Part shown: positions 1-64,000 of the stretch, in pieces
Layout of the letters: each line of letters opens with the position of its first letter
Position numbering within the stretch: position 1 is the first letter of the stretch
Source: Alphaproteobacteria bacterium
GTDB taxonomy: Bacteria > Pseudomonadota > Alphaproteobacteria > ATCC43930 > CGMCC-115725
Direction: 5' to 3'
NCBI GenBank assembly: GCA_028871455.1
Contig: JAGWNF010000005.1
Location: forward strand, 62,001-126,000
Length of the DNA: 64,000 nt
Position numbers and translations under genes: made by a program
The notes under the pieces: generated by a model
What the model saw: only the letters and a program-made list of their open reading frames with translations
Told to the model about the DNA's origin: nothing
Database searches by the model: none

Positions 1-163
1 GATCCGCGATCTGCTCGACGCTCGAACCTCTGGGAACGACGATGGTCTTCGGCTGGGCCAGTGGCCCCGTGCCAACGTAGTCTCCGATTCCCCAGCCCAG
101 CACCGCCGCCGCCACGACCACTAGGGCGATGCCCCCCAGCGTGCCGTAACGCAGCCATTTCAT
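1..163 (-). CDS. mltG: Endolytic murein transglycosylase MltG (YceG-like), N-terminal fragment
   Basis: Only the first 54 codons lie in the window; the rest continues past its left edge. The translation begins MKWLRYG, runs through a single hydrophobic anchor (GGIALVVVAAAVLGWGIG) and then reads TIVVPRGSSVEQIAD, which matches the start of the LysM-like domain of YceG/MltG proteins. The family cleaves nascent peptidoglycan glycan strands at the inner membrane. The ATG lies one base after the fabF stop, the usual place for mltG in alphaproteobacteria, so the two are probably co-transcribed. Identification rests on the short N-terminus plus synteny. Confidence 0.8.
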   Translation of the reverse strand, partial: MKWLRYGTLGGIALVVVAAAVLGWGIGDYVGTGPLAQPKTIVVPRGSSVEQIAD

Positions 164-164
164 G

Positions 165-1427
165 TCAGGGCGCCGGACCGAAGATCAGCGAGGCGTTGGT
201 TCCGCCGAAGCCGAACGAGTTACTCAGCGCATAACGCACTGGCCGCTCCTTCGCCTTCAGCGGTACGAGATCGAGATCGCAACTGGGCGACGGATTCTCG
301 AGATTGAGCGTCGGCGGAACGATGCCGTCGCGCAATGCGAGGATCGAGAAGATCGCCTCGACACTGCCCGCGGCGCCTAACAGATGCCCGATCGCCGACT
401 TGGTCGACGACATCGAAAGCTTGTAAGCGGACTCGCCAAAGAGTCGCTTGACCGCGCCCAACTCGATCTCGTCACCCAGTGGGGTCGACGTGCCGTGGGC
501 GTTGACGTAATCGACTTGGTCCGGCGACAGCTTGGCGCGATTGAGCGCGTTGCGCATGGCACGATAGGCGCCGCTGCCGTCTTCGGCTGGCGCGGTGATG
601 TGGTGTGCGTCGCCCGACATGCCATAGCCGATCACTTCGGCATAGATTTTGGCACCGCGCTTCTTCGCGTGCTCAAGTTCCTCGAGCACGACGATACCCG
701 AGCCCTCGCCCATGACGAAGCCGTCACGGTCCTTGTCCCATGGCCGCGACGCACGCTGTGGCTCATCGTTGAATTTGGTCGACAGCGCACGGGCAGCGGC
801 GAAGCCGGCGATGCCGATGCGGCAGATCGCGGCCTCGGTGCCGCCCGCCACCATCACGTCGGCGTCATCCCACATAATGATTCGTGCCGCATCGCCGATC
901 GCATGCGCACCGGTCGAACAGGCGGTGACGACAGCGTGATTCGGACCGCTGAATCCGTAGCGTATCGAAACATGGCCCGAGGCCAGATTGATCAGGTTCG
1001 CCGGGATGAAGAACGGCGACAATCGGCGCGGACCTTTTTCATGAACGATCAGCGCTCCTTCGGTGATGCCGGGCAAGCCGCCGATGCCCGAACCGATCAT
1101 TACGCCGGTGCGCTCGCGCTCGACCGGGTCGATCGGCTTCCAACCGGAATCGTCCACCGCCTGCGCCGCTGCGGCGAGCGCAAAGACGATGAACTCGTCC
1201 ATCTTGCGCTGCTCTTTCGGCGGCACCCAGTCATCGGCGTTGAATGAGCCCGAAGCCGTCTCACCGCGCGGAACTTGGCCGGCGATCTTCGCCGGCAGGT
1301 CCGAAACGTCGAAGCTCTGGATCGCGCGAATGCCGGACTGGCCGTCGAGCAACCGCTTCCAGACAGTCTCGGTCCCCACGCCCAGAGGCGTGACGACACC
1401 ACATCCGGTGACGACAACGCGTCTCAT
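165..1427 (-). CDS. fabF: 3-oxoacyl-ACP synthase II (KAS II)
   Basis: This 420-residue protein has the full condensing-enzyme layout: catalytic Cys170 in TACSTGAHAIG, His311 in NAHGTSTPLGDE and His348 in SAIGHLLGAAG, with the C-terminal glycine-rich FGFGGTNASL. It elongates acyl-ACP with malonyl-ACP in the cytosol, including the step toward cis-vaccenate. Length is normal for FabF. It lies 10 bases downstream of acpP and one base upstream of mltG, so the order is fabD-fabG-acpP-fabF-mltG on the minus strand. A long open frame on the opposite strand is only a shadow of this gene. Confidence 0.97.
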   Translation of the reverse strand: MRRVVVTGCGVVTPLGVGTETVWKRLLDGQSGIRAIQSFDVSDLPAKIAGQVPRGETASGSFNADDWVPPKEQRKMDEFIVFALAAAAQAVDDSGWKPIDPVERERTGVMIGSGIGGLPGITEGALIVHEKGPRRLSPFFIPANLINLASGHVSIRYGFSGPNHAVVTACSTGAHAIGDAARIIMWDDADVMVAGGTEAAICRIGIAGFAAARALSTKFNDEPQRASRPWDKDRDGFVMGEGSGIVVLEELEHAKKRGAKIYAEVIGYGMSGDAHHITAPAEDGSGAYRAMRNALNRAKLSPDQVDYVNAHGTSTPLGDEIELGAVKRLFGESAYKLSMSSTKSAIGHLLGAAGSVEAIFSILALRDGIVPPTLNLENPSPSCDLDLVPLKAKERPVRYALSNSFGFGGTNASLIFGPAP

Positions 1428-1437
1428 CGACGAAACG

Positions 1438-1674
1438 CTATGATTTGTGCTGCTCGATGAAGTTCACCGCGTCCTTCACGGTCACGATCTTCTCGGCCGC
1501 GTCGTCGGGAATTTCGCAGCCGAATTCCTCCTCGAACGCCATGACGAGCTCGACCGTGTCGAGGCTGTCAGCACCGAGGTCGTCGATGAAACTGGCGTTC
1601 TCGGTCACTTTGGACTCGTCGACGCCCAGATGCTCGACGACGATCTTCTTAACCCGGTCGGCGATATCGCTCAT
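1438..1674 (-). CDS. acpP: Acyl carrier protein
   Basis: A 78-residue acidic protein with the 4'-phosphopantetheine attachment motif [11 protein letters not shown], the modified serine being Ser37. It carries growing acyl chains between the Fab enzymes in the cytosol. The size and the acidic helices ([14 protein letters not shown]) are typical. It lies between fabG and fabF; the 160-base gap to fabG is the longest in this cluster and leaves room for a separate promoter, common for acpP because it is needed in excess. I did not find a convincing -35/-10 pair there. Confidence 0.98.
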
Positions 1675-1834
1675 GAGACCTTACCTCGGAAAGATTGACG
1701 CGCTGTTGGCTACAAATGTCGTTTGATCAAGGTGTTAGACAACCGCCCGACCGCCCGGGAACCGCCGTCGGACGAGGCGGGGGGTGACATAACATAGATG
1801 GCGGGCCCATGGCCACACTCGAACGAATTCCGCC

Positions 1835-2572
1835 TCAGACCATCGCCAGTCCGCCGTTGACGTGCAACGTGTGTCCGGTGACGTAACGCGATTCATCGCT
1901 CGCGAGAAATAGGACGCAGGCTGCGACCTCGTCGGGCGTGCCCTGGCGGCCGAGCGGGATCGCCGCTTCGAGTTTCGCCTTCTGCTCCGCCGACAACACC
2001 TCGGTCATCGCGGTGGTGATGAATCCCGGCGCGACGCAGTTGACGGTGATGCCGCGCGATGCGACTTCGGCGGCGAGCGCCTTGGTCATGCCGACCATGC
2101 CCGCCTTGGCGGCGGCATAATTCGCCTGGCCCGGATTGCCGGTCGTGCCGACGACGGAGCCGATGCCAATGATGCGGCCCCAGCGACGCTTCATCATGCC
2201 GCGCAGTGCCGCACGCGCCAAGCGGAAGCCGGCGGTCAAATCGACCTCGATCACCTTCGCCCAGTCCTCATCCTTCATGCGCATCGCCAGCCCGTCCTTC
2301 GTCAGCCCGGCATTGTTGACGAGAATGTCGACCTGGCCGAATTGCTCCTCCGCGGCCCTCACCAGCGCGTCACCCGCCGCAGGATCTGCCAGATCGGCCG
2401 TGGCGACGGCAGCGCGCCCGCCGAGCGCGTCCTTGAGCGCGCCGAGCGTATCGGCCTTGGTACCGGCGAGCAGAACCTGGGCGCCGGCATCGTGCAGGGC
2501 GCGCGCGATGGCGCCGCCGATGCCACCCGATGCGCCGGTGACCAGCGCCGCCTTACCGCTCAAATCGAACAT
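1835..2572 (-). CDS. fabG: 3-oxoacyl-ACP reductase
   Basis: A 245-residue short-chain dehydrogenase that reduces 3-oxoacyl-ACP with NADPH. Visible features are the nucleotide-binding TGASGGIGG near residue 12, NNAG at 86-89, and the catalytic triad Ser139, Tyr152 and Lys156 (YAAAK). The reading frame stays open 117 codons further upstream, but that part overlaps fabD in another frame and looks non-coding. The ATG at 2572 starts a normal FabG N-terminus (MFDLSGKAALVTG) and is preceded by a purine-rich GGAAGGA site, so I start there. The gap after fabD is 20 bases. Confidence 0.97.
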   Translation of the reverse strand: MFDLSGKAALVTGASGGIGGAIARALHDAGAQVLLAGTKADTLGALKDALGGRAAVATADLADPAAGDALVRAAEEQFGQVDILVNNAGLTKDGLAMRMKDEDWAKVIEVDLTAGFRLARAALRGMMKRRWGRIIGIGSVVGTTGNPGQANYAAAKAGMVGMTKALAAEVASRGITVNCVAPGFITTAMTEVLSAEQKAKLEAAIPLGRQGTPDEVAACVLFLASDESRYVTGHTLHVNGGLAMV

Positions 2573-2592
2573 GTGAAAAGTCCTTCCGCCGC

Positions 2593-3534
2593 CTACAGCG
2601 CCTTGAGAAACGCCTCGATATCGGCCGGAGTGCCGATCGACTGACCGGTCAAGTCGCGATCGATGCGCTTGGCGAGTCCGCTCAGAACACGGCCGGCACC
2701 AACCTCGATGAGCGCAGTGACGCCGTGCGTCTTCATATACAGGATGCTCTCGCGCCAGCGCACCAACCCTGTCACCTGCTTCACCAGCAATTCCTTGATC
2801 TCGCCCGGATCGCGCACCGCCTGCGCCGTGACGTTGGCGACGAGCGGCACCAGTGGTTCGCCCAGTGCCACGTCGGCGAGCGCCTCGGCCATCTCGCGCG
2901 CCGCCGGCTCCATCAGCGCACAATGGAACGGTGCACTGACCGGCAGCATGATCGCACGCTTGGCGCCACGGCTCGCAGCATGGACGACGGCGCGTTCGAC
3001 CGCAGCCCGGTGACCGCTCACCACCACTTGGCCGGCGCCGTTGTCGTTCGCCGCCTCGACCACTTCGCCCTGCGCCACCTCGCTGGCAACCGTGCGGGCG
3101 GCGTCGAGTTCGAGACCGAGAAGCGCCGCCATGGCGCCGATACCGACCGGCACGGCGCGCTGCATGGCGCGGCCGCGGCGCTTCAATAGGCGCGCGGCAT
3201 CGGCGATCGCAAGCGCATGCGCCGCGGCCAGCGCCGAGTATTCGCCCAGCGAATGGCCCGCGACGAACGCGGCGTGTCGCTTCAGGTCGAGGCCGCCCTC
3301 CTTCTCCATGACGCGCATCGCTGCGAGGCTCATGGCCATTAGCGCCGGCTGCGCGTTTTCGGTCAGGATGAGATCGGCCTCGGGTCCCTCGAACATCAGG
3401 CGCGACAGATTCTGTTTCAGCGCCTCGTCGATCTCACCGAAGACCTCGCGCGCCGTTGCGAAAGCGGTATGCAATTCGCGGCCCATGCCGACAGCCTGCG
3501 AGCCCTGGCCAGGAAATACGAAAGCGCGACTCAT
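2593..3534 (-). CDS. fabD: Malonyl-CoA:ACP transacylase
   Basis: A 313-residue acyltransferase that loads malonate onto ACP. It shows the N-terminal FPGQGSQ oxyanion loop, the nucleophile Ser95 in GHSLGEYSALAAA and the catalytic His in SAPFHCALM. The length fits the family (about 310). It is the first classical fab gene of the minus-strand operon, 20 bases ahead of fabG, and a small lipoprotein gene ends 10 bases upstream of its start. Confidence 0.97.
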   Translation of the reverse strand: MSRAFVFPGQGSQAVGMGRELHTAFATAREVFGEIDEALKQNLSRLMFEGPEADLILTENAQPALMAMSLAAMRVMEKEGGLDLKRHAAFVAGHSLGEYSALAAAHALAIADAARLLKRRGRAMQRAVPVGIGAMAALLGLELDAARTVASEVAQGEVVEAANDNGAGQVVVSGHRAAVERAVVHAASRGAKRAIMLPVSAPFHCALMEPAAREMAEALADVALGEPLVPLVANVTAQAVRDPGEIKELLVKQVTGLVRWRESILYMKTHGVTALIEVGAGRVLSGLAKRIDRDLTGQSIGTPADIEAFLKAL

Positions 3535-3544
3535 CGGCTGGCCG

Positions 3545-3841
3545 TCATCGGAAACGAACCGGTGTCATCGCTGTATATGGCTGGCACCGCAGCTGCCAAT
3601 CGACGATTTGCTGATGATTTTCAGCCGGCTCGACATCCTGGTTCCGCAAATCGTAGCCCGGAACGGTGCAAATCTGGCTCGCCTTCCATGTCAACAAATC
3701 ACGTGCCGCGACGTCGTGAATTGCATCGGTTCGCGCGCCGGTCGCAGATGAAACGCCGATGATGTCGCGTGCCGGATCGCGTTCGACGGGCACGCAGCCG
3801 GCAACAACGGCCGCCACGGCCAAAACCAACCACGCCTTCAT
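3545..3841 (-). CDS. Small putative lipoprotein of unknown function
   Basis: The frame is open from 4141, but the convincing start is the ATG at 3841, which gives 98 residues beginning MKAWLVLAVAAVVAGC: a short lipoprotein signal peptide with lipobox VAGC. The mature part (CVPVERDPARDI...) has two more cysteines, in ASQICTVPGYD and WQLRCQPY, that could form a disulfide. I do not recognise a family. The stop is 10 bases before fabD on the same strand, so it may be transcribed with the fab operon. Probably anchored in the inner or outer membrane facing the periplasm. Confidence 0.65.
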   Translation of the reverse strand: MKAWLVLAVAAVVAGCVPVERDPARDIIGVSSATGARTDAIHDVAARDLLTWKASQICTVPGYDLRNQDVEPAENHQQIVDWQLRCQPYTAMTPVRFR

Positions 3842-3983
3842 GAGTCCTCCCGGGCACCGGATACACCGGCACCCGCAGCCTGTAAAGCGACAGTAAATCA
3901 AAAGCAGCTCGGCGCTATTCAAAACCGCTGATTGCGGCGCGCGACGCGTTGCGATACATGCGAAAGGAACACGGTAAGTCGCT

Positions 3984-4154
3984 ATGACCGAACGCCACGC
4001 CATCGAAGACCACACCCAAAACACCTTCTCGCTGTCGCGCGAGACTCTGGTATCGCCCGGCGTATTCGAGAAAGAGCGGCGCGCCATCCTCGACGGCGAA
4101 GAGCTCGGCGCGCTCGGTGCGATAAGTTCATTCTCTAGCATTTTCCGGGCTTAA
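3984..4154 (+). CDS. Possible 56-residue protein upstream of rpsF
   Basis: An ATG-initiated frame of 56 codons reading MTERHAIEDHTQNTF and ending SSFSSIFRA. Third positions are mostly G or C over the first 45 codons, as in neighbouring genes, and the peptide is charged and hydrophilic, which favours real coding. An AGGAA lies 14 bases before the start, rather far for a ribosome site. It diverges from the lipoprotein gene and stops about 50 bases before the rpsF promoter. I recognise no family; it may be a small protein or the remnant of one. Confidence 0.4.
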   Translation: MTERHAIEDHTQNTFSLSRETLVSPGVFEKERRAILDGEELGALGAISSFSSIFRA

Positions 4155-4182
4155 CTGCCTGCTCTGGTGGCGGTTTTGCCGC

Positions 4183-4210
4183 TTGCGCCGCGGCAAGCTT
4201 GCTGTATAGT
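4183..4210 (+). promoter_or_regulatory. Probable promoter of the rpsF operon
   Basis: TTGCGC at 4183-4188 and TATAGT at 4205-4210 are separated by 16 bases, a good match to a housekeeping sigma-70-type promoter. It lies about 95 bases before the rpsF start and would give a structured leader. The same -35 hexamer appears before the tRNA-Glu gene at 44709. Confidence 0.6.
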
Positions 4211-4252
4211 CCGCCGCCTCCTTGCCGGCCTAGCCGGCTAGGCCCGGGCGGC
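4211..4252 (+). promoter_or_regulatory. Structured rpsF leader, possible S6:S18 autoregulatory site
   Basis: Immediately downstream of the predicted promoter, CCGCC repeats (4211-4218) can pair with GGGCGG (4246-4251), enclosing a perfect 18-base palindrome at 4227-4244 (GGCCTAGCC joined to GGCTAGGCC). In many bacteria the S6:S18 complex binds a CCG-containing bulge in the rpsF leader and represses the operon. Assigning that function here is inference from position and CCG content; the base pairing is seen directly. Confidence 0.4.
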
Positions 4253-4305
4253 TGATGCTCGATCTTCGACCAGCGCCGGGCCGCGAACAGCCATAAGGAG
4301 CTTGA

Positions 4306-4713
4306 ATGCCGTTCTACGAAAACGTCTTTATTGCGCGCCAGGATGTCTCCTCCGCCCAGGTCGAGGCGCTGACCGAAGCCTTTGCCAATCTCGTCACTGA
4401 GCACGGCGGCAAGGTCACCAAGCGCGAATACTGGGGCCTGCGCAATCTCACCTATCGCATCAAGAAAAACCGCAAGGGTCATTATGTGCTCCTCAATCTC
4501 GATGCGCCGCCGGCGGCGGTGAACGAGCTCGAGCGCAACATGCGCATCAACGAGGACGTGCTGCGCTACCTGACGGTGCACGTCGACGCGCTCGAAGAAG
4601 GTCCGTCGGCGATGATGCAGGCGCGCTCGCGGGGTGAAGAGCGTGAACGCGAACGCAACCGCCGGTTCGACCGCGAGGGCGCGCCGGCCGAGGCCGAAGG
4701 AGGCGAAGCATGA
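4306..4713 (+). CDS. rpsF: Small ribosomal subunit protein bS6
   Basis: A 135-residue protein beginning [18 protein letters not shown], with the bS6 core ([19 protein letters not shown]) and ending in an Arg/Glu-rich tail that is usual in alphaproteobacteria. It binds 16S rRNA with bS18 in the platform of the 30S subunit. A clear AAGGAG precedes the ATG by 6 bases. The stop overlaps the rpsR start (ATGA), so translation of the two is probably coupled. Confidence 0.97.
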
Positions 4714-4991
4714 GCGACGAAACCCGTGGCGCAGATCGCGGCGATCGCGGCGGCGGCCGTCAACAGGCGCGCCGGCCGTTTTTCCGCCGGCGCAAGTCGT
4801 GTCCCTTCTCGGGCCCGCATGCGCCCAAGATCGATTACAAGGACATCAAGCTGCTGCAGCGCTTCGTGTCGGAGCGCGGCAAGATTGTACCGTCGCGCAT
4901 CAGCGCGGTCTCGACGCTGAAGCAGCGCGAGCTGGCGCAGGCCATCAAGCGGGCACGCTTCCTCGGCCTGCTGCCCTATAGCCTACGCTGA
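4710..4991 (+). CDS. rpsR: Small ribosomal subunit protein bS18
   Basis: A 93-residue basic protein. The core reads RRKSCPFSG, then [28 protein letters not shown], then [16 protein letters not shown], all diagnostic of bS18. The N-terminus (residues 1-27) is a low-complexity Arg/Gly/Asp extension. It forms a heterodimer with bS6 on the 30S platform. It overlaps rpsF by four bases and is followed 13 bases later by rplI. Confidence 0.97.
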
Positions 4992-5004
4992 GGGAGGGGC
5001 TACC

Positions 5005-5742
5005 ATGATGGAAGTCATCCTGCTTGAGCGGGTCGAGAAGCTCGGCCAGATGGGCCAGGTGGTGAAGGTGCGACCCGGCTTCGCGCGCAATTATCTGCTG
5101 CCACAGAAGAAAGCGCTGCGCGCCACCAAGGAAAACCTGGCGATCTTCGACAAGCAGCGGGCTCAGCTCGAAGCGGCTAACCTTGCGCGGCGTTCCGATG
5201 CCGAGCAAGTGGCGCAGAAGCTCAGCGGCCTTTCGGTGGTGGTCATCCGCCAAGCCGGCGAAAGCGGCCAGCTCTACGGCTCGGTGACGGCGCGCGACAT
5301 CGCCCAGGCGGTGACCGAGGCCGGCTTCACCATCAGCAAGGCACAGGTCACGCTCGACAAGGCGATCAAGACGCTCGGCCTTTATCCGATGCGCGTTCGC
5401 CTCCACCCCGAGGTCGCCGTGCAGGTCACGGTCAACGTCGCGCAATCGCCAGAAGAGGCCGAGATGCAGGCGAAAGGCATCGACGTCACCAAGCGCGCCG
5501 ATGAGACCCGGGCCACATCGGACGAGGGAGCCACGCCGGAACCAGCGGCCGCGCCTGCGCCGACCGCAGAAGCCGAGGCCAAACCCAAGAAAACCAAAGC
5601 CAAGTCGAAGGCCGACGACGCGGAAGCCAAGGCCGAGGCGAAGCCGGCCAAGGCGGCGAAGGGCGAGAAGGCCGGCAAGACAGAGACAGCGCCGAAGGCT
5701 GAAAAGCCGAAGCGGGAGAAGAAAAAGGGCGCGAAGGAATAA
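5005..5742 (+). CDS. rplI: Large ribosomal subunit protein bL9 with long Lys/Ala tail
   Basis: Residues 1-165 are a normal bL9: N-terminal rRNA-binding domain ([31 protein letters not shown]), connecting helix and C-terminal domain ([30 protein letters not shown]). Residues from about 170 to 245 form a low-complexity extension rich in Lys, Ala, Glu and Pro, making the protein about 50 to 95 residues longer than most bL9. Such tails occur in several alphaproteobacteria. The start has two ATGs in a row; the first follows a GAGGGG purine run. Confidence 0.96.
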
Positions 5743-5775
5743 CGCTCGGCGAGGCGTCAGCCCGAGGGAGACGGC

Positions 5776-5958
5776 GTGTTCGAGGGCTTCGACCGCAAGC
5801 GTATCGAGCTCGGCGATATCGTCGTCAGCTGCGTCGTCGGCGGCCAGGATCCGCCGGTCCTGTTGTTGCACGGCGGCCACTTCTTCGTCGACCAGTTTCC
5901 CGTCGAATCCGCAAAAATCTTGGGCGACTTCATCGCCGCCAACGGAACCAGCACGTGA
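5776..5958 (+). pseudogene. Internally deleted alpha/beta-hydrolase (haloacetate dehalogenase-like) relic
   Basis: Sixty codons that join two ends of an alpha/beta-hydrolase. Residues 1-33 ([10 protein letters not shown]...PPVLLLHG) are the family's first strand and oxyanion loop; residues 33-57 ([22 protein letters not shown]) resemble the C-terminal segment with the catalytic His of the same family. Roughly 230 central residues, including the nucleophile, are absent and the junction is in frame at a Gly-rich site. It cannot be a working hydrolase. The stop overlaps the next gene's GTG (GTGA), an arrangement probably inherited from the intact gene. Confidence 0.65.
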
Positions 5959-6788
5959 AGACCGTGGCGCTGCCGGGCGGCGAACGCGTGCCGGGGCTCG
6001 GCCTCGGCACCTGGATAATGGGCGAGCACGGCGCCCACGATCCTGCCGCGGTCGCGGCACTGGCGCGTGGCATCGAACTCGGCATGACTCTGATCGACAC
6101 CGCCGAGATGTACGGCAATGGTGGCGCCGAGGAACTGGTGGGTCAGGCGATCGCCGGCTGCCGCAACCGTGTCTTCGTCGTGAGCAAAGTATTGCCATCG
6201 AACGCGTCGCGCGCCGGCGTCGCGGCAGCTTGCGAACGCAGCCTCAAACGCCTCCGCATCGATCGTATCGATCTCTATCTCCTCCATTGGAGCGGTAGCG
6301 TGAAACTGGCGGAGACGGTCGCCGGCTTCACCGCGCTGCAGCGCGCCGGCAAGATCCGTTACTGGGGCGTTTCCAATCTCGATCTCGACGAAATGGAAGA
6401 GATTTGGGCCTTGCCGGATGGCAACGGCTGCGCCGCCAACCAAGTCCTCTATAACCTCGGCCGCCGCGGCATCGAATGGGATCTCCTGCCGGCGTTGGCC
6501 AAGCGCGGCATCCCTGTGATGGCCTATTCGCCGCTCGAACAGGGTGGGCTCCTGAGCAGGCGGGCGCTGCGGGACGTGGCGGCCGCACATGGCGCCACGC
6601 CGGCCCAGGTCGCCATCGCCTGGCTGCTGCAGCGGCCCGGCGTCATCGTCATTCCCAAGGCCGCCGAACTCGCCCACGTCGCGGAGAACCGTGCCGCCCT
6701 CGACCTCGTCCTGACGCCTTCGGACCTTGCGGCCCTCGATCGGGCCTTTCCGCCGCCGCAACGGAAGGTGCCGCTGGCCATGCTCTAA
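5955..6788 (+). CDS. Aldo/keto reductase
   Basis: A 277-residue TIM-barrel oxidoreductase. The AKR tetrad is visible: Asp48 and Tyr53 in LIDTAEMYG, Lys78 in VVSKVLP and His111 in LYLLHW. NADPH-binding features are near the C-terminus ([20 protein letters not shown]). It probably reduces aldehydes or 2,5-diketogluconate-like sugars in the cytosol; the substrate cannot be read. I use the GTG start at 5955, which overlaps the hydrolase relic by four bases and gives the usual N-terminus. Confidence 0.9.
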
Positions 6789-6853
6789 ACGGGCTTGTCT
6801 AGAACCCGGGGATTGCAGGAAAATCGTCCCAAGGAAACGCTCCGGGGACGGCG

Positions 6854-8092
6854 ATGACTGTCGCACTATTGCTGCGCCACCTCGTACGCCGAGGCACTCT
6901 CCGCGTCATCGACGCGGCGGGGCACACGCGTGTATTCGCTGGAGCCCCGGGCAAGATCATTACCATCCGGCTACGCGACAAGAAGCTTGAGCGCGAACTC
7001 CTCTTCATGCCTCGCTTGATGCTGGGCGAAGCCTATATGGACGGCCGCCTGACGATCGAGGATGCAAGCCTTTACGATCTCCTCGATTTCCTGGCCGCCA
7101 ATATCAACCTGGCACCGAAGGGACTGCTGACGCCGCTTTACAACGGCTTCGGCCGTGCGTTCCGCACAATCCAGCAGTGGAATTCGGTGCGACGTTCGCG
7201 CCGGAACGTCGCGCACCATTACGACCTGTCCGATGCGCTCTACGATATCTTCCTCGACCGTGACCGGCAATATTCGTGCGCTTATTTCACCGCGCCGGAT
7301 CAGACGATCGACCAGGCCCAAGCGAACAAGAAGCGCCACATCGCGGCGAAGCTGCTCCTGAAGCCGGGACAGCGCGTGCTCGACATCGGTAGCGGCTGGG
7401 GCGGGCTGGCACTCTATCTGGCAAAGGAATGCGAGGTCGAAGTCACCGGCCTGACCTTGTCGATGGAGCAGCATCGCGCCGCCGAGCGCCGTGCCGCTGC
7501 CGCCGGACTGAGCTCGAAAGTACGCTTCAAGCTGCTGGATTACCGCCAGGAACGCGATCAGTACGACCGCATCGTCTCCGTCGGCATGTTCGAACACGTC
7601 GGGGTGCCGCAGTATCCCGGATTTTTCGGCAAGGTGAGGTCGCTGCTGAAGGATGACGGCGTCGCCCTGCTCCACGCCATCGGTCGCTCCGACGGAGCCG
7701 GTAGCACCAACCCCTGGATTCGCAAGTATATTTTCCCCGGCGGCTACTCCCCGGCCCTGTCTGAGGTGCTGCCAGTCGTCGAGCGCACCGGCCTTTGGGT
7801 CACCGACATCGAGATTCTCCGGCTGCACTATGCTGAGACCCTGCGCGCTTGGCGCACCCGTTTCCTTGCCGAGCGCGAGCGCGTCAAGGCGCTTTACGAC
7901 GAGCGCTTCTGCCGGATGTGGGAATTCTATCTGGCCGGATCCGAGGTCGCTTTCCGCTATCAGGGCCACATGGTCTGGCAGATGCAGATGGCACGCCGTG
8001 TCGACGCGGTCCCGCTCACCCGCGATTACATGTTCGACTGGGAACGCAGCCATCAGGCACCTGCCGCCGCCGGAGCCGGACGCGCCGCGTAA
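6854..8092 (+). CDS. cfa: Cyclopropane-fatty-acyl-phospholipid synthase family methyltransferase
   Basis: A 412-residue protein with an N-terminal lipid-binding region (residues 1-110) and a SAM methyltransferase domain. HHYDLSDALYDIFLDRDRQYSCAYF around 121-145 and the SAM loop VLDIGSGWGGLALYLA at 175-190 are hallmarks of the CFA/mycolic acid cyclopropane synthase family. These enzymes methylenate or methylate the double bond of membrane phospholipid acyl chains. Length is slightly above E. coli Cfa (382). It stands alone between the reductase and dnaB; a GGGGACGGCG stretch precedes the ATG. Confidence 0.9.
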   Translation: MTVALLLRHLVRRGTLRVIDAAGHTRVFAGAPGKIITIRLRDKKLERELLFMPRLMLGEAYMDGRLTIEDASLYDLLDFLAANINLAPKGLLTPLYNGFGRAFRTIQQWNSVRRSRRNVAHHYDLSDALYDIFLDRDRQYSCAYFTAPDQTIDQAQANKKRHIAAKLLLKPGQRVLDIGSGWGGLALYLAKECEVEVTGLTLSMEQHRAAERRAAAAGLSSKVRFKLLDYRQERDQYDRIVSVGMFEHVGVPQYPGFFGKVRSLLKDDGVALLHAIGRSDGAGSTNPWIRKYIFPGGYSPALSEVLPVVERTGLWVTDIEILRLHYAETLRAWRTRFLAERERVKALYDERFCRMWEFYLAGSEVAFRYQGHMVWQMQMARRVDAVPLTRDYMFDWERSHQAPAAAGAGRAA

Positions 8093-8210
8093 GAAAATTC
8101 TGCCCGGCGCCCCGAGTCGCGGAACGTTAACACCGTCATTCATCTGACTCACAGGCGACGCAATTCGTTTCCCGCATGCCGCCAGTCGGATGCAGTGCTA
8201 CAGTTCCGTG

Positions 8211-9725
8211 ATGGAAAATGTCCTGTCGAAGGTGACGCCGCTGCACGACGGCGATGCGGGCTATCGCCTCCCGCCGCAGAACCTCGCGGCGGAGCAAGCA
8301 TTGCTGGGTGCAGTCCTTCAGAACAACAACGTCTTCAATAAGGTCGCAGACTTTCTGCGGTCCGAGCATTTCTCGGAAACCGTCCACGGCCGGATCTTCA
8401 CGGCGATCGCCCGCCTCATCGAGCGCGGCCAGCTTGCCAATGCCGTCACGCTTAAGAACCAGTTCGACCAGGATCCAGCGCTAGCTGAGCGCGGCGGCGG
8501 CCAGTATCTCGCCAAGCTCCAGGGTTCGGTCGTGACCATCCTGAACGCCGCGGATTACGGCCGGACGATCCACGACCTCTATCTCCGTCGTCAGCTTATC
8601 GAAGTCGGCACCGACGTCGTCAACGAGGCCTATGCCCATGACGTCGAACTGACTGCGCCGCAACAGATCGAGGCAGCGGAGCAGCGGCTGTTCAATCTGG
8701 CGACCGTGGGCCAATCCGAAGGTGGCTTCCAGCCCTTCACGGCGGCGATGACCGATGCGGTGCGCATGGCCGAGGCCGCGTTCAAGCGCAGCGGCAAGAC
8801 CACAGGCGTGGCGACCGGTTTTACCGACCTCGACAAGCTGCTAGGCGGCCTGCACCCCTCGGACCTGATCGTCCTGGCCGGCCGGCCGTCGATGGGCAAG
8901 ACTGCGCTTGCCACTAATATCGGTTTCAGCGCCGCGCGAGCTTACCGGCCCAAGGCGGACGAACCAACTAAGGCCGAAGATGGGGCGATTGTCGGTTTTT
9001 TCTCGCTCGAGATGTCGTCGGAACAGCTCGCGACCCGCATCCTGGCCGAGGAATCCGGCGTTCCCTCGCACGAAATCCGCCAGGGCAAGATATCGAACGA
9101 CGATTTCGACAAGTTCGTCCAGGCGAGCCAGCGGCTGGCGTCGGTGCCGTTCTTCGTCGATGATACGCCGGCCTTGACGATCGCCGGCCTGCGCACCCGC
9201 GCTCGCCGCCTGAAGCGCACGCATAATCTTGGGCTCGTCATCGTCGATTATCTCCAGCTCATTCGCGGCGCAAGCGAGAGCGGCGGCTTCGAGAACCGGG
9301 TTCAGGAGATTTCGGAGATCACCCGTGGTCTCAAGGCACTGGCCAAGGAACTTGACGTGCCGGTGCTGGCCCTGTCGCAGCTGTCACGCGCCGTTGAACA
9401 GCGTGAGGACAAGCGGCCGATGCTGTCTGACCTGCGTGAATCAGGATCGATCGAGCAAGACGCGGATGTCGTGATGTTCGTTTTTCGCGAGGAATACTAT
9501 CTGATGCGTTCGCCGCCGACGCAGCGGCCCGAGGAAAGTCAGGAAAAGTTCAACGACCGCATCGAGAAGCACCGGCAGCGGTGCGAGGAAGTCTACGGCT
9601 TGGCGGAGATCCACGTCGCCAAGCAGCGCCATGGGCCCATTGGCAAGGTGACGCTGCGCTTCGACGGCAATACCACGAAATTCGAGAATTACATCAGCGG
9701 CGATCACTTGCCCGATGCCTTCTGA
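8211..9725 (+). CDS. dnaB: Replicative DNA helicase DnaB
   Basis: 504 residues with the N-terminal primase-interacting domain (PPQNLAAEQALLGAVLQNN...) and the RecA-like hexameric helicase domain: Walker A GRPSMGKTALATN, Walker B-type VIVDYLQLI and the arginine-finger region LRESGSIEQDADVVMF. It unwinds DNA at the replication fork. No intein. The frame extends seven codons upstream to another ATG at 8190; I prefer 8211 (MENVLSK) because family N-termini are short, but neither has a strong ribosome site. Its end overlaps alr by 11 bases. Confidence 0.97.
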   Translation: MENVLSKVTPLHDGDAGYRLPPQNLAAEQALLGAVLQNNNVFNKVADFLRSEHFSETVHGRIFTAIARLIERGQLANAVTLKNQFDQDPALAERGGGQYLAKLQGSVVTILNAADYGRTIHDLYLRRQLIEVGTDVVNEAYAHDVELTAPQQIEAAEQRLFNLATVGQSEGGFQPFTAAMTDAVRMAEAAFKRSGKTTGVATGFTDLDKLLGGLHPSDLIVLAGRPSMGKTALATNIGFSAARAYRPKADEPTKAEDGAIVGFFSLEMSSEQLATRILAEESGVPSHEIRQGKISNDDFDKFVQASQRLASVPFFVDDTPALTIAGLRTRARRLKRTHNLGLVIVDYLQLIRGASESGGFENRVQEISEITRGLKALAKELDVPVLALSQLSRAVEQREDKRPMLSDLRESGSIEQDADVVMFVFREEYYLMRSPPTQRPEESQEKFNDRIEKHRQRCEEVYGLAEIHVAKQRHGPIGKVTLRFDGNTTKFENYISGDHLPDAF

Positions 9726-10824
9726 GCGGAGGGCTGCGGTCGCTCGAGCGGGCGCCATCCTCGAGATCGATCTACACGCCGTCGTCGCCAACTGGCGGCG
9801 ATTGAAACGCGAGGTCGCGCGCACCGTGCGCATGGCCGCAGTCATCAAGGCCGACGCCTATGGTCTCGGTGTGGCGCAGGTGGCCCCGGCCCTGGCGCGT
9901 GCAGGCTGCGACCTCTTCTTCGTCGCCTCGCTGGACGAAGGCCTGGCCCTGCGCAAGGTGCTACCCAAGGCGTCAATCGCCATTCTCGACGGCCTGCTGG
10001 CCGGTGGAGACGGCGACTTCGTGCGCGCACGGCTTGTCCCGGTGCTCAACGAGCTCGGCCAAGTGATGCGTTGGGGCAAGACCCATCCGTATCGACCGGC
10101 GATCCTACACATCGATACCGGCATGGAGCGTCTCGGTCTCTCGCGCGCCGAGGTCGATCGCCTCACCGCCCATCCGACGCTGCTCGCGCGCATCAGGCTG
10201 GCCGCGATCATGAGTCATCTCGCCTGCGCCGACGAGCCCGGTCATCCTAAGAACCCCGAGCAGCTCGCGCGCTTTCGCGCCTCACTCGCACAGCTGCCAC
10301 ATGCGCCGGCATCGCTCGCATCGTCGTCGGCGATTTTTCTGGGACGGGACTACCACTTCAAGATCGTGCGACCGGGCGCGGCGCTCTTCGGTATTAATCC
10401 GTTGCCGGGAAAACCGAATCCGATGCGCGCGACGGTGGCGCTGCGCGCCAAGATTCTACAGGTCCGTGACGTTGACGCAGGTGCGACCGTTGGATATGGT
10501 GCGACGCACCGCATGGAGCGGCCAAGTCGCATCGCGACCGTGGCCGTCGGTTACGCCGATGGTTGGCTGCGCTCCGCAAGCGATCGCGGCAGCGCGGCGA
10601 TCGCCGGCCAAAGGGTTCCCGTCGTTGGACGCATCTCAATGGATTTGCTGACACTCGACGTGACGGCAATTACGGCGAACCGGGCGAAGCCTGGTGCCTA
10701 TGTCGATCTACTCGACGACGCTTACGGCATCGACGACGCCGCCGAAGCCGCCGGCACCATCGGCTACGAAATGCTCACGCTGCTCGGCCGCCGTTACGCG
10801 CGGATCTATCGCGGAGCGCGTTGA
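9715..10824 (+). CDS. alr: Alanine racemase
   Basis: 369 residues of the fold-type III PLP racemase family. Lys45 in AAVIKADAYGLG is the PLP Schiff-base lysine; the second catalytic base, Tyr, is in GATVGYGATH; the phosphate-binding SSAIFLG and the C-terminal VGRISMDLLTLDV are present. It makes D-alanine for peptidoglycan in the cytosol. The ATG lies inside the last codons of dnaB (11-base overlap) and the stop directly abuts the permease start (TGAATG), so this is one transcription unit. Confidence 0.96.
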   Translation: MPSERRAAVARAGAILEIDLHAVVANWRRLKREVARTVRMAAVIKADAYGLGVAQVAPALARAGCDLFFVASLDEGLALRKVLPKASIAILDGLLAGGDGDFVRARLVPVLNELGQVMRWGKTHPYRPAILHIDTGMERLGLSRAEVDRLTAHPTLLARIRLAAIMSHLACADEPGHPKNPEQLARFRASLAQLPHAPASLASSSAIFLGRDYHFKIVRPGAALFGINPLPGKPNPMRATVALRAKILQVRDVDAGATVGYGATHRMERPSRIATVAVGYADGWLRSASDRGSAAIAGQRVPVVGRISMDLLTLDVTAITANRAKPGAYVDLLDDAYGIDDAAEAAGTIGYEMLTLLGRRYARIYRGAR

Positions 10825-11601
10825 ATGGCGTTCCTTGCGCGGGTCGGCCGCGTCGTCCTGGCCTTCTTCTCAGCGGCGGGCCGCCTGACGATCTTCACAC
10901 TCACCGCGCTCAGTCACTGTTTCCGGCCGCCGATCTACGTCAACCTGATCCTGCGTCAGTTTGTCGACATCGGCTACTACTCGCTGCCAGTCGTCGGACT
11001 GACCGCGATTTTCATCGGCATGGTGTTAGCTCTGCAGCTCCATACCGGCTTTAACCGCATCACCGGTGGTGAAAGCGCGATCGCGCAGGTGGTGGTTCTC
11101 GGCATGACGCGCGAACTCGGTCCGGTCATCGCCGGCCTGATGGTCGCGGGACGGATCGGCGCCGCCATCGCCGCCGAGGTTGGAACGATGCGCGTTACCG
11201 ACCAGATCGACGCACTGTCGACGTTGTCGACCAATCCCTATAAGTATCTCGTCGTCCCGCGCCTGCTCGCCGGCATCGTCGCCCTGCCGGTGCTCGTCCT
11301 CGTGGCGGACAACATCGGTGTCTTCGGCGGCTTTCTGGTTGCGACCTACAAGTTCGGCTTCAATCCGGCCGCTTATCTGCAGAACACCGCGGATTTCTTG
11401 CGCAGCAGCGATGTGATCTCGGGTCTCGTTAAGTCGGCAGTTTTCGGTTTCTTGATCTCGTTGATGGGTTGCTATACCGGCTATCATTCCAAGGGCGGCG
11501 CGCAGGGCGTGGGCGCCGCAACGACTTACGCGGTGGTTTCGGCTTCGGTGCTGATCCTGATGTTCGACTATATCCTCTCCGCGCTGCTGTTCTCGTCATG
11601 A
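10825..11601 (+). CDS. mlaE: MlaE-family lipid ABC transporter permease
   Basis: 258 residues with about five membrane segments and the MlaE signature GMVLALQLHTGF...ELGPVIAGLMVAGRIGAAIAAEVGTMRVTDQIDAL. MlaE permeases work with MlaF ATPase and an MCE-domain MlaD protein to move phospholipids between the membranes. The gene starts at the alr stop and overlaps mlaF by four bases. No MCE protein follows here, so the substrate-binding partner must be elsewhere. Confidence 0.92.
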   Translation: MAFLARVGRVVLAFFSAAGRLTIFTLTALSHCFRPPIYVNLILRQFVDIGYYSLPVVGLTAIFIGMVLALQLHTGFNRITGGESAIAQVVVLGMTRELGPVIAGLMVAGRIGAAIAAEVGTMRVTDQIDALSTLSTNPYKYLVVPRLLAGIVALPVLVLVADNIGVFGGFLVATYKFGFNPAAYLQNTADFLRSSDVISGLVKSAVFGFLISLMGCYTGYHSKGGAQGVGAATTYAVVSASVLILMFDYILSALLFSS

Positions 11602-12374
11602 CCGGCGCGCCGAAAATTTCCGTCCGTGGCCTGAAGAAATCCTTCGGCCCCAAGGTCGTACTCGATGGCCTCGATCTCGATGTCGGCGTCGGCGAGAGCG
11701 TCGTCGTCATCGGCGGCTCGGGCACCGGCAAGTCGGTGATGGTGAAATGCATCATCGGCCTGATGGAGCCCGACGCGGGCTCGATCAAGATCGACGGCCA
11801 GGAAGTCACCGGCCTGAAGCGCAGTGAGCGCGAAAAGCTCATGCGGAAGTTCGGCATGTTGTTCCAGGGTGCAGCCCTGTTCGACAGCCTGCGCGTCTGG
11901 CAGAATGTGGCGTTCGGCCTGATCCAGGGCCACGGCGTCGGCAAGGAGGAGGCCAGGGCCATTGCGATCAAGACGCTGGGCGCGGTCGGCCTCGGCCCCG
12001 AAGTGGCCGAGTTATGGCCGGCCGAGCTGTCGGGCGGCATGCAGAAGCGGGTTGGTCTGGCGCGCGCCATCGCCGCTAAGCCCGAGGTCATCGTCTTCGA
12101 CGAGCCCACCACCGGTCTCGATCCGATCATGGGCGATGTCATCAACGACTTGATTATCAAATGCGTGCGCGATCTCGGTGCCACGGCGATCTCGATCACA
12201 CACGACATGGCCTCGGCGCACAAAATCGCTGACCGCATCGCCATGATCTACAAGGGCAAGATCATCTGGCAGGGCCCCGCCAACACCATCGACAAATCGG
12301 GCAACGAATACGTCGAGCAATTCATTCACGGCCGCGCTGAGGGCCCGATCAAGATGGAGGTGCGCGCGCTGTGA
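11598..12374 (+). CDS. mlaF: MlaF-family ABC transporter ATP-binding protein
   Basis: 258 residues: Walker A GGSGTGKSVM, Q-loop FQGAALFDSL, signature LSGGMQKR and Walker B VIVFDEPTTGLDP followed by the H-loop THD. FQGAALFDSL with VWQNVAFGL is typical of MlaF. It powers the adjacent MlaE permease at the inner membrane. The frame is open 43 codons upstream inside mlaE; the ATG at 11598 overlapping the mlaE stop (ATGA) gives the normal N-terminus MTGAPKISVRGLKKSFG. Confidence 0.94.
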   Translation: MTGAPKISVRGLKKSFGPKVVLDGLDLDVGVGESVVVIGGSGTGKSVMVKCIIGLMEPDAGSIKIDGQEVTGLKRSEREKLMRKFGMLFQGAALFDSLRVWQNVAFGLIQGHGVGKEEARAIAIKTLGAVGLGPEVAELWPAELSGGMQKRVGLARAIAAKPEVIVFDEPTTGLDPIMGDVINDLIIKCVRDLGATAISITHDMASAHKIADRIAMIYKGKIIWQGPANTIDKSGNEYVEQFIHGRAEGPIKMEVRAL

Positions 12375-12402
12375 TTGCCCGAGACCTTCAAAAGGCCTGA
12401 GC

Positions 12403-13833
12403 ATGGCCCGCGCCGAAAGCCGCTACGTCTGCCAGAGCTGCGGCGCCGTGCACCCGAAATGGGCGGGCAAGTGCGACGAGTGCGGTGCGTGGAACACGCT
12501 GGTCGAAGAAGCCTCGCGGCCCAGCGCGCCGAAGGGCCTGGGAGGCAAAGGCGGACGGCCACTCGCCTTCGTCGGTCTCCAGGGTGATGCCAGCGCCGTC
12601 GCCCGGCGCGCCTCGGCCATCGCCGAATTCGATCGCGTCTGTGGTGGTGGCCTGGTGCCGGGCTCGGCGCTGCTCATCGGCGGCGATCCCGGCATCGGCA
12701 AATCGACGCTGATCCTGCAGGCGATGGCCGCGCTCGCCACCGGCAAAAACGGCCAGCAACTCGACTGCGCGTACGTCTCCGGCGAGGAATCGCTCGACCA
12801 GGTTCGACTCCGGGCACGGCGCCTCGGCGTCGTTGACTCGCCGGTACGCCTCGCCGCCGCAACCTCGATCCGCGACATCGCCGCCAGCCTCGATCGGCCG
12901 GACGCGCCGCAGATCGTGGCAATCGATTCGATCCAGACGATGTATCTCGACAATCTCGACAGCGCGCCCGGTACTGTCAGCCAAGTTCGCGCCGCAGCGC
13001 AGGAGCTGATCCGGCTCGCCAAGATGCGTGGCTTCACACTGTTGCTCGTCGGCCATGTCACCAAGGAAGGCATGATCGCGGGTCCGCGTGTGCTCGAGCA
13101 CATGGTCGATACCGTGCTCTATTTCGAGGGCGAGCGCGGCCACCAGTTCCGCATCCTGCGCGCGGTGAAGAACCGGTTCGGCCCGACCGACGAGATCGGC
13201 GTCTTTGAGATGACCGATGCCGGCCTTGCCGAGGTGTCGAACCCATCGGCGCTCTTCCTCGGCGACCGCCAGCGGGAGGTTGCGGGCTCCGCGGTGTTTG
13301 CGGGAATCGAGGGCACCCGACCGATGTTGGTTGAGATTCAAGCATTGGTGGCACCGTCGGCCCTCGGCACGCCGCGACGCGCGGTTGTCGGTTGGGACGG
13401 TAATCGCCTCGCCATGGTGTTGGCCGTACTCGAAGCGCGCTGCGGCGTCGCCATCGGCGCCAACGACATCTATCTCAACGTCGCCGGCGGCCTGCGCATC
13501 GGCGAGCCGGCAGCGGATCTCGCGGTGGCGGCGGCGTTAATCTCGGCGCTGGTACACGAGCCGGTGCCCGCCGATATGGTGGTTTTCGGCGAGATCGGCC
13601 TGTCCGGCGAGGTGCGGCCGGTCAGTCAAGCGGAGGCGCGGCTCAAGGAAGCCGAGAAACTCGGCTTCGCGTCGGCGCTGATGCCGCCGCGCCGCGGCCG
13701 TAGCAAGGAACGGCCGACATCGGCGAACGCGTTCCGTACCCGCGAGATCGCCCATCTGAGACTGCTATTCAACCTTTTCGAGAACGCACCGCAACCGCTC
13801 CGTCGTGCCGGAGCCGCTGGAGGACGCGTGTGA
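12403..13833 (+). CDS. radA: DNA repair protein RadA
   Basis: 476 residues. The N-terminal zinc finger is Cys10-Cys13 and Cys24-Cys27; the RecA-like core has Walker A GGDPGIGKST; the RadA-specific KNRFG motif is in AVKNRFGPTDEIGVFEM; the C-terminus is Lon protease-like (IGLSGEVRPVSQAEARLKEAEKLGF). RadA helps branch migration of recombination intermediates. It follows mlaF by 28 bases and overlaps cvpA by four. That position, ahead of cvpA and purF, is a conserved alphaproteobacterial order. Confidence 0.97.
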   Translation: MARAESRYVCQSCGAVHPKWAGKCDECGAWNTLVEEASRPSAPKGLGGKGGRPLAFVGLQGDASAVARRASAIAEFDRVCGGGLVPGSALLIGGDPGIGKSTLILQAMAALATGKNGQQLDCAYVSGEESLDQVRLRARRLGVVDSPVRLAAATSIRDIAASLDRPDAPQIVAIDSIQTMYLDNLDSAPGTVSQVRAAAQELIRLAKMRGFTLLLVGHVTKEGMIAGPRVLEHMVDTVLYFEGERGHQFRILRAVKNRFGPTDEIGVFEMTDAGLAEVSNPSALFLGDRQREVAGSAVFAGIEGTRPMLVEIQALVAPSALGTPRRAVVGWDGNRLAMVLAVLEARCGVAIGANDIYLNVAGGLRIGEPAADLAVAAALISALVHEPVPADMVVFGEIGLSGEVRPVSQAEARLKEAEKLGFASALMPPRRGRSKERPTSANAFRTREIAHLRLLFNLFENAPQPLRRAGAAGGRV

Positions 13834-14471
13834 CCGGTTTCGACATCGCCATCATTGTTTTCATCGTCGCGTCGGGCTTGTTTGCCTTCGTGCGCGGCTT
13901 CATCAAGGAAGTACTCTCGATCATCGCTTGGTTCGGCGCGTCGGTCGCCGCGCTCTATGCGGTTCCGTATCTCCGACCCATCGCCCTGCGGTTCACCCCG
14001 AGCGAGGAACTGGCGGGCGCGGCTTCGGCCTTCGCCGCCTTCATCGTCGCGCTGATCGTCCTTTCGCTAATCACCGCCGCGATCGCCAATCGGGTCAAGG
14101 ACAGCCCGGCAGGCGGCATCGATCGCACGTTCGGCTTTGTCTTCGGGCTGGTGCGTGGCGCCCTTCTCGCCTGCCTCGTCTATGCGGCCATGCTGGTGGT
14201 TATGCCGGCCCTCGATGCCGCGCCGCAGTGGTGGACCCAGTCGCGCACGCGGCCACTGCTTCAGGCCGGGCTGGCAGCGCTGACGCAGCTTGCCCCCCAT
14301 TCGGGTCACGGCCACCAAAGCACCGACTCGGTGGCGCGCGAATTCCAGGATGCGCTGCACAGCCTAACCAATCCCAAGGCCGCGCCGGAACCGCAGGGCG
14401 TCCCCAACTACTCGCCGCAAGAACAGCGCGACCTCGATCGCCTTTTCCAACAGAACCAGGGCACCCATTGA
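13830..14471 (+). CDS. cvpA: CvpA family membrane protein
   Basis: 213 residues, starting at a GTG that overlaps the radA stop. Four hydrophobic segments are visible in the first 130 residues, beginning FDIAIIVFIVASGLFAFVRGFIKEVLSIIAWFGA, the family's signature start; the C-terminal 80 residues are polar and disordered-looking. CvpA proteins were named for colicin V production and take part in envelope homeostasis; the molecular role is not settled. It precedes purF as in many proteobacteria. Confidence 0.92.
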   Translation: MTGFDIAIIVFIVASGLFAFVRGFIKEVLSIIAWFGASVAALYAVPYLRPIALRFTPSEELAGAASAFAAFIVALIVLSLITAAIANRVKDSPAGGIDRTFGFVFGLVRGALLACLVYAAMLVVMPALDAAPQWWTQSRTRPLLQAGLAALTQLAPHSGHGHQSTDSVAREFQDALHSLTNPKAAPEPQGVPNYSPQEQRDLDRLFQQNQGTH

Positions 14472-14647
14472 CGGTGCCAGCGCAAGGCGCACAGCCGCGC
14501 GTTGCGGAACCTGAGAACCCGGCTCTGGCGGTCTTGGGCCTTTCCGTGTAGAAGGCTCTGGGCCTCGACGGCGGCGGCCGGCGATACCATCTATGGCTTG
14601 CGGCGGGCCGGCCGGGCACAGGCCGCGACGCAGGTAAAGGCAGAAGC

Positions 14648-16102
14648 ATGTTAACCACCCGACCCTGGGACGACGACCATTTCCGGGAGGAATGCGGCGT
14701 TTTCGGGGTATACGGCCACCCTGAATCCGCGGCGCTGACGGCGCTGGGCCTCCATGCACTCCAGCACCGCGGCCAGGAAGCGGCGGGAATCGTCGTCTAT
14801 GATGGCGAGCAGTTCCACGCGCATCGTGGCCTGGGCCTCGTCGGCGAGAATTTCAGTTCGAAGGACGTCATCGCTCGGCTGACGGGCCATTCGGCCATCG
14901 GCCACGTGCGCTATGCGACCACTGGCGAAGTCGCGCTCCGCAACGTCCAGCCACTATTCGCCGATTTCACTTTCGGCGGCTTGGCAATCTGCCACAACGG
15001 CAACCTCACCAATTCCTACCATCTGCGCAACCGACTGGTGCGCCGCGGCAGCATCTTCCAATCGACGTCGGATACCGAGGTGATCGTTCATCTCATCGCG
15101 ACCTCGCTCAAGGACACGGTGGAGGAGCGCATGGCCGAGGCCCTGCGCCAAGTGGAAGGTGCCTACTCGCTCGTGGCGCTGACCCAGCATGGCCTGATCG
15201 GCGTGCGCGATCCGCTGGGCATCCGGCCGCTGGTGCTGGGCCAGCTCGGCGACGCTCATATCCTGGCGTCGGAGACCTGCGCGCTCGACATCATCGGCGC
15301 CACTTTTGTCCGCGATATCGAGGCCGGCGAGATGGTCTCGATCGGTCCTGGCGGCATTAAGACCAGCAAGCCCTTCGAGAATCCGCATCGGCGCTTTTGC
15401 GTCTTCGAGTACATCTATTTCGCGCGGCCCGACAGCGTCGTCGATGGCGTCAGCGTCTATGAGGCGCGCAAGCGCATCGGCATGGAACTCGCACGAGAGA
15501 GCACGGTGCCGGCCGATATCGTCATTCCGGTGCCGGATTCCGGCGTACCCGCGGCGATCGGTTACGCCGCCGAATGCGGCCTGCCGTTTGAGCTCGGCAT
15601 CGTGCGCAACCACTATATCGGCCGCACCTTCATCGAGCCGACCGATCAAATCCGACACCTGGGCGTCAAGCTCAAGCATAACGCCAATCGCGTCAGCATC
15701 GCCGACAAACGGGTCATCCTCGTCGACGACTCGATAGTCCGCGGCACGACTTCAACCAAGATCGTCGCGATGATCCGCCAAGCCGGCGCACGCGAAGTGC
15801 ACATGCGCATTTCGAGCCCGCCGACGACCCATTCGTGCTTCTATGGCATCGCGACGCCGGAGCGCACCCAGCTTCTTGCTTCGGCCATGGATGTGCAAGC
15901 CATGGCCAAGCACATCGGCGCCGATTCTCTTGCCTTCGTTTCGATCGACGGGCTTTATCGTGCACTCGGCCAAGCCAAGCGCGACAAAGTCGCGCCACAG
16001 TTCTGCGACGCTTGTTTCACTGGTGACTACCCGGTGCCGCTCGTCGACCATGCCGCGGGCAAGGTTTCGACCCAGCTTTCGCTGCTCGCCGAGTCCGTCT
16101 AG
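14648..16102 (+). CDS. purF: Amidophosphoribosyltransferase
   Basis: 484 residues catalysing the first committed step of purine synthesis (PRPP plus glutamine to phosphoribosylamine). The short propeptide ends before the nucleophile Cys16 (EECGVFGVYGH). The glutaminase loop GHVRYATTG and the PRPP site VILVDDSIVRGTTS are clear. Cysteines in HSCFYGI and QFCDACFTGDYP match the iron-sulfur-type, Bacillus-like class. The 176-base gap after cvpA, with no other gene in it, may hold its own promoter. The stop abuts the GTG of the next gene. Confidence 0.97.
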   Translation: MLTTRPWDDDHFREECGVFGVYGHPESAALTALGLHALQHRGQEAAGIVVYDGEQFHAHRGLGLVGENFSSKDVIARLTGHSAIGHVRYATTGEVALRNVQPLFADFTFGGLAICHNGNLTNSYHLRNRLVRRGSIFQSTSDTEVIVHLIATSLKDTVEERMAEALRQVEGAYSLVALTQHGLIGVRDPLGIRPLVLGQLGDAHILASETCALDIIGATFVRDIEAGEMVSIGPGGIKTSKPFENPHRRFCVFEYIYFARPDSVVDGVSVYEARKRIGMELARESTVPADIVIPVPDSGVPAAIGYAAECGLPFELGIVRNHYIGRTFIEPTDQIRHLGVKLKHNANRVSIADKRVILVDDSIVRGTTSTKIVAMIRQAGAREVHMRISSPPTTHSCFYGIATPERTQLLASAMDVQAMAKHIGADSLAFVSIDGLYRALGQAKRDKVAPQFCDACFTGDYPVPLVDHAAGKVSTQLSLLAESV

Positions 16103-16813
16103 GTGCCATCCCTGCAAGGTCGTCTCGCGCTGGTCACCGGCGCCTCACGCGGCATCGGCGCGGCCGTGGCCCGACGCTTTGCCACCGAAGGCGCTCATGT
16201 CATCGCAATCGCTCGCACTCAAGGCGCGCTCGAGGAGTTGGACGATGCGGTGCGTGCGTCGGGCGGCGCGGCGACGCTGGTGCCGCTCGATCTGCGCGAG
16301 TTCGACGCCATCGACCACATGGGTGCCGCGCTCTATGAGCGTTTCGGCAAGCTCGACGTTGTCGTCGGCTGCGCGGGGGTGCTCGGCAATCTTTCGCCCG
16401 TCGGCCACATCGATCCGAAACTGTGGCGCGAGGTTTTCGATATCAACGTGACGGCGAACTACCGGCTGATCCGTTCGCTCGATCCACTGCTGCGGCAGTC
16501 CGGCAGCGGCCGTGCGATCTTCGTCACCTGCGCCGCCGTGCGCGAAATGGCCCCATTCTGGGGCGCCTACGGTGCAAGCAAGGCGGCGCTTGAGACGCTG
16601 GTGCGGATCTATGCCGCCGAGGTGGCGCGCACCCCGCTCCGCGTGAATCTCGTTGATCCGGGCCCGGTGCGGACGCGGCTTCGGGCCGAGGCGTTCCCCG
16701 CTGAGGATCGTGATGTGCTCAAGGCGCCCGAAGAGGTGACGGAAGTTTTCGTCCGGTTGGCCGCGGCGGATTGCCCGCATCACGGCGAGATCGTCGACGC
16801 TCAGTCCAGCTAG
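16103..16813 (+). CDS. Short-chain dehydrogenase/reductase
   Basis: 236 residues with NAD(P)-binding TGASRGIGAAVARRF near residue 13, CAGVLGN in place of the usual NNAG, and the active-site YGASKAALE (Tyr and Lys). The catalytic Ser position reads FVTCAAVREM, where Thr or Cys stands in for the usual Ser, so activity may be altered. An SDR directly after purF is a common alphaproteobacterial arrangement; the substrate is unknown. It starts at the GTG immediately after the purF stop and its end overlaps the convergent histidine kinase gene by four bases. Confidence 0.85.
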   Translation: MPSLQGRLALVTGASRGIGAAVARRFATEGAHVIAIARTQGALEELDDAVRASGGAATLVPLDLREFDAIDHMGAALYERFGKLDVVVGCAGVLGNLSPVGHIDPKLWREVFDINVTANYRLIRSLDPLLRQSGSGRAIFVTCAAVREMAPFWGAYGASKAALETLVRIYAAEVARTPLRVNLVDPGPVRTRLRAEAFPAEDRDVLKAPEEVTEVFVRLAAADCPHHGEIVDAQSS

Positions 16814-18234
16814 GCCGCTGCTTCGGTCGGCGGTTTCCGGCTGATAACGCGGTTGGCGGGCAGGATCACGCGTACAAGCGTGCCCTGATTCGGAACGCTC
16901 TCGATCACGAAAATGCCGCCGTGCGCCTCGACAAGCTTCTTGGTCAGCGGCAGGCCCAGGCCGGTACCGCCGCCGCTCCGGTTGAAGGCGTTGTCGACTT
17001 GGCCGAAGGGCTCGAGCACGACCGGCAGATCGGCCTCGGAGATGCCGACGCCGGTATCGCGCACCTCGAAGACGAGGCGTCCATGCTCGATCGAGGCGCG
17101 CACGGCAACGGAGCCACCGGACGGCGTGAATTTGACGCTGTTGGTCAGCAGATTGAGCAAGATCTGCCGCAGCCGTCGTTCATCACCGCGTACGCAATTG
17201 ACCTCGGGCTCGACGACGCGGACCAGATTGAGGTTCTGCGCGGTGGCGCGCCGCGCGATCATTCGGAAACAGGATTCGACGAGCACGCCGACGTCGACCA
17301 CTTCGTCGGCAAGATCGAGCCGTTCGGCCGTAATCTTGGTCAAATCGAGAATGTCGTTGATGAGCTCGAGCAAATGCCGGCCGCTGGCGTTCAGATCGCG
17401 CGCATATTCGAGATACTTCTCGTTGCCGATCGGGCCGAGCACTTCGCCGCTGATGATCTCCGAGAAGCCGATCACGGCATTGAGCGGCGTGCGCAACTCA
17501 TGGCTCATATTGGCGAGGAATTCCGATTTAGCGCGTAGCGCCGTCTCGGCGCGGCGATTGGCCTCGAAGAGACGACTGACCAGTTTCTCCTTCTCCGCCT
17601 TGTTGCGGATGAGGGCGATGAGCGATGAAAAGGAGCGACGCGCCATCAGGCTCAAGTTGAACGCGAAGGCAAGATAGAGGACGCCCAGCGCGATATGCCC
17701 CGGATCGCCGGCCGCGAAGGTGACGACGATGAGCGGAGCCACGACCGGCCAAACGAACGCGTCGACGACCGGAACATGCGCCGTGTAGCCCGAGGCAATG
17801 CCGCCGGCGAGACCGGCGATAATGATCGGCACGAAACTGTCGGTCGGTGCATGGGCGTACATGCCGACGGCCATGGCGAGACTGCCCCATTGGCATCCGG
17901 TCGCACCGGCGAAATAGGTGAAGCGGCGGAGCCAGACCTGCGGGTCGAAGTCATCGTCCTGGCGATGACCGTGATAGAGCCGCCAAAGCACGATACGGAT
18001 GACGCAAATGCCGACGATGGACACGCCCCAACCCAGGAACACTGGCGTGTTGAAGGCGATCGACAGCAGCACCACCGCAGCCAGCGTGACTAGCAGGTTG
18101 GTCGCAACCGGCCACGGCGACGAATAGAGCATATCCGCCAGTTCGCACTGGACGGCTCGCTCATCCGACGGCGCAACGGCGGTCCGCGGCTCGACGGCGG
18201 CCGCAGTCTCGCGGGTCAGTGCAGCAGGGATCAT
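16810..18234 (-). CDS. Membrane sensor histidine kinase, PdhS/DivJ-like
   Basis: 474 residues: five to six hydrophobic segments between about 45 and 195, a short coiled linker (NKAEKEKLVSRLFEANRRAETALRAKSEFL), then a HisKA domain with the phosphorylated His245 in MSHELRTPLNAVIGFSEIISGE and an HATPase_c domain with N, G1 (VRDTGVGISEADL) and G2 (GTGLGLPL) boxes. The H-box plus the GPIGNEKYLEYARDLNASGRHLLELINDILD stretch resembles DivJ/PleC/PdhS kinases that control DivK in alphaproteobacteria. No response regulator is adjacent, so the partner is inferred. Confidence 0.88.
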   Translation of the reverse strand: MIPAALTRETAAAVEPRTAVAPSDERAVQCELADMLYSSPWPVATNLLVTLAAVVLLSIAFNTPVFLGWGVSIVGICVIRIVLWRLYHGHRQDDDFDPQVWLRRFTYFAGATGCQWGSLAMAVGMYAHAPTDSFVPIIIAGLAGGIASGYTAHVPVVDAFVWPVVAPLIVVTFAAGDPGHIALGVLYLAFAFNLSLMARRSFSSLIALIRNKAEKEKLVSRLFEANRRAETALRAKSEFLANMSHELRTPLNAVIGFSEIISGEVLGPIGNEKYLEYARDLNASGRHLLELINDILDLTKITAERLDLADEVVDVGVLVESCFRMIARRATAQNLNLVRVVEPEVNCVRGDERRLRQILLNLLTNSVKFTPSGGSVAVRASIEHGRLVFEVRDTGVGISEADLPVVLEPFGQVDNAFNRSGGGTGLGLPLTKKLVEAHGGIFVIESVPNQGTLVRVILPANRVISRKPPTEAAA

Positions 18235-18352
18235 CGCCGTAAAGTCTAGGAATCAACATCCTAAGACTTTGCTAGACTTAGCTGGCAACTAGCTCAAATG
18301 CGAGCGATCGCAACTCGCCTCAAATGCGCAGCAACCGGACGGCGGCGGTGGC

Positions 18353-19324
18353 TCAGCCGGCCGGGCGGAAAATGCCGGGAGCGAAGGCGATCCGCTGCTG
18401 CGCCTGTTTCATGCGGTCGGTCGGACCGATAGCGATGCCCCATTGATCCATTCGGCCCGGCGGCCAAGTCCAATCCTCGGGACCGCGCGGCTTGTAGTTC
18501 TTGCCGACGTGCTCGACTTCTGCGGTGTACTCGATCACCACATCGTCCGGCCCGACGAAATATGCAAATACGTTGTTGCCCGGGCCATGCCGGCCGACGC
18601 CCCATTCGATGGCAAATCCGCTTTCGCGGAGCCGTCCCGCACCGCGCATGACCGCGTCAATATTTGGCATATCGAAGGCGATATGATTGAGCGTCGGCGC
18701 CGTGCCACGGGAGAACGCCAGGACGTGGTGCTGTTCATTGCAGCAGAGGAACGTCATCATCCGGGTCTGGTCGATGATCCGAAAACCAAGATGTTCGACG
18801 TAGAACGCGCTGATCGCATCGACATCGGCCGAATTGAGCACGACGTGAGTGACGCCGATCGGGCGGTCGGCGCGACCGCCGGAATTGGCGTAGCGCTTGT
18901 CACCGGCAATGACGCGCATCGTGCGGCCCTCGGGATCCTTGAAGGCGAAGCCATAGCCACCGCCGGGCTCGTTGATTGGCGCCGGCTTTTCGAGCTCGGC
19001 GAGACCGGCCTTCTTGAGGCCAGCGTGAAGAGCATTCACCTCGGCCTTGCCAGGTGCGGTAAGATCGATGCGCAGCAATTCAGCACGCGGACGGGCGTGG
19101 AGCCCTAGAACGTGATGGTACGGCCCGGCGCCGCGCAGGTAGACCGCGCCTGGGTGTTCGACCACTGGCGTCAAGCGCCAGACGTCGGTGTAGAACCGCG
19201 CCCGCGACTTGAGGTCGGTGACGCCGAGATCGACACCACGCAGACCATCGACGCGTGCGCCACTTTTGGTGCTCGAGCGCCCCTTCGGCCCGGTTTTGCC
19301 GGGCGATTTCAGTGACTTGGGCAT
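18353..19324 (-). CDS. VOC-superfamily protein, extradiol dioxygenase-like
   Basis: 323 residues with two vicinal-oxygen-chelate modules, about 30-140 and 160-290. In the second module the metal triad is visible: His in GVTHVVLNS, His in LNHIAFD and Glu in VVIEYTAEVE, as in catechol 2,3-dioxygenases that open aromatic rings with Fe(II). The first 25 residues are a basic tail. The frame is open to 19399, but the ATG at 19324 is preceded by GGAGGAG and is preferred. It sits downstream of der on the same strand and upstream of the kinase; no other aromatic catabolism gene is near. Confidence 0.75.
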   Translation of the reverse strand: MPKSLKSPGKTGPKGRSSTKSGARVDGLRGVDLGVTDLKSRARFYTDVWRLTPVVEHPGAVYLRGAGPYHHVLGLHARPRAELLRIDLTAPGKAEVNALHAGLKKAGLAELEKPAPINEPGGGYGFAFKDPEGRTMRVIAGDKRYANSGGRADRPIGVTHVVLNSADVDAISAFYVEHLGFRIIDQTRMMTFLCCNEQHHVLAFSRGTAPTLNHIAFDMPNIDAVMRGAGRLRESGFAIEWGVGRHGPGNNVFAYFVGPDDVVIEYTAEVEHVGKNYKPRGPEDWTWPPGRMDQWGIAIGPTDRMKQAQQRIAFAPGIFRPAG

Positions 19325-19465
19325 GCTCCTCCGATAACCGCTCCCACCCCCGGCAGCGCGCGACAAAATCGCATAGGAGGCGCTGCCGTGTCGAGACATG
19401 CCGTCAAAAACCAGGATTTATTCATTCGGAATCAAATGATTACGTTGGATTGTTCAAAAACGCAC

Positions 19466-20818
19466 CTACGGCGCAACCTTGGCCGATGCATAAGGGTTCG
19501 TCCCCTTGCGCAGCATCAAACGCAGGGGGACGCCAGGCAGATCGAATTGCTCGCGCAGCCGATTCGCGAGATACCGCCGCCAGCTATCCGGCAGTTTGCC
19601 CGGCCTTGAAGCGAAGAGCGCAAAGGTCGGCGGCCGGATGTTGACTTGAGTCATATACCGGAGCTTGAGCCGGCGACCGCCGACCAGTGGTGGCGGATGC
19701 TGCTCCTGCGCGCGTGCCAGAAGACGATTGAGCGCGCCGGTCGGCACTCGCTGGTTCCATGCCGTATAAGCCTTCGCCGTCATCGGCAGCAAGCGTCCGA
19801 TATCGGCGCCCGTGGCGGCCGACAGTGTCAGCGGCCTCAGCCCGGCAAGCTGCGGCAGCGACTTTTCGACCCGTTCGACGACCGCATCCAGGGTCGACTT
19901 GGGACGGGCGACGAGGTCCCACTTATTGATAACGAGCACGATAGCGCGGCCTTCCTCGGCGATCAGCCGCGCGATCGCCAGGTCCTGCCGTTCCATGCCT
20001 CGACTTGCGTCAATCACTAGCGCGACGACCTCCGCAAACCGGATGGCCTTTAGGGTGTCGCCGGTCGCGAGCGTCTCGGCACCTGCGGCGGTTTTGGCCT
20101 TGCGGCGCAGACCCGCCGTGTCGATCAACCGCACCGGCTGACCGCGCCATTGCCATTCGATCGCGATGGCGTCACGCGTGACGCCGGGCTCTGGACCCGT
20201 CAGCAGCCGCTCCTCGCCGAGCAGCCGATTGATCAGCGTCGATTTGCCGACGTTCGGGCGACCGACGATGGCCAGCCGTAGCGGATGCGCTGTTGATGCT
20301 GGAGCGACATCCGGCTCCTTGCCGCCCCGCGTCGCCAGCTGCCGCAATGCGTCATACAGCTCCGAAATGCCTTCGCCGTGCTCCGCCGAGATCGGAATCG
20401 GATCGCCAAAGCCGAGGGCAAAAGCCTCGGCAAAGCCGGGGGGCGTGCGTCCCTCCGTCTTGTTGGCGACCAAGATCACCGGCTTGGCTTGACGGCGCAG
20501 CCAGCGCGCAACATCGCGGTCGAGGGCGGTCACGCCCTCGCGCGCGTCGATCATGAATAGCGCTGCGTCGGCCTCGCGCAGTGCCTTCTCCGTCTGAGTT
20601 CGCAGCTGCGCGGTCAACTCGTCGCGCCTGCCAGTTATCAAACCGGCGGTGTCGATCAGTTTGATGCTCAGTCCCGCGAAATCGACGACGAGTTCGCGCC
20701 GGTCGCGCGTCAAACCAGCCTCGCCAGCGACCAAGGCTATCCTACGGCCGGCCAGTCGGTTGAATAGCGTCGACTTACCGACGTTGGGCCGGCCGATGAT
20801 GGCGACAGAGAGCGGCAT
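19466..20818 (-). CDS. der: Ribosome biogenesis GTPase Der (EngA)
   Basis: 450 residues with two tandem GTPase domains, each with its P-loop (GRPNVGKSTLFNRL near residue 8 and GRPNVGKSTLINRL near 187), switch DTAGL motifs, NKTE and NKWD base-recognition motifs, and a C-terminal KH-like domain (KLRYMTQVNIRPPTFALFAS). It matures the 50S subunit. A GTG at 20821 directly before the ATG could also start it. It lies about 12 bases after bamB, as in many proteobacteria. Confidence 0.97.
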   Translation of the reverse strand: MPLSVAIIGRPNVGKSTLFNRLAGRRIALVAGEAGLTRDRRELVVDFAGLSIKLIDTAGLITGRRDELTAQLRTQTEKALREADAALFMIDAREGVTALDRDVARWLRRQAKPVILVANKTEGRTPPGFAEAFALGFGDPIPISAEHGEGISELYDALRQLATRGGKEPDVAPASTAHPLRLAIVGRPNVGKSTLINRLLGEERLLTGPEPGVTRDAIAIEWQWRGQPVRLIDTAGLRRKAKTAAGAETLATGDTLKAIRFAEVVALVIDASRGMERQDLAIARLIAEEGRAIVLVINKWDLVARPKSTLDAVVERVEKSLPQLAGLRPLTLSAATGADIGRLLPMTAKAYTAWNQRVPTGALNRLLARAQEQHPPPLVGGRRLKLRYMTQVNIRPPTFALFASRPGKLPDSWRRYLANRLREQFDLPGVPLRLMLRKGTNPYASAKVAP

Positions 20819-20830
20819 CACACGCCACCG

Positions 20831-22141
20831 TTACCGCAGCGCGGTCAGATCGGCCTCGTCGGTGATCACATAAAGCGAGCGACCGGCCACCACGGGGTCG
20901 AGATACACGCCATCCGAGAACTTGACCCGTCCAAGGAACCGGCCGGTATAGGGTGAAACGGAAAGCGCCTCGCCATCGGACGAGATGACGATCAGTCGGT
21001 CGCCGGCGAGCACCGGACCCGACCAGCGCAGCGGATTGGTCTTATCCGCTTCGTCGGCATAGCGTGGCAACGGCCGCACCCACCGCACGTGACCGTCGGC
21101 CCGCAACAGGCAAGCCAGATCGCGATCGTTCGCCAGCACATAGATGTAATCGCCCGCGACCCACGGCATGTGCGTGCCGCCAATATCCTGTTCCCACACG
21201 CGATCGCCGGTACGGAGGTCGATCGACACCAGAATGCCCGAATGACTGATGGCGAATACGCGGTCACGGTCGATCACTGGCTGGCCGCGAATATCGGCCA
21301 GGGACGACAGGGCGCCCAACGGCCGAGAGGTAGCCAAATTGTCGGACCACACTGCGCGGCCGTTTTCGATACGGAGCGCGTAGAGTTCGCCCGACGAGTA
21401 CGGCACAATCACCGTATCGCCCTGAACCGCCGGGCTTGTACCAATCAGCAGATCGGCGGGCTCGGGAATACCGTTCTGCGTCCACAGGCGATGACCGTCC
21501 GCAGCGGCGAGGACTTCGAGCTCGTTGTCGACGGTGATCACAAACACCCGGCCAGCGGCGACGGTCGGCGGCCCATGGGCCGGACTGGCAAGATTCTGCC
21601 GCCAGATTTCCTTGCCGTTGGTCGCGTCGACCGCCACCACCTGAGCGTAGCCGGTTGCGATGAAAATGCGGCCGTTGGCATAGGCGATGCCGCCGCCAAA
21701 CATCGGATTGTCGTCATTCTTCGGTTGGGGATCGAAGTGCCAGATTCGATCACCGTTTTTCGCATTGAACGCCGAGACAACGTCGTTGGCATCGGCCGCG
21801 AAGACGCGGCCGTCCGCGACCACCGGCTGCGCCGTCACGCGGCCGTAGCGCCACTCGCCTTCACCAACATTGGCGGTCCATGCCCGATGGATATCGGGCG
21901 CCAACGCCAAGTGATACATGGCGTGGTTCGGATAACCGCCCGCACCCGGCCACTCCAGATTAGCGAATGGCTCCGGCAGCGTGATCGGCGTAGCTCCGAG
22001 CGCGGGATCCGGCGTGAGTGTCTTTTCGAGTTCGAGCACCGAAATACGCTTGCCCGGCAGAGGTGTCTTCTTGCTTCCGCCGCAGCCAGCCAGCGCAAGA
22101 CACGCGGCGAGCGCGACACAGGTCGCGACGCGAAAACTCAT
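20831..22141 (-). CDS. bamB: Outer membrane assembly lipoprotein BamB-like (PQQ repeat)
   Basis: 436 residues with a lipoprotein signal peptide ending in LAGC (Cys20) and an eight-bladed propeller of PQQ-like repeats, seen as recurring units such as VVAVDATNGKEIWRQNL, ALRIENGRAVWSDNL and SIDLRTGDRVWEQDI. BamB helps BamA fold outer membrane beta-barrels. It lies between a TPR membrane protein and der, the conserved yfgM-bamB-der order, which supports the name over a PQQ dehydrogenase. It overlaps the upstream gene by four bases. Confidence 0.92.
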   Translation of the reverse strand: MSFRVATCVALAACLALAGCGGSKKTPLPGKRISVLELEKTLTPDPALGATPITLPEPFANLEWPGAGGYPNHAMYHLALAPDIHRAWTANVGEGEWRYGRVTAQPVVADGRVFAADANDVVSAFNAKNGDRIWHFDPQPKNDDNPMFGGGIAYANGRIFIATGYAQVVAVDATNGKEIWRQNLASPAHGPPTVAAGRVFVITVDNELEVLAAADGHRLWTQNGIPEPADLLIGTSPAVQGDTVIVPYSSGELYALRIENGRAVWSDNLATSRPLGALSSLADIRGQPVIDRDRVFAISHSGILVSIDLRTGDRVWEQDIGGTHMPWVAGDYIYVLANDRDLACLLRADGHVRWVRPLPRYADEADKTNPLRWSGPVLAGDRLIVISSDGEALSVSPYTGRFLGRVKFSDGVYLDPVVAGRSLYVITDEADLTALR

Positions 22142-22818
22142 GGAGTCAGGGCCGCGATCATCTGTGCAGCGCGCTGCCGTGCGCCCGCCGGCGCGTTCGG
22201 ATCATCGGCGAGCGCTTGGAAACTCTTCCGCGCGGCGCCGCGGTCGCCGGCCTTAAGGTCGGCAAAGCCCGTAAGCTCCACGGCGAAGGGTCGCCATGGG
22301 CTCGAACCGACGGTCAGCGGCTTCAGGCGTCGGATCGCGCCGGCGGCATCGCCGTTGTCGAGTGCCGCGCGCGCTGCCAGCACCGTCGCTGCATCACGAA
22401 GGACCGCATCCACCGAGGCATCGCTCGCCAGCCGATCGTAGATCGCCAGAGCGCCGGCGACGTCGCCCGTGCGCGCCTTGAGCGCTGCCTCTTCCATGCG
22501 CGCCAGGATGGCATGGCCACTTCCGGCGTGCTGCGCCAAAGCGGCGAAAGCATCGGCCGCGTCCTTGTCTTTGCCGGCACGCACGAGATCGAGCGCCGCG
22601 GCAAATTGTGTTCCTTGCGCCGCGCTCTGCTGCTGGCGGTATTGTCGCCAGCCGACGCCGACCGCCGTGGCGACAACGACGAGTACCGCTGCAACGATCA
22701 CCCACCGGCCGTAGCGCGCCCACAGCTTCGCGAGGTTCTCCTTGCGGAGGTCCTCGTCAATTTCCCGGAAGATGTCGCTCAAACCCTCGCCCCGACCCAC
22801 GAAAACGCCCGGTACCAT
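22138..22818 (-). CDS. Tetratricopeptide-repeat inner membrane protein (YfgM-like)
   Basis: 226 residues from the ATG at 22818. The core starts LSDIFREIDEDLRKENLAKLWARYGRW, followed by one transmembrane helix (VIVAAVLVVVATAVGVGW) and periplasmic TPR-like helices (TPR_21 type). YfgM proteins act in periplasmic trafficking near SecYEG and BamB. The frame is open up to 22974. A TTG at 22782 would give the family's usual N-terminus (214 residues) and is a good alternative start. The stop overlaps bamB by four bases. Confidence 0.8.
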   Translation of the reverse strand: MVPGVFVGRGEGLSDIFREIDEDLRKENLAKLWARYGRWVIVAAVLVVVATAVGVGWRQYRQQQSAAQGTQFAAALDLVRAGKDKDAADAFAALAQHAGSGHAILARMEEAALKARTGDVAGALAIYDRLASDASVDAVLRDAATVLAARAALDNGDAAGAIRRLKPLTVGSSPWRPFAVELTGFADLKAGDRGAARKSFQALADDPNAPAGARQRAAQMIAALTP

Positions 22819-22966
22819 AACCTCTTGGCTGCCGTCCTGCAAACGCTGGACCGAGGCGTTTGCCCCGGATTCCCAGCCGGTGTGACCGCTGGATTTCATG
22901 CGTGAAATAGGAAAGACTGAAGGGACCAGCCATGCACCGCCTCGGCGCCTCCCGTCGCGCAATCCG

Positions 22967-23332
22967 ATGACCACCGTTACTTGCCTCAGCGACCACCGCC
23001 GACGGCGGCGCCCCTTCTTCAGCCGGGTCGAACTTGACCTGCTGCTACAGCTTTACAGCCGCCAGGTCATGCGCGGCCTGTGGCGCGATTACGCGATCGA
23101 TCAGCGCGACGGTGCCGCCAGCTTCTCGGTATTCCGGCACAGCCTGGAAAGCCCGCTCTACACCGTCGTCAAAACCGCGCCCGATGCATCGCGGCATTGC
23201 TATGCCCTGGTGCATCGCCGCGTGCGGCTTGCCACTGGCAGCACGCTGCAAGACGTTCTGACCCGGCTCGAGCGCGAAATCCGTCGCGGCGGTGGGCTTG
23301 CGGCTGCGGTCGGAGTCCTGGCATCGCCCTGA
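22967..23332 (+). CDS. DUF2794 family protein
   Basis: 121 residues. The middle reads PFFSRVELDLLLQLYSRQVMRGLWRDYAI, then FSVFRHSLESPLYTVVKTA, and near the end LQDVLTRLEREIRRG, the conserved pattern of DUF2794, a small cytosolic family largely confined to alphaproteobacteria with no assigned function. The frame is open from 22898; the ATG at 22967 leaves a short basic N-terminus. It diverges from the TPR gene, with a 148-base shared upstream region. Confidence 0.75.
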   Translation: MTTVTCLSDHRRRRRPFFSRVELDLLLQLYSRQVMRGLWRDYAIDQRDGAASFSVFRHSLESPLYTVVKTAPDASRHCYALVHRRVRLATGSTLQDVLTRLEREIRRGGGLAAAVGVLASP

Positions 23333-23836
23333 CCAAGCCCGCTCAAGAGCCAGAATTGCTTGGCAACCGCATCGTTTTTGGCCAAAGTAACGCGCCAATT
23401 GCGCGCATGGGAGCGAGAGGTCGAGATGCGGGCGAGGACGGCTGCATCGCAGCCACGGCGCCGATGCTCCCGTTGCTCACAGCTCCGACCGGTGGCGGCA
23501 TTATCGACGAAATAAATCTGGATGTGCTGGATCATGACGTTCCGATCGGCGGCGACCACCGGGAATGCTGCGCCGACGTCAGCGCTGAGATTCTGCTCGC
23601 TTCACCGAGATTCCTCGCTTGGTTCTTGGCACCGTGACCGAATCCAAGCGTCGCGGTCAATATGCAAGACACACTCAGCGACCGCGTTTCAGAAGCCGAT
23701 ATCACGATGGGCAATCTGGGCTTTGCAAGCATGGGCCTTCGCTTTTAGGCGCGCCAGCGCGAGCATTGCACCGTAGGGCGCTGATGCCACCGTTGCTGCC
23801 GTGCCAGTTGCCAGCCGTTCCGTTGGATACGATCCC
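23333..23836. other. Intergenic stretch with no supported gene
   Basis: About 500 bases between DUF2794 and hpnN. Short frames exist on both strands, for example 23407-23637 on the plus strand, but none has a ribosome site, a recognisable motif or an N-terminus that makes sense. No tRNA, clear hairpin terminator or repeat was found. It probably holds the hpnN promoter, which I could not place. Confidence 0.5.
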
Positions 23837-26413
23837 ATGATGGGCCGCGTCATCGCCACGGTCGTTGGGTGGTCGCGCCTCCATGCAGTGGCGGTCCTTG
23901 CGGTGGCGTTGGTTCTGGCGCTCACGGCCGGTTTCTACGCCGCAAACCGAATCACCGTCGACACCAACCTCGACAAGCTGATCTCACCCAACCTGTCCTG
24001 GCGAAAACGCGCCAACGAGATGGACAAGGCATTCCCGCAGAAAGTGGATCTCCTGGTTATCGTCGTTGACGGTGCGACGCCCGATCAAGCGGAGGATGCC
24101 GCGTTGGCGCTCGCGGCCAAATTGCGCGCCCAGCCGGCAATGTTTCGCGACGTCCGCGTACCGGACCTCAACAATTTTTTCCGGCGGAATGGACTGTTGT
24201 TCCTGCCGAAAACCGAGGTGCAAGATTACGCCAATCAGATGATCGCGGCGCAGCCATTCCTCGGCTCACTCGCGGCCGATCCCAGCCTACGAGGCGTATT
24301 CGGCGTCATCCAACTGATGGCTCAAGGCGTCCAGCAGGGCGCTGTGCCGCCCCGCGACATCGCCACCGCCCTCAACGCGGTCCACCGCGCGGCAGCCAGC
24401 GCGCTTGCCGGCAAATACGATCCGTTGTCCTGGCAGACCCTGTTAAGCGGCACGGCGCCCACGCCGGACGACTTGCGCCGTATCATCCTTACCCAGCCTA
24501 CCTTGGACTACAGCGCGCTGATGCCCGGCAAGAAAGCCGTCGACGCGGTCCGCTCAGCGGCGCGCGCCCTGGGCCTGACGCCGGATCGGGGCGTTTCCGT
24601 CCATGTCACGGGGTCGGTCGCGCTCGATGATGCGCAGCTCGCGACTCTCGCCAAAGGCGCCGGCTTCTCGACCGCGCTGTCGCTGAGCCTGTTGTGTCTT
24701 TGGTTGCTGCTCGCGCTCCGTTCGCTGCGGATTTTCACCGCCATCATCGTGACCCTGACCGTCGGGCTGTTGGCGACGACCGCGTTCGCCGTGTTCGCGA
24801 TCGGCCCTTTCAATCCCATCTCGGTTGCGTTCGCGGTTCTGTTCATCGGCATCTCGGTCGATCTCAGCATCCAATTCAGCGTGCGATACCGCGACGAGCG
24901 CTATCGTGCCGGTGACTTCACTGAGGCGCTGGCGCGCGCTGCCCAGGGCATCGGGCGACCGATGGCGGTTGCCGCCTTATCGGCGGGAGTCGGCTTTTTC
25001 TCCTTCGTGCCGACGGATTATAACGGCGTTTCCGATCTCGGCTGGATCGCCGGCGTCGGCATGTTGATTGCGCTGGTCCTGAATTTGACTCTGTTGCCGG
25101 CGCTTTTATCGCTCTTGCGGCCGCGCGGCGAGCCGCGACCAGTCGGATTCGCGTGGGCCAAAGCGGTCGACAGCCTGCTCATCCGACGCCGCCGCGCCGT
25201 GCTGACCGGCGCGGCTGTTGTCGCCATCGCTTGTCTGGTCACCCTGCCTCGCATCAGTTTCGATTTCAACCCGCTGGACCTGCAGAATCAAAAATCCGAA
25301 GCGGTCGCGACCCTCAATGCCCTGATGTCGGACCCGATGAATACCCCGTATACGATCGACATCCTCACGCCATCGCCGACGGCCGCCGCGGTACTGGCGA
25401 AGCGACTCGACTCCCTGCCCGAAGTCGACCAGACGATCACCGTCTCGAGCTTCGTTCCCGACGACCAGGATGCAAAGCTAGCGATCATCGCCGATGCCCG
25501 GACTCTGTTGGCGCCGACGGTCTCGCCGGCAACCGTCAAGCCGCCGCCGACGGATCAACAGATCCTCGACAGCATCCGCCCGGCCAACGCCGAGTTGAAG
25601 AAAATCACCAACGGCTATGCCGAGGCCGAGCGCCTATCCCACACCCTCGACGGCATCCTGGCCAAAGGTACGAGGGCGCTACCCCTTCTCAAGACCAACC
25701 TCGCCGACGAGATCCCAGATCGGCTCGAGGACGTGCGCCTCGCACTCGCCGCCCAGAAAATAACGCTCGACAGCATCCCGCCCGAAGTGAAGCGCGACTG
25801 GATGACGCCCGACGGGCGCACGCTGGTCGAGGTCTACCCAAAGGGCGACGCGCGCGACAATGCTGTACTCCGGCGTTTCGCGACCGCCGTCCAAGCGGTC
25901 GCGCCGAATGCCACGGGCTCGCCAATCACCATCCTTGAATCGGCGCACACCGTAACCCGTGCCTTCGTCACCGCGGGCCTGATCGCCGTCGTGGCGATCG
26001 CGTTGCTGCTCGTCGTCGTGCTTCGCCGGACCCGCGACGTCGGCCTAGTGTTGCTGCCGCTACTGCTGGCCGGCGTGCTGACCCTCGCGACCACGGTAGG
26101 CTTCGGGCTGCCGCTCAATTACGCCAACATCATCGCCCTGCCGCTCTTGCTCGGCATCGGCGTCTCGTTCGATATCTATTTCGTGATGCGGTGGCGCGCC
26201 GGCCATTCCGACCTGCTGCAGTCGAGCACCGCGCGCGCCATCCTGTTCAGCGCCCTCACCACCGGTACGGCGTTCGGCAGCTTGGCGCTATCGAACCACC
26301 CCGGCACGGCCTCGATGGGCGCGCTGCTGACGATCTCGCTGGCCTACACGCTTTTGTGCACGTTCATCGTGCTGCCGGCGCTGCTGGGACCCGCGCCGCC
26401 ACCGCCGGAGTGA
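23837..26413 (+). CDS. hpnN: Hopanoid transporter HpnN (RND/MMPL superfamily)
   Basis: 858 residues with two repeats of an RND-type permease: an N-terminal helix, a periplasmic domain, and a five-helix bundle in each half (about 270-430 and 700-855). The N-terminus FYAANRITVDTNLDKLISPNLSWRKRANEMDKAFP is characteristic of HpnN. HpnN moves hopanoids from the inner to the outer membrane. Starts are possible at two adjacent ATGs, 23837 and 23840. The gene converges on hpnJ with a 9-base gap. Confidence 0.92.
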   Translation: MMGRVIATVVGWSRLHAVAVLAVALVLALTAGFYAANRITVDTNLDKLISPNLSWRKRANEMDKAFPQKVDLLVIVVDGATPDQAEDAALALAAKLRAQPAMFRDVRVPDLNNFFRRNGLLFLPKTEVQDYANQMIAAQPFLGSLAADPSLRGVFGVIQLMAQGVQQGAVPPRDIATALNAVHRAAASALAGKYDPLSWQTLLSGTAPTPDDLRRIILTQPTLDYSALMPGKKAVDAVRSAARALGLTPDRGVSVHVTGSVALDDAQLATLAKGAGFSTALSLSLLCLWLLLALRSLRIFTAIIVTLTVGLLATTAFAVFAIGPFNPISVAFAVLFIGISVDLSIQFSVRYRDERYRAGDFTEALARAAQGIGRPMAVAALSAGVGFFSFVPTDYNGVSDLGWIAGVGMLIALVLNLTLLPALLSLLRPRGEPRPVGFAWAKAVDSLLIRRRRAVLTGAAVVAIACLVTLPRISFDFNPLDLQNQKSEAVATLNALMSDPMNTPYTIDILTPSPTAAAVLAKRLDSLPEVDQTITVSSFVPDDQDAKLAIIADARTLLAPTVSPATVKPPPTDQQILDSIRPANAELKKITNGYAEAERLSHTLDGILAKGTRALPLLKTNLADEIPDRLEDVRLALAAQKITLDSIPPEVKRDWMTPDGRTLVEVYPKGDARDNAVLRRFATAVQAVAPNATGSPITILESAHTVTRAFVTAGLIAVVAIALLLVVVLRRTRDVGLVLLPLLLAGVLTLATTVGFGLPLNYANIIALPLLLGIGVSFDIYFVMRWRAGHSDLLQSSTARAILFSALTTGTAFGSLALSNHPGTASMGALLTISLAYTLLCTFIVLPALLGPAPPPPE

Positions 26414-26422
26414 CGGCAGCGC

Positions 26423-27850
26423 CTAATGAGCGAGTTCCCGTTCGCGCAAGAAGTGGAAGAATTCCACGCCCTCGCGCAGGCGGCGCGTCATCATTTCGGG
26501 GCTCCGCACCATTTCACCAACGATCGACGCGATCTTTCCGGCGCGGAAGTAGAAGCGCTTGTAGAACGTCTCTACCGAGTCGAATATCTCCTGGTGCGAC
26601 AGGTGCGGATAGTGCAGCGGCGCGATTTGGATACCATGATCGTCGATCAGTTCGGCGTGTGCGGCGTCGAGCCAGCCGTTCTCGACCGCCTGCTGGTGTA
26701 GGAACGTACCCGGATAGGGCGCCGCGAGCGAAACCTGGATCGTATGCGGGTTGATCTCGGTCGCAAACCTAATCGTCTCCTCGATCGTCTCCTTGGTTTC
26801 GCCCGGCAAACCGAGAATGAAGGTGCCGTGAATGACGACGCCGAGTTCGTGACAATCCTTGGTAAACCGCTTGGCGACGTCGATCAGCATGCCCTTCTTG
26901 ATGTTATGCAGAATCTTTTGGTTGCCGGACTCGTACCCGACCAGCAAGAGACGCAACCCATTGTCCTTGAGGACCTTGAGCGTTTCGCGCGGCACGTTCG
27001 CCTTGGCGTTGCACGACCACATGACGCCGAGCTTGCCGAGCTCCTTTGCGATTGCCTCGGCGCGCGGCAGATTGTCGGTGAAAGTGTCGTCGTCGAAGAA
27101 AAACTCGCGCACTTGCGGGAAATACTGCTTGGCGAGCCGGATCTCATCAACCACATGACCTACGCTGCGCACCCGATAGCGATGGCCGCCAACGGTCTGT
27201 GGCCAGAGGCAGAATGTGCAGCGCGACTTGCAGCCGCGTCCTGTGTAGAGCGAGACATACGGGTGCTTCAGATAGCCGATGAAATAATCTTCGATGCGCA
27301 AGTCGCGCTTGTAGACCTCGGTGACGAACGGCAGCGCATCCATGTTCTCGAGCGTGGCGCGCTCCGGATTGTGGACGACCACGCCAGCATCGTTGCGATA
27401 ACTTAGCCCATCGATGCCGCTCCAGGCCCGCCCCTCGGCAACCTCTTTGATCGTGAAGTCGAACTCGTTGCGGCCGACGAAGTCGATGGCCGTCGACGCC
27501 TTCAGGCTTTCCTCGGGCTCGACTGCGACCTTGGCGCCGACGAATCCGACCTTGAGCGCCGGGTTCTCATCTCTCATCGCTTGCGCCACCTTGACATCGT
27601 TCGCGAAGGATGGCGTCGAGGTGTGGATTACCACCAGGTCGTACCGCTTCGCCAACGGCAACACCTCGTCAAGCCGAATTCCCGCAGGCGGCGCGTCGAT
27701 CAACCGGCTGTCGGGAACGAGCGCCGCAGGCTGGGCAAGCCAAGTCGGATACCAGAACGAACGGATTTCGCGCCGCGCCTGATAGCGGGAGCCGGCGCCG
27801 CCATCGAAGCCCTCGAACGAAGGCGGCTGTAGGAACAACGTTTTCATCAT
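26423..27850 (-). CDS. hpnJ: Hopanoid B12-type radical SAM protein HpnJ
   Basis: 475 residues: N-terminal cobalamin-binding-like domain (1-140) followed by a radical SAM core with the CxxxCxxC cluster in GRGCKSRCTFCLWPQ. The N-terminus MKTLFLQPPSFEGFDGGAGSRYQA and WYPTWLAQPA are hallmarks of HpnJ. In bacteria with HpnI, HpnK and HpnJ, it rearranges the sugar of glucosaminyl bacteriohopanetetrol to the cyclitol ether. The ATG at 27850 overlaps the hpnI stop (ATGA); a second ATG follows at once. HpnK is not in this window. Confidence 0.92.
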   Translation of the reverse strand: MMKTLFLQPPSFEGFDGGAGSRYQARREIRSFWYPTWLAQPAALVPDSRLIDAPPAGIRLDEVLPLAKRYDLVVIHTSTPSFANDVKVAQAMRDENPALKVGFVGAKVAVEPEESLKASTAIDFVGRNEFDFTIKEVAEGRAWSGIDGLSYRNDAGVVVHNPERATLENMDALPFVTEVYKRDLRIEDYFIGYLKHPYVSLYTGRGCKSRCTFCLWPQTVGGHRYRVRSVGHVVDEIRLAKQYFPQVREFFFDDDTFTDNLPRAEAIAKELGKLGVMWSCNAKANVPRETLKVLKDNGLRLLLVGYESGNQKILHNIKKGMLIDVAKRFTKDCHELGVVIHGTFILGLPGETKETIEETIRFATEINPHTIQVSLAAPYPGTFLHQQAVENGWLDAAHAELIDDHGIQIAPLHYPHLSHQEIFDSVETFYKRFYFRAGKIASIVGEMVRSPEMMTRRLREGVEFFHFLRERELAH

Positions 27851-29001
27851 ACCGGATTGTCTCCGTCGAGGGTCAGGCGCCCGCCCCGGGTGATACGATA
27901 ACGGCGATCCCGCCAAGCCACGCTTCGGGCGAAGAAACTAGCGATAAACACGGCAAACGACAACCCGTCGCGCAACGGAATGAGGTAAATCGGGGTCCGC
28001 GCTAGGCCGAGGGCCCGATCGCCAAGCCAGATCGTGCCCACCCGCACAATAAAAGCCGCGATCACGCCACAAATCGACCACAGCGCCGGGTGGAGCAGCG
28101 CGGCGAGCACGGCGAGAGCCAGCGGATGGGTAATGATCGAGCCGGCGTATCCGACCGGCGCGACCAGATGGACGGTGCGCGCCCAGCGCAGCTCATGCCG
28201 AAAAAGCGCCGTGAGGGTCGGCTCAAACATGACGTTGTCGACGATCACCGGGCCAAGCACGACCGAACGGCCGATCCGCCGCACCGCCGCGCCGAGCGCA
28301 TGATCGTCCGCCAGCCGGTCGGCGATCGCTGCGAAACCGCCAATCGCGTCCAGCGTCGTGCGCGATAGCGCGAGCGTCGCACCGAAGGCACCGTCACCGG
28401 CGTGCACGAGTTCGCCGACCGCGGCTTCCGGCAGGAAGCCATGGTTGACGTGCAGGCACGCAAGGCGCGACCACAGCCCCGATCCGGCGGGCATGCCGCG
28501 ATAGAGGCAGGTCACTAAGCCGACATCCGGCACCACCAGCGACGGCGCGATGCCCGCAATGTAATCAGGTGCCACGCGCATATCGCTGTCACTAATGACG
28601 AGATACGGATGACGCGCTGCCGGCAGCATGTTCATCAGGTTGGCTACCTTACGATTCGGCGCGCGCGCGCCGCCGCCGACCACCAGTGTCAGGTCATGCT
28701 GCGGAAATTCGGCAATCAGTTGCCGCACCACCGGGATCGCCGGATCGTCGGCGTCCGCAACGCCGAAAACCACCTGGAATCGCGGATAATCCTGGGCGCA
28801 GAACGAGCGCAGGTTGTCGTAGAGTTCCGCGTCCGTCCCTCTAAGCGGCTTCAGCAGTGTGACTGCAATCGAATCGCCATCGCGGCGAGGCTGTTTGACA
28901 AGGATTCGCACCGCGATTGCGGAAAATGCGAGGTATAGCAAGCCGGCAACACTCGCCGCCGAGCAGGCCCACGCCGGAAAAGCAAGCCATTCCAACTGCA
29001 T
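27847..29001 (-). CDS. hpnI: Hopanoid glycosyltransferase HpnI
   Basis: 384 residues, ceramide glucosyltransferase-like (GT21). An N-terminal membrane anchor is followed by a GT-A domain with TLLKPLRGTDAELYDNLRSFCAQDYPRFQVVFGV, the DSDMRV metal motif, HAGDGAFGATLA and HELRWART (the QxxRW-like motif), then C-terminal membrane helices. It is expected to transfer N-acetylglucosamine to bacteriohopanetetrol at the inner membrane. The frame is open to 29094; the ATG at 29001 places the anchor at the N-terminus. It overlaps hpnJ by four bases. Confidence 0.9.
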   Translation of the reverse strand: MQLEWLAFPAWACSAASVAGLLYLAFSAIAVRILVKQPRRDGDSIAVTLLKPLRGTDAELYDNLRSFCAQDYPRFQVVFGVADADDPAIPVVRQLIAEFPQHDLTLVVGGGARAPNRKVANLMNMLPAARHPYLVISDSDMRVAPDYIAGIAPSLVVPDVGLVTCLYRGMPAGSGLWSRLACLHVNHGFLPEAAVGELVHAGDGAFGATLALSRTTLDAIGGFAAIADRLADDHALGAAVRRIGRSVVLGPVIVDNVMFEPTLTALFRHELRWARTVHLVAPVGYAGSIITHPLALAVLAALLHPALWSICGVIAAFIVRVGTIWLGDRALGLARTPIYLIPLRDGLSFAVFIASFFARSVAWRDRRYRITRGGRLTLDGDNPV

Positions 29002-29170
29002 CCACCCACCAGCACATCTCGCATCGGAGAGCCAAGGTTTTAGCGACGGCGCCGCGTAAAAAATGCTGTTGCATTCGAGTGGACCGCTTGTCAACCATTC
29101 GAGTTGACCTACCGGTGGCCTAAAAACGAATCGTCAACGCCACCACAACAGGACGAAACCGGTCTCCACC

Positions 29171-30001
29171 TTGCGCGCCCCCACCCGATTGATCCGTGCA
29201 CTCCTCGTCGCGGGCTTGCTGCTGCCGCTAGTCGGTTGCGCGACCCCGCCGAAAAATCCGGCTGCGCGCGCTGAATTCGAAGCGACGAACGATCCGTTCG
29301 AGCCGACGAATCGCGTGATCTTCCGGGGAAATGACCTATTTTACACATACATCGTGCGGCCGGTGGCCAAAGCCTATGTATGGGCGATGCCCGAATTCGG
29401 GCGCAACCGCATCCATGATTTCCTGCAGAATCTCGGGGAGCCTATAATTTGGGCCAACGATATGTTGCAGGGTGACTGGCACGCGGCCGACGTGACGACT
29501 GGGCGGTTCCTCGCGAATACGTCGTTCGGGGTCGGCGGTCTCTTCGACATCGCGGGCCAGACCGGCCTGCCGAAACAGTCGGGCGATTTCGGTCAGACGC
29601 TCTATCATTACGGCGTGCCGGATGGGCCCTATCTCGTGCTGCCGATCCTCGGCCCCTCGGATCCACGCGATGCGATCGGCATGGGGGTCGACAGCGTAGC
29701 CGATCCATTCGATTGGCTGGCGCAGCACTTTGGCCACGGTGGCGCGACTTGGTACCGGTTCGGCGCCGAAGGCATTGATGAATACGCACGCCACATGGAC
29801 GAGCTCGACGAACTCAAGAAGAACTCGATCGATTATTACGCCGCAATTCGTAGCCTGTGGCGGCAGCATCGCGCTTCCGAGCTGCGGCATGGCGCGCCCG
29901 CGCCCTCACCTGTCGATCTCGACAGCTTGTATGACGGCTCGACGCCCACGCATTTGCAGACCGAAGCCCTCAAGTCCGGCACCACCCGCGAAACCGAATA
30001 G
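29171..30001 (+). CDS. mlaA: MlaA (VacJ) family outer membrane lipoprotein
   Basis: 276 residues with a lipoprotein signal (LLLPLVGC, Cys at about 18) and the MlaA core: NDPFEPTNRVIFRGNDLFYTYIVRPVAKAY, NLGEPIIWANDMLQGD, RFLANTSFGVGGLFD and GPYLVLPILGPSDPRDA. MlaA removes mislocalised phospholipid from the outer leaflet of the outer membrane. The only plausible start is a TTG with a weak ribosome site, which is unusual here. It converges on hpnM with a 7-base gap; MlaA next to the MlaC-like HpnM is a recurrent pairing. Confidence 0.92.
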   Translation: MRAPTRLIRALLVAGLLLPLVGCATPPKNPAARAEFEATNDPFEPTNRVIFRGNDLFYTYIVRPVAKAYVWAMPEFGRNRIHDFLQNLGEPIIWANDMLQGDWHAADVTTGRFLANTSFGVGGLFDIAGQTGLPKQSGDFGQTLYHYGVPDGPYLVLPILGPSDPRDAIGMGVDSVADPFDWLAQHFGHGGATWYRFGAEGIDEYARHMDELDELKKNSIDYYAAIRSLWRQHRASELRHGAPAPSPVDLDSLYDGSTPTHLQTEALKSGTTRETE

Positions 30002-30008
30002 GGCGAAA

Positions 30009-30635
30009 TCAGCTCGCGAGCTGGGCCGCTTTGTCGCGTAAGCTCTGGATCAGCGCCGTGGCGCCGCCGCGGCTCATCACCGACGTAAACTCCGAACGCT
30101 GCGCGGCGAGTTGGCTGATCGTGCCGCTGAGATAGACGTCGATGATCTTCCAGCCGTCGCTGCCAACGTGATGCAGCAGGTAGTCGAGCTCAACCGGCTG
30201 GCCGTTGCTCTGCACCAACTTGGAATGGACGATGACGTCGCCGCCGGCCGAAGGAGTCGCTTTGGGATCGACCTCGAACTTCTCGCCCGAATAACCGTCG
30301 AACCGATTGGCGTAGGTCGCGACGCTGTAGTCGCTAAAGGCGCGGATCAGCGTCTGCTGCTGATCGGTCGGTATGCTCGCCCATTGGGGACCGACCGTGA
30401 TGCGCGTCATTGCCGGTAAGTCGAACGCCTTGCTCACCGCCGGCGTGAGCAGATCGCGACGCCCGGCGAAGCCGAGTTGCGGTCCATTTTTCATCGCTCG
30501 CAGCAGTGAATCGTAGAATTCGTTGACGGTCGCAACTGGTCCGGGGCCCGCGTGTGCGGCGAGCGGCAAGAGAGCCACGAAGGCGGCGGCGGCAGCGAAT
30601 AGAGTCCGGCGCGAAATCACAGATGTAAGCCTCAA
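30009..30635 (-). CDS. hpnM: HpnM / MlaC-like periplasmic lipid-binding protein
   Basis: 208 residues with a twin-arginine-looking but ordinary signal peptide (SRRTLFAAAAAFVALLPLAAHAG) and the Tol-Tol-Ttg2D/MlaC fold region: VNEFYDSLLRAMKNGPQLGFAGRRDLLTPAVSKAFDLPAMTRITVG and WKIIDVYLSGTISQLAAQRSEF. HpnM is the hopanoid-associated MlaC homologue thought to shuttle lipids across the periplasm with HpnN. It lies 50 bases downstream of nothing on its strand and is followed by no same-strand gene; its upstream neighbour ispA is also on the minus strand. Confidence 0.85.
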   Translation of the reverse strand: MRLTSVISRRTLFAAAAAFVALLPLAAHAGPGPVATVNEFYDSLLRAMKNGPQLGFAGRRDLLTPAVSKAFDLPAMTRITVGPQWASIPTDQQQTLIRAFSDYSVATYANRFDGYSGEKFEVDPKATPSAGGDVIVHSKLVQSNGQPVELDYLLHHVGSDGWKIIDVYLSGTISQLAAQRSEFTSVMSRGGATALIQSLRDKAAQLAS

Positions 30636-30685
30636 ATTTGGGAGACGACTTTGCTACGGTTTGTTTGCGGCCGTTTTAGGGCAGC

Positions 30686-31600
30686 CTATGTTCGCCGGTC
30701 TACGACGAAATGCGCCGCATCCCGTAGAAGGTCGGCTCTTTCCTTGAATAAATCAAGGTGCGCGACGGCCTGCCGCACCAAAAGTGCCGCCTGGGACTGG
30801 GCTCGATCGGCCCCGAGAATCGAGACGAAGGTCGCCTTGCCGGCAGCGGCATCGCGCCCCACCGGCTTGCCGGTCTCGCCGGCCGAGCCATGGACGTCGA
30901 GTAGATCATCGGCGATCTGAAAGGCGAGCCCCAGATCGTGCGCATAACCCCGCAGCGCCATGCGCAGATCAGCCGGTGCCTTGCCGAGCACCGCACCGGC
31001 CTCGCAGGAGAACGCGATCAAAGCACCCGTCTTGAGGCGCTGGAGCCGTGTGATTGCGCCGATATCGAGTTCAGGATGTTCCTCGGCGATCAGGTCGAAC
31101 ATCTGGCCACCGACCATACCAGCCGCGCCAGCGGCCTGTGCCAGCGACGCGACTAATTCACAGCGGACGGCGGGATCACCGTGCGTATCGGCATGCGACA
31201 ATACCTCGAAAGCCAGCGTCAGCAGGCCGTCGCCGGCAAGGATCGCGGTTGCCTCGTCAAAGGCCTTATGAACAGTCGGTCGGCCGCGGCGCAAATCGCT
31301 GTCGTCCATGGCAGGCAGATCGTCGTGGACCAATGAGTACGCGTGCACGAGCTCGACCGCGACTGCGGCCTGCAGCGCACTGCGGCGTCCGACGGAGAAT
31401 AGTTGCGCGCTCGCGAGCACCAGGAACGGCCGCAAGCGCTTGCCCGGTGCCAAGGCGGCATAACGCATGGCTTCGACGACGCGTGCCTCGAAACCGCCAG
31501 GGACGACAAGTAGCCGGTCGATCGCCGCATCGGTAAGCTTGGCCGCTTCGTTTAATGCTCCGGTGAAGCTCGCGCCGGTCGCCCACGTCGCTTCAGTCAA
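30686..31600 (-). CDS. ispA: Farnesyl diphosphate synthase (short-chain polyprenyl synthase)
   Basis: 304 residues with both aspartate-rich motifs: HDDLPAMDDSDLRRG and FQIADDLLDVHG, plus GKRLRPFL and the KTG motif in LQRLKTGALIAF. It condenses IPP with DMAPP and GPP, supplying C15 units for squalene, hopanoids and other isoprenoids. The frame is open to 31771, but the gene upstream ends at 31593. A TTG at 31600, overlapping the xseB stop, gives the normal length, so I choose it. The xseB-ispA order is conserved. Confidence 0.93.
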   Translation of the reverse strand: MTEATWATGASFTGALNEAAKLTDAAIDRLLVVPGGFEARVVEAMRYAALAPGKRLRPFLVLASAQLFSVGRRSALQAAVAVELVHAYSLVHDDLPAMDDSDLRRGRPTVHKAFDEATAILAGDGLLTLAFEVLSHADTHGDPAVRCELVASLAQAAGAAGMVGGQMFDLIAEEHPELDIGAITRLQRLKTGALIAFSCEAGAVLGKAPADLRMALRGYAHDLGLAFQIADDLLDVHGSAGETGKPVGRDAAAGKATFVSILGADRAQSQAALLVRQAVAHLDLFKERADLLRDAAHFVVDRRT

Positions 31601-31844
31601 GGGCCATCGGCTCCGTCGCCGGCTTGCCGTCGGAGCCGAGCACGATCTTGTCGACCCGTGCCTGCGCCTCGCGCAGCTTGCTTTCGCAATGCTGCTTGAG
31701 CACCGCACCACGCTCATAGGCGGCCAGCGCCTCGTCCAGCTTGGCGTTGCCAGCCTCAAGGCGCCGAACAATATCCTCGAGTTCCTTGAGCGCTTCCTCG
31801 AAGCTCAGCTTGGCGATTTCGGACGGCGTCGTCTTTTGCGCCAT
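31593..31844 (-). CDS. xseB: Exodeoxyribonuclease VII small subunit
   Basis: 83 residues matching XseB: LSFEEALKELEDIVRRLEAGNAKLDEALAAYERGAVLKQHCESKLREAQARVDKI, two long helices forming a coiled coil that binds the XseA large subunit. The complex degrades single-stranded DNA. It overlaps ispA by eight bases, the usual xseB-ispA arrangement. xseA is not in the window. Confidence 0.95.
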   Translation of the reverse strand: MAQKTTPSEIAKLSFEEALKELEDIVRRLEAGNAKLDEALAAYERGAVLKQHCESKLREAQARVDKIVLGSDGKPATEPMALD

Positions 31845-31906
31845 CTCCCCAGCATCCCCTTCCCTGCAGCCGCCACTCTAGGTGTCGCGCCAGCGCCGAG
31901 CAACCT

Positions 31907-32833
31907 TTACGCCGCGACTAGCGCCGCCACATGCGCCGACGCCGAACCCGACAGCGCCTCAAGGTCGTAGCCGCCTTCGAGCGTCGATACCAAGCGGCCC
32001 TTGGCGTGCTTCGCGGCCAGTTCGAGGAGCCGCTCCGTGATCCATGCGTAATCGGCTTCTTCGAGTAGGAGCTGAGCCAACGGATCGGCCCGATGGGCGT
32101 CGAAGCCGGCCGAAATCAGAATCAGTTCCGGTCGGAAGGCGTCGAGCGCCGGCAGGATGACCTCGCTCATCGCCGTACGAAACTCATTCGAGCCCGACAT
32201 CGGCGCCAGCGGCACGTTAAAGACGTTGCCGACGCCGCGCTCGCTACGGGCACCGGTACCGGGATAAAGTGGCGACTGGTGAGTCGATGCGAAGAAAACG
32301 CCACTGTCGCGTTCGAATATGGCCTGGGTGCCATTGCCGTGATGGACATCGAAATCAACAATGGCGACTCGGCCAAGGCCATGTACTTTACGCGCGCGCT
32401 CAGCGCCGATCGCGACGTTATTGAAGATGCAGAAGCCCATCGGATGCTGCGGCTCGGCGTGATGACCAGGCGGACGCACCGCGCAGAATGCATTGGTCGC
32501 CGTGCCCTCGAGCACCGCGTCGACCGCTGCGACGATCGCGCTGGCGGCACGCAGAGCGGCCTCGCCCGAACCCGGCGATAGCACCGTGTCGGCATCGATC
32601 GCCGCGTGACCGTTCTTCGGCACCGCGGCGAGCACCGCTTCGACAAAGGCGCGGGGATGCGCCCGGGCGATGTCGCCGAGATCGGCGTCGGGAGCCTTGC
32701 GGTGCTGGAGCTTGCCGAAGGGCGCGCCCGACAGGCCGTCGAGCACCGCTTTGAGCCGGGCCGGCGATTCCGGGTGATAGGCACCTGGATCATGGCGCAA
32801 ACAGGCTTCGTGCGTGACAAGAAGAGTGGTCAT
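31907..32833 (-). CDS. Histone deacetylase family (acetoin/acetylpolyamine amidohydrolase-like) hydrolase
   Basis: 308 residues of the arginase/deacetylase fold: AVRPPGHHAEPQHPMGFCIFNN, the zinc-binding VAIVDFDVHHGNGT, SAGFDAHRADPLAQL and the C-terminal LEGGYDLEALSGS. Bacterial members act on acetylated polyamines or other small acyl amides; the substrate here is unknown. The frame is open upstream to 33280 but the ATG at 32833 gives the family start (TTLLVTHEACLRHDPGAYHPESPARL). It is separated from xseB by 62 bases on the same strand. Confidence 0.88.
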   Translation of the reverse strand: MTTLLVTHEACLRHDPGAYHPESPARLKAVLDGLSGAPFGKLQHRKAPDADLGDIARAHPRAFVEAVLAAVPKNGHAAIDADTVLSPGSGEAALRAASAIVAAVDAVLEGTATNAFCAVRPPGHHAEPQHPMGFCIFNNVAIGAERARKVHGLGRVAIVDFDVHHGNGTQAIFERDSGVFFASTHQSPLYPGTGARSERGVGNVFNVPLAPMSGSNEFRTAMSEVILPALDAFRPELILISAGFDAHRADPLAQLLLEEADYAWITERLLELAAKHAKGRLVSTLEGGYDLEALSGSASAHVAALVAA

Positions 32834-32995
32834 CTCGCCTCTGGTTGCGAATGTCGTGTGCGGTACTTCGCTCGCATTGAGTGTCGCACAGGCATCACTA
32901 GCCCGACAACCGTTCGGACCTTTTCGGCGTGCCGCCCGCAGTATAGGCTCGCGCTCTTCGGCCAACGATACGACACCCCACGCTTGTTCGGGACG

Positions 32996-33967
32996 ATGAC
33001 GATGCGCTTGCAGATGATGACCGTGCTGTTCGCGGCAATGCTGCTTGCCGCACCCGCGTCTGCCAAAGAAAAGACGATCGTCGTGCACGCGGGCAAACCG
33101 GACAGCCCGAATTACGTGCTGGCGCGACAATTTGCGGGAGCGCTGGCGCTGGCTGGAAACGGCGCCTTCACGCTGGTCGTTGCCGAAAGCCAAGGTTCGG
33201 TCGAGAACGTCGCCGACATCGAGAAGATGGGTGGCGATTACATCTTCACCGCCGGGCCGAGTGTCATCCTGCAGGCGCAACGCGGCGACAAGCCGTTTAC
33301 GAAGAACCCCCGTTTCGCTGGCATCCGCGCCCTATTCCCGATCCCAGCGCAAACCATCCATTTCGTGGTGCGTCGTGACGGTAAGATCAAGAACTTGGCC
33401 GAGCTTGTAGGTCAATCGTTCATTCCCGGCACGCGCGGCACGCTCGGCGAGCGGATCACCGAAGAGACCTTCCAGGTGCTGGGCCTAGCCAACCGTGTCC
33501 AGGTCATCGATAGCGACGCAGCCGGCGCACCGGCGGCGCTTAAGGCAAGACAGGTTGGCGGGTTCGCGATTGCCGGCAGCTTTCCGCTACCCAGTCTGGT
33601 CAAACTCGCAAAGACAACCCCCATCCGGCTGCTTGGGCTGACGCCGGCCGCAATTAAGAGAATTCGCGCGGCCGACGACAGTGTGAGGGCGATCATCATC
33701 CCGCGCGGTACTTACGCCGGTCTCACCAAGGACGTGACCACGTTGGCGTTACCGGCGGGTGCCTATACGACGCTGCGGATGACGAACGCGACGGCCTACG
33801 CACTTACCAAGGCATTCTGGTCGCAGCGTGTCGCGCTTGCCAAAAAAAATCCGGCCTGGACCGCGATCCGGCTGTCGCAGCTTGTGTCCCTCGGCGTCCG
33901 GCTCCATCCCGGCGCCTTGCGCTATTACCGCGAGGTCGGCGTCCGAATTCCGGCCGGTTTACGGTGA
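32996..33967 (+). CDS. TAXI-family TRAP transporter solute-binding protein
   Basis: 323 residues with a cleavable signal peptide (MMTVLFAAMLLAAPASAKE) and a periplasmic-binding fold of the TAXI type: VVAESQGSVENVADIEKMGGDYIFTAGPS, then LAELVGQSFIPGTRGTLGERITEETFQVLGL and ALKARQVGGFAIAGSFPLPSL. Such proteins feed TRAP transporters, often for C4-dicarboxylates or glutamate, but no membrane TRAP subunits are adjacent, so it is an orphan binding protein here. The ATG at 33002 is an alternative start. It converges on the DUF423 gene with only one base between. Confidence 0.75.
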   Translation: MTMRLQMMTVLFAAMLLAAPASAKEKTIVVHAGKPDSPNYVLARQFAGALALAGNGAFTLVVAESQGSVENVADIEKMGGDYIFTAGPSVILQAQRGDKPFTKNPRFAGIRALFPIPAQTIHFVVRRDGKIKNLAELVGQSFIPGTRGTLGERITEETFQVLGLANRVQVIDSDAAGAPAALKARQVGGFAIAGSFPLPSLVKLAKTTPIRLLGLTPAAIKRIRAADDSVRAIIIPRGTYAGLTKDVTTLALPAGAYTTLRMTNATAYALTKAFWSQRVALAKKNPAWTAIRLSQLVSLGVRLHPGALRYYREVGVRIPAGLR

Positions 33968-33968
33968 T

Positions 33969-34361
33969 CTAGCGCGCGGACCGCGGTGCCAGCGCCGCGA
34001 CAAGGATCGCCAGCCAGCCGACGATGAAGAGCGTGCCGCCGACCGGGATGCCGGGCGCCCAAATACCCGACGGGACGAGCGTCAGCAACCACAGCCCACC
34101 ACAAAACAGGACGAAGCCAGCCATGAAACACGCGGCCGCGGCCCCGAGGCAATAGCGCGTGGCCCTGCCAATGCCTTCACGCAGCATCGCCGCCATCGCC
34201 AGCAGGGCGACGGCGTGCACCACGGCAAAGCGCGCAGCGATCCGCGCGAATCTGACGTGTTCGGCGTCGACGGTCCCCACAAGCCCGTGCTGCGCCCAAG
34301 CGGCCGCGGCAATGCCCGTGGCACCCATCACGCCCGCAGCGGCGAGCATCACCCGTTGCAC
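33969..34361 (-). CDS. DUF423 family membrane protein
   Basis: 130 residues with four hydrophobic helices. AAAGVMGATGIAAAAWAQHGL at the start, FARIAARFAVVHAVALLAMA in the middle and GTLFIVGWLAILVAAL at the end fit DUF423 (YgdD-like), a small inner membrane family of unknown function. It ends one base from the TAXI gene and diverges from the RfbA gene. Confidence 0.85.
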   Translation of the reverse strand: MQRVMLAAAGVMGATGIAAAAWAQHGLVGTVDAEHVRFARIAARFAVVHAVALLAMAAMLREGIGRATRYCLGAAAACFMAGFVLFCGGLWLLTLVPSGIWAPGIPVGGTLFIVGWLAILVAALAPRSAR

Positions 34362-34439
34362 ACGGTACTCCCCTGTCGGTCTGGCCGGCTTTTCTCTGGC
34401 GCGCTATAAGTCGCGCGCAAGTCCACCGTCAAGGCCGTC

Positions 34440-35339
34440 ATGCCGACCAGCGACACAAAGTTCCCCAAGGGCATCATTTTGGCGGGTGGCTCGGGTAGCC
34501 GGCTGGCGCCGATGACTGCCGTCGTCAACAAGCACCTGCTACCGATCTACGACAAACCGGTTATCTACTATTCGCTGACCACGCTGATGATCGCGGGTGT
34601 CCGCGACGTGCTGCTGATCAGCGCGCCGGAGCAACTCAGCCAGTTCGAGCAGTTGATCGGCGACGGCGGCCAATGGGGGCTAAAAGTATCCTACGCCAAG
34701 CAACTTTCGCCCGAAGGTCTGGCCCAGGCGCTAACGATCGGGGCCTCGTTCATCGACGGCGATTCGGTGGCGCTGATCCTCGGCGACAACGTGTTCTATG
34801 CCAACGACCTGTCGACCCTGCTGCCGGCCGAGCGCATCGCAACGGTCGGCGCCACCATTTTCTCCTATCACGTGCGCAATCCCGAGCGATATGGCGTGTT
34901 GGCGTTCGACGATGCCGGGAACCCGGTCGATATCGAGGAGAAGCCACGGGCGCCGAAATCGCGCGAAGCGGTCACCGGACTTTATTTCTACGACAATCGC
35001 GCCGTCGATTTCGCGCGGCGGTTGACCAAGTCGGAACGTGGCGAATTCGAAATCACCGATCTGAACCGGCTTTATCTCAGGGACCGCACGTTGCGCGTCT
35101 GTCGGCTCGGACGAGGCACCGTCTGGTTCGATGCCGGCGCGCCGGACTCCCTGCATCAAGCGTCGTCCTTCGTTGAGCTAACGCAGACGCGCTCCAATCT
35201 CGGCATCGCCTTTCCGGAAGAGATCGCCTATCGCCTCGGCTACATCGATCGGCACGCCTTCCGGGCTCTGGCAGCCAAGTCGCAGCACACCGAGTACGGT
35301 CGCTATCTCGCTATGGTAGCGAACGACGATTTCGGCTGA
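34440..35339 (+). CDS. rfbA: Glucose-1-phosphate thymidylyltransferase-like nucleotidyltransferase
   Basis: 299 residues with GIILAGGSGSRLAPMTAVVNKHLLPIYDKPVIYYSL, LILGDNVFYANDL, YGVLAFDDAGNPVDIEEKP, FEITDLNRLYL and GTVWFDAGAPDSL, all typical of RmlA/RfbA. It makes dTDP-glucose, the first step toward dTDP-L-rhamnose and related sugars. The other rml genes are not adjacent, which is unusual; they may be elsewhere. An alternative is another nucleotide specificity within the same family. Confidence 0.88.
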   Translation: MPTSDTKFPKGIILAGGSGSRLAPMTAVVNKHLLPIYDKPVIYYSLTTLMIAGVRDVLLISAPEQLSQFEQLIGDGGQWGLKVSYAKQLSPEGLAQALTIGASFIDGDSVALILGDNVFYANDLSTLLPAERIATVGATIFSYHVRNPERYGVLAFDDAGNPVDIEEKPRAPKSREAVTGLYFYDNRAVDFARRLTKSERGEFEITDLNRLYLRDRTLRVCRLGRGTVWFDAGAPDSLHQASSFVELTQTRSNLGIAFPEEIAYRLGYIDRHAFRALAAKSQHTEYGRYLAMVANDDFG

Positions 35340-35434
35340 GCCCGTGCCGCATGCGCTCGCGCCGGTGCAGCGCGTTGGCCTCCGCCGTCGAGCCACGGTA
35401 AGATCGGGCGAACCATTCGATCGACCGAGGATCC

Positions 35435-35920
35435 ATGCCGAGCTTCGACATCGTCTCGCGTCTCGACCTCGCCGAAGTCGACAACGCGCTCGCCGGCCTG
35501 GCGCGCGAATTGGCGACACGCTTCGATTTCAAAGGCAGCAAGTCGACCGTCTCACGTGAAGAGATGGCGCTCACGATCGTCGCCGACGACGACATGAAGC
35601 TCCGGCAGATGCAGGAACTGCTCAAGGGGCATATGGCGCGGCGCAAAGTCGATCCCGCGGCGCTCGACTTCAAGCCGTCAGAGCCGGCGTCCGGCCAGAC
35701 GTTGCGCCAAGTCGTGGCGCTGAAGCAGGGCATCGCCACTGACGTTGCCAAGAGCATCGTCCGCACGATCAAGGATTCGAAGCTCAAAGTGCAGGCGGCG
35801 ATCCAGGGCGAGGAGTTGCGCGTCAGCGGCAAGAAGCGCGATGATCTGCAAGCGGCGATCCAGCTCGTTCGCGGCCTCAAGATCGAGCAGCCGCTGCAAT
35901 ACGTGAATTTCCGGGACTGA
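35435..35920 (+). CDS. YajQ family nucleotide-binding protein
   Basis: 161 residues beginning MPSFDIVSRLDLAEVDNALAGLARELATRFDFKGSKS, with QTLRQVVALKQGIATDVAKSIVRTIKDSKLKVQAAIQGEELRVSGKKRDDLQAAI, an unmistakable YajQ (DUF520). Members bind nucleotides and some bind cyclic di-GMP as effectors. It is the last clearly core gene before the accessory island; the CAGGGAA repeats begin 17 bases after its stop. Confidence 0.95.
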   Translation: MPSFDIVSRLDLAEVDNALAGLARELATRFDFKGSKSTVSREEMALTIVADDDMKLRQMQELLKGHMARRKVDPAALDFKPSEPASGQTLRQVVALKQGIATDVAKSIVRTIKDSKLKVQAAIQGEELRVSGKKRDDLQAAIQLVRGLKIEQPLQYVNFRD

Positions 35921-35937
35921 GGTGGCGCCGCCGACCG

Positions 35938-35973
35938 GAATTCCCTGCTAACAGGGAAAAGAACAGGGAATTC
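35938..35973. repeat. CAGGGAA inverted and direct repeats at the island's left edge
   Basis: GAATTCCCTG at 35938-35947 and CAGGGAATTC at 35964-35973 form a perfect 10-base inverted repeat around a 16-base loop that holds a third CAGGGAA (35952-35958). The first arm can alternatively fold with that middle copy (7-base stem, CTAA loop). It has no T-run, so it is not a classical terminator. It sits exactly between the last core gene and the accessory genes and may mark a junction. Confidence 0.7.
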
Positions 35974-36071
35974 GACAAGAGATGCGGGCGCGTCGCTGGC
36001 CTTGAGCGCCGCCGATTGGCGGCAGGACCGCGACCGGGTCCGGGGAACGCCCGCACTTATATCCTCGCTGC

Positions 36072-36521
36072 CTACTCGTCCAGATGCAACCGGAGGTAAG
36101 CCATTTCCAGCACCCTCGCGGCGTCGTCAATCTCCTTCCTTTCTTCCGGCGTGAACAATGAGAAGTCAATAGAATCGGGGTGTTTGGGGCCTGAATTTTT
36201 GTCGGATTCACGGTTGCCAGCCGGTTTGCGCGCCGCCAGTGCCAGGGTTTCAGCGATGCGGATGAACCGTGCATCACCCTGAGCGGCACGGTTGACGACC
36301 TGTTTGACCATCGCCTCCATTTTCGTGATCTTTTTGCGACGGCCGTTCTCCAGGGTGATGGGAATACGCTGGGCGAATTCGGCCTCGAAAGCCTCAGCCA
36401 GACTGGGCATCTGTCGGCCGCGCGGCCGACCGCTGGGATTGCCGGACTGGCCCTTCTTGAACCGGGTCTCGGCCGGCGGCTTGCCATAGCCGACTTCGTA
36501 ATCGCTTCCATCAAGCGGCAT
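36072..36521 (-). CDS. DUF5681 domain protein
   Basis: 149 residues from the ATG at 36521. The N-terminus YEVGYGKPPAETRFKKGQSGNPSGRPRGR is the DUF5681 signature, usually seen in phage or mobile-element proteins next to methylases or terminases. The middle is KMEAMVKQVVNRAAQGDARFIRIAETLA, and the C-terminus is acidic. It overlaps the end of the ParB-methylase gene by 11 bases, so the two are co-transcribed. Function unknown; the basic N-terminus suggests DNA binding. Confidence 0.75.
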   Translation of the reverse strand: MPLDGSDYEVGYGKPPAETRFKKGQSGNPSGRPRGRQMPSLAEAFEAEFAQRIPITLENGRRKKITKMEAMVKQVVNRAAQGDARFIRIAETLALAARKPAGNRESDKNSGPKHPDSIDFSLFTPEERKEIDDAARVLEMAYLRLHLDE

Positions 36522-37812
36522 GGCTCGCCTCCGCTTCGGCCTCGATTGCGGCAAAGGTCCGGCCCGTGCCCGCATGGATCGCCGTCTGGCCGGTGAAGTC
36601 CTGCCAGCGCCGAACGACCGTATCGATGTTGCGCGGATCGAGATCGAGACCGTAGCCGCGCCGTCCCATACGTTCGGCGGCGATCACCGTCGCGCCCGAG
36701 CCCAGGAACGGGTCGAGGACGATGGCATCCTGGGCGATGCTATCCGTGATGGCGTCAGCCACGAGGCTGACCGGTTTGCGGGTGGGATCGTGGATCGCGG
36801 CAGCGCTTTTGCGTTTGGTCCTTTTTCGGGTCGGGGCACAGTCGCGGTAGCGCCAAAGATTGCTGCGCTGGCGGTCCGGTTGTGGGGTCTGGGCAGGCGG
36901 GCGTTGGGGTGCGGTGGAATGTCTGAAGACGCAGACGAGCTCGTGCTGACTCGCATAGAGCTCACCCTCCTCAGCCTTGTCCTTCGCCCAGACGCAGAGA
37001 TCCGCGAGCGTGTGGTAGGCCGATTGACCGGCCGCCAGGACCGCCCGCAGGTCACGCCAGTCGGCGCATATATAATGAAGGGCACCCTCGGCGCTTTCGA
37101 CGGCCAGGAACTGGCAGGCTTGCGTCAACAAGGCCGTGAACTGGCCCTCGTCGACGGCACCCGCCGCGCCGATCAGCGGCGGCATGCGGGATACCGTCGT
37201 GAACACCATGGCAGCGGGTTCGGCCTGCATCAGCATGTGGTAGTCCATGGGCTGAAGCGGATCGCCGCAGAGCACGCGGTGGTGGCCCAGGATCCAGAGA
37301 TCGCCGAGGCGCGATACCGCCGGTCCGGGCGGCGGCAGGCGGTCGGCCGGGTCCCGGCCCGAGCCCGAGGCGCCGAGGCTCTCGATCCGGCAGTCGATTT
37401 CACCAACGGTGAAACCTGTGGCTTCGAGGCTGAAGTTGAGCTCGCCCGTTGCCAAGTCCTCAAGTTGCTCGGCGAGCCGGTCGTCATCCCAGGTCGAGAG
37501 CTCGGCCAGCCGGTTGTCGGCAATCTGAAAGGCGCGGGCTTGGGCGTCCGTCAGATGGTCGACCTGGATCGTCGGCACTTCGGTAAGCCCGAGTTCCTTG
37601 GCTGCGGCGATGCGGCCATGTCCGGCGATCACCTTGTGATCGCGATCGACCAGGACTGGAACATTGAAGCCGAAGGTCGCGATGCTCTTGGCGAGCTTGC
37701 CGACCTGGTTGCGGCTATGGCGTCGCGGGTTACGTGGGTCGAGCTTCAGGTTATCGAGGGGAACGTACGTGACATTAAGTTTGGCAGCAGAAGCTGCGTT
37801 GAAACCATTCAT
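36511..37812 (-). CDS. ParB-DNA methylase fusion with a lost catalytic motif
   Basis: 433 residues. Residues 15-125 are a ParB/sulfiredoxin-like domain (LDNLKLDPRNPRRHSRNQVGKLAKSI, VIAGHGRIAAAKELG). Residues 165-430 are a beta-class N6-adenine or N4-cytosine methylase in which motif IV comes before motif I. Motif I is intact (VLDPFLGSGATVIAAE, 366-380), but where relatives have DPPY this protein reads FTTVSRMPPL at 204-213. The linker is also shortened and proline/basic-rich (300-340). It is probably catalytically dead. It starts at 37812 and is followed by DUF5681. Confidence 0.8.
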   Translation of the reverse strand: MNGFNAASAAKLNVTYVPLDNLKLDPRNPRRHSRNQVGKLAKSIATFGFNVPVLVDRDHKVIAGHGRIAAAKELGLTEVPTIQVDHLTDAQARAFQIADNRLAELSTWDDDRLAEQLEDLATGELNFSLEATGFTVGEIDCRIESLGASGSGRDPADRLPPPGPAVSRLGDLWILGHHRVLCGDPLQPMDYHMLMQAEPAAMVFTTVSRMPPLIGAAGAVDEGQFTALLTQACQFLAVESAEGALHYICADWRDLRAVLAAGQSAYHTLADLCVWAKDKAEEGELYASQHELVCVFRHSTAPQRPPAQTPQPDRQRSNLWRYRDCAPTRKRTKRKSAAAIHDPTRKPVSLVADAITDSIAQDAIVLDPFLGSGATVIAAERMGRRGYGLDLDPRNIDTVVRRWQDFTGQTAIHAGTGRTFAAIEAEAEASHAA

Positions 37813-38008
37813 AGAACTTGCTTCTAAAAATAGGAGCGGCGGTATATCGACGGATCATAAAATCTAAAGTCACCATCAAACCAATCACTCACCTTGTTAA
37901 TCGCGCCGCGACTATAGGCGACGCTTAGCGAGAACAATTCCCGCGTGATTATGTCTATCACAGGCCCCCAAGAAAATCAAGAAAAATCTTTATGCACCAA
38001 TTGGTTAG

Positions 38009-38044
38009 CGACTCTACGACTCTGGAAACGACTCTACGACTCTG
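38009..38044. repeat. Two direct copies of a 16-base repeat, 20-base period
   Basis: CGACTCTACGACTCTG occurs at 38009-38024 and again at 38029-38044, separated by GAAA. Each copy itself contains CGACTCT twice. The spacing of about two helical turns resembles iterons or tandem protein sites, but with only two copies nothing can be assigned. Confidence 0.75.
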
Positions 38045-38574
38045 TCTTTTTGCGCCGCGAATGGGATGAATCCACAGTCGGAGCTCGGGTCCGTTTCCGA
38101 TCGATTGCATCCGGCCTTTGCTGATGTCGCGCCGATTACGTTGCGCAAGCCGTGCTGGCCATGCCCAGAGTGCGCCGATCGAGCGATCCAATCGCCGGCA
38201 CTTTTTTCGGTCCGCGTCACGTCGTGATCGAGTTTCGGTCCGCGTCCCTGAACGTCGGATGACTGTAGGCACGGCGACTCCAGCCGACCGCATACGGCCG
38301 CTGCCGAGCGCGGAGTTTGAATGCCGGTGCCCGGGTGTTAGGCACCCGAATCTCGCAGGGGCGCAGCCCGTGGCGACCGCGAGACTGTTGGTGCGGATGG
38401 ACCGTTTCGCTGCGGCAGGTGCCTGGGGGAAAACCACAGGGTATTGGCTCTCCGATATGGGCCCTGGAACGTGCCGTCCCTAGGCCTCGAATGCGCCGCT
38501 TGTTGGCCGCGAGGTTATTATTGTGGTTTGTCCTTTCTATAAATGGATATATTGTGGAATACATCAATTAATAC

Positions 38575-38603
38575 TTGACATTATTCGGATGGCATACTAT
38601 ATT
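38575..38603 (+). promoter_or_regulatory. Strong sigma-70-type promoter of the DUF932 operon
   Basis: A consensus TTGACA at 38575-38580 and TATATT at 38598-38603 with the optimal 17-base spacer, inside an AT-rich patch unlike the surrounding high-GC DNA. Transcription would begin near 38610, about 50 bases before the first small gene. Confidence 0.75.
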
Positions 38604-38660
38604 TACTGACGAGGATGGCCAAAATCCGCCCTTAAATCCCCTCCCATAAGGAGTCTCGCC

Positions 38661-38876
38661 ATGGACGGCTACCAAGCCGTGCTGGCGGCCTACCGTGCCC
38701 AGGCGCGTCGGCTTTTAGCCGCCGCGCCGACGGGGCAGCAACGCGCCCGGCTCGAGCGCCAGTTCGCCGAATGCGTCCTGCGCAACCGGGCCAAGCTGCT
38801 CATCGCGCGGCTGCAACAGACCGGCGATGACACGGTCCGCCGCCGCATCCTCCGAGAAGTCTTCCCAGACCTTTAG
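38661..38876 (+). CDS. 71-residue hypothetical protein, first gene of the DUF932 operon
   Basis: A basic, helical protein: MDGYQAVLAAYRAQARRLLAAAPTG then RARLERQFAECVLRNRAKLLIARLQQTGDDTVRRRILREVFPDL. AAGGAG lies 9 bases before the ATG, and the gene follows a strong promoter, so I am confident it is expressed. I recognise no family. The arginine-rich helices could bind nucleic acid. The next gene starts 80 bases later, after a two-hairpin leader. Confidence 0.7.
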   Translation: MDGYQAVLAAYRAQARRLLAAAPTGQQRARLERQFAECVLRNRAKLLIARLQQTGDDTVRRRILREVFPDL

Positions 38877-38938
38877 CGCCTCTCACCCTGCGGCATTGCG
38901 GTGCCGCGGGGTCGAGGCGTTGGAGCAATCCCGCTCCA
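38877..38938 (+). promoter_or_regulatory. Two-hairpin leader element, copy 1 (before DUF932)
   Basis: Hairpin 1: CGCCTC (38877-38882) plus ACCC (38885-38888) pair with GGGT (38909-38912) plus GAGGCG (38914-38919), with an inner stem GCGGCA (38890-38895) to TGCCGC (38902-38907). Hairpin 2: TGGAGC (38921-38926) to GCTCCA (38933-38938). An AAGGAG follows 6 bases later and then the DUF932 ATG. From 38886 to 38926, 36 of 41 bases match the second copy at 40034-40074. Likely an RNA element acting on translation or transcript processing; function unknown. Confidence 0.65.
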
Positions 38939-38956
38939 TTCATAAGGAGACTTTCC

Positions 38957-40021
38957 ATGAAACTTGGACGTTCTCTGACCGATCTCGCAACCGAGATCGA
39001 CCGTCAGGCCAAGGCGAAGCAGGACTACGTTGCATCGACCACCAAGCTCAAGGCCGTCCCCGGGCTCGACCCGAAGGCGACCGACTTGGTGATCGAGGAT
39101 ATCGGCTGGTTCCCCTTGCGGGACCTGGCGCTCACCCAGATCGGCGAGCGCACCGGCATCCCGACGAAGTACCTGCGGCGCATGCAGGACGAGGCTCCGG
39201 AACTGCTCGCGGACAACATCAATCACTGGTTCCACGAGACCCCGGAGCGCCGCATGGTTCGCACCCTCGACGGGACGGTGCGCGCGTTCTTGTCCGACAA
39301 GTACCAGCGCATCGATAACTTCGACGTGGCGAACGTCGTGCTGCCGGTCCTGCATGACATCCCGGGCCTGCGGATCCTCTCGACCGAGGTCACGGAACAC
39401 CGCCTTTATATCAAGGCGGCGACTAGCGCCCTCACCCGCGAATTGAAATCGCGGCGCGTCGGCGACCTGGTCGAGGCCGGAGTCATGATCTCGAATTCCG
39501 AGGTCGGGCTCGGTGCCGTGACGGTCTCGCCGTTCGCCCTCTTCCTCACCTGCCTCAACGGCGCGGTGCGGGAAGGCGGCAAGCGGTGGAACCACATCGG
39601 CCGCCACGCGGCGGTGACGGAGAATCCCTATCTCCTCATCTCCGACGAGACCAAGGCGGCCGACGACCGGGCGCAACTGCTCATGGTCCGCGACACGCTC
39701 AAATCCGCGCTCAATGCGGAGATGTTCGACCGCTGGCTCGACAAGGTCCAAGGGACCACCGGGCGGCGGCTCGAGGGCGATGTCGGCAAGGCAGTGGAGG
39801 TTCTCGCGAACAGCCTCAGCCTGACCAAGGACGAGCAAAGCTCGGTCTTGCGGCATCTCATCGAAGGCGGCGATCTGAGCCAGTACGGGCTCTTCAACGC
39901 CGTCACGCGGACGGCCGAGGACAGTGCGAGCTACGACCGTGCGACCGAGCTCGAGACGCTCGGCGGACGGGTGATCGAGCTCAATCCGTCCGAATGGCGT
40001 GAACTCGCCATCGCGGCTTAA
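38957..40021 (+). CDS. DUF932 (phage/plasmid-like) protein
   Basis: 354 residues of the DUF932 family, common on plasmids, phages and islands: LPLRDLALTQIGERTGIPTKYLRRM-type N-terminal segment (here FPLRDLALTQIGER), RTLDGTVRAFLSDKYQRIDNFDVANVVLP, GVMISNSEVGLGAVTVSPFALFLTCLNGAV and WNHIGRHAAV. No enzymatic motif is evident and the biochemical role is unknown. It is the middle gene of the operon 38661-40209 and is flanked on both sides by copies of the same leader element. Confidence 0.85.
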   Translation: MKLGRSLTDLATEIDRQAKAKQDYVASTTKLKAVPGLDPKATDLVIEDIGWFPLRDLALTQIGERTGIPTKYLRRMQDEAPELLADNINHWFHETPERRMVRTLDGTVRAFLSDKYQRIDNFDVANVVLPVLHDIPGLRILSTEVTEHRLYIKAATSALTRELKSRRVGDLVEAGVMISNSEVGLGAVTVSPFALFLTCLNGAVREGGKRWNHIGRHAAVTENPYLLISDETKAADDRAQLLMVRDTLKSALNAEMFDRWLDKVQGTTGRRLEGDVGKAVEVLANSLSLTKDEQSSVLRHLIEGGDLSQYGLFNAVTRTAEDSASYDRATELETLGGRVIELNPSEWRELAIAA

Positions 40022-40027
40022 GGCGAA

Positions 40028-40086
40028 CCTCAACCCTGCGGCGCTGCGGCACCGCGGGGTTGAGGCGTTGGAGCATGCCGCTCCAA
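40028..40086 (+). promoter_or_regulatory. Two-hairpin leader element, copy 2 (before the 36-residue peptide)
   Basis: Hairpin 1: CCTCAACCC (40028-40036) pairs perfectly with GGGTTGAGG (40057-40065), with an inner GCGG (40038-40041) to CCGC (40052-40055). Hairpin 2: TTGGAGC (40068-40074) pairs with GCTCCAA (40080-40086), loop ATGCC. A GGGAGA ribosome site follows directly and the ATG is at 40099. All five differences from copy 1 over the 41-base core are transitions, and one pair of them swaps A-T for G-C in the inner stem. Confidence 0.65.
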
Positions 40087-40098
40087 GGGAGATATCCC

Positions 40099-40209
40099 AT
40101 GTGGCTTTGGTTGCTGTTGCATCTCCTCGTGCCCGCCTGGCTTTTCCTCGTGCTGCTGGTCTTCTCGATCCTCGGATGGATCGACTGGCTCTGCGAAGCG
40201 ATTGGCTAG
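40099..40209 (+). CDS. 36-residue single-span membrane peptide
   Basis: A tiny gene that a normal length cutoff would miss: MWLWLLLHLLVPAWLFLVLL, then VFSILGWIDWLCEAIG. One transmembrane helix fills nearly the whole peptide, with six tryptophans toward the ends and an acidic C-terminus. It has a GGGAGA ribosome site, lies 77 bases after DUF932, and is followed 27 bases later by a strong terminator. Its size resembles type I toxins and small membrane regulators, but no family is recognised. It shares its leader structure with DUF932. Confidence 0.6.
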   Translation: MWLWLLLHLLVPAWLFLVLLVFSILGWIDWLCEAIG

Positions 40210-40236
40210 GGTGCCGGAAGAGACAACATTCAAACG

Positions 40237-40270
40237 AAAAGGGCACCCCTACCCAGGGGTGCCCTTTTTT
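40237..40270. terminator. Rho-independent terminator, probably bidirectional
   Basis: GGGCACCCC (40241-40249) pairs with GGGGTGCCC (40256-40264) around a 6-base loop, followed by six T on the plus strand and preceded by four A. It ends the DUF932 operon and, read on the other strand, lies 41 bases past the mazF stop. Confidence 0.9.
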
Positions 40271-40311
40271 GTGCGTACGGATCATCGGCGGTAGAGGGAC
40301 TGCGGCTCGCC

Positions 40312-40641
40312 TCAGTCGGCGAGACCCATGACAAACGCCAGTGCGATGTCGAGGCGTCCGACATCGTCAGAACTCAGTCGACCGATTATGCGACTGATCC
40401 GATTGCGTCGGACGGTGACCGGCTTGTCGGCCATCACTTGCGAGCGCACGCGGAGCCCATTGGACGAACTCGGTTCGATAGTCACCCGGAAGTCAGGTGC
40501 ATCGACCAGCTCGGACGTCATCTGACAGATCACGACGGAAGCGTGGCTTTCGGGAAATGCGTCGGTCTGGACGATCACCGCCGGACGTGGCTTGCCATAG
40601 TCGCCGCTCGCGGCGACGGCGACCACGTCACCGCGCCGCAT
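40312..40641 (-). CDS. mazF: MazF/PemK-type mRNA interferase toxin
   Basis: 109 residues: RRGDVVAVAASGDYGKPRPAVIVQTD at the N-terminus, then SHASVVICQMTSELVDAPDFRVTI, and a C-terminal LDIALAFVMGL helix, the PemK/MazF fold. These toxins cut mRNA at short sequences and are neutralised by their antitoxin. It overlaps the antitoxin gene by 14 bases, the usual antitoxin-first order, and ends near a bidirectional terminator. Confidence 0.9.
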   Translation of the reverse strand: MRRGDVVAVAASGDYGKPRPAVIVQTDAFPESHASVVICQMTSELVDAPDFRVTIEPSSSNGLRVRSQVMADKPVTVRRNRISRIIGRLSSDDVGRLDIALAFVMGLAD

Positions 40642-40837
40642 CGGCGTCGAACGTGGAAACCGCCTCGATCCACTTCAAGGCTTCGTCCTCGCCGCGCCGA
40701 TCGAGCCTGGCGACCGAGGCAGCCACGCGGCGCCGGACGGATCGCGAGCGCGCATCGGGCACGACGAGGCGCAATTCACGGAGGCCGCGCGCACGGCGCC
40801 GCACCCGCATGATTTTCATCCGTTCAGCCGCCGTCAT
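40628..40837 (-). CDS. MazE-like antitoxin (DUF3018 type)
   Basis: 69 residues: TAAERMKIMRVRRRARGLRELRLVVPDARS, a basic ribbon-helix-helix-like N-terminus, and a C-terminal DEALKWIEAVSTFD that would bind the toxin. This is the short antitoxin family often paired with PemK-type toxins. The frame extends to 40927 but the ATG at 40837 has an ideal GGAGG five bases upstream. Tandem palindromes lie just upstream of that ribosome site, suggesting autoregulation. Confidence 0.82.
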   Translation of the reverse strand: MTAAERMKIMRVRRRARGLRELRLVVPDARSRSVRRRVAASVARLDRRGEDEALKWIEAVSTFDADAAR

Positions 40838-40854
40838 CGTATCCTCCACCAGCC

Positions 40855-40881
40855 GTAACGCGTGACAGTGTAACGCGTTAC
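40855..40881. promoter_or_regulatory. Twin operator palindromes upstream of the mazEF-like pair
   Basis: A perfect 12-base palindrome GTAACGCGTTAC at 40870-40881 and a near copy GTAACGCGTGAC at 40855-40866, spaced 15 bases. They lie 18 to 44 bases before the antitoxin ATG. Paired palindromes in that position are typical operators for autoregulating antitoxins; binding by this MazE-like protein is inferred. Confidence 0.6.
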
Positions 40882-40948
40882 GCCATGCCGTGCAATGAGG
40901 GCGGAAACCCCGCACGTAATTTCTCATATCAATTTCTCTGCCTGCCGG

Positions 40949-41179
40949 TCAGCCTTTCTTCCGCAGCCGGACCCCAGGCCCCTCGCCGTTGCCGTCGAGG
41001 AAGATGACGCCGGCGCGCTCGAGCACGCGTTTGAATTTGGCAAGCGTTGCACCATAGGCATCCGAGCCGTTCTCGAACCGGCTGACGGTATTGGCGGCGA
41101 CGCCGGCTTTCTCGGCGAGGTCGCGCACACTCCAGTTCACGGCGGCCCGCGCCATCCGCAGCTGTTCGCGGGTGATCAC
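40949..41179 (-). CDS. Cro/C1-type helix-turn-helix regulator
   Basis: 76 residues from a GTG at 41179: MITREQLRMARAAVNWSVRDLAEKAGVAANTVSRFENG, a classical XRE helix-turn-helix, followed by TLAKFKRVLERAGVIFLDGNGEGPGVRLRKKG. The frame reaches 41236 but that would place the start inside its own operator, and GAGGG stands 4 bases before the GTG. It diverges from the Gp157-Rad52 operon and probably represses it. Small XRE regulators of this kind control many mobile elements. Confidence 0.82.
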   Translation of the reverse strand: MITREQLRMARAAVNWSVRDLAEKAGVAANTVSRFENGSDAYGATLAKFKRVLERAGVIFLDGNGEGPGVRLRKKG

Positions 41180-41201
41180 CTGGCCCTCACGATCGTTCGC
41201 G

Positions 41202-41249
41202 TTGACACGCCAGCATTGTATGTGTACAGATAACACATATCAGTGTACA
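41202..41249 (+). promoter_or_regulatory. Promoter with overlapping operator for the Gp157-Rad52 operon
   Basis: TTGACA at 41202-41207 and TACAGA at 41225-41230 have a 17-base spacer. A 7-base inverted repeat TATGTGT (41219-41225) and ACACATA (41233-41239) straddles the -10 hexamer exactly. GTGTACA occurs at 41222-41228 and again at 41243-41249, 21 bases apart (two helical turns). The layout is what a repressor-blocked promoter looks like; the divergent XRE protein is the natural candidate. Confidence 0.6.
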
Positions 41250-41277
41250 TTAGACCATCCGTTTTGGGAGGTGCCCG

Positions 41278-41781
41278 ATGGATCCAACTCTATCCCATAG
41301 CCTGAGCGAGCATGAATACCTGCGGAAATGTCTCGAGGAGGGGTTTCCAGAGGCTGACGACGAGACTCTCCGGGACACGCTCGAAGGCCTGAGCAGCTTG
41401 CCGGAGGTGCTGTCGGCGGTGATCCGGGCCTATCTCGAGGATCTGAGCCTGGCCGCGGCTCTGGGCATGCGGATCGCGGACATGCAGGAGCGGCTCGCTA
41501 GGTTCGAGGCTCGGGCCGAAAGGAAGCGGGCGCTGGTGACGCAAGTGATGGAGCGGGCCGAGCTCAAGAAGCTGCAGGAGCCCGAGTTCACGGTGTCGCT
41601 CCGGACGGTACCGCCGGGGCTGGTGGTGAGCGACGAAGCGCAGATCCCAACCGATTACTGGAAACCGCAGCCCGCCAAGCTCGACAAGAAAGGGCTCTTG
41701 GCAAGCCTCAACGCCGGCCAGGCAATCCCGGGGGCTGGTCTCGGGAACGGCGGCACCACCATCTCGGTGAGGACACGCTAA
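41278..41781 (+). CDS. Gp157 family phage-resistance/recombination-associated protein
   Basis: 167 residues matching the siphovirus Gp157 pattern: acidic helical N-terminal half (LEDLSLAAALGMRIADMQERLARFEARAERKRALVTQVMERAELKKLQEPEFTVSLR) and the C-terminal IPTDYWKPQPAKLDKKGLLASLNAGQAIPGAGL. Gp157 proteins are encoded beside single-strand annealing proteins in phages; the role is not established. GGGAGG precedes the ATG. Its stop overlaps the Rad52-like gene start by one base, so they are one operon. Confidence 0.82.
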   Translation: MDPTLSHSLSEHEYLRKCLEEGFPEADDETLRDTLEGLSSLPEVLSAVIRAYLEDLSLAAALGMRIADMQERLARFEARAERKRALVTQVMERAELKKLQEPEFTVSLRTVPPGLVVSDEAQIPTDYWKPQPAKLDKKGLLASLNAGQAIPGAGLGNGGTTISVRTR

Positions 41782-43118
41782 TGGCCTTCACCCAGACCCA
41801 AGTCCGGAAACTCGCCGGCAAGCTCCCCGAGCGCTTCGTCAAGACGCGGACCGAGCGGGGCATGACGCTCTCCTACGTCGAGGGCTGGCATGTGATCGAC
41901 GAAGCCAACCGGGTCTTCGGATTCGACGGCTGGGACCGCGAGACGGTCTCGGCCGAGTGTGTTTGGCAGGACGCACGCGTGGCGCCGAAGGCCTGCAGCT
42001 ATGCCGTGCGGGTCCGTATCAAGGTGCGGGCCGGCAAAACCATCGTGTCACGGGAGGGCACTGGCATCGGACATGGAACGGGCACCACCCTAGGTGACGC
42101 CCATGAAAGTGCCCTCAAGGAAGCCGAGACCGATGCCACCAAGCGGGCGCTCATCACCTTCGGCAACCTGTTCGGGCTTGCCCTCTACGATAAGGCGCAG
42201 ACCGGCGTGCAGCGCGCCAAAGGTCATGAAGCGGCGCTGGTGGCCTGGACGCTGGCGCGGAGCGGTCAGCCGCCGCAACCCTTCGAAAGCCCGGAGCAGT
42301 TCTGCTCCGCAGCCAAGGAAGCATTGCGCCTGGCGCAGTCGGCCGCGGACCTCGAGGCGCTCTGGACCGCCAATGCGCCGACAGTCGCCCAACTCCGGGC
42401 CATCCAGCCGGAACTGCGGACGCGCAGCGGCAGCCATTATGCTGACCTCCTCGAAAGCCTCTATCGCGAACAACGGAAAGCGCTCGAGCAGCAAGGTCCA
42501 CAGTCCGCAGCCGTGGCGGACGTTGTGGCGCCGGCTGCAAGTCCCCAACCATCGTCGGAAGCGCCGATGACGGAAGGCCCGAGCCCAGCGGTAGTGCCAA
42601 TGACCGAGGCGCCGGCGGACAAGTCCGCACTGACCATCACGATGCCACGGCGGATCCGTGACGCCGCCCACCTCAAATACGTCGCCGCCCTGCCCTGCCT
42701 GGTCTGTGGCCGCACGCCGAGCCACGCCCACCACCTGCGCTTCGCGCAGCCGCGATCGCTTGGCAGCAAAGTGAGCGATGAATGGACGGTGCCGCTCTGC
42801 CCAATTCATCACCGCACGCTGCACGACACGGGGCGCGAAGAGGCGTGGTGGCAGGTAAAGGGCATCGACGCGAAGGCCGAGGCCGAACGGCTGTGGGGCA
42901 AAACCCATGCGGCCGGAGTTTCGGCGATGTTGCCGGCGTCTGGCGTGGCCAGCCGCGATCGATCGGAACGGTCGACGCCCCGATTGGAGCCGGCGAGTGC
43001 AACCGGAACCGGCCATCAACCTGCTGACGTTCTCCGCGACACCCCTGCACCCCAGTCGCCACCGACCGATGACCGGGGCTTGCCCTTGCCCCTCAACCTA
43101 AAGGTCGAAACATCGTGA
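41781..43118 (+). CDS. Rad52-like annealing protein fused to an HNH-type (DUF968-like) nuclease
   Basis: 445 residues. Residues 1-150 are a Rad52/DdrA-type annealase: YVEGWHVIDEANRVFGFDGWDRE, then GTTLGDAHESALKEAETDATKRALITFGNLFGLALYD. A Pro/Ala linker (about 240-285) leads to a zinc/HNH-like domain at 288-375: Cys306 and Cys309 in LPCLVCGR, His315, His317 and His318 in SHAHHLRF, then Cys340, His343, His344 and His348 in PLCPIHHRTLH, ending WWQVKGIDAKAEAERLW. An annealase joined to a nuclease suggests coupled strand annealing and end or junction cutting. The last 60 residues are disordered-looking. Confidence 0.8.
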   Translation: MAFTQTQVRKLAGKLPERFVKTRTERGMTLSYVEGWHVIDEANRVFGFDGWDRETVSAECVWQDARVAPKACSYAVRVRIKVRAGKTIVSREGTGIGHGTGTTLGDAHESALKEAETDATKRALITFGNLFGLALYDKAQTGVQRAKGHEAALVAWTLARSGQPPQPFESPEQFCSAAKEALRLAQSAADLEALWTANAPTVAQLRAIQPELRTRSGSHYADLLESLYREQRKALEQQGPQSAAVADVVAPAASPQPSSEAPMTEGPSPAVVPMTEAPADKSALTITMPRRIRDAAHLKYVAALPCLVCGRTPSHAHHLRFAQPRSLGSKVSDEWTVPLCPIHHRTLHDTGREEAWWQVKGIDAKAEAERLWGKTHAAGVSAMLPASGVASRDRSERSTPRLEPASATGTGHQPADVLRDTPAPQSPPTDDRGLPLPLNLKVETS

Positions 43119-43280
43119 TCACGGCGCTCGCTTATTAGGGGCTACCACCGGGCAGGTGTCCGACCTCCGCAACCGTTTCTGTCCCTAGGTCGCCCGCCGG
43201 CTTTGCGACCTTGGTCGCGGCTAAGTCGAGGTCATTGCGATGATCAGCCCATTGCAATTCGAGGCTCATCGTCAACCCGC

Positions 43281-43309
43281 TTGAAAATATGCTTGAACAG
43301 GCATAGGTT
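43281..43309 (+). promoter_or_regulatory. Promoter with internal palindrome for the HigBA-like pair
   Basis: TTGAAA (43281-43286) and TAGGTT (43304-43309) have a 17-base spacer. An 18-base near-perfect palindrome, TATGCTTGAACAGGCATA at 43288-43305, fills that spacer; one pair and the central AA do not match. The placement fits an operator bound by the XRE antitoxin. Start of translation is 17 bases further at 43327. Confidence 0.55.
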
Positions 43310-43326
43310 AATTACGGATTTGGGAC

Positions 43327-43725
43327 ATGGTGAAGCCGCCCAGTGAATACCAGCCCAAGCCGGTGCACTGGGTCGGCAATAGCAAAGAGGCCCTGAGCGG
43401 CTTCCCTGAGGAAGTGCGGCGTCGTGTCGGCGGCGCGTTGTGGGAGGCGCAGATCGGCCGCAAGGTGCCCTATGCCAATCCGCTCAAAGGGTTCGGCGAT
43501 GCGGGTGTGTTGGAGATCGTGGACGACTTCGAAGGCGACACGTTCCGTGCCGTCTATTCCGTGCGGTTTGCCGAAGCGATCTATGTGCTGCATGCCTTCC
43601 AGAAGAAATCCAAGCGAGGCGTTGCTACACCCAAGGCCGATTTAAAGTTGATCAATCAGCGTCTCAAACGAGCGAGAAGGGATTACGAGCAATGGTCAAG
43701 AAGCGAAAAGTCACCATCCCGGTAA
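43327..43725 (+). CDS. HigB/RelE-superfamily toxin (phage Gp49-like)
   Basis: 132 residues: KPVHWVGNSKEALSGFPEEVRRRVGGALWEAQIGRK, then ANPLKGFGDAGVLEIVDDFEGDTFRAVYSVRFAEAIYVLHAFQKKSKRG, the Gp49-like RelE fold, whose members are ribosome-dependent mRNA endonucleases. The catalytic basic residues near FQKKSKRG are retained. The toxin-first order, with the antitoxin overlapping by 34 bases, is typical of higBA. Confidence 0.88.
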   Translation: MVKPPSEYQPKPVHWVGNSKEALSGFPEEVRRRVGGALWEAQIGRKVPYANPLKGFGDAGVLEIVDDFEGDTFRAVYSVRFAEAIYVLHAFQKKSKRGVATPKADLKLINQRLKRARRDYEQWSRSEKSPSR

Positions 43726-44042
43726 CAGCGAGTACCGGCAACGTCTTTGCCGACATGGGATTGCCCGAAGCCGAGGAGGAGCTGACCAAGGCGCAACTTG
43801 CGAGCCACATCCGGCAGATAATCAAGCGCGCGCGTTTGACCCAGGTTGCCGCAGCGGCGCTCATGGGAATCGATCAACCGAAGGTGTCAGCGCTTCTTAA
43901 TGGACGGCTCACGAATTTCTCTGGCGACCGTTTGATGCGTCTGCTGACCGCACTGGGCCACGACGTGGAGATCATGGTCAAGACCAAGCCACGCAGTCGC
44001 TCGCATGGGCGTGTCCGCGTCGTTGGCGAGGCACACGTATGA
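43692..44042 (+). CDS. HigA-like XRE antitoxin
   Basis: 116 residues from the ATG at 43692, inside the toxin gene's 3' end. The sequence has NVFADMGLPEAEEELTKAQLASHIRQIIKRARLTQVAAAALMGIDQPKVSALLNGRLTNFSGDRLMRLLTALGHDVEI, the XRE family that partners Gp49-like toxins. The helix-turn-helix is LTQVAAAALMGIDQPKVSALLNG. It probably binds the palindrome in the upstream promoter. The basic C-terminal tail is short. Confidence 0.88.
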   Translation: MVKKRKVTIPVTASTGNVFADMGLPEAEEELTKAQLASHIRQIIKRARLTQVAAAALMGIDQPKVSALLNGRLTNFSGDRLMRLLTALGHDVEIMVKTKPRSRSHGRVRVVGEAHV

Positions 44043-44151
44043 CAAGGTGGCGCTAAGCGAGACGACCTCTCCTAAATCTCCGCCAGCGGACGGTCAGGGC
44101 CAGCCACTACCCGTCAATCTGCACGCCGACGCACCGCGGCTCGGCTGACCC

Positions 44152-44634
44152 ATGACCAGCCAATTGCAGATCGAAGCCAATCGACGCAATGCCCGGCTCA
44201 GCACCGGGCCCAAGACAGCCGAGGGCCGCGCCACCAGCCGGATGAATGCGTTGAAGCACGGCCTTACGGCTCGCCAGATCGTGCTCTTCGATGAAACGAC
44301 GGAGGACTTCGAGGCCTTTTTCAGCGAGATCATTGCCGCGCTCAAGCCCGGGGATCCGGTCGAGACACAGCTTGCCGAGCGCATCGCCGTCTGCGCCTGG
44401 CGGCTGCGGCGCTCCTACTGCATCGAAGCGGCCATGTTCGAGAACGTCCGGCGCAGTTGGACCAACGGCGCCCCCACCATCACGTCACGGATCGAGCACT
44501 TGTTCGTCCGAGTGACCGCGCACGAGGATCATCTCGCTAAGCTCAACCGCTACGAGGTCACGCTTGAGCGATCGCTTCAGCGGGCGTTGGTCGCGCTGGA
44601 GCACAGGCAAATGCGACGCCTCAATCGGAGCTAG
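44152..44634 (+). CDS. Hypothetical protein of a widespread accessory family
   Basis: 160 residues beginning MTSQLQIEANRRNARLSTGPKTAEGRATSRMNALKHGLTARQ. The N-terminal NRRNARLSTGPKTAEGRA..SRMNALKHGLTA pattern is one I recognise as recurrent in hypothetical proteins of alphaproteobacteria and planctomycetes, with no assigned function. The rest is helical (QLAERIAVCAWRLRRSYCIEAAMFENVRRSW). It is the last protein gene of the island before the tRNA. Confidence 0.65.
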   Translation: MTSQLQIEANRRNARLSTGPKTAEGRATSRMNALKHGLTARQIVLFDETTEDFEAFFSEIIAALKPGDPVETQLAERIAVCAWRLRRSYCIEAAMFENVRRSWTNGAPTITSRIEHLFVRVTAHEDHLAKLNRYEVTLERSLQRALVALEHRQMRRLNRS

Positions 44635-44708
44635 CGATTAGCTATCAAGCCAACTTGATCGGAGCCGTACCGGCATGTTTGGTTTCTGTTCGGGGTTCGC
44701 TGCAAGCC

Positions 44709-44737
44709 TTGCGCGATACGCGGCGAACGTCTAATTA
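44709..44737 (+). promoter_or_regulatory. Promoter of tRNA-Glu
   Basis: TTGCGC at 44709-44714 and TAATTA at 44732-44737 with a 17-base spacer; the tRNA begins 12 bases after the -10 box. The -35 hexamer is identical to the one before rpsF. Confidence 0.65.
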
Positions 44738-44748
44738 GGCGGCTCTGA

Positions 44749-44824
44749 GTCCCCATCGTCTAGAGGCCTAGGACGGGGCCCTCTCACGGCCCAAACCGGG
44801 GTTCGAATCCCCGTGGGGACGCCA
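44749..44824 (+). tRNA. tRNA-Glu, anticodon CTC
   Basis: 76 bases with an encoded CCA. The acceptor stem GTCCCCA pairs with TGGGGAC, the discriminator is G, and the anticodon loop is CTCTCAC, giving CTC. The T arm reads CCGGGGTTCGAATCCCCG. All four arms form without mismatch in the acceptor and T stems. Confidence 0.97.
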
Positions 44825-44994
44825 GTTCTGCTACGTTGCTGAAGTAACCTCAACCTCTGCATTGCCATTCAGCGCGTTGAGGCTATCAACCACGCCGTAG
44901 AGATCGCTCGTATTGCCACGTCCCAGTGATTAACTTCCGCCGTTGCCGCCGTGGCAAGGTCCATGGTCTCGACGAGGACCCCCGTAACTTGAAA

Positions 44995-45261
44995 TCACTT
45001 CGTGAACCCGTTCGACACGCTAGCCTGACCGTTGGGTGCCGGCAAATTGTGCGCGCGCAAGCACGCACGGCGATAATTCTCACGGGCCGCGTTACCCTCC
45101 GGCGTGTAATCAGGAAAAAGCTGCGCCGCAGCTTGCGCGCACCGATCCGCGGTACTCCAGATGCTTTGCTCCTCTCTATATGGTGGGGCCTGAGCACACA
45201 CCGGAGCGACAGTCGACGCGACCAGGATTAAAGCGAAGAAAACAATGCTCAAGCGATTCAT
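44995..45261 (-). CDS. Small secreted protein of unknown function
   Basis: 88 residues with a signal peptide (RLSIVFFALILVASTVAPVCAQA) and a short mature part with two cysteines: STADRCAQAAAQLFPDYTPEGNAARENYRRACLRAHNLP. Spacing of the cysteines suggests one disulfide in the periplasm. CGGAG lies 8 bases before the ATG. I do not recognise a named family. Confidence 0.7.
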   Translation of the reverse strand: MNRLSIVFFALILVASTVAPVCAQAPPYREEQSIWSTADRCAQAAAQLFPDYTPEGNAARENYRRACLRAHNLPAPNGQASVSNGFTK

Positions 45262-45429
45262 GGCCCGAACTCCGCAAGGAGGTTAAGAGGCACAACTCTC
45301 TCAGGATCGATCTGCCGCCCCGTCATTATGGATCGCTGTGGGCATCACACATCCTTAGCGTACAGCCCCAGTCTGACAGACTATCCTAATGGCTCGCCGT
45401 AGACCACGCCGCATGGATGGCTCGCGTCG

Positions 45430-45963
45430 TTGTCTCTAGGGCGGTCGGCCAGTTTGTTTAGGTCTGGCGACAGCACGCGCCGCAGAAGTCGGAAATCATC
45501 GTGCCACCTTTCTTACGCCTCAAAGGCGAAAGCTCTCGCCGGAGCGGCGGTGGGGTTGGCGCTGGCCTTCGGCGTGCCGGCGGCGCACGCAGCGCCGCTC
45601 ACCGTCGTCGTCGACAATGTCTGTAGCGCCAAGGGCGAGATCGACTTGACGGTCTTTGTTGCCAGCAACTGGCTTTCGGACCGGACCGACGTCAGCGACC
45701 GCCAGCTGCCGGCGCGGGTCGGGTCGGTGACCTTCCATTTCGATTTGCCGCCCGGCACTTATGCCGCCGCCGCGTTTCACGACGCCAACGACAACGGCAA
45801 ATTCGACAAGAACTTCGTCGGCTGGCCGCTTGAAGGCTTCGGCTTCTCGAACGACGCGCATGTCAAATTCTTCCATCCGCCGAGCTTCGCCGCCGCGCGC
45901 TTCACGCTGCCGCCCGAAGGCGCGACCGAGACGCTCCGTCTCGATTACTGGAGCAAATGTTGA
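45430..45963 (+). CDS. DUF2141 domain secreted protein
   Basis: The mature part (APLTVVVDNVCSAKGEIDLTVF, then GSVTFHFDLPPGTYAAAAFHDANDNGKFDKNFVGWPLEGFGFSN and FTLPPEGATETLRLDYW) is a DUF2141 protein, a beta-rich periplasmic or surface family; DANDNGKFD resembles a calcium-binding loop. A signal peptide (KALAGAAVGLALAFGVPAAHA) is intact. The frame has no ATG or GTG before it: only TTG at 45430 or 45454, which would put 30 odd residues in front of the signal. The true start may be lost, so expression is doubtful. Confidence 0.65.
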   Translation: MSLGRSASLFRSGDSTRRRSRKSSCHLSYASKAKALAGAAVGLALAFGVPAAHAAPLTVVVDNVCSAKGEIDLTVFVASNWLSDRTDVSDRQLPARVGSVTFHFDLPPGTYAAAAFHDANDNGKFDKNFVGWPLEGFGFSNDAHVKFFHPPSFAAARFTLPPEGATETLRLDYWSKC

Positions 45964-46119
45964 AGCGGCGCGGCTGTTCGCGGAGATTGCGTCGCGGATC
46001 AGCTTGCCGGCCAAATTGACGAGGCGCTTATCAGTACAATTGATCTGCCGCGCCATGCTATGGTGTCGCGTCAACACCCTGGCGATACAAAGGATTTCGG
46101 TCATTTGAGTCACGAAACT

Positions 46120-47943
46120 ATGTCGCGCGCCGCCGCGAAGAAGGAACGGCTGGCGACGGTGCCTTTGTTGCGCCGAATAATCGGCGAATTCGTGCGGCCG
46201 TATTTCGGCCGCGCGCTGATCGCCCTCGGCTGCATGGGCGTCATGGCCGCCGCCACGGCGACCAATGCCTGGCTGATGCAGCCGATTCTCGACCGTGTCT
46301 TCGTCGCCCATGACGCCAAGCTGCTGCTGGTCATCCCGGCGGCCGTGATTGTATTGGCAGTTCTCAAAGGCTTCGCCAACTACGGTCAGACCGTGCTGAT
46401 GACCGGCATCGGCCAGCGCATCGTCGCCGACGTTCAGGCGGCGCTGTTCGCACGCATCATGCGCTCCGATCTCGCTTTTTTTCACGACAATCCGACTGGC
46501 ACGCTGATATCGCGCTTTACCATCGATGCGGGCATGCTCCGCAATGCCGCCACGGAATTGCTCGCCCGCATCGGCCGCGAGGCTCTCACGGCAGTGTTCC
46601 TCATTCTACTCATGTTCTACCAGGACTGGGTCCTGGCGCTGCTGGCGGCGATGGTATTTCCAATCGCGTTTCGCCCGATCGTTAGAATTGGGCGCCGGAT
46701 GCGGCGCGTTTCGACGAGCGCGCAAACCGAGATCGGCCTGTTCATGACGCTTCTCAATCAGTCTTTCCAGGGCGCGCGTCATGTGAAGGCATACGGCATG
46801 GAGAGCTACGAGATTTCGCGCGCTCGCGTCTATGCCGATAAGATCTACAAGATCTTTCAGCGCGCGGTACGGACCCGCGCGATTGCCTCGCCGCTAATGG
46901 AAACGCTCGGCGGCATCGCCGTGGCGCTGGTCATTCTCTACGGCGGCCATCAGGTGTTGATCGGCGCGCGCACGCCGGGCGCGTTTTTCTCGTTCATCAC
47001 CGCGCTGCTGCTGGCCTATCAGCCGCTGAAGAACCTCGCTGGTCTCAACGCCAGCTTGCAGGAAGGCTTAGCCGCGGCGAAGCGAATCTTCGATATCCTA
47101 GATCTTGAACCGAACATCAAGGACGCTCCGCAAGCGCGGCCGCTCGCCATCAAGGGTGGCGAAATCCGGTTCCAGGATGTGCATTTCACCTATGCCAACG
47201 GCGCCGAGGCGCTGAACGGCGTTTCCTTGACGGTGCCGGCGGGCAAGCGCGTTGCGCTCGTGGGATCGTCGGGTGCCGGCAAGTCTACCATCCTGAACCT
47301 GATCCCGCGCTTCTACGACACAACCGGGGGTGCGATTACGGTTGATGGCCAAAACGTGCGGGATGTGACGCTGGCGAGCTTGCGCGGCGCGATCGCGCTC
47401 GTCAGCCAGGAGATCATGCTGTTTGACGACACCATCAAGGCGAATGTCGCCTATAGCCGCGTGGGCGCGTCCGATGCAGAAATCGTCGCTGCTGCCCGAG
47501 CCGCGGCAGCCGATGATTTCATTCGCGGTCTACCGCAGGGCTACGACACCATGGTGGGCGAACACGGCATCAAGCTCTCGGGTGGTCAGCGCCAGCGCAT
47601 CGCCATCGCCCGGGCCATGCTCAAGAACGCGCCGATTTTGCTGCTCGACGAAGCGACGTCCTCGCTCGACTCCGAGTCCGAGCGGCACGTTCAGTCAGCG
47701 CTCGATGCCCTGATGCAAGGGCGCACCACAGTCGTCATCGCGCATCGCCTTTCGACGATAACCAGCGCCGATCTAATCTATGTGATCGACAAGGGCCGCG
47801 TCGTCGAGCAGGGAACGCATGCCGAATTGATGCGGGAACGCGGCGTCTACGCGCGCCTTTACGCGCTGCAGTTTGCGGACCAAGTTCAGGACGAACCCTC
47901 GTTGCGCGCCATCCGGCCGGCTTATCCAAAGGCTGTAAGCTAA
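46120..47943 (+). CDS. MsbA-like lipid/polysaccharide exporter ABC transporter
   Basis: 607 residues with a six-helix membrane domain (about 20-320) and one ATPase domain: Walker A GSSGAGKSTI, signature LSGGQRQRIAIA, Walker B ILLLDEATSSLD and the H-loop IAHRLST. This half-size, homodimeric layout is that of MsbA and related type IV exporters that flip lipid A-linked or lipid-linked substrates. The frame is open to 46060 but the ATG at 46120 gives a normal start. Given the downstream polysaccharide genes it may export a lipid-linked glycan. Confidence 0.9.
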   Translation: MSRAAAKKERLATVPLLRRIIGEFVRPYFGRALIALGCMGVMAAATATNAWLMQPILDRVFVAHDAKLLLVIPAAVIVLAVLKGFANYGQTVLMTGIGQRIVADVQAALFARIMRSDLAFFHDNPTGTLISRFTIDAGMLRNAATELLARIGREALTAVFLILLMFYQDWVLALLAAMVFPIAFRPIVRIGRRMRRVSTSAQTEIGLFMTLLNQSFQGARHVKAYGMESYEISRARVYADKIYKIFQRAVRTRAIASPLMETLGGIAVALVILYGGHQVLIGARTPGAFFSFITALLLAYQPLKNLAGLNASLQEGLAAAKRIFDILDLEPNIKDAPQARPLAIKGGEIRFQDVHFTYANGAEALNGVSLTVPAGKRVALVGSSGAGKSTILNLIPRFYDTTGGAITVDGQNVRDVTLASLRGAIALVSQEIMLFDDTIKANVAYSRVGASDAEIVAAARAAAADDFIRGLPQGYDTMVGEHGIKLSGGQRQRIAIARAMLKNAPILLLDEATSSLDSESERHVQSALDALMQGRTTVVIAHRLSTITSADLIYVIDKGRVVEQGTHAELMRERGVYARLYALQFADQVQDEPSLRAIRPAYPKAVS

Positions 47944-48062
47944 GCGCCCGTTTGCCGGTAAAGCGTCGGCCGGCCCGTCTTTTAGAGGTGCCCGCCTGGG
48001 GCAGATTCAACGTCGCGGCTGAGTCGCCTTGATAAGGCGATCAGCGCCGGAGCGACCCCTAG

Positions 48063-48878
48063 TCAGAAGAACTCGCGCATCCTGTTGACGCGCTTTTTTA
48101 CGCTGCGGCGCCAGCGCGCGAAATGCCGGTGCCGCCAATCCCAGGCGGCCTGACGCACGATCCGGATAGCGGTCTCCGGCGGTGCAAAAGCAGCCACCGC
48201 GCGGGCTAAAGCGGGATGAGCCTGCTCGTCGAATAGGATGGCCATGCCGGAGGGTGTCCCAAGTAAAAGTCTCGGCATGCGACCAGCTAGCTTGCCGATC
48301 TCGGACATGCCGGAACGCAACCCGAAGAGCACGACGTCGTGAAATAGATAGACCGCATCGGGCGTGGCCTTAGCACGAACCGCAATGTAATCGCGGACGA
48401 CTTGTTCGTTGGTATGAAGGCCATCAATGAACGCGAAATCAACCAAGCCCCCGAGCTCGGCATCAACGATGTTCGCAACGTCCTGTGGCGACGTGCCCTG
48501 GACAGCGCGCACCGGCAAGTTATGCCGCGTGGCGATCCGGTTGGTCAGCGCCAATCCCTCGCGCATCGCGGGATCCGGGGCCGTATCCATGGCGACGACC
48601 ATGCCCTTGGGCATAAGTAAGCCGAGAGCGAGTGTGCTCCAGCCCATGGAATTGCCGATAATCAACGCGCGCGTGGGCGCGTAAGCTGCCAAAACGTGCT
48701 CAAGAAAATAGACCTCTTGCACCGCGATGCCGAGATTATCGGTAACGCTCTTGCCTTCACGGAAGAACCACGTGAATGGCGCCTTCGGCAGTCCGCCGAC
48801 GTGAATCGGCGCAAGGCCGGCGCAGAGCTCAATGCCCTCCTGGCGGTAGAATTCGGTGAGCTCACCGATGATCGGCAT
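48063..48878 (-). CDS. Class I SAM-dependent methyltransferase
   Basis: 271 residues: ALIIGNSMGWSTLALGLLMPKGMVVAMDTAPDP is a SAM-binding strand-loop and acidic ribose-binding position; DFAFIDGLHTNEQVVRDYIAVRAKATPDAVYLFHDVVLFGLRSG resembles the Methyltransf_24 family, which includes sugar and polyketide methylases. The C-terminus is basic (RWRRSVKKRVNRMREFF). The substrate is unknown; position in the glycan region suggests sugar methylation. It converges on the ABC transporter with a 119-base gap. Confidence 0.75.
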   Translation of the reverse strand: MPIIGELTEFYRQEGIELCAGLAPIHVGGLPKAPFTWFFREGKSVTDNLGIAVQEVYFLEHVLAAYAPTRALIIGNSMGWSTLALGLLMPKGMVVAMDTAPDPAMREGLALTNRIATRHNLPVRAVQGTSPQDVANIVDAELGGLVDFAFIDGLHTNEQVVRDYIAVRAKATPDAVYLFHDVVLFGLRSGMSEIGKLAGRMPRLLLGTPSGMAILFDEQAHPALARAVAAFAPPETAIRIVRQAAWDWRHRHFARWRRSVKKRVNRMREFF

Positions 48879-48965
48879 GCGCGGACCCTAGAGCACGCTC
48901 AAAAGGCGGCAAAGCCTTTTCTGGCTTCAAACCGGAACGCATTTTTCGCGTGAAGCCAGCGGCAA

Positions 48966-49346
48966 CTATTGCGCCGGCGGCGGCAACGTCACCGAACGAC
49001 AGGTCTGTGCGATCGCTTTCGTTTTCGCCTCGAAGCTCGGCGGAATCGCATGATTCGCCCGGATATATTGAACCTCGTCCGGCGTGATGACCTCGGCCGC
49101 TTTCTCGGCGGCGCATTGGCAGTAGAGCGCCACTTGCGCTTGGGTGTAACCGGCTTGCCGAGTTGCCGGGTCATTCATCTCGCGCTGAATGCAGGACTGC
49201 TTCGCACTGGCGATGAAGGCATCCTTGTCTTGTTCGGAAGTGAGGCCCGAGAGCGGCGGCGGCGTCTGCATCCGCCAATAGATTGTCGCGGCGGCGACTA
49301 CAACAGCGCCGACTATCACAGCCGAGATGACGGTGGACCGTTTCAT
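48966..49346 (-). CDS. Small membrane-anchored protein of unknown function
   Basis: 126 residues: a single N-terminal helix (TVISAVIVGAVVVAAATIYW), then a periplasmic domain with four cysteines (QSCIQREMND, VALYCQCAAEKAAEVI, QTCRSV). The CQC...C pattern with Glu/Gln-rich helices suggests a disulfide-bonded helical hairpin. I do not recognise a family. The start codon follows the divergent glycosyltransferase promoter region by about 140 bases. Confidence 0.6.
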   Translation of the reverse strand: MKRSTVISAVIVGAVVVAAATIYWRMQTPPPLSGLTSEQDKDAFIASAKQSCIQREMNDPATRQAGYTQAQVALYCQCAAEKAAEVITPDEVQYIRANHAIPPSFEAKTKAIAQTCRSVTLPPPAQ

Positions 49347-49483
49347 GGCGGCCGATCATAGGGGAGAGATTCCCACTGACGCCAGGAATTTGCCGTTTGG
49401 GGGCCCAATCGCAAAACCTAGAACGGAAAATGCCGATGATGCGCATGGCTGACACTGTTTGAGCGGCAAGATATACCTTTGCC

Positions 49484-50395
49484 ATGACCGGGGTTTCCTT
49501 CGTCGTCACCGTCTACAACAAGGCGGCGTATCTGCCCGCAGTGCTGAGCGCGATCTTCGCCCAGGAGGGTGATTTCGCCCGCGAGGTCATTGTCGTCGAT
49601 GATGGATCGACCGACGACTCACCTGGATTGCTTGACCGGCTTTGCGCCAATCGCCGTGAGGCACGGGTCATTCATCAGCCGAACCAGGGACTGGTCGGTG
49701 CGACCAATATTGGTGTCAGGGCTGCCACACAGCCATGGCTCAAGATCGTCGACGGCGACGATGTGCTTGCGCCGTGGGCAACGCGTATCCTCCTGGACGC
49801 CGCGAATGCATTCGGCACCAGGATCGCCCTCGGGTCCGCGGGCGAATACCGAGTGGGTGAGCCGATCTCATGGGGTGCCCTTGACCCGGCACAGGCGGAA
49901 CCCTACCGGCGCGATCTCTTTGTTGAATGCCTCCGCAACGTCCCGGGCAATTTATCGCCGACCCTGATCGACCGGGCGCTCTATTGGGAGGTCGGTGGCG
50001 CCGATCCACGGCTCTACAATGCCGATCTGCCGCTGCTCCTGAAGCTGTCACAGGGCCGCATGGCCGCCTGCGTCAAAGCCGTCGTCACCGTAAGCCCGCT
50101 TGTCGCAGCCGGACGGATGAGCGGCGATGAACGCCGCATGCTGGAGGAAACCAACCGCGCCATCGTCTATTTTCTGGCCGATCATCCGCAGCTGTCCTGG
50201 CGTCAACGCCGCGTCGCGCTCGAGCGTGCCTTCGGCCGCGCCTGGAAATGGCAGCACCGCCGGTTGGGTGCAACGCTGGTCTCGCGCTGGTTTTGGCTCT
50301 ATGCGCTGGCGAAGCTTGGTCCCCCGAGTTTCGCGCTACCATTCCTGGCGTCGACGCTCGAAGCCTTTACCGTGCCGCGCAGGAATCGCTCATGA
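49484..50395 (+). CDS. GT2 glycosyltransferase, tandem copy 1
   Basis: 303 residues with a GT-A fold: SFVVTVYNKAAYLPAVLSAIF, VIVVDDGSTDDSPGLLDRL, the DxD metal site in KIVDGDDVLAPWATRILLDAA and a C-terminal RAFGRAWKWQHRRLGATLVSRWFWLYALAKLGPPSF. It transfers a nucleotide sugar in the cytosol, probably for the surface glycan. It is about 60 percent identical to the next gene by eye, with the same length, and overlaps it by four bases. Confidence 0.85.
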   Translation: MTGVSFVVTVYNKAAYLPAVLSAIFAQEGDFAREVIVVDDGSTDDSPGLLDRLCANRREARVIHQPNQGLVGATNIGVRAATQPWLKIVDGDDVLAPWATRILLDAANAFGTRIALGSAGEYRVGEPISWGALDPAQAEPYRRDLFVECLRNVPGNLSPTLIDRALYWEVGGADPRLYNADLPLLLKLSQGRMAACVKAVVTVSPLVAAGRMSGDERRMLEETNRAIVYFLADHPQLSWRQRRVALERAFGRAWKWQHRRLGATLVSRWFWLYALAKLGPPSFALPFLASTLEAFTVPRRNRS

Positions 50396-51297
50396 CGGGC
50401 GTATCTTTCGTCATCACCGTCTACAACAAGGCGGCGTATCTGCCCGCCGTTCTCGAAGCAGTCTTTGGCCAACAAGGCGATTTTGCTCGTGAGTTTGTGA
50501 TTGTCGACGACGGTTCGACTGACGACTCGCCGGCTATTCTCGATCGAATCTGTGCCGGCCGGGCCGATACGCACATCATCCACCAGAAGAACCAGGGTCA
50601 GGTCGCGGCGACGAATGCCGGCGTCCACGCTGCAACAATGCCATGGCTTAAGATCGTCGACGGCGACGACGTTCTCGCGCCTTATGCGACGCGCGTGCTG
50701 CTGGACGCGGCTATCAGCATCGGAGCCGGGCTCGCCGTCGGCGCGACGACATCGTATGAGTTCGGCAAGCCGGTGGTCTTCGGGCCGCTCGATCCTGCAG
50801 AAGGCACACCGTACCGCCGCGACCTCTTCCACGAAGTCATGAGAAATTGCCCCAGCAACCTTTCGGGAACCTTGATCGACCGCGCACTCTTTTGGGAAGT
50901 CGGGGGCGGTGATTTGCGCTTGCGCTACGTCATCGATACGGCGTTGATGATGCGGATGTCTCGCAACCGGTCCGTCGCTGGCGTCCGCGCCGTGGTGGCG
51001 GTAGGCCCGAGCACGGCGTCCAACCGCATGAGTGCCGATCAAGCCCGCATGCTGCGAGAACATAATCGCGCCATGCTCTACCTCCTCGCCGAAAATCCTG
51101 ATCTGTCGTGGCCGGATCGGCATCTGTTGCTCGAGCGCGCCTTTGGCCGGGCGTGGAAATGGCAGCGACGGCGGTGCGGCGCGTCGGTCTGGTCGCGCTG
51201 GTTCTGGCTTTACGCCTTGGCGAAGCTCGGCCCGCCGGCGCTTGTCGAACCGTACCTTGGCTCGACGCTCGAGGCGTTCACGCCAGCGCTCATGTAA
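50392..51297 (+). CDS. GT2 glycosyltransferase, tandem copy 2
   Basis: 301 residues: SFVITVYNKAAYLPAVLEAVF, FVIVDDGSTDDSPAILDRI and KIVDGDDVLAPYATRVLLDAA match copy 1 motif by motif, and the ends match too (RAFGRAWKWQRRRCGASVWSRWFWLYALAKLGPP). The frame extends upstream to 50248 but the ATG at 50392 overlaps the previous stop (ATGA) and matches copy 1's start. Differences cluster in the middle third, likely the acceptor site. A recent gene duplication that has since diverged. Confidence 0.85.
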   Translation: MTGVSFVITVYNKAAYLPAVLEAVFGQQGDFAREFVIVDDGSTDDSPAILDRICAGRADTHIIHQKNQGQVAATNAGVHAATMPWLKIVDGDDVLAPYATRVLLDAAISIGAGLAVGATTSYEFGKPVVFGPLDPAEGTPYRRDLFHEVMRNCPSNLSGTLIDRALFWEVGGGDLRLRYVIDTALMMRMSRNRSVAGVRAVVAVGPSTASNRMSADQARMLREHNRAMLYLLAENPDLSWPDRHLLLERAFGRAWKWQRRRCGASVWSRWFWLYALAKLGPPALVEPYLGSTLEAFTPALM

Positions 51298-51449
51298 AGT
51301 CCCCTAGAATGCCTTAACGCACGAGCGTGGCGAGGAATCTCTGACTGTGTCGCGTCACTATGGAGCGCCGCTGAGACACAGATTGGCCAAAATCCGAGAG
51401 ACCGTGTCCGTGAAAAAACATCGAGGTTAAACGGAGGAATCCGCATCAC

Positions 51450-52160
51450 ATGAGCTTGAGATTGTTTCGTCGCAAAAGGCAAAAGCCAGTCGTCCTAGAC
51501 GCCGACCTGAAAGAGCCGGCGTTTGAGAGCGCATTGCGCGCCTGTCGCGCCGCCACCATGACCTCGACCGAGCGGCTTTATGCGCTCCACAGCGCGGTGC
51601 GGTACGTCGTCGAGGCCGGGATTCCCGGCGACTTTGTCGAATGCGGCGTATGGCGTGGCGGCTCGGTCATGATGATCGCCCTCACCCTCCAAAGCCTCGG
51701 TATCACGGACCGCGACATCTATCTCTACGATACGTTCGCTGGCCCGCCGCCGCCGACCGAGATCGATGTGGACGTCCACGGAGTCAGCATGGTTGACCTG
51801 ACCAACCGCGGCGTCAAATGGCCGCAGGCGAGCGCCGACGAAGTAAGGGCTAACCTCGCGGCTACCAAATACCCCGCGGGGCGCTTTCACATCGTCGCCG
51901 GTGATGTGCTGGACACCATTCCACGAATGGCACCCGAACGCATCGCCCTGCTGCGGCTCGACACGGATTGGTACGAATCGACGCGTCACGAGCTCGAACA
52001 ACTCTTCCCGCGCATCGCACCCCGCGGCGTCTTGATCATCGACGATTACGGATATTTTCGCGGTGCGCGCCGCGCGACTGACGAGTATCTTGCAAAGCAG
52101 CCGGCACCTTACCTGCTGCACCGGATCGATCACACGGGACGAATGCTGGTAAAGGCGTAG
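51450..52160 (+). CDS. TylF/MycF-family O-methyltransferase
   Basis: 236 residues: DFVECGVWRGGSVMMIALTL (SAM loop), YLYDTFAGPPPPTEIDVDVHG, ERIALLRLDTDWYESTRHELEQLFPRIAPRGVLIIDDYGYFRGARRA, a nearly full match to the macrocin O-methyltransferase family, with the metal-binding DTDWYEST and IDDYG. These enzymes methylate sugar hydroxyls. In this region it could cap a glycan. It is 152 bases downstream of the tandem glycosyltransferases. Confidence 0.87.
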   Translation: MSLRLFRRKRQKPVVLDADLKEPAFESALRACRAATMTSTERLYALHSAVRYVVEAGIPGDFVECGVWRGGSVMMIALTLQSLGITDRDIYLYDTFAGPPPPTEIDVDVHGVSMVDLTNRGVKWPQASADEVRANLAATKYPAGRFHIVAGDVLDTIPRMAPERIALLRLDTDWYESTRHELEQLFPRIAPRGVLIIDDYGYFRGARRATDEYLAKQPAPYLLHRIDHTGRMLVKA

Positions 52161-52309
52161 ACACGGGTTACACCGGCCTGCGCCCGAGAATCGATCGTGC
52201 GCCGGAAGGTTGCCCGTGCTCACAGCGCGAATCAGCAAACTCAGCGCACGATGCGTTCAGATATCAGCGCTCTTTCACATAGCCGCGTGTATCTCACCGA
52301 CGGTTACGG

Positions 52310-53836
52310 CTACCGAGCCACTGCGGATAGTGCGCGGCTGGCGCGGTGGATGAAATCCGGCAGACCCTGCCCCATCGAGTGCTCGTAGCGCAGCGCCGCC
52401 GCACCGGGATTGAACGGGATGTGCAGAGCCGCACGCACTTCATTCTCGACCTGGTCACGCAAAGCGACAATGCGCTCAGCTGCGAGATGATCGGTGAATA
52501 CGAACGAGCGATAGCCGCCGTTGGGATCACCTTTGTAGTAGTCCGCCGAGACCGTGTAGTCGACCTCATAGGCATGCAGCCGATCACCGGTCTTCGGGTG
52601 GGTGTAAGTCCATACGCCCGGCTGCGATGTGTGCGGTACCGCCAAGTCGTAATAAGGCGTGCCAGGATAGGTCGTGATGACGGTGCAATCAAACTCGTCG
52701 ACTTCACTGCGAATTAACCAGTCGCGGATATCGCCGATACTGTCCTCGCTCTCGCCGGGATGGCCGACTGACATCAGGGCCTTGATCTTCAAATCGTGAG
52801 CCTTGGCGATTGCAATACAGCGGTCGTTGTCGTCAAGCGTGGCGCGTTTCTCGATGTTGGTCAGGATGCGGGGATTAGCCGCTTCGAAGCCGCACAGCAG
52901 CCAACGGAAGCCAGCGCGGCGCATGGCGATCGCCTGCTGCTCGGTGAAAAGCTCCGCCTTGACGAAGCCGCGCAACCGGAACTCGACCCCAAGGTGCGAT
53001 TGTAGATCTGCGAGGCCATTCATCAGATCGACCATGCTCTTACTGACGTTGAGTTCGTCGTCATAGAACATGAAACCGGTATAGCCGTGGGTGCAGTGAA
53101 GATATTCGACCTCGGCAAGGATAGACGCGACTGTGCGGTTGCGGATGAGGCGCAAGCTTTTGCTGTTGCGCCCGCCACAGAAACCACAGCCGAACGGACA
53201 GCCGAGCTGGGCGATCAAGCTCGTCGCCCGTTGCCCCTCAATCGCATATCGATACGAAGCGAGATCGACGAGATGCCGCGCCGGCATTGGTCCGGCTGTG
53301 AACGTTGCATCGTCGAGAAACAAGCCACCCTTCGGATCGTCCCCATCAATGAATTTCGCCGCATTGGCCTTGAGCGCCTCGAAGATCGCCAGTTCGCCGT
53401 CGCCGCTGCAAACGACGTCGAACATCTGTTCGAGCTTTTCAGCAGCCTTCGCCGCGCGGCCATGCACGACGCCGCGTTTACGCTCGAGCTTTAGCGCGGA
53501 ATAAACGAGCGTTACGTGTGGTCCGCCGAGAATGAGGCGAAGATCGGGCCGCGCTGCGCGGATGGTCGCCGCAATTTTCATAACTGCCGGCAGTTGCGGC
53601 GTCGTCGCGGTGATGCCAACGGCACCGTCCTCGCATGTCGTGATATAATCCGCCAACGCGCTGAGATAATTATCGATGCCCGACAGGTCGAGGCAGTTGA
53701 CGATGTAGCCCCGCGCTTCGAGGCTCGCCGCAACCTTGAGGACCCCGAGGCTGACGAACACGCGCTCATCGAGCAAAAACGCCGAAGGCGGAATGATCAG
53801 GCAGACCGACGGCTTCGCATTGGCCGCGTGCGCCAT
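52310..53836 (-). CDS. B12-binding-domain radical SAM enzyme
   Basis: 508 residues: N-terminal cobalamin-type domain (VFVSLGVLKVAASLEARGYIVNCLDL, LRLILGGPHVTL) and a radical SAM core with the cluster CxxxCxxC in LGCPFGCGFCGG. C-terminal residues are unassigned. Class B radical SAM enzymes methylate or rearrange unactivated carbons; the substrate is unknown. An earlier TTG at 53881 is possible, but the ATG at 53836 has a GAGG upstream. It faces away from the TylF gene, sharing no promoter. Confidence 0.8.
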   Translation of the reverse strand: MAHAANAKPSVCLIIPPSAFLLDERVFVSLGVLKVAASLEARGYIVNCLDLSGIDNYLSALADYITTCEDGAVGITATTPQLPAVMKIAATIRAARPDLRLILGGPHVTLVYSALKLERKRGVVHGRAAKAAEKLEQMFDVVCSGDGELAIFEALKANAAKFIDGDDPKGGLFLDDATFTAGPMPARHLVDLASYRYAIEGQRATSLIAQLGCPFGCGFCGGRNSKSLRLIRNRTVASILAEVEYLHCTHGYTGFMFYDDELNVSKSMVDLMNGLADLQSHLGVEFRLRGFVKAELFTEQQAIAMRRAGFRWLLCGFEAANPRILTNIEKRATLDDNDRCIAIAKAHDLKIKALMSVGHPGESEDSIGDIRDWLIRSEVDEFDCTVITTYPGTPYYDLAVPHTSQPGVWTYTHPKTGDRLHAYEVDYTVSADYYKGDPNGGYRSFVFTDHLAAERIVALRDQVENEVRAALHIPFNPGAAALRYEHSMGQGLPDFIHRASRALSAVAR

Positions 53837-53990
53837 GCGTTCACACGCCTCAACGTTGGGCTGGGCTACAACCGCCAACAAGTTCCCCCATTAAAACGAC
53901 CCCCTTGGTCCGGCGGACAGAGGTCGACCCAAACTTACACGAGGGATTCGATGGGTCAACGAAATCCTGGAAAATCAGCGGATTAAGAGG

Positions 53991-54101
53991 CTAAACGACG
54001 ACGCCCGTGAGGACCTCGATCCGCGTGCGCGGCGCAATCGATAACAGGAACCCAAGGAGACCCGGTAGCGCGGGAACTATCACCGCCAAACCGAAATCCA
54101 T
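53991..54101 (-). CDS. Possible 36-residue hydrophobic peptide after the GT-C gene
   Basis: From the ATG at 54101 the frame reads MDFGLAVIVPALPGLLGFLL then SIAPRTRIEVLTGVVV, one membrane span with an Arg-flanked end. It lies in the same frame as the GT-C gene, right after its stop codon at 54144, and the intervening codons (GFVALAVLWHP) are also hydrophobic. So it is either a small membrane protein or a cut-off tail of the larger gene. No ribosome site is visible. Confidence 0.35.
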   Translation of the reverse strand: MDFGLAVIVPALPGLLGFLLSIAPRTRIEVLTGVVV

Positions 54102-54143
54102 TGGGTGCCACAAGACCGCAAGCGCGACGAACCCGCATCGTCT

Positions 54144-55532
54144 TCAGCGTCGCATCATTGTGTCGTAAGCGGCCTTGATGCGTGCCCCCAACGCCGAGAA
54201 GCAGACGGCTGCGCCAATCGCAAACGACGCTGTCAAATCGATGTTGTATCGAATCGTATCAATCGAGACCATTGACTGGAAGAAAAGCATAAAGAGCGGC
54301 GGTAGCGACAAAAGGAGCAGCGATGGCGCGCGTCGACGCAGCGTCGGGACCGCGAGGCAGGCGACAAACAAGGGAAAGGCCACGACACTGAAATATTTGC
54401 CGATCCACAGTCCGCGCCACGCCAACAGTAAGGTCACCAGTGAGAACTTCGGCAGATCAGGGATCACGTATGCCCTCACGATGTAGAGGACCTGGTGGTT
54501 GACGCCGCCTGCCGCCTGTACGGTCGTTACAGTCAGGGTGTGCAGCCCGTATTCATAAAGCGAATTGGGATCCCACCCCAGCCGGGTGTACCAGGCCAGC
54601 GGAAACAGCGCTCTCGCCAACGACTTTCCAAAATCCGGCAGATAAAAGAACCACCCGGCAAAATATTCGTGCCAGGTCATCGCATCATAGGCCACCCGTT
54701 GTGCAAGGTTGTTGCCCGCATAACTGCGCGTCAGATCCAGCGTGCCAAAATCCATCAGGTTGCGCAGCATCCATGGCAATACTGCGAGCGACGCACCGAG
54801 CACGATTGCGCCGCCGAGCTTGGACCAACCGTAAAAGCGCGCGCGGCAGGCCGGAATTAATACGCAGAAAAGGCTGAGCAGCGCGATCATGTAACCAACG
54901 TAGAGGAAGGCCGGCCGTGCGAGCGCCGTTAACCCGAGCAAAATACCGGCGATGACCGCCACATCGAGTGCGTTGCGTCGTACCGCCACAACAAGGGCGA
55001 GCTGAAAGGCGGTAAATAGGCAAAGTGATAAATTCTCTGTCATCGCCGAAAGCGCCGCGGCCGCCAATTCATAAGTGCCGAACGCCGCGAGCACCAGCGA
55101 GACCCAGGCTATGGCCTCCGACTCCGTAGCGACTGCTGCCAAGCGCCACAACAGCAATAGGTTGATCGCAGCAATCACAAACTGGAGCGGTACGAGAATG
55201 CCCAAGTCGTTGGGGCATGGCCCGCTCCCGTGTGAATAACATTCAGCCGTCGACGCGAGACGTGGATCGATGCGGACAACGGCGGCGAGCAAGGCAGGAT
55301 AAAGCGGCGGCATGTACATGCCCGATGGCCTTGGCGTTTGACTGGAGCCGCTACTGCCATCGGTGTAATTGCCGGTCGTTGCGAGATCGCTCGCTATGCT
55401 GAGATACCGGGGTCCATCGGTTTCGCTCACTGGAATTCGCTTCATCAGGTGACCCTGAAACGCGAGTCCGCCAGCGGTGATCAATACGGCAACCAATAGT
55501 TGCCGCAGCCGCGTTGGGGTTACAGAAAGCAT
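54144..55532 (-). CDS. GT-C (ArnT/PMT-like) integral membrane glycosyltransferase
   Basis: 462 residues with about 11 to 12 hydrophobic helices. The first periplasmic loop has SETDGPRYLSIASDLATTGNY with the D/E residues of the GT-C catalytic loop and PSGMYMPPLYPALLAAV, as in dolichyl-phosphate-mannose-type transferases that use polyprenyl-phosphate sugars. The adjacent GT2 gene could make that donor. The frame is open to 56084; the ATG at 55532 puts the first helix (LLVAVLITAGGLAFQGHL) at the N-terminus. It diverges from the GT2 gene with a 126-base gap. Confidence 0.8.
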   Translation of the reverse strand: MLSVTPTRLRQLLVAVLITAGGLAFQGHLMKRIPVSETDGPRYLSIASDLATTGNYTDGSSGSSQTPRPSGMYMPPLYPALLAAVVRIDPRLASTAECYSHGSGPCPNDLGILVPLQFVIAAINLLLLWRLAAVATESEAIAWVSLVLAAFGTYELAAAALSAMTENLSLCLFTAFQLALVVAVRRNALDVAVIAGILLGLTALARPAFLYVGYMIALLSLFCVLIPACRARFYGWSKLGGAIVLGASLAVLPWMLRNLMDFGTLDLTRSYAGNNLAQRVAYDAMTWHEYFAGWFFYLPDFGKSLARALFPLAWYTRLGWDPNSLYEYGLHTLTVTTVQAAGGVNHQVLYIVRAYVIPDLPKFSLVTLLLAWRGLWIGKYFSVVAFPLFVACLAVPTLRRRAPSLLLLSLPPLFMLFFQSMVSIDTIRYNIDLTASFAIGAAVCFSALGARIKAAYDTMMRR

Positions 55533-55658
55533 TCCGAATTGCCGCCCGATCGGCCAGGACAGTAATTGAGGCTCGCCGCCTGGTAAAGCTGAACAGATGT
55601 TGCTGGCTTCGGTGTCATGTCTTGCAGATTCCGGGAATCGACACTTAAAGTATGTGCC

Positions 55659-56636
55659 ATGACATCGGGCTCCAGTATTCGAGCGCCTGATCATGAGGCC
55701 GTATCCGATCCGTTGAACCCGCGGATCGCCGTTCTGATTCCATGTCGCAATGAGGGAAGCACCGTCGGTACGGTCGTGACTGATTTCGCGCGAGCGTTGC
55801 CACTCGCCACTGTCTATGTCTATGACAACGACTCGATCGACGAGACTGCGGCGGAGGCGCGCGCCGCTGGCGCCATTGTGCAGCACGAGCCGCACCTCGG
55901 CAAAGGCAATGTGGTGCGCCGGATGTTTGCGGATATCGATGCCGACGTTTACGTGCTGGTCGATGGCGATGCGACCTACGAGGCAAGCGCAGCGCCGACA
56001 ATGGTCACGCAGCTGGTGACCCAAGAGCTGGATATGGTCAGCGGCATCCGCGTGGGCACTGGCGCGGCCTTTCGGAAGGGCCACCGCTTCGGCAACCGCA
56101 TCCTTTCCGCTCTCGTTCGCGCCATGTTTGGTACGGGAATTGACGACATGCTCTCGGGCTACAAGGTTCTATCCAGGCGTTTCGTCAAATCGCTGCCGTT
56201 GCTGAGCGCTGGCTTCGAAGTCGAAACCGAAATTGTTGTTCACGCGTTATCGATGCGCTTGCGCGTAGCAGAAATGCCGACGGCTTACGTGGAGCGTCCC
56301 GCAGGCTCCACGAGCAAACTCAGAACCTGGCGCGACGGTGGGCGTATCCTGCGCATCATTGTCATGCTCCTCAAAGATGAACGCCCCTTGTGGTTCTTTG
56401 GCACGGTCGCAGGGCTTCTCGCTTTGCTGTCGCTTGCCCTGGCCGTGCCGATCATCGCCACATTTGCCGAAACCGGCCTCGTGCCGCGGCTCCCGACGGC
56501 CGTCCTATCCGCGTCGATCATGTTGTTGGCTTTCCTTGCCCTGACCTGCGGACTGATACTCGATACGGTTAGTCGGGGACGGCGCGAGCAGAAACTGATC
56601 GCCTATCTTGCCTGCGGACGTGACCACAAAGCTTAA
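55659..56636 (+). CDS. GT2 polyprenyl-phosphate glycosyltransferase (DPM1/GtrB-like)
   Basis: 325 residues: RIAVLIPCRNEGSTVGTVVTDF, VYVYDNDSIDETAAEARAAGAIV, ADVYVLVDGDATYEASAAPTMV and a catalytic FGTGIDDMLSGYKVLSRRFVKSLP, followed by two C-terminal helices (WFFGTVAGLLALLSLALAV, TAVLSASIMLLAFLALTCGLIL). It probably makes a polyprenyl-phosphate sugar at the inner membrane, the donor used by GT-C enzymes such as the divergent neighbour. The ATG at 55659 is preferred to 55617. Confidence 0.85.
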   Translation: MTSGSSIRAPDHEAVSDPLNPRIAVLIPCRNEGSTVGTVVTDFARALPLATVYVYDNDSIDETAAEARAAGAIVQHEPHLGKGNVVRRMFADIDADVYVLVDGDATYEASAAPTMVTQLVTQELDMVSGIRVGTGAAFRKGHRFGNRILSALVRAMFGTGIDDMLSGYKVLSRRFVKSLPLLSAGFEVETEIVVHALSMRLRVAEMPTAYVERPAGSTSKLRTWRDGGRILRIIVMLLKDERPLWFFGTVAGLLALLSLALAVPIIATFAETGLVPRLPTAVLSASIMLLAFLALTCGLILDTVSRGRREQKLIAYLACGRDHKA

Positions 56637-56670
56637 ACATCACCCCGAACCTCAGGCTGATCGTTTTGCA

Positions 56671-56702
56671 CCGCCGCTGATGCAACCGAAATAAAGCGGC
56701 GG
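56671..56702. terminator. Hairpin between convergent genes, possible terminator
   Basis: CCGCCGCT (56671-56678) pairs with AGCGGCGG (56695-56702) around a 16-base loop. It sits between the ends of the GT2 and SGNH genes. There is no T-run, so termination is uncertain. Confidence 0.35.
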
Positions 56703-56765
56703 CGTTCGACTTTGGCACGGAAAAATACCGGCACAGAGGCCGTGCTCGACGCATTCTGCGCTTGT

Positions 56766-57971
56766 TCAACGCCGTGGTGGCATAAGCCGGGCCGTCAGGG
56801 TCTTTTCAATCGCAGTCACAATGGCCGCAACGGCCGGCAGCATCGCTTCGGCGACGGCTGCGTTTCCCGCTTCGGTTAAATGCGCGAAGTCGATGTAGAC
56901 CGGATCTTCGCGTTTATCGAATAACGCCGACAGGTCGAGAATATCCGCTGCACCGGTCAGTCCTTCCCATTGGCGGTATTCCTCGATCACCGCAGAGTAG
57001 AATCGACGCCGAATCTCGAGGCTCAGAGCCCCGTCGCTCTCCATGCGGCGCTCTTGATCGGATTTGGCGCGTTTCGTTGCCAGCGATGGCTCCCACACAA
57101 AAAGAACCTGAATACCGTATTCCCGTGCCAGAGCGCGCGCGATCCGGACATTCGCAGCATAAGCAGCTACCACTTCGCGGGCCAGAGTCGGAACCGCGCT
57201 GTCCGCGAGCGGACGGTGCCGTTCCCGTATCAGCGGCGTGCGCCATTCGAATCCGGTCCAGTCCCGAAGCCGGCGGAGCGTCCGGGGCAAGGCGGCCGCT
57301 ACGGCGGCCCGCAGCAAGGCGAACCGGCGCACGCGGGTCAGCAACAAGAACTCGGCGCGGCGGGTCTCTTCGCCACGAATGCCATCCGCCCGGCCGGTCC
57401 ATTCGGCCGTAAACATATCGTTGAAGCCGTTGTAGAAGATTGCGAGATCCGGTACGTCGCCGCGCTTCAATAATGCTTGCAGGTTAAGCACGTCCTGGCT
57501 GCTGTTGTAGCCGAGTTGCGCGTGGTTGGTGACAGCAGTGCGAATCCCCGTCTCGTTCAGCCGACGTTGTAAGACGGATGGTATGGTGGCGGCATCGCGG
57601 GCGCCGAGGCAAAACAGCGTCGAGCCGCCAAAGCAGTAAACCCGGATCGCCTTGGCATCGTCGCGATCGCATCCCAGTGTCACCCGCAATCCGCGAGCAT
57701 CGACCGTCGTGTAGGGACCGTGATAAGGCCGCTGACGCCAATGTGTGTAGGGTGCCCAATCGAGGGCTTGGCTGCCGATGTCGTCGTGGTAACCCAGAAG
57801 ATCGTCGAGCGACGCCATCTGGTTGGACGGACCGGTCGATTGCCTTCCGCGTAGCCATCGGCCCATGCGGCGTACGGGCTCAATGCCAAATTCAACTATC
57901 ACGACGATCAGAAGGATGACGCCAATCGCCTGCCAGAAGTCGATTACGGCCCTCCAAAGCCACGGAATCAT
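56766..57971 (-). CDS. Membrane-anchored SGNH/GDSL hydrolase
   Basis: 401 residues with an N-terminal helix (IDFWQAIGVILLIVVIVEFGI) and an SGNH core: block I nucleophile in VYCFGGSTLFCLG, block III DLAIFYNGFNDMF, and the C-terminal Asp and His in YIDFAHLTEAGNAAVAEAM. Members add or remove acetyl groups or cleave esters on glycans at the cell surface. It probably edits the polysaccharide. It follows a short doubtful gene by 27 bases and converges on the GT2 gene. Confidence 0.82.
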   Translation of the reverse strand: MIPWLWRAVIDFWQAIGVILLIVVIVEFGIEPVRRMGRWLRGRQSTGPSNQMASLDDLLGYHDDIGSQALDWAPYTHWRQRPYHGPYTTVDARGLRVTLGCDRDDAKAIRVYCFGGSTLFCLGARDAATIPSVLQRRLNETGIRTAVTNHAQLGYNSSQDVLNLQALLKRGDVPDLAIFYNGFNDMFTAEWTGRADGIRGEETRRAEFLLLTRVRRFALLRAAVAAALPRTLRRLRDWTGFEWRTPLIRERHRPLADSAVPTLAREVVAAYAANVRIARALAREYGIQVLFVWEPSLATKRAKSDQERRMESDGALSLEIRRRFYSAVIEEYRQWEGLTGAADILDLSALFDKREDPVYIDFAHLTEAGNAAVAEAMLPAVAAIVTAIEKTLTARLMPPRR

Positions 57972-57998
57972 GCCGCCGTTCGCGCCCCGCGCACCCTC

Positions 57999-58259
57999 TC
58001 AGCCTCCGCGCCAATCCGTAGTATTGAGCGGGTCTGCGGTCAGCAGAGCCACGATTTCTGCGAATCGCTCGATCCGGCTACGGAAGCGCCGTCCGTCGAC
58101 GCTGGCCGCGGAGCATCGATCGAGCAGCCAGGTCGACCTGCCGGCAGACATAGCCGTCCAGCGCAGATGAACTGGCATTAGGCGCTCCAAGAACGCCCAC
58201 GAGCGCCCAGGCCGTGTCCACATCATTTCGCGCAAGCTCTTCACGTAACCGCTTGCCAT
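57999..58259 (-). CDS. Doubtful 86-residue protein
   Basis: An ATG four bases after the GNAT stop opens 86 codons (MASGYVKSLREMMWTRPGRSW ending LTADPLNTTDWRGG) and ends 27 bases before the SGNH gene. Operon-like spacing and G/C-ending codons favour coding, but the peptide is odd (many Trp, Met and Arg) and a second frame over the first 58 codons reads KRLREELARNDVDTAWALVGVL, which looks more protein-like. A frameshifted remnant is possible. No family recognised. Confidence 0.3.
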   Translation of the reverse strand: MASGYVKSLREMMWTRPGRSWAFLERLMPVHLRWTAMSAGRSTWLLDRCSAASVDGRRFRSRIERFAEIVALLTADPLNTTDWRGG

Positions 58260-58263
58260 CGAT

Positions 58264-59346
58264 TTATGCTGGGTTGCATTGGGACGGTTTCAGCGCTTGC
58301 ATCACGGCCATGCGAAACACATCTGCATCGCGGGCGAAAGCCCGTTCATCGAAATAGCGGATGCCGCGAAACATCGTCGTTGTTCGGCTTGCCATGCCGT
58401 GCTTGAAGTGAGCGACAGCGAGTGCCTTGATCTCGGCGTAATCACCAAATCCTTCGACCGGTGTGAATCCGGCGGGCGGTGAAAGACGCAGCAGACCAAA
58501 GCCTTTCGCGCCAAAGTGCCTTACGGCGGCCCAGATTAACACGTGTGAGATTGGTAGTCGTCGCGTGGCCAGTGCCGGGTCGTCAGCCATACTGAAATAA
58601 TCGACGCTGCGGCCGTGGTGCAGGAAATATGCGCAACCGAGCAGTCCTTCAGGTCCGTGCAAATTGAGCAAGGTCGCGTGCCCCTCGCGCAGCATGCGGA
58701 ATTGGGCATCGAAAGAAGCCTTGTCGCGCGTCACACGCCCAGCCGCCTTAGCATGCAATTGACGATAATGCTCATGTGCGGCTTCGTCGGGATTGCCGGC
58801 ATCGATCACTGAGGTCCGGTAACCATTTGCGTTGCTAAACTTATTGATCAGCGCCTTGTAACTCTTGCGCAATTCCTGCCAGAGCAACCTCTCATCTGTC
58901 GACAGCTTGATCACCGCGTCGAGCGTCGAAGTGTCGATGAATCCGTAGGCGCGCAGCCGATTCCAAGACCAGTCATGAGTTGCGCCGCACGCGTGAAAGG
59001 CGAGCTTCGCCGCGCCCGCATTTCGCGCGAGCGTCCAGATTTCGCCGAAGGCAGCCCGCTCCGCTGGCGTGTCGTCAGTGACGGGCGCAGGAACATAGCC
59101 GCCGCCAATTGTCACTGAAAGCAATCCGTCGCGCTCCTCGAGCGGTAGATATACAAGCGCGACCGCCGCACTGCCGCGGCGGACGAGGAAGCTCAGGTCG
59201 CGCCTGACAGTGGCCGAATAGGCACCCTGGTATTGGCGAAACGTGGCGAGGAATCGATAGTCGCAACTACGCTGCGCACAGAAATCGGCTGCGACTTGCT
59301 CGAAGCGTTCAGCGTCGTCATCGCGACGAATGAATTCGTGCTCCAC
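58264..59346 (-). CDS. FemAB/GNAT-like acyl- or aminoacyltransferase
   Basis: 360 residues with two GNAT-like halves, for example RDLSFLVRRGSAAVALVYLPLEERDGLLSVTIGGGYVPAPV and LRKSYKALINKFSNANGY, then AHEHYRQLHAKAAGRVTRDKASFDAQFRMLREGHATLLNLHGPEGLLGCAYFLHHGRSVDYFSMADDPALATRRLPISHVLIWAAVRHFGAKGFGLL, typical of the FemAB-related GNAT family. These often acylate sugars or lipids in glycan gene clusters, for example making N-acylated sugars; the donor is unknown. It sits between a doubtful ORF and the CMP-sugar synthetase gene, on the same strand. Confidence 0.78.
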   Translation of the reverse strand: MEHEFIRRDDDAERFEQVAADFCAQRSCDYRFLATFRQYQGAYSATVRRDLSFLVRRGSAAVALVYLPLEERDGLLSVTIGGGYVPAPVTDDTPAERAAFGEIWTLARNAGAAKLAFHACGATHDWSWNRLRAYGFIDTSTLDAVIKLSTDERLLWQELRKSYKALINKFSNANGYRTSVIDAGNPDEAAHEHYRQLHAKAAGRVTRDKASFDAQFRMLREGHATLLNLHGPEGLLGCAYFLHHGRSVDYFSMADDPALATRRLPISHVLIWAAVRHFGAKGFGLLRLSPPAGFTPVEGFGDYAEIKALAVAHFKHGMASRTTTMFRGIRYFDERAFARDADVFRMAVMQALKPSQCNPA

Positions 59347-59372
59347 GGCAAATTTTCCTGGTCGACGGCGAT

Positions 59373-60089
59373 TCAGATCCGGCCATCGCGCTGCGCCGCT
59401 AGCAGCGCTTCGACCGCGATTAGACCGGCAAGATCGTCAATCTCTAGTGATTTATACCAGCTCACAATCCAGGGCGCGGTGTGCGCGTGATAAAAGCTGC
59501 GCTGAGTGCGCAAACTCGCCACATACGAGGCGTAGACTGATCCTTCCAAGAAATATAGCTCATCGAGCTCTTGACGGCGAAGACCGGTCGGCTGCACGCC
59601 TTGATACGGAGATAGCAATCCGCTTGCAATCCGGAACAGATACGACGGATGGCTGCTTTCAACGCGAGCCACGCCTACTACGCTTTCGATCCCACGCATG
59701 TTGACCAGCTTTTCGAGCGCCCCCGTGACATCGGAGAGGTCGCGCAACGGCGAGGTTGGCTCCAGCAGCACTACAATGTCGAAAAGTCGATCTGCCTTCT
59801 CCAACTCGTCTAGAGAATGGAGCAGGACATCCATGGTCGACGCCGTATCGCTGGCAAGCTCGGTTGGCCGCATGAACGGCACGTCAGCACCCAGACGCGC
59901 TGCTTCGCGCGCGATGTTGGGATCATCCGTGCTCACAACCACCGCATCGGTATATTTGCACGAAAGCCCTAATTCGATCGACCAGGCAATCAGCGGCTTG
60001 CCAAGCAGAGGCCGAAGATTTTTTCCCGGGAGCCCCTTGCTTCCCCCGCGCGCGGGAATGAGCGCGAGAACCCGCTTATTATCGATCAT
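59373..60089 (-). CDS. neuA: CMP-nonulosonic acid synthetase (NeuA/PtmB-like)
   Basis: 238 residues: VLALIPARGGSKGLPGKNLRPLLGKPLIAWSIE, then VVVSTDDPNIAREAARLGADVPFMRPTELASDTASTMDVLLHSLDELE and FDIVVLLEPTSPLRDLSDVTGALEKLV, the acylneuraminate cytidylyltransferase pattern. It activates a sialic-, legionaminic- or pseudaminic-type acid with CTP. The ATG at 60089 overlaps the upstream gene's stop (ATGA), so the two are co-transcribed. Exact sugar cannot be told from sequence; the neighbour suggests legionaminic acid. Confidence 0.85.
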   Translation of the reverse strand: MIDNKRVLALIPARGGSKGLPGKNLRPLLGKPLIAWSIELGLSCKYTDAVVVSTDDPNIAREAARLGADVPFMRPTELASDTASTMDVLLHSLDELEKADRLFDIVVLLEPTSPLRDLSDVTGALEKLVNMRGIESVVGVARVESSHPSYLFRIASGLLSPYQGVQPTGLRRQELDELYFLEGSVYASYVASLRTQRSFYHAHTAPWIVSWYKSLEIDDLAGLIAVEALLAAQRDGRI

Positions 60090-61135
60090 GGGACCCCATT
60101 GCCGCACTCGAGCGTGGCGCGATCGAGATCAGCCATCTGACCGATATCCAGCCAATATTCATGCAGCGGAAAAAGCGCAACCTTGTCACCGCGATCTATC
60201 AGATGTTGCAATAGATCAGGCATGTCCAGGGAATGCCCCTTTGGGACAAGGCGCACAACGTTAGGCGAAACGACGTAGATGCCGGCATTTACGAAAAACG
60301 TCTGGACGGGCTTTTCGATGATGCGCCGGACCACATGTTCGTGCGCTTCGATCACGCCGTAGGGCACCTGATAGTCGTATCCACGCGCGCACATAGTCGC
60401 GGCTGCACCTTCGTGATCGTGGAAGCGAATCAGATCGACAAAATTCATGCGCGTCAGGATGTCAGCGTTCATCACGACGAGCGGTAACTTCCGGTCGCCT
60501 TTGAACAAAGACAGTCCGCCGGCGGTGCCAAGAGGCTTTTCCTCCTCAACATAGCGGATCGTCGCATTCCACTTCGAGCCGTCGCCAAAATGATTCTTAA
60601 TCACGTCCGCCATGTAATGGACGGCGATCTGAAACCGGTGGAAGCCATGGGATAGAAAGTTCTCGAGAATCGTTTCGAGCACGGGTTTGCCCGCGACCCT
60701 CAGCATCGGCTTCGGACATGTGTCAGTTAGCGGCCGCAGTCGTGTGCCGTATCCACCCGCCATGATCAAAACCCAGTTATCAACCCGCGGATGCTCGCCA
60801 ACCCCTTGCAGTGTCTCGACTGCAACGACGCGAAAGGCATCGTCCACTATCGGAATCTGTAGAAGTCGATGCGCATACATGACCGCCAGAATCTCGTCGC
60901 GTGTCGCGCCGACATGCACCACGCGCGGCGCCGAGTTCATGATCCGGCTGACCGGCTCGCTCATGTTGACCTTTCGGATGATCGCGCGGCGCACGTCGCC
61001 GTCGGTGACGGTGCCGAGAAGCTTGCCCGAGCCGTTGGTGACTAGAACGATGCCGATCGCGCCCGCATTAATCCCGCGGATCGCGTCCTCAATCGAGGCA
61101 TTCGGCGCTACGAGCAGGTCTTGCAAATCGGACAT
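60086..61135 (-). CDS. CBS-domain nucleotidyltransferase (PtmE-like)
   Basis: 349 residues: two N-terminal CBS motifs (SIEDAIRGINAGAIGIVLVTNGSGKLLGTVTDGDVRRAI, and RVVHVGATRDEILAVMYAHRLLQIPIVDD), then a sugar-nucleotide synthase domain, LIMAGGYGTRLRPLTDTCPKPMLRVAGKPVLETIL, ending YWLDIGQMADLDRA. PtmE of Campylobacter, which makes GDP-glucosamine for legionaminic acid, has this domain order. The name is by domain order and neighbour (NeuA), not sequence identity. Overlaps neuA by four bases. Confidence 0.75.
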   Translation of the reverse strand: MSDLQDLLVAPNASIEDAIRGINAGAIGIVLVTNGSGKLLGTVTDGDVRRAIIRKVNMSEPVSRIMNSAPRVVHVGATRDEILAVMYAHRLLQIPIVDDAFRVVAVETLQGVGEHPRVDNWVLIMAGGYGTRLRPLTDTCPKPMLRVAGKPVLETILENFLSHGFHRFQIAVHYMADVIKNHFGDGSKWNATIRYVEEEKPLGTAGGLSLFKGDRKLPLVVMNADILTRMNFVDLIRFHDHEGAAATMCARGYDYQVPYGVIEAHEHVVRRIIEKPVQTFFVNAGIYVVSPNVVRLVPKGHSLDMPDLLQHLIDRGDKVALFPLHEYWLDIGQMADLDRATLECGNGVP

Positions 61136-61911
61136 ACGGGAGGTGCCGCTAAAGCCAGCTGCAATTTAGTCGGGAGAGGCTGGGATCCGCGTGTAAAATA
61201 CCGAATTCTAGCGATTCGGCAATTGAAACTCGGATCACAGCCTGCGGGCCGGGCGTGACCGAGACGTTGCGCCGGGCCTCCACCAAGCGTCACTTAAACT
61301 CAACGGAAATCGTCGCCATTATGTAGCGCTCGCGGACTGCTGCGAGGTTCCATGCCCGTCTGGCAGATCGTGCCGGCCACTCCGTGCCGGGCGCGTGCGG
61401 TTATCCTGCGGCGACCGCCTCCGAATCGTGCGGATCGGCGACCACTACGGCCGGGCCTGGCGATTAGCGGTGCCACGGCGCCCGGCAGCGAGATGCCCAT
61501 GATTGGGACCTCCAGGTACGGAATTACTCGACCAGCCTTCTTCGCAGAAATGTGCTCGGCTCGTCGGGTGCGTTGATCGCTAGCAGCAGGTCGGATTCGG
61601 CCATCAGCGCCAACGACCGCGTATTAAGACGCGGTTGGTACTGCGTTCACGGGTCCGACCAGCCGGCGGCCATAGGCCAGATCCTACCGGTGGCGCTGCG
61701 TGACGCGTCCAACCTCGATCCGCCAGTCATCGAGTACCGAGGGATCGGATAATCCGGCGCGATGGTAGTGCGGCGCACCGGCCGGGCCAATGGCGATCTT
61801 CGGGCGATTCCGCCGCAGGAGCGACGGGCCGCGTGGTTCCGATTGTCGGCCGCACCGGCCCTAGAGTATGACAGGGTGGGGTTTCCACCGGGAATCAAGC
61901 CGCATCGGCGC
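61136..61911. other. Gene-poor stretch between divergent units
   Basis: About 775 bases between the PtmE-like gene (minus) and the capsule-like gene (plus). Short frames on both strands overlap one another and lack ribosome sites or motifs. Base composition stays GC-rich. I see no terminator, repeat or tRNA. The space could hold divergent promoters or decayed sequence. Confidence 0.5.
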
Positions 61912-63393
61912 ATGAAAATCTGCTGCTATGCCTTCGCGGGCACTGCCCTCTTTTTCCGGGCATTGGTGAAACTGTGCCGCACGTCCGGCGACGACGTCGA
62001 GTGGAGCGTGATCTTTCCGCAAGCGCCGTTCCGCGATTCCTTCGACGACGTAATTCCGGCCACGCGGCGGCTTTACCTCTACGAAGATTTCGACCGCGTT
62101 TATCGCCAAACCCTGCCGCCCTACGACTGGCGGAATAGCGTTGGCGTCGAGAATATCTACCGGACGATGGCGCGCGACAAAGGTGGCTACCGTCATCTCG
62201 ACAAGGACGAGCAATTCCACCGCGCGGCGACCATCGCTAAAATCTACCGCGAGTTTCTCGAGCTAACGCGGCCCGATTACGTGCTGCTGCCCGACGTCGA
62301 GGCGGTCAACGGCTACATCCTGATGAATCTGTGCAATGAGCTCAGCATTCCGATGCTCTATTATGTCGACCTGCGGCTTCTCGGACGCGGTTTTTTCAGC
62401 ACACAACTCGACAACGCTCTGCCGCCCTATTTTGGCGAATACACCGATGACGATCTGGCCGCCGCGAGGGACGTTCTGGCCGCATTTCGGGCGGGTAAGC
62501 CGCGCGCCGCCGGCAACCGCTATCCTCCGATGCGGCTACCCAAGCCGCCGCTGCTTCGCCGCGTTGTGCGCAACACTTGGCTGCGCTGGCGCTACGAGCG
62601 CCGCCACGCGACTGACGAAACCATATGGATGCGCGCGCGCGTCAACATGCAGCGGTTTGTCTACGCCTATCGGCACTGGTGGTTCGACGCGGTCTCGACC
62701 GCGTATTTCGACCTGATCAAGCCGGATGCTCCGCTGCCGAAGCATTATATCTTTTACCCGCTGCATATCTCGCCCGAGTCCTCGATCAATGGCACCGAAC
62801 CGTTCTTCATCGATCAGCTGCGTGCGATCGATCTTCTGCTCTACAACATGCCAGGCAGCCACAGCCTCGTGGTGAAGGAGCATCCGGCGAGCATCGGTAT
62901 CCGGCCACACGGCTTCTACCGCGCCCTGCGTGCTCGGCCGGGCGTCATCCTTGCCCATCCGGATTTCCCGACAGCGCGGCTGATCGAACACGCCGCACTG
63001 GTGACCACGATCACCGGCACGGTCGGACTCGAATGCTATTTCCTCGACAAACCGTGCCTTCTGATGGGACCGGTATTCTTTTCTCACCTCTGTTACCGGC
63101 TCGACTCGATCAAAGCCTTCGGCCACCAACTGCGCGAGATCATCGCCAATTACCGGCCACCGACCGAGCAGGAGAAGACAATTGAGATCGCCAAGCTGCT
63201 CAACGTCAGCGGCGACTTCGTGATCAACGACCCGTGGTTCGTTCCGGCCGTCTGCGCGCCAGCCAACATCGCCGCGGCGCGCGAACATATACTGCAGACG
63301 ATCAAGCGGCGGGGGCGGTCGACGGGGTTAAGCAAACAAGACGTTTCCTTGTACCAAGCGGATAGCACCGCAAGACTGTCGGCCCACTCATAG
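61912..63393 (+). CDS. Capsule polysaccharide biosynthesis-like (KpsC/KpsS-type) protein
   Basis: 493 residues: ICCYAFAGTALFFRALVKL start, a long middle domain (LTRPDYVLLPDVEAVNGYILMNLCNELSIPMLYYVDLRLLGRGFF), and HYIFYPLHISPESSINGTEPFFIDQLRAIDLLLYNMPGSHSLVVKEHPASIG, then LIEHAALVTTITGTVGLECYFLDKPCLLMGPVFF. The LHxxPE, KEHP and TGTVGLE motifs match retaining Kdo-transferase-like capsule proteins. The frame is open from 61762; the ATG at 61912 is preferred. It is followed by an acetyltransferase 8 bases after its stop. Confidence 0.8.
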   Translation: MKICCYAFAGTALFFRALVKLCRTSGDDVEWSVIFPQAPFRDSFDDVIPATRRLYLYEDFDRVYRQTLPPYDWRNSVGVENIYRTMARDKGGYRHLDKDEQFHRAATIAKIYREFLELTRPDYVLLPDVEAVNGYILMNLCNELSIPMLYYVDLRLLGRGFFSTQLDNALPPYFGEYTDDDLAAARDVLAAFRAGKPRAAGNRYPPMRLPKPPLLRRVVRNTWLRWRYERRHATDETIWMRARVNMQRFVYAYRHWWFDAVSTAYFDLIKPDAPLPKHYIFYPLHISPESSINGTEPFFIDQLRAIDLLLYNMPGSHSLVVKEHPASIGIRPHGFYRALRARPGVILAHPDFPTARLIEHAALVTTITGTVGLECYFLDKPCLLMGPVFFSHLCYRLDSIKAFGHQLREIIANYRPPTEQEKTIEIAKLLNVSGDFVINDPWFVPAVCAPANIAAAREHILQTIKRRGRSTGLSKQDVSLYQADSTARLSAHS

Positions 63394-63401
63394 GCGTGCC
63401 C

Positions 63402-64000
63402 ATGAACATACTGATTTGGGGCGGTAAAGGGCAGGCGAAGGTCCTGCGCCCGATTTTGGAGGAGCGCGGGCATAGGGTTTCATTCGTTTTTGATCGCGAC
63501 CCTTCGGTGTCGGCACCATTTCAAGACGTGCCTTTCACAACGTCCGACAGTGACCTTCAATCCTGGATCGCGAATCAAAATCCAAAGTCATTAGGGTTCG
63601 TCCTCGCCATGGGTGGCGAAAATGGAGAGGAGCGGTGTCGGCTGACTCAGAAACTCGAGAACCTGGGCATGTCGCCCGTAACGGCAATTCATAGCCGCTC
63701 ATGGGTGGCCGACTCCGCGCAGTTGTCGGCAGGATGTCAGGTGCTTGCGCTCGCTGCGATCTGTGTGGAGGCCCGCTTGGGGCGGCAGACGATCATTAAC
63801 ACTGGGGCTTCGGTCGACCACGAATGTGTCTTGGGCGATGGCGTTCATATCATGCCCGGCGCGACGCTTTGCGGGTGCGTTACTGTCGAGGATTTTGCCA
63901 CGATCGGAAGCAACGCGACTATTCTGCCACGTGTCCGGATCGGCTCTCGCGCAATGATCGGTGCTGGCGCCGTCGTTATAAGCGACGTGCCGCCTGACAC
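63402..64000 (+). CDS. NeuD/PglD-like sugar O- or N-acetyltransferase, 3' end outside the window
   Basis: At least 199 residues, cut by the window end. It begins MNILIWGGKGQAKVLRPILEERGHRVSFVFDRD, a Rossmann-like N-terminal domain, followed by left-handed beta-helix hexapeptide repeats (VEARLGRQTIINTGASVDHECVLGDGVHIMPGATLCGCVTVEDFATIGSNATILPRVRIGSRAMIGAGAVV). His in VDHECVLG is the catalytic base of PglD/NeuD acetyltransferases. It probably acetylates a nonulosonic or aminosugar for the neuA pathway. Its codons are noticeably less GC-rich than its neighbours'. Confidence 0.82.
   Translation, partial: MNILIWGGKGQAKVLRPILEERGHRVSFVFDRDPSVSAPFQDVPFTTSDSDLQSWIANQNPKSLGFVLAMGGENGEERCRLTQKLENLGMSPVTAIHSRSWVADSAQLSAGCQVLALAAICVEARLGRQTIINTGASVDHECVLGDGVHIMPGATLCGCVTVEDFATIGSNATILPRVRIGSRAMIGAGAVVISDVPPD

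Follow-up and report, generated by a model that had tools for sequence, protein, structure and literature searches.

A repeated two-hairpin leader before DUF932-like and other accessory genes: a candidate structured cis-acting RNA

Introduction

Why should two unrelated genes of one operon each be preceded by nearly the same noncoding sequence? The question is raised by a 64,000-nt stretch of alphaproteobacterial DNA (the window), part of a contig in a 3.0 Mb draft genome. An initial annotation, made from the letters of the window, had read this sequence as a two-hairpin leader RNA standing before a DUF932 gene and again before a short membrane peptide. Here we ask whether the repeated leader is a structured RNA, where else it occurs and what it might do for the genes that follow it.

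Results and discussion

Two leaders in one operon

The three-gene operon, all on the + strand, is preceded by a sigma-70-like promoter at 38575–38603 (TTGACA, 17 nt, TATATT; 11 of 12 consensus matches); two promoter-like sites occur in 36000–43500, both strands counted, against a shuffle mean of 1.4. Its first gene is a 71-aa open reading frame (38661–38876) that has no assigned family and has weak partial matches in five other genomes among 385 of the class. Leader copy 1 (38877–38939) adjoins the stop codon of this frame and consists of a first hairpin (core 38885–38912) and a second (38921–38938), followed by a GGAGA ribosome site (38946–38950) placed 6 nt 5′ of the ATG at 38957, where the gene for a 354-aa DUF932-like protein begins (38957–40021). 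Just past the stop codon of that gene lies leader copy 2 (40025–40086; hairpin 1 core 40033–40060, hairpin 2 40069–40085), with its own GGAGA (40088–40092) again 6 nt 5′ of an ATG, at 40099, which opens a 36-aa hydrophobic membrane peptide (MWLWLLLHLLVPAWLFLVLLVFSILGWIDWLCEAIG; 40099–40209, within the frame 40060–40209) that found no match in family searches. Counted up to the gene starts, the leader stretches occupy 38877–38956 and 40022–40098; both leaders start at, or a few bases past, a stop codon and close with GGAGA-N6-ATG. At 40237–40268 (+ strand) the repeat listing and the sequence show a perfect 14-bp inverted repeat that ends in T, the probable terminator of the operon; the terminator scan gives this repeat on the − strand only.

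Neighbours of the operon are phage- or plasmid-like and include a ParB/DNA methylase protein, DUF5681, a Cro-type regulator, Gp157, Rad52 with DUF968, and Gp49, along with a PemK/MazF-type toxin and its probable antitoxin (below the curated cut-off). The stretch 36000–44824 has the look of a phage- or plasmid-like island adjoining tRNA-Glu (44749–44824), and a direct repeat (CGACTCTACGACTCTG, two copies 20 nt apart) lies in intergenic DNA at 38009–38044, 5′ of the operon.

The DUF932-like protein matches phrog_1362, a family of unknown function, at E 1.5e-53 and is 41–48% identical to six plasmid or phage relatives. DUF932-type proteins occur in phages and plasmids. The name DUF932 is a putative one, taken from the RefSeq names of relatives and from phrog_1362; no match to DUF932 in Pfam was listed for the window protein at E up to 5, in a search whose filters may drop weak matches. 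The protein is scarce nearby, being found in one of 385 genomes of the class, namely its own.

The two leader cores (38885–38927 and 40033–40075) align without gaps over 43 nt and agree at 38 of them (88%), and their five differences are all transitions, as the initial annotation had stated. When copy 1 was compared by blastn with its own 3.0 Mb genome, copy 2 was found at E 2.3e-11 and the next best match at E 0.49, with no third copy below that value. The long-then-short arrangement of stem-loops before a ribosome site also held up: fold energies are −43.8 and −45.1 kcal/mol for copies 1 and 2 (z −5.89 and −5.75; 0 of 200 shuffles as stable in either case). Hairpin 1 by itself reaches −34.1 and −35.2 kcal/mol. 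The short hairpin, folded separately, stands out less (z −2.4; its stability is matched by 5 of 200 shuffles). The replacement of A-T by G-C in the inner stem, which the initial annotation had pointed out, is real, but copy 2 breaks the adjacent pair by a change from C-G to C.A; because of this broken neighbour, the window pair alone is weak evidence for selected pairing, and the evidence suggesting selection on pairing is supplied by three copies from outside the window.

Copies in other genomes

Searched with a covariance model built from the two window copies (R1), 39 genomes of the family returned 40 places with E no higher than 1, including two outside places with both hairpins, GGAGA and ATG (L021 in genome G022 and L025 in genome G013). 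A pattern scan of a collection of 85,000 species gave seven stretches, three of them real as judged by arm complementarity and reading: L149 (identical in place to L025), L151 (likewise to L021) and a copy not met before, L150 (JAKAPE010000021, Proteobacteria YF1.bin4). In all, five leader copies are found in four genomes, each a draft or metagenome assembly. Since the order of L150 is larger than the window's order of 43 genomes, we infer that at least two orders have the leader.

The genes that follow the outside copies differ. L150 stands directly 5′ of a relative of DUF932 (MKIGRSLSEVAAEIERQARTKQDYIADTRQLS...), whose N-terminus is 58% identical to the window protein over 36 residues; L149 precedes a frame beginning MGQYHTPVCIEAEEAL, for which Pfam gave no family match at E up to 5 and the searches of plasmids and phages gave no relative; L151 precedes a frame beginning MSTRACYRFIP.... 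Two of the contigs break off within the downstream gene, 35 nt into it at L151 and 108 nt into it at L150 (JAKAPE010000021; the other accession is JASIAN010000282). Upstream of the L151 leader, at 6556–7344 of that locus, lie frames that by eye resemble Cas2 and the first half of Cas1.

Could the window pair be a plain local duplication within the operon, and the outside copies functionless chance look-alikes? The window copies are 84% alike in the five-copy comparison, which a recent duplication would explain, and many GC-rich palindromes score 20–33 bits with our models. Against this, the outside copies score 59–72 bits with a second covariance model (R2), compared with at most 33.2 bits for look-alikes, though L149 (as L025) and L151 (as L021) are among the sequences from which R2 was built. 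L150 is absent from R2, yet it scores 59.2 bits and precedes a DUF932 relative in spite of having been found by DNA pattern. We regard the chance explanation as very improbable. The initial annotation had staked its reading on further copies being found and on pairing being retained in homologues; both were observed, since one further copy stands before a second DUF932 gene and two more before other frames, and double changes keep the pairing.

Structure and covariation

Hairpin 1 consists of ACCCU, one arm of seven pairs, an NGCR loop, the opposite arm and GGGGU (12 pairs). Across the five copies, 59 of 60 pair cells are paired, and six of the 12 pairs have changed on both sides. The covariation score of 0.633 was reached by none of 500 shuffles (0.243 in shuffles), and sliding the partners by one to three columns lowered the paired cells to 37–62%. 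Two coarser measures were less sharp, 12 of 500 shuffles having as many pairs with changes on both sides and 6 of 500 as many pair types; all of these shuffles ignore the relatedness of the five copies. RNAalifold, given no structure, drew both hairpins, with seven of 18 pairs changed on both sides. It drew hairpin 2 with six pairs, the outermost and the two innermost of which were each broken in two of five rows; the innermost breaks arise because the alignment is off by one, and hand alignment gives five pairs in every copy. Non-Watson-Crick pairs comprise seven G-U against two A-C and one other, a weak excess (about 0.09, one-sided, for seven against two) in the direction expected if the + strand pairs as RNA. 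Invariant in all five copies are ACCCU/GGGGU with its U-G pair, the loop GC and the CCGCU of hairpin 2. An outer stem, which closes hairpin 1 in the two window copies, could not be made out in the other three and is omitted here. On these comparisons, the RNA structure of the leader is well supported.

The same letters might instead serve as a DNA element, that is, an inverted-repeat operator or a recombination site, like the extended start-associated sequences (ESAS) or REP-type palindromes, that happens to precede genes. The dyads are near perfect, and the mobile, phage-like surroundings in the window (Rad52, Gp157, Gp49, ParB-methylase) would suit such an element. The closest precedent comes from cluster K mycobacteriophages, in which ESAS form an inverted-repeat module just before the starts of various non-structural genes, with repeat sequences specific to groups (PLoS One 2011, PMC3203893). 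As described there, an ESAS is made up of a single 17-bp inverted repeat together with a 13-bp repeat (GGGATAGGAGCCC), the latter at the start codon. The authors reported that departures in its arms are in general not of a kind to support pairing as RNA, and they favoured a DNA-binding protein (PMC3203893).

Our leader resembles ESAS in being a repeated module, mostly in one orientation, with a group-specific repeat consensus and gene families that tend to keep the module (PMC3203893). It differs in that its departures keep pairing (six of 12 pairs changed on both sides), whereas those of ESAS generally do not (PMC3203893), and in its make-up of two hairpins and GGAGA-N5/6-ATG; GGGATAGGAGCCC, the ESAS repeat, is absent from all five leaders. 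ESAS is the nearest known case that we found. Three observations speak against a DNA element here: seven of the 12 arm pairs of hairpin 1 vary with pairing kept, whereas the operator of a dimer should keep the letters of its half-sites; a G-U mismatch is fixed within the dyad; and the five accepted copies have the same orientation and an adjacent start codon. We consider a DNA element improbable.

Position and function

The leader is a discrete unit. The distance from ACCCT to the ATG is 66–74 nt in five of five copies, the 110 nt upstream show no significant similarity between copies, and the first 108 nt of the downstream genes are dissimilar except in the two DUF932 genes (75% over 72 nt), so the likeness lies in the leader and not its flanks, as had been claimed for the window pair. 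L149 and L150, which come from two bins of one metagenome, are 86% alike but stand before unrelated genes; other pairs are 51–73% alike. GGAGA-N5/6-ATG is present in five of five leaders; as a rough control, it was found at none of 26 window ORFs whose starts had been picked mechanically. Such five-of-five counts are partly selection, because hairpin 2, the ribosome site and the start codon were also used for acceptance. With that proviso for position and start codon, the leader appears to carry the comparative marks of a structured cis-acting leader RNA (compensatory changes, fixed position, one orientation).

Position, orientation and the included ribosome site point to translation. The reading that we prefer, and to which we would give about an even chance, is that of a conserved cis-acting RNA, structured and about 70 nt long, which brings its own ribosome site and acts as a portable translation-control module for accessory genes. 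Hairpin 1 would offer a trans-acting factor a rigid site to bind, or would insulate the ribosome site from upstream RNA and from decay; it looks more like a binding site or cap than a spacer, because the letters of its base and loop are invariant and those of its arms variable. The 3′ side of hairpin 2 (CUCC or CUCU) could pair with the 5′ arm of that hairpin or, alternatively, with the ribosome site, and would help to tune how open the ribosome site is. In the window, where the leader occurs twice in one operon, a single kind of control would then govern translation of both the DUF932-like protein and the membrane peptide.

The 5′ arm of hairpin 2 is itself ribosome-site-like (GGAGC) in four copies and is GCGGC in L151. 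When this arm was blocked in silico, the 3′ arm paired with the ribosome site in copy 1 (0.98–0.99) and L149 (about 0.6), copy 2 was unchanged, and in L150 and L151 the ribosome site paired with a pyrimidine stretch 5′ of hairpin 1. Unblocked, the ribosome site is mostly paired (0.01–0.37 unpaired for the leader alone, 0.05–0.56 with 20 coding nt). The theme common to these predictions is a ribosome site with competing partners, but no single switch fits all five copies; a hairpin-2 switch at the ribosome site may be envisaged for some. A kissing interaction between the loop and hairpin 2, seen by eye in some copies, is broken in L149. In the terminator scan neither window leader hairpin was terminator-like, as the stem of an intrinsic terminator or attenuator, with its trailing run of T, would be.

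The leader might instead be a constitutive element: hairpin 1 would block decay or be cut by an RNase, hairpin 2 would hold the strong ribosome site clear of upstream pairing, and no signal would be sensed. Each window copy occupies the gap between two genes of the operon, next to a stop codon, and combines the very stable hairpin 1 with a conserved GGAGA, all of which such a stability, processing or insulator element would explain. An insulator would call for stability alone, which would not account for the invariance of the loop GC, of CCGCU and of ACCCU/GGGGU with its U-G wobble. Moreover, the 100 nt before the three outside leaders are AT-rich (35–41% GC), and these copies therefore look like true 5′ leaders rather than intergenic spacers; a promoter-like site precedes one of the three and none was found at the other two. 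A constitutive element is a possible explanation, but we doubt it.

Riboswitches and protein-binding leaders typically combine a conserved fold directly before the ribosome site with covariation and possible alternative pairing of that site. Our leader is like them in the position of its fold, in its covariation and in possible alternative pairing with the ribosome site, but it is small and simple by comparison with metabolite aptamers; its downstream genes share no evident pathway, and the four copies scanned have no Rfam match.

If a translation-control module is the right reading, the leader represents an RNA family as yet without a name, of which five members are known and which is absent from the libraries searched, and a movable part placed before unrelated accessory genes, twice in one operon; it would also offer a handle on DUF932-type proteins and a search model for the regulon and the factor that reads it. 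A bolder extension, which we think rather unlikely, is that a phage- or plasmid-like mobile element, present in two or more proteobacterial orders, marks the accessory genes that it carries with a common two-hairpin leader read by a factor that is element-encoded or co-carried, the letters of the stem being a per-element dialect while the fold, ACCCU/GGGGU, the loop GC and the ribosome site stay fixed. The leader would then be an address label for an RNA regulon, moving with the genes.

Distribution

The leader is rare. It is present in three of 43 genomes of the window's order by pattern search, where exact spacing gave eight places, four of them real; an exact-spacing search of the 39 family genomes gave 30 places, again with four real. 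In the order of L150, 10 of 199 genomes had a pattern match, of which only L150's own copy was real. R2 gave 17 places in 385 genomes of the class and 22 in the 39 family genomes; no copy was accepted in the class sample outside the window's own genome, a soft negative because only 14 first-look candidates per genome were scored. The 17 further R1 places outside that genome scored at most 22.7 bits with R2. Other R1 and R2 matches lacked the second hairpin, the ribosome site or the start codon, or were coding DNA or CCCTCCCCC-type palindromes, and reverse-strand matches at the leaders were dropped. Among the false matches, GC-rich stem-loops of the CCCTCCCCCGC type, which we take to be REP-like, were frequent; where read, they came without a second hairpin, ribosome site and start codon. 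A loose test (a 12-position stem with at least 10 pairs, then GGAG and a start codon), applied to 79 loci, was passed by L115 and L126, both without hairpin 2 and the former coding by eye. At L087 (genome G010) a perfect hairpin 1 comes without hairpin 2 or a ribosome site. Integron attC sites and cuckoo-type sRNAs were set aside by eye as identities for the leader.

Mobile DNA yielded no further copy in the sets searched. Pattern searches of viral contigs gave 0, 34, 49 and 23 stretches, none accepted; three viral loci (L159, L181 and L193) have good stems without the remaining leader parts. R2 found no match before the gene in viral DUF932 loci (the best 80 of 103 relatives, two without upstream sequence), with two weak matches elsewhere in them (E 0.3 and 0.84), and in 10 DUF932 loci from plasmids, phages and elsewhere it gave no match at E up to 1; 18 viral Rad52-type loci had no leader. 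Nothing relevant came from blastn of plasmids and phages with the leaders of copy 1 and of L150, or of plasmids with that of L149. The leader is not a general companion of DUF932 genes, only two of those examined carrying it (in the window and at L150). The earlier reading stands in part: a duplicated or mobile cis-acting RNA is supported, while a switch, a processing site or a device that coordinates DUF932 and the peptide would be conjecture. No other copy was found preceding a relative of the peptide, and the other examined DUF932 genes are without the leader.

Rfam 15 returned only tRNA for the whole window. For 38500–40400 at E up to 5, the best match overlapping a leader, to F6, scored 23.5 bits against a gathering score of 46, and L021 and L025 had no match at E up to 1 (four copies scanned altogether). 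In a limited search of open literature on DUF932 or structured leaders, the element was absent from titles and abstracts.

Other DUF932 leaders

Several other plasmid DUF932 genes have a strong hairpin just 5′ of the ribosome site, in Janthinobacterium (L041 and L044) and Piscinibacter (L042), at about 2940–3000 of each locus, and in Acaryochloris (L040), at about 2925–3000. We do not count these four as members because R2 fails to recover them. The leaders at L041 and L044 share their first ten letters (CACCCTGCGG) with copy 1, and R1 has a weak partial match 34–59 nt 5′ of the Piscinibacter gene (15 bits, E 0.3). By eye, the 5′ arm of the hairpin in L041, L044 and L042 seems to have two competing partners. 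Across 70 non-redundant DUF932 upstream regions, folding was slightly stronger than at 52 control gene starts: the median z was −1.02 against −0.52 (p 0.03), and z of −2 or below was found in 19 of 70 against 8 of 52; the strongest cases were not commoner, with z of −3 or below in 5 of 70 against 6 of 52.

Two further kinds of structure were seen 5′ of DUF932 genes. Rfam gave no match for a stretch at about 1421–1471 of L323 and L324, 5′ of a viral DUF932 gene starting at 1501; its letters (AACGCTCTGACGAGTCCGTAAGGACGAAACTCCC...GGGAGTCAGCGTT) follow the layout of the hammerhead ribozyme consensus. In the last 100 nt before the DUF932 start, the pairs L272/L274 and L266/L319 each share a GC-rich structured sequence of another type.
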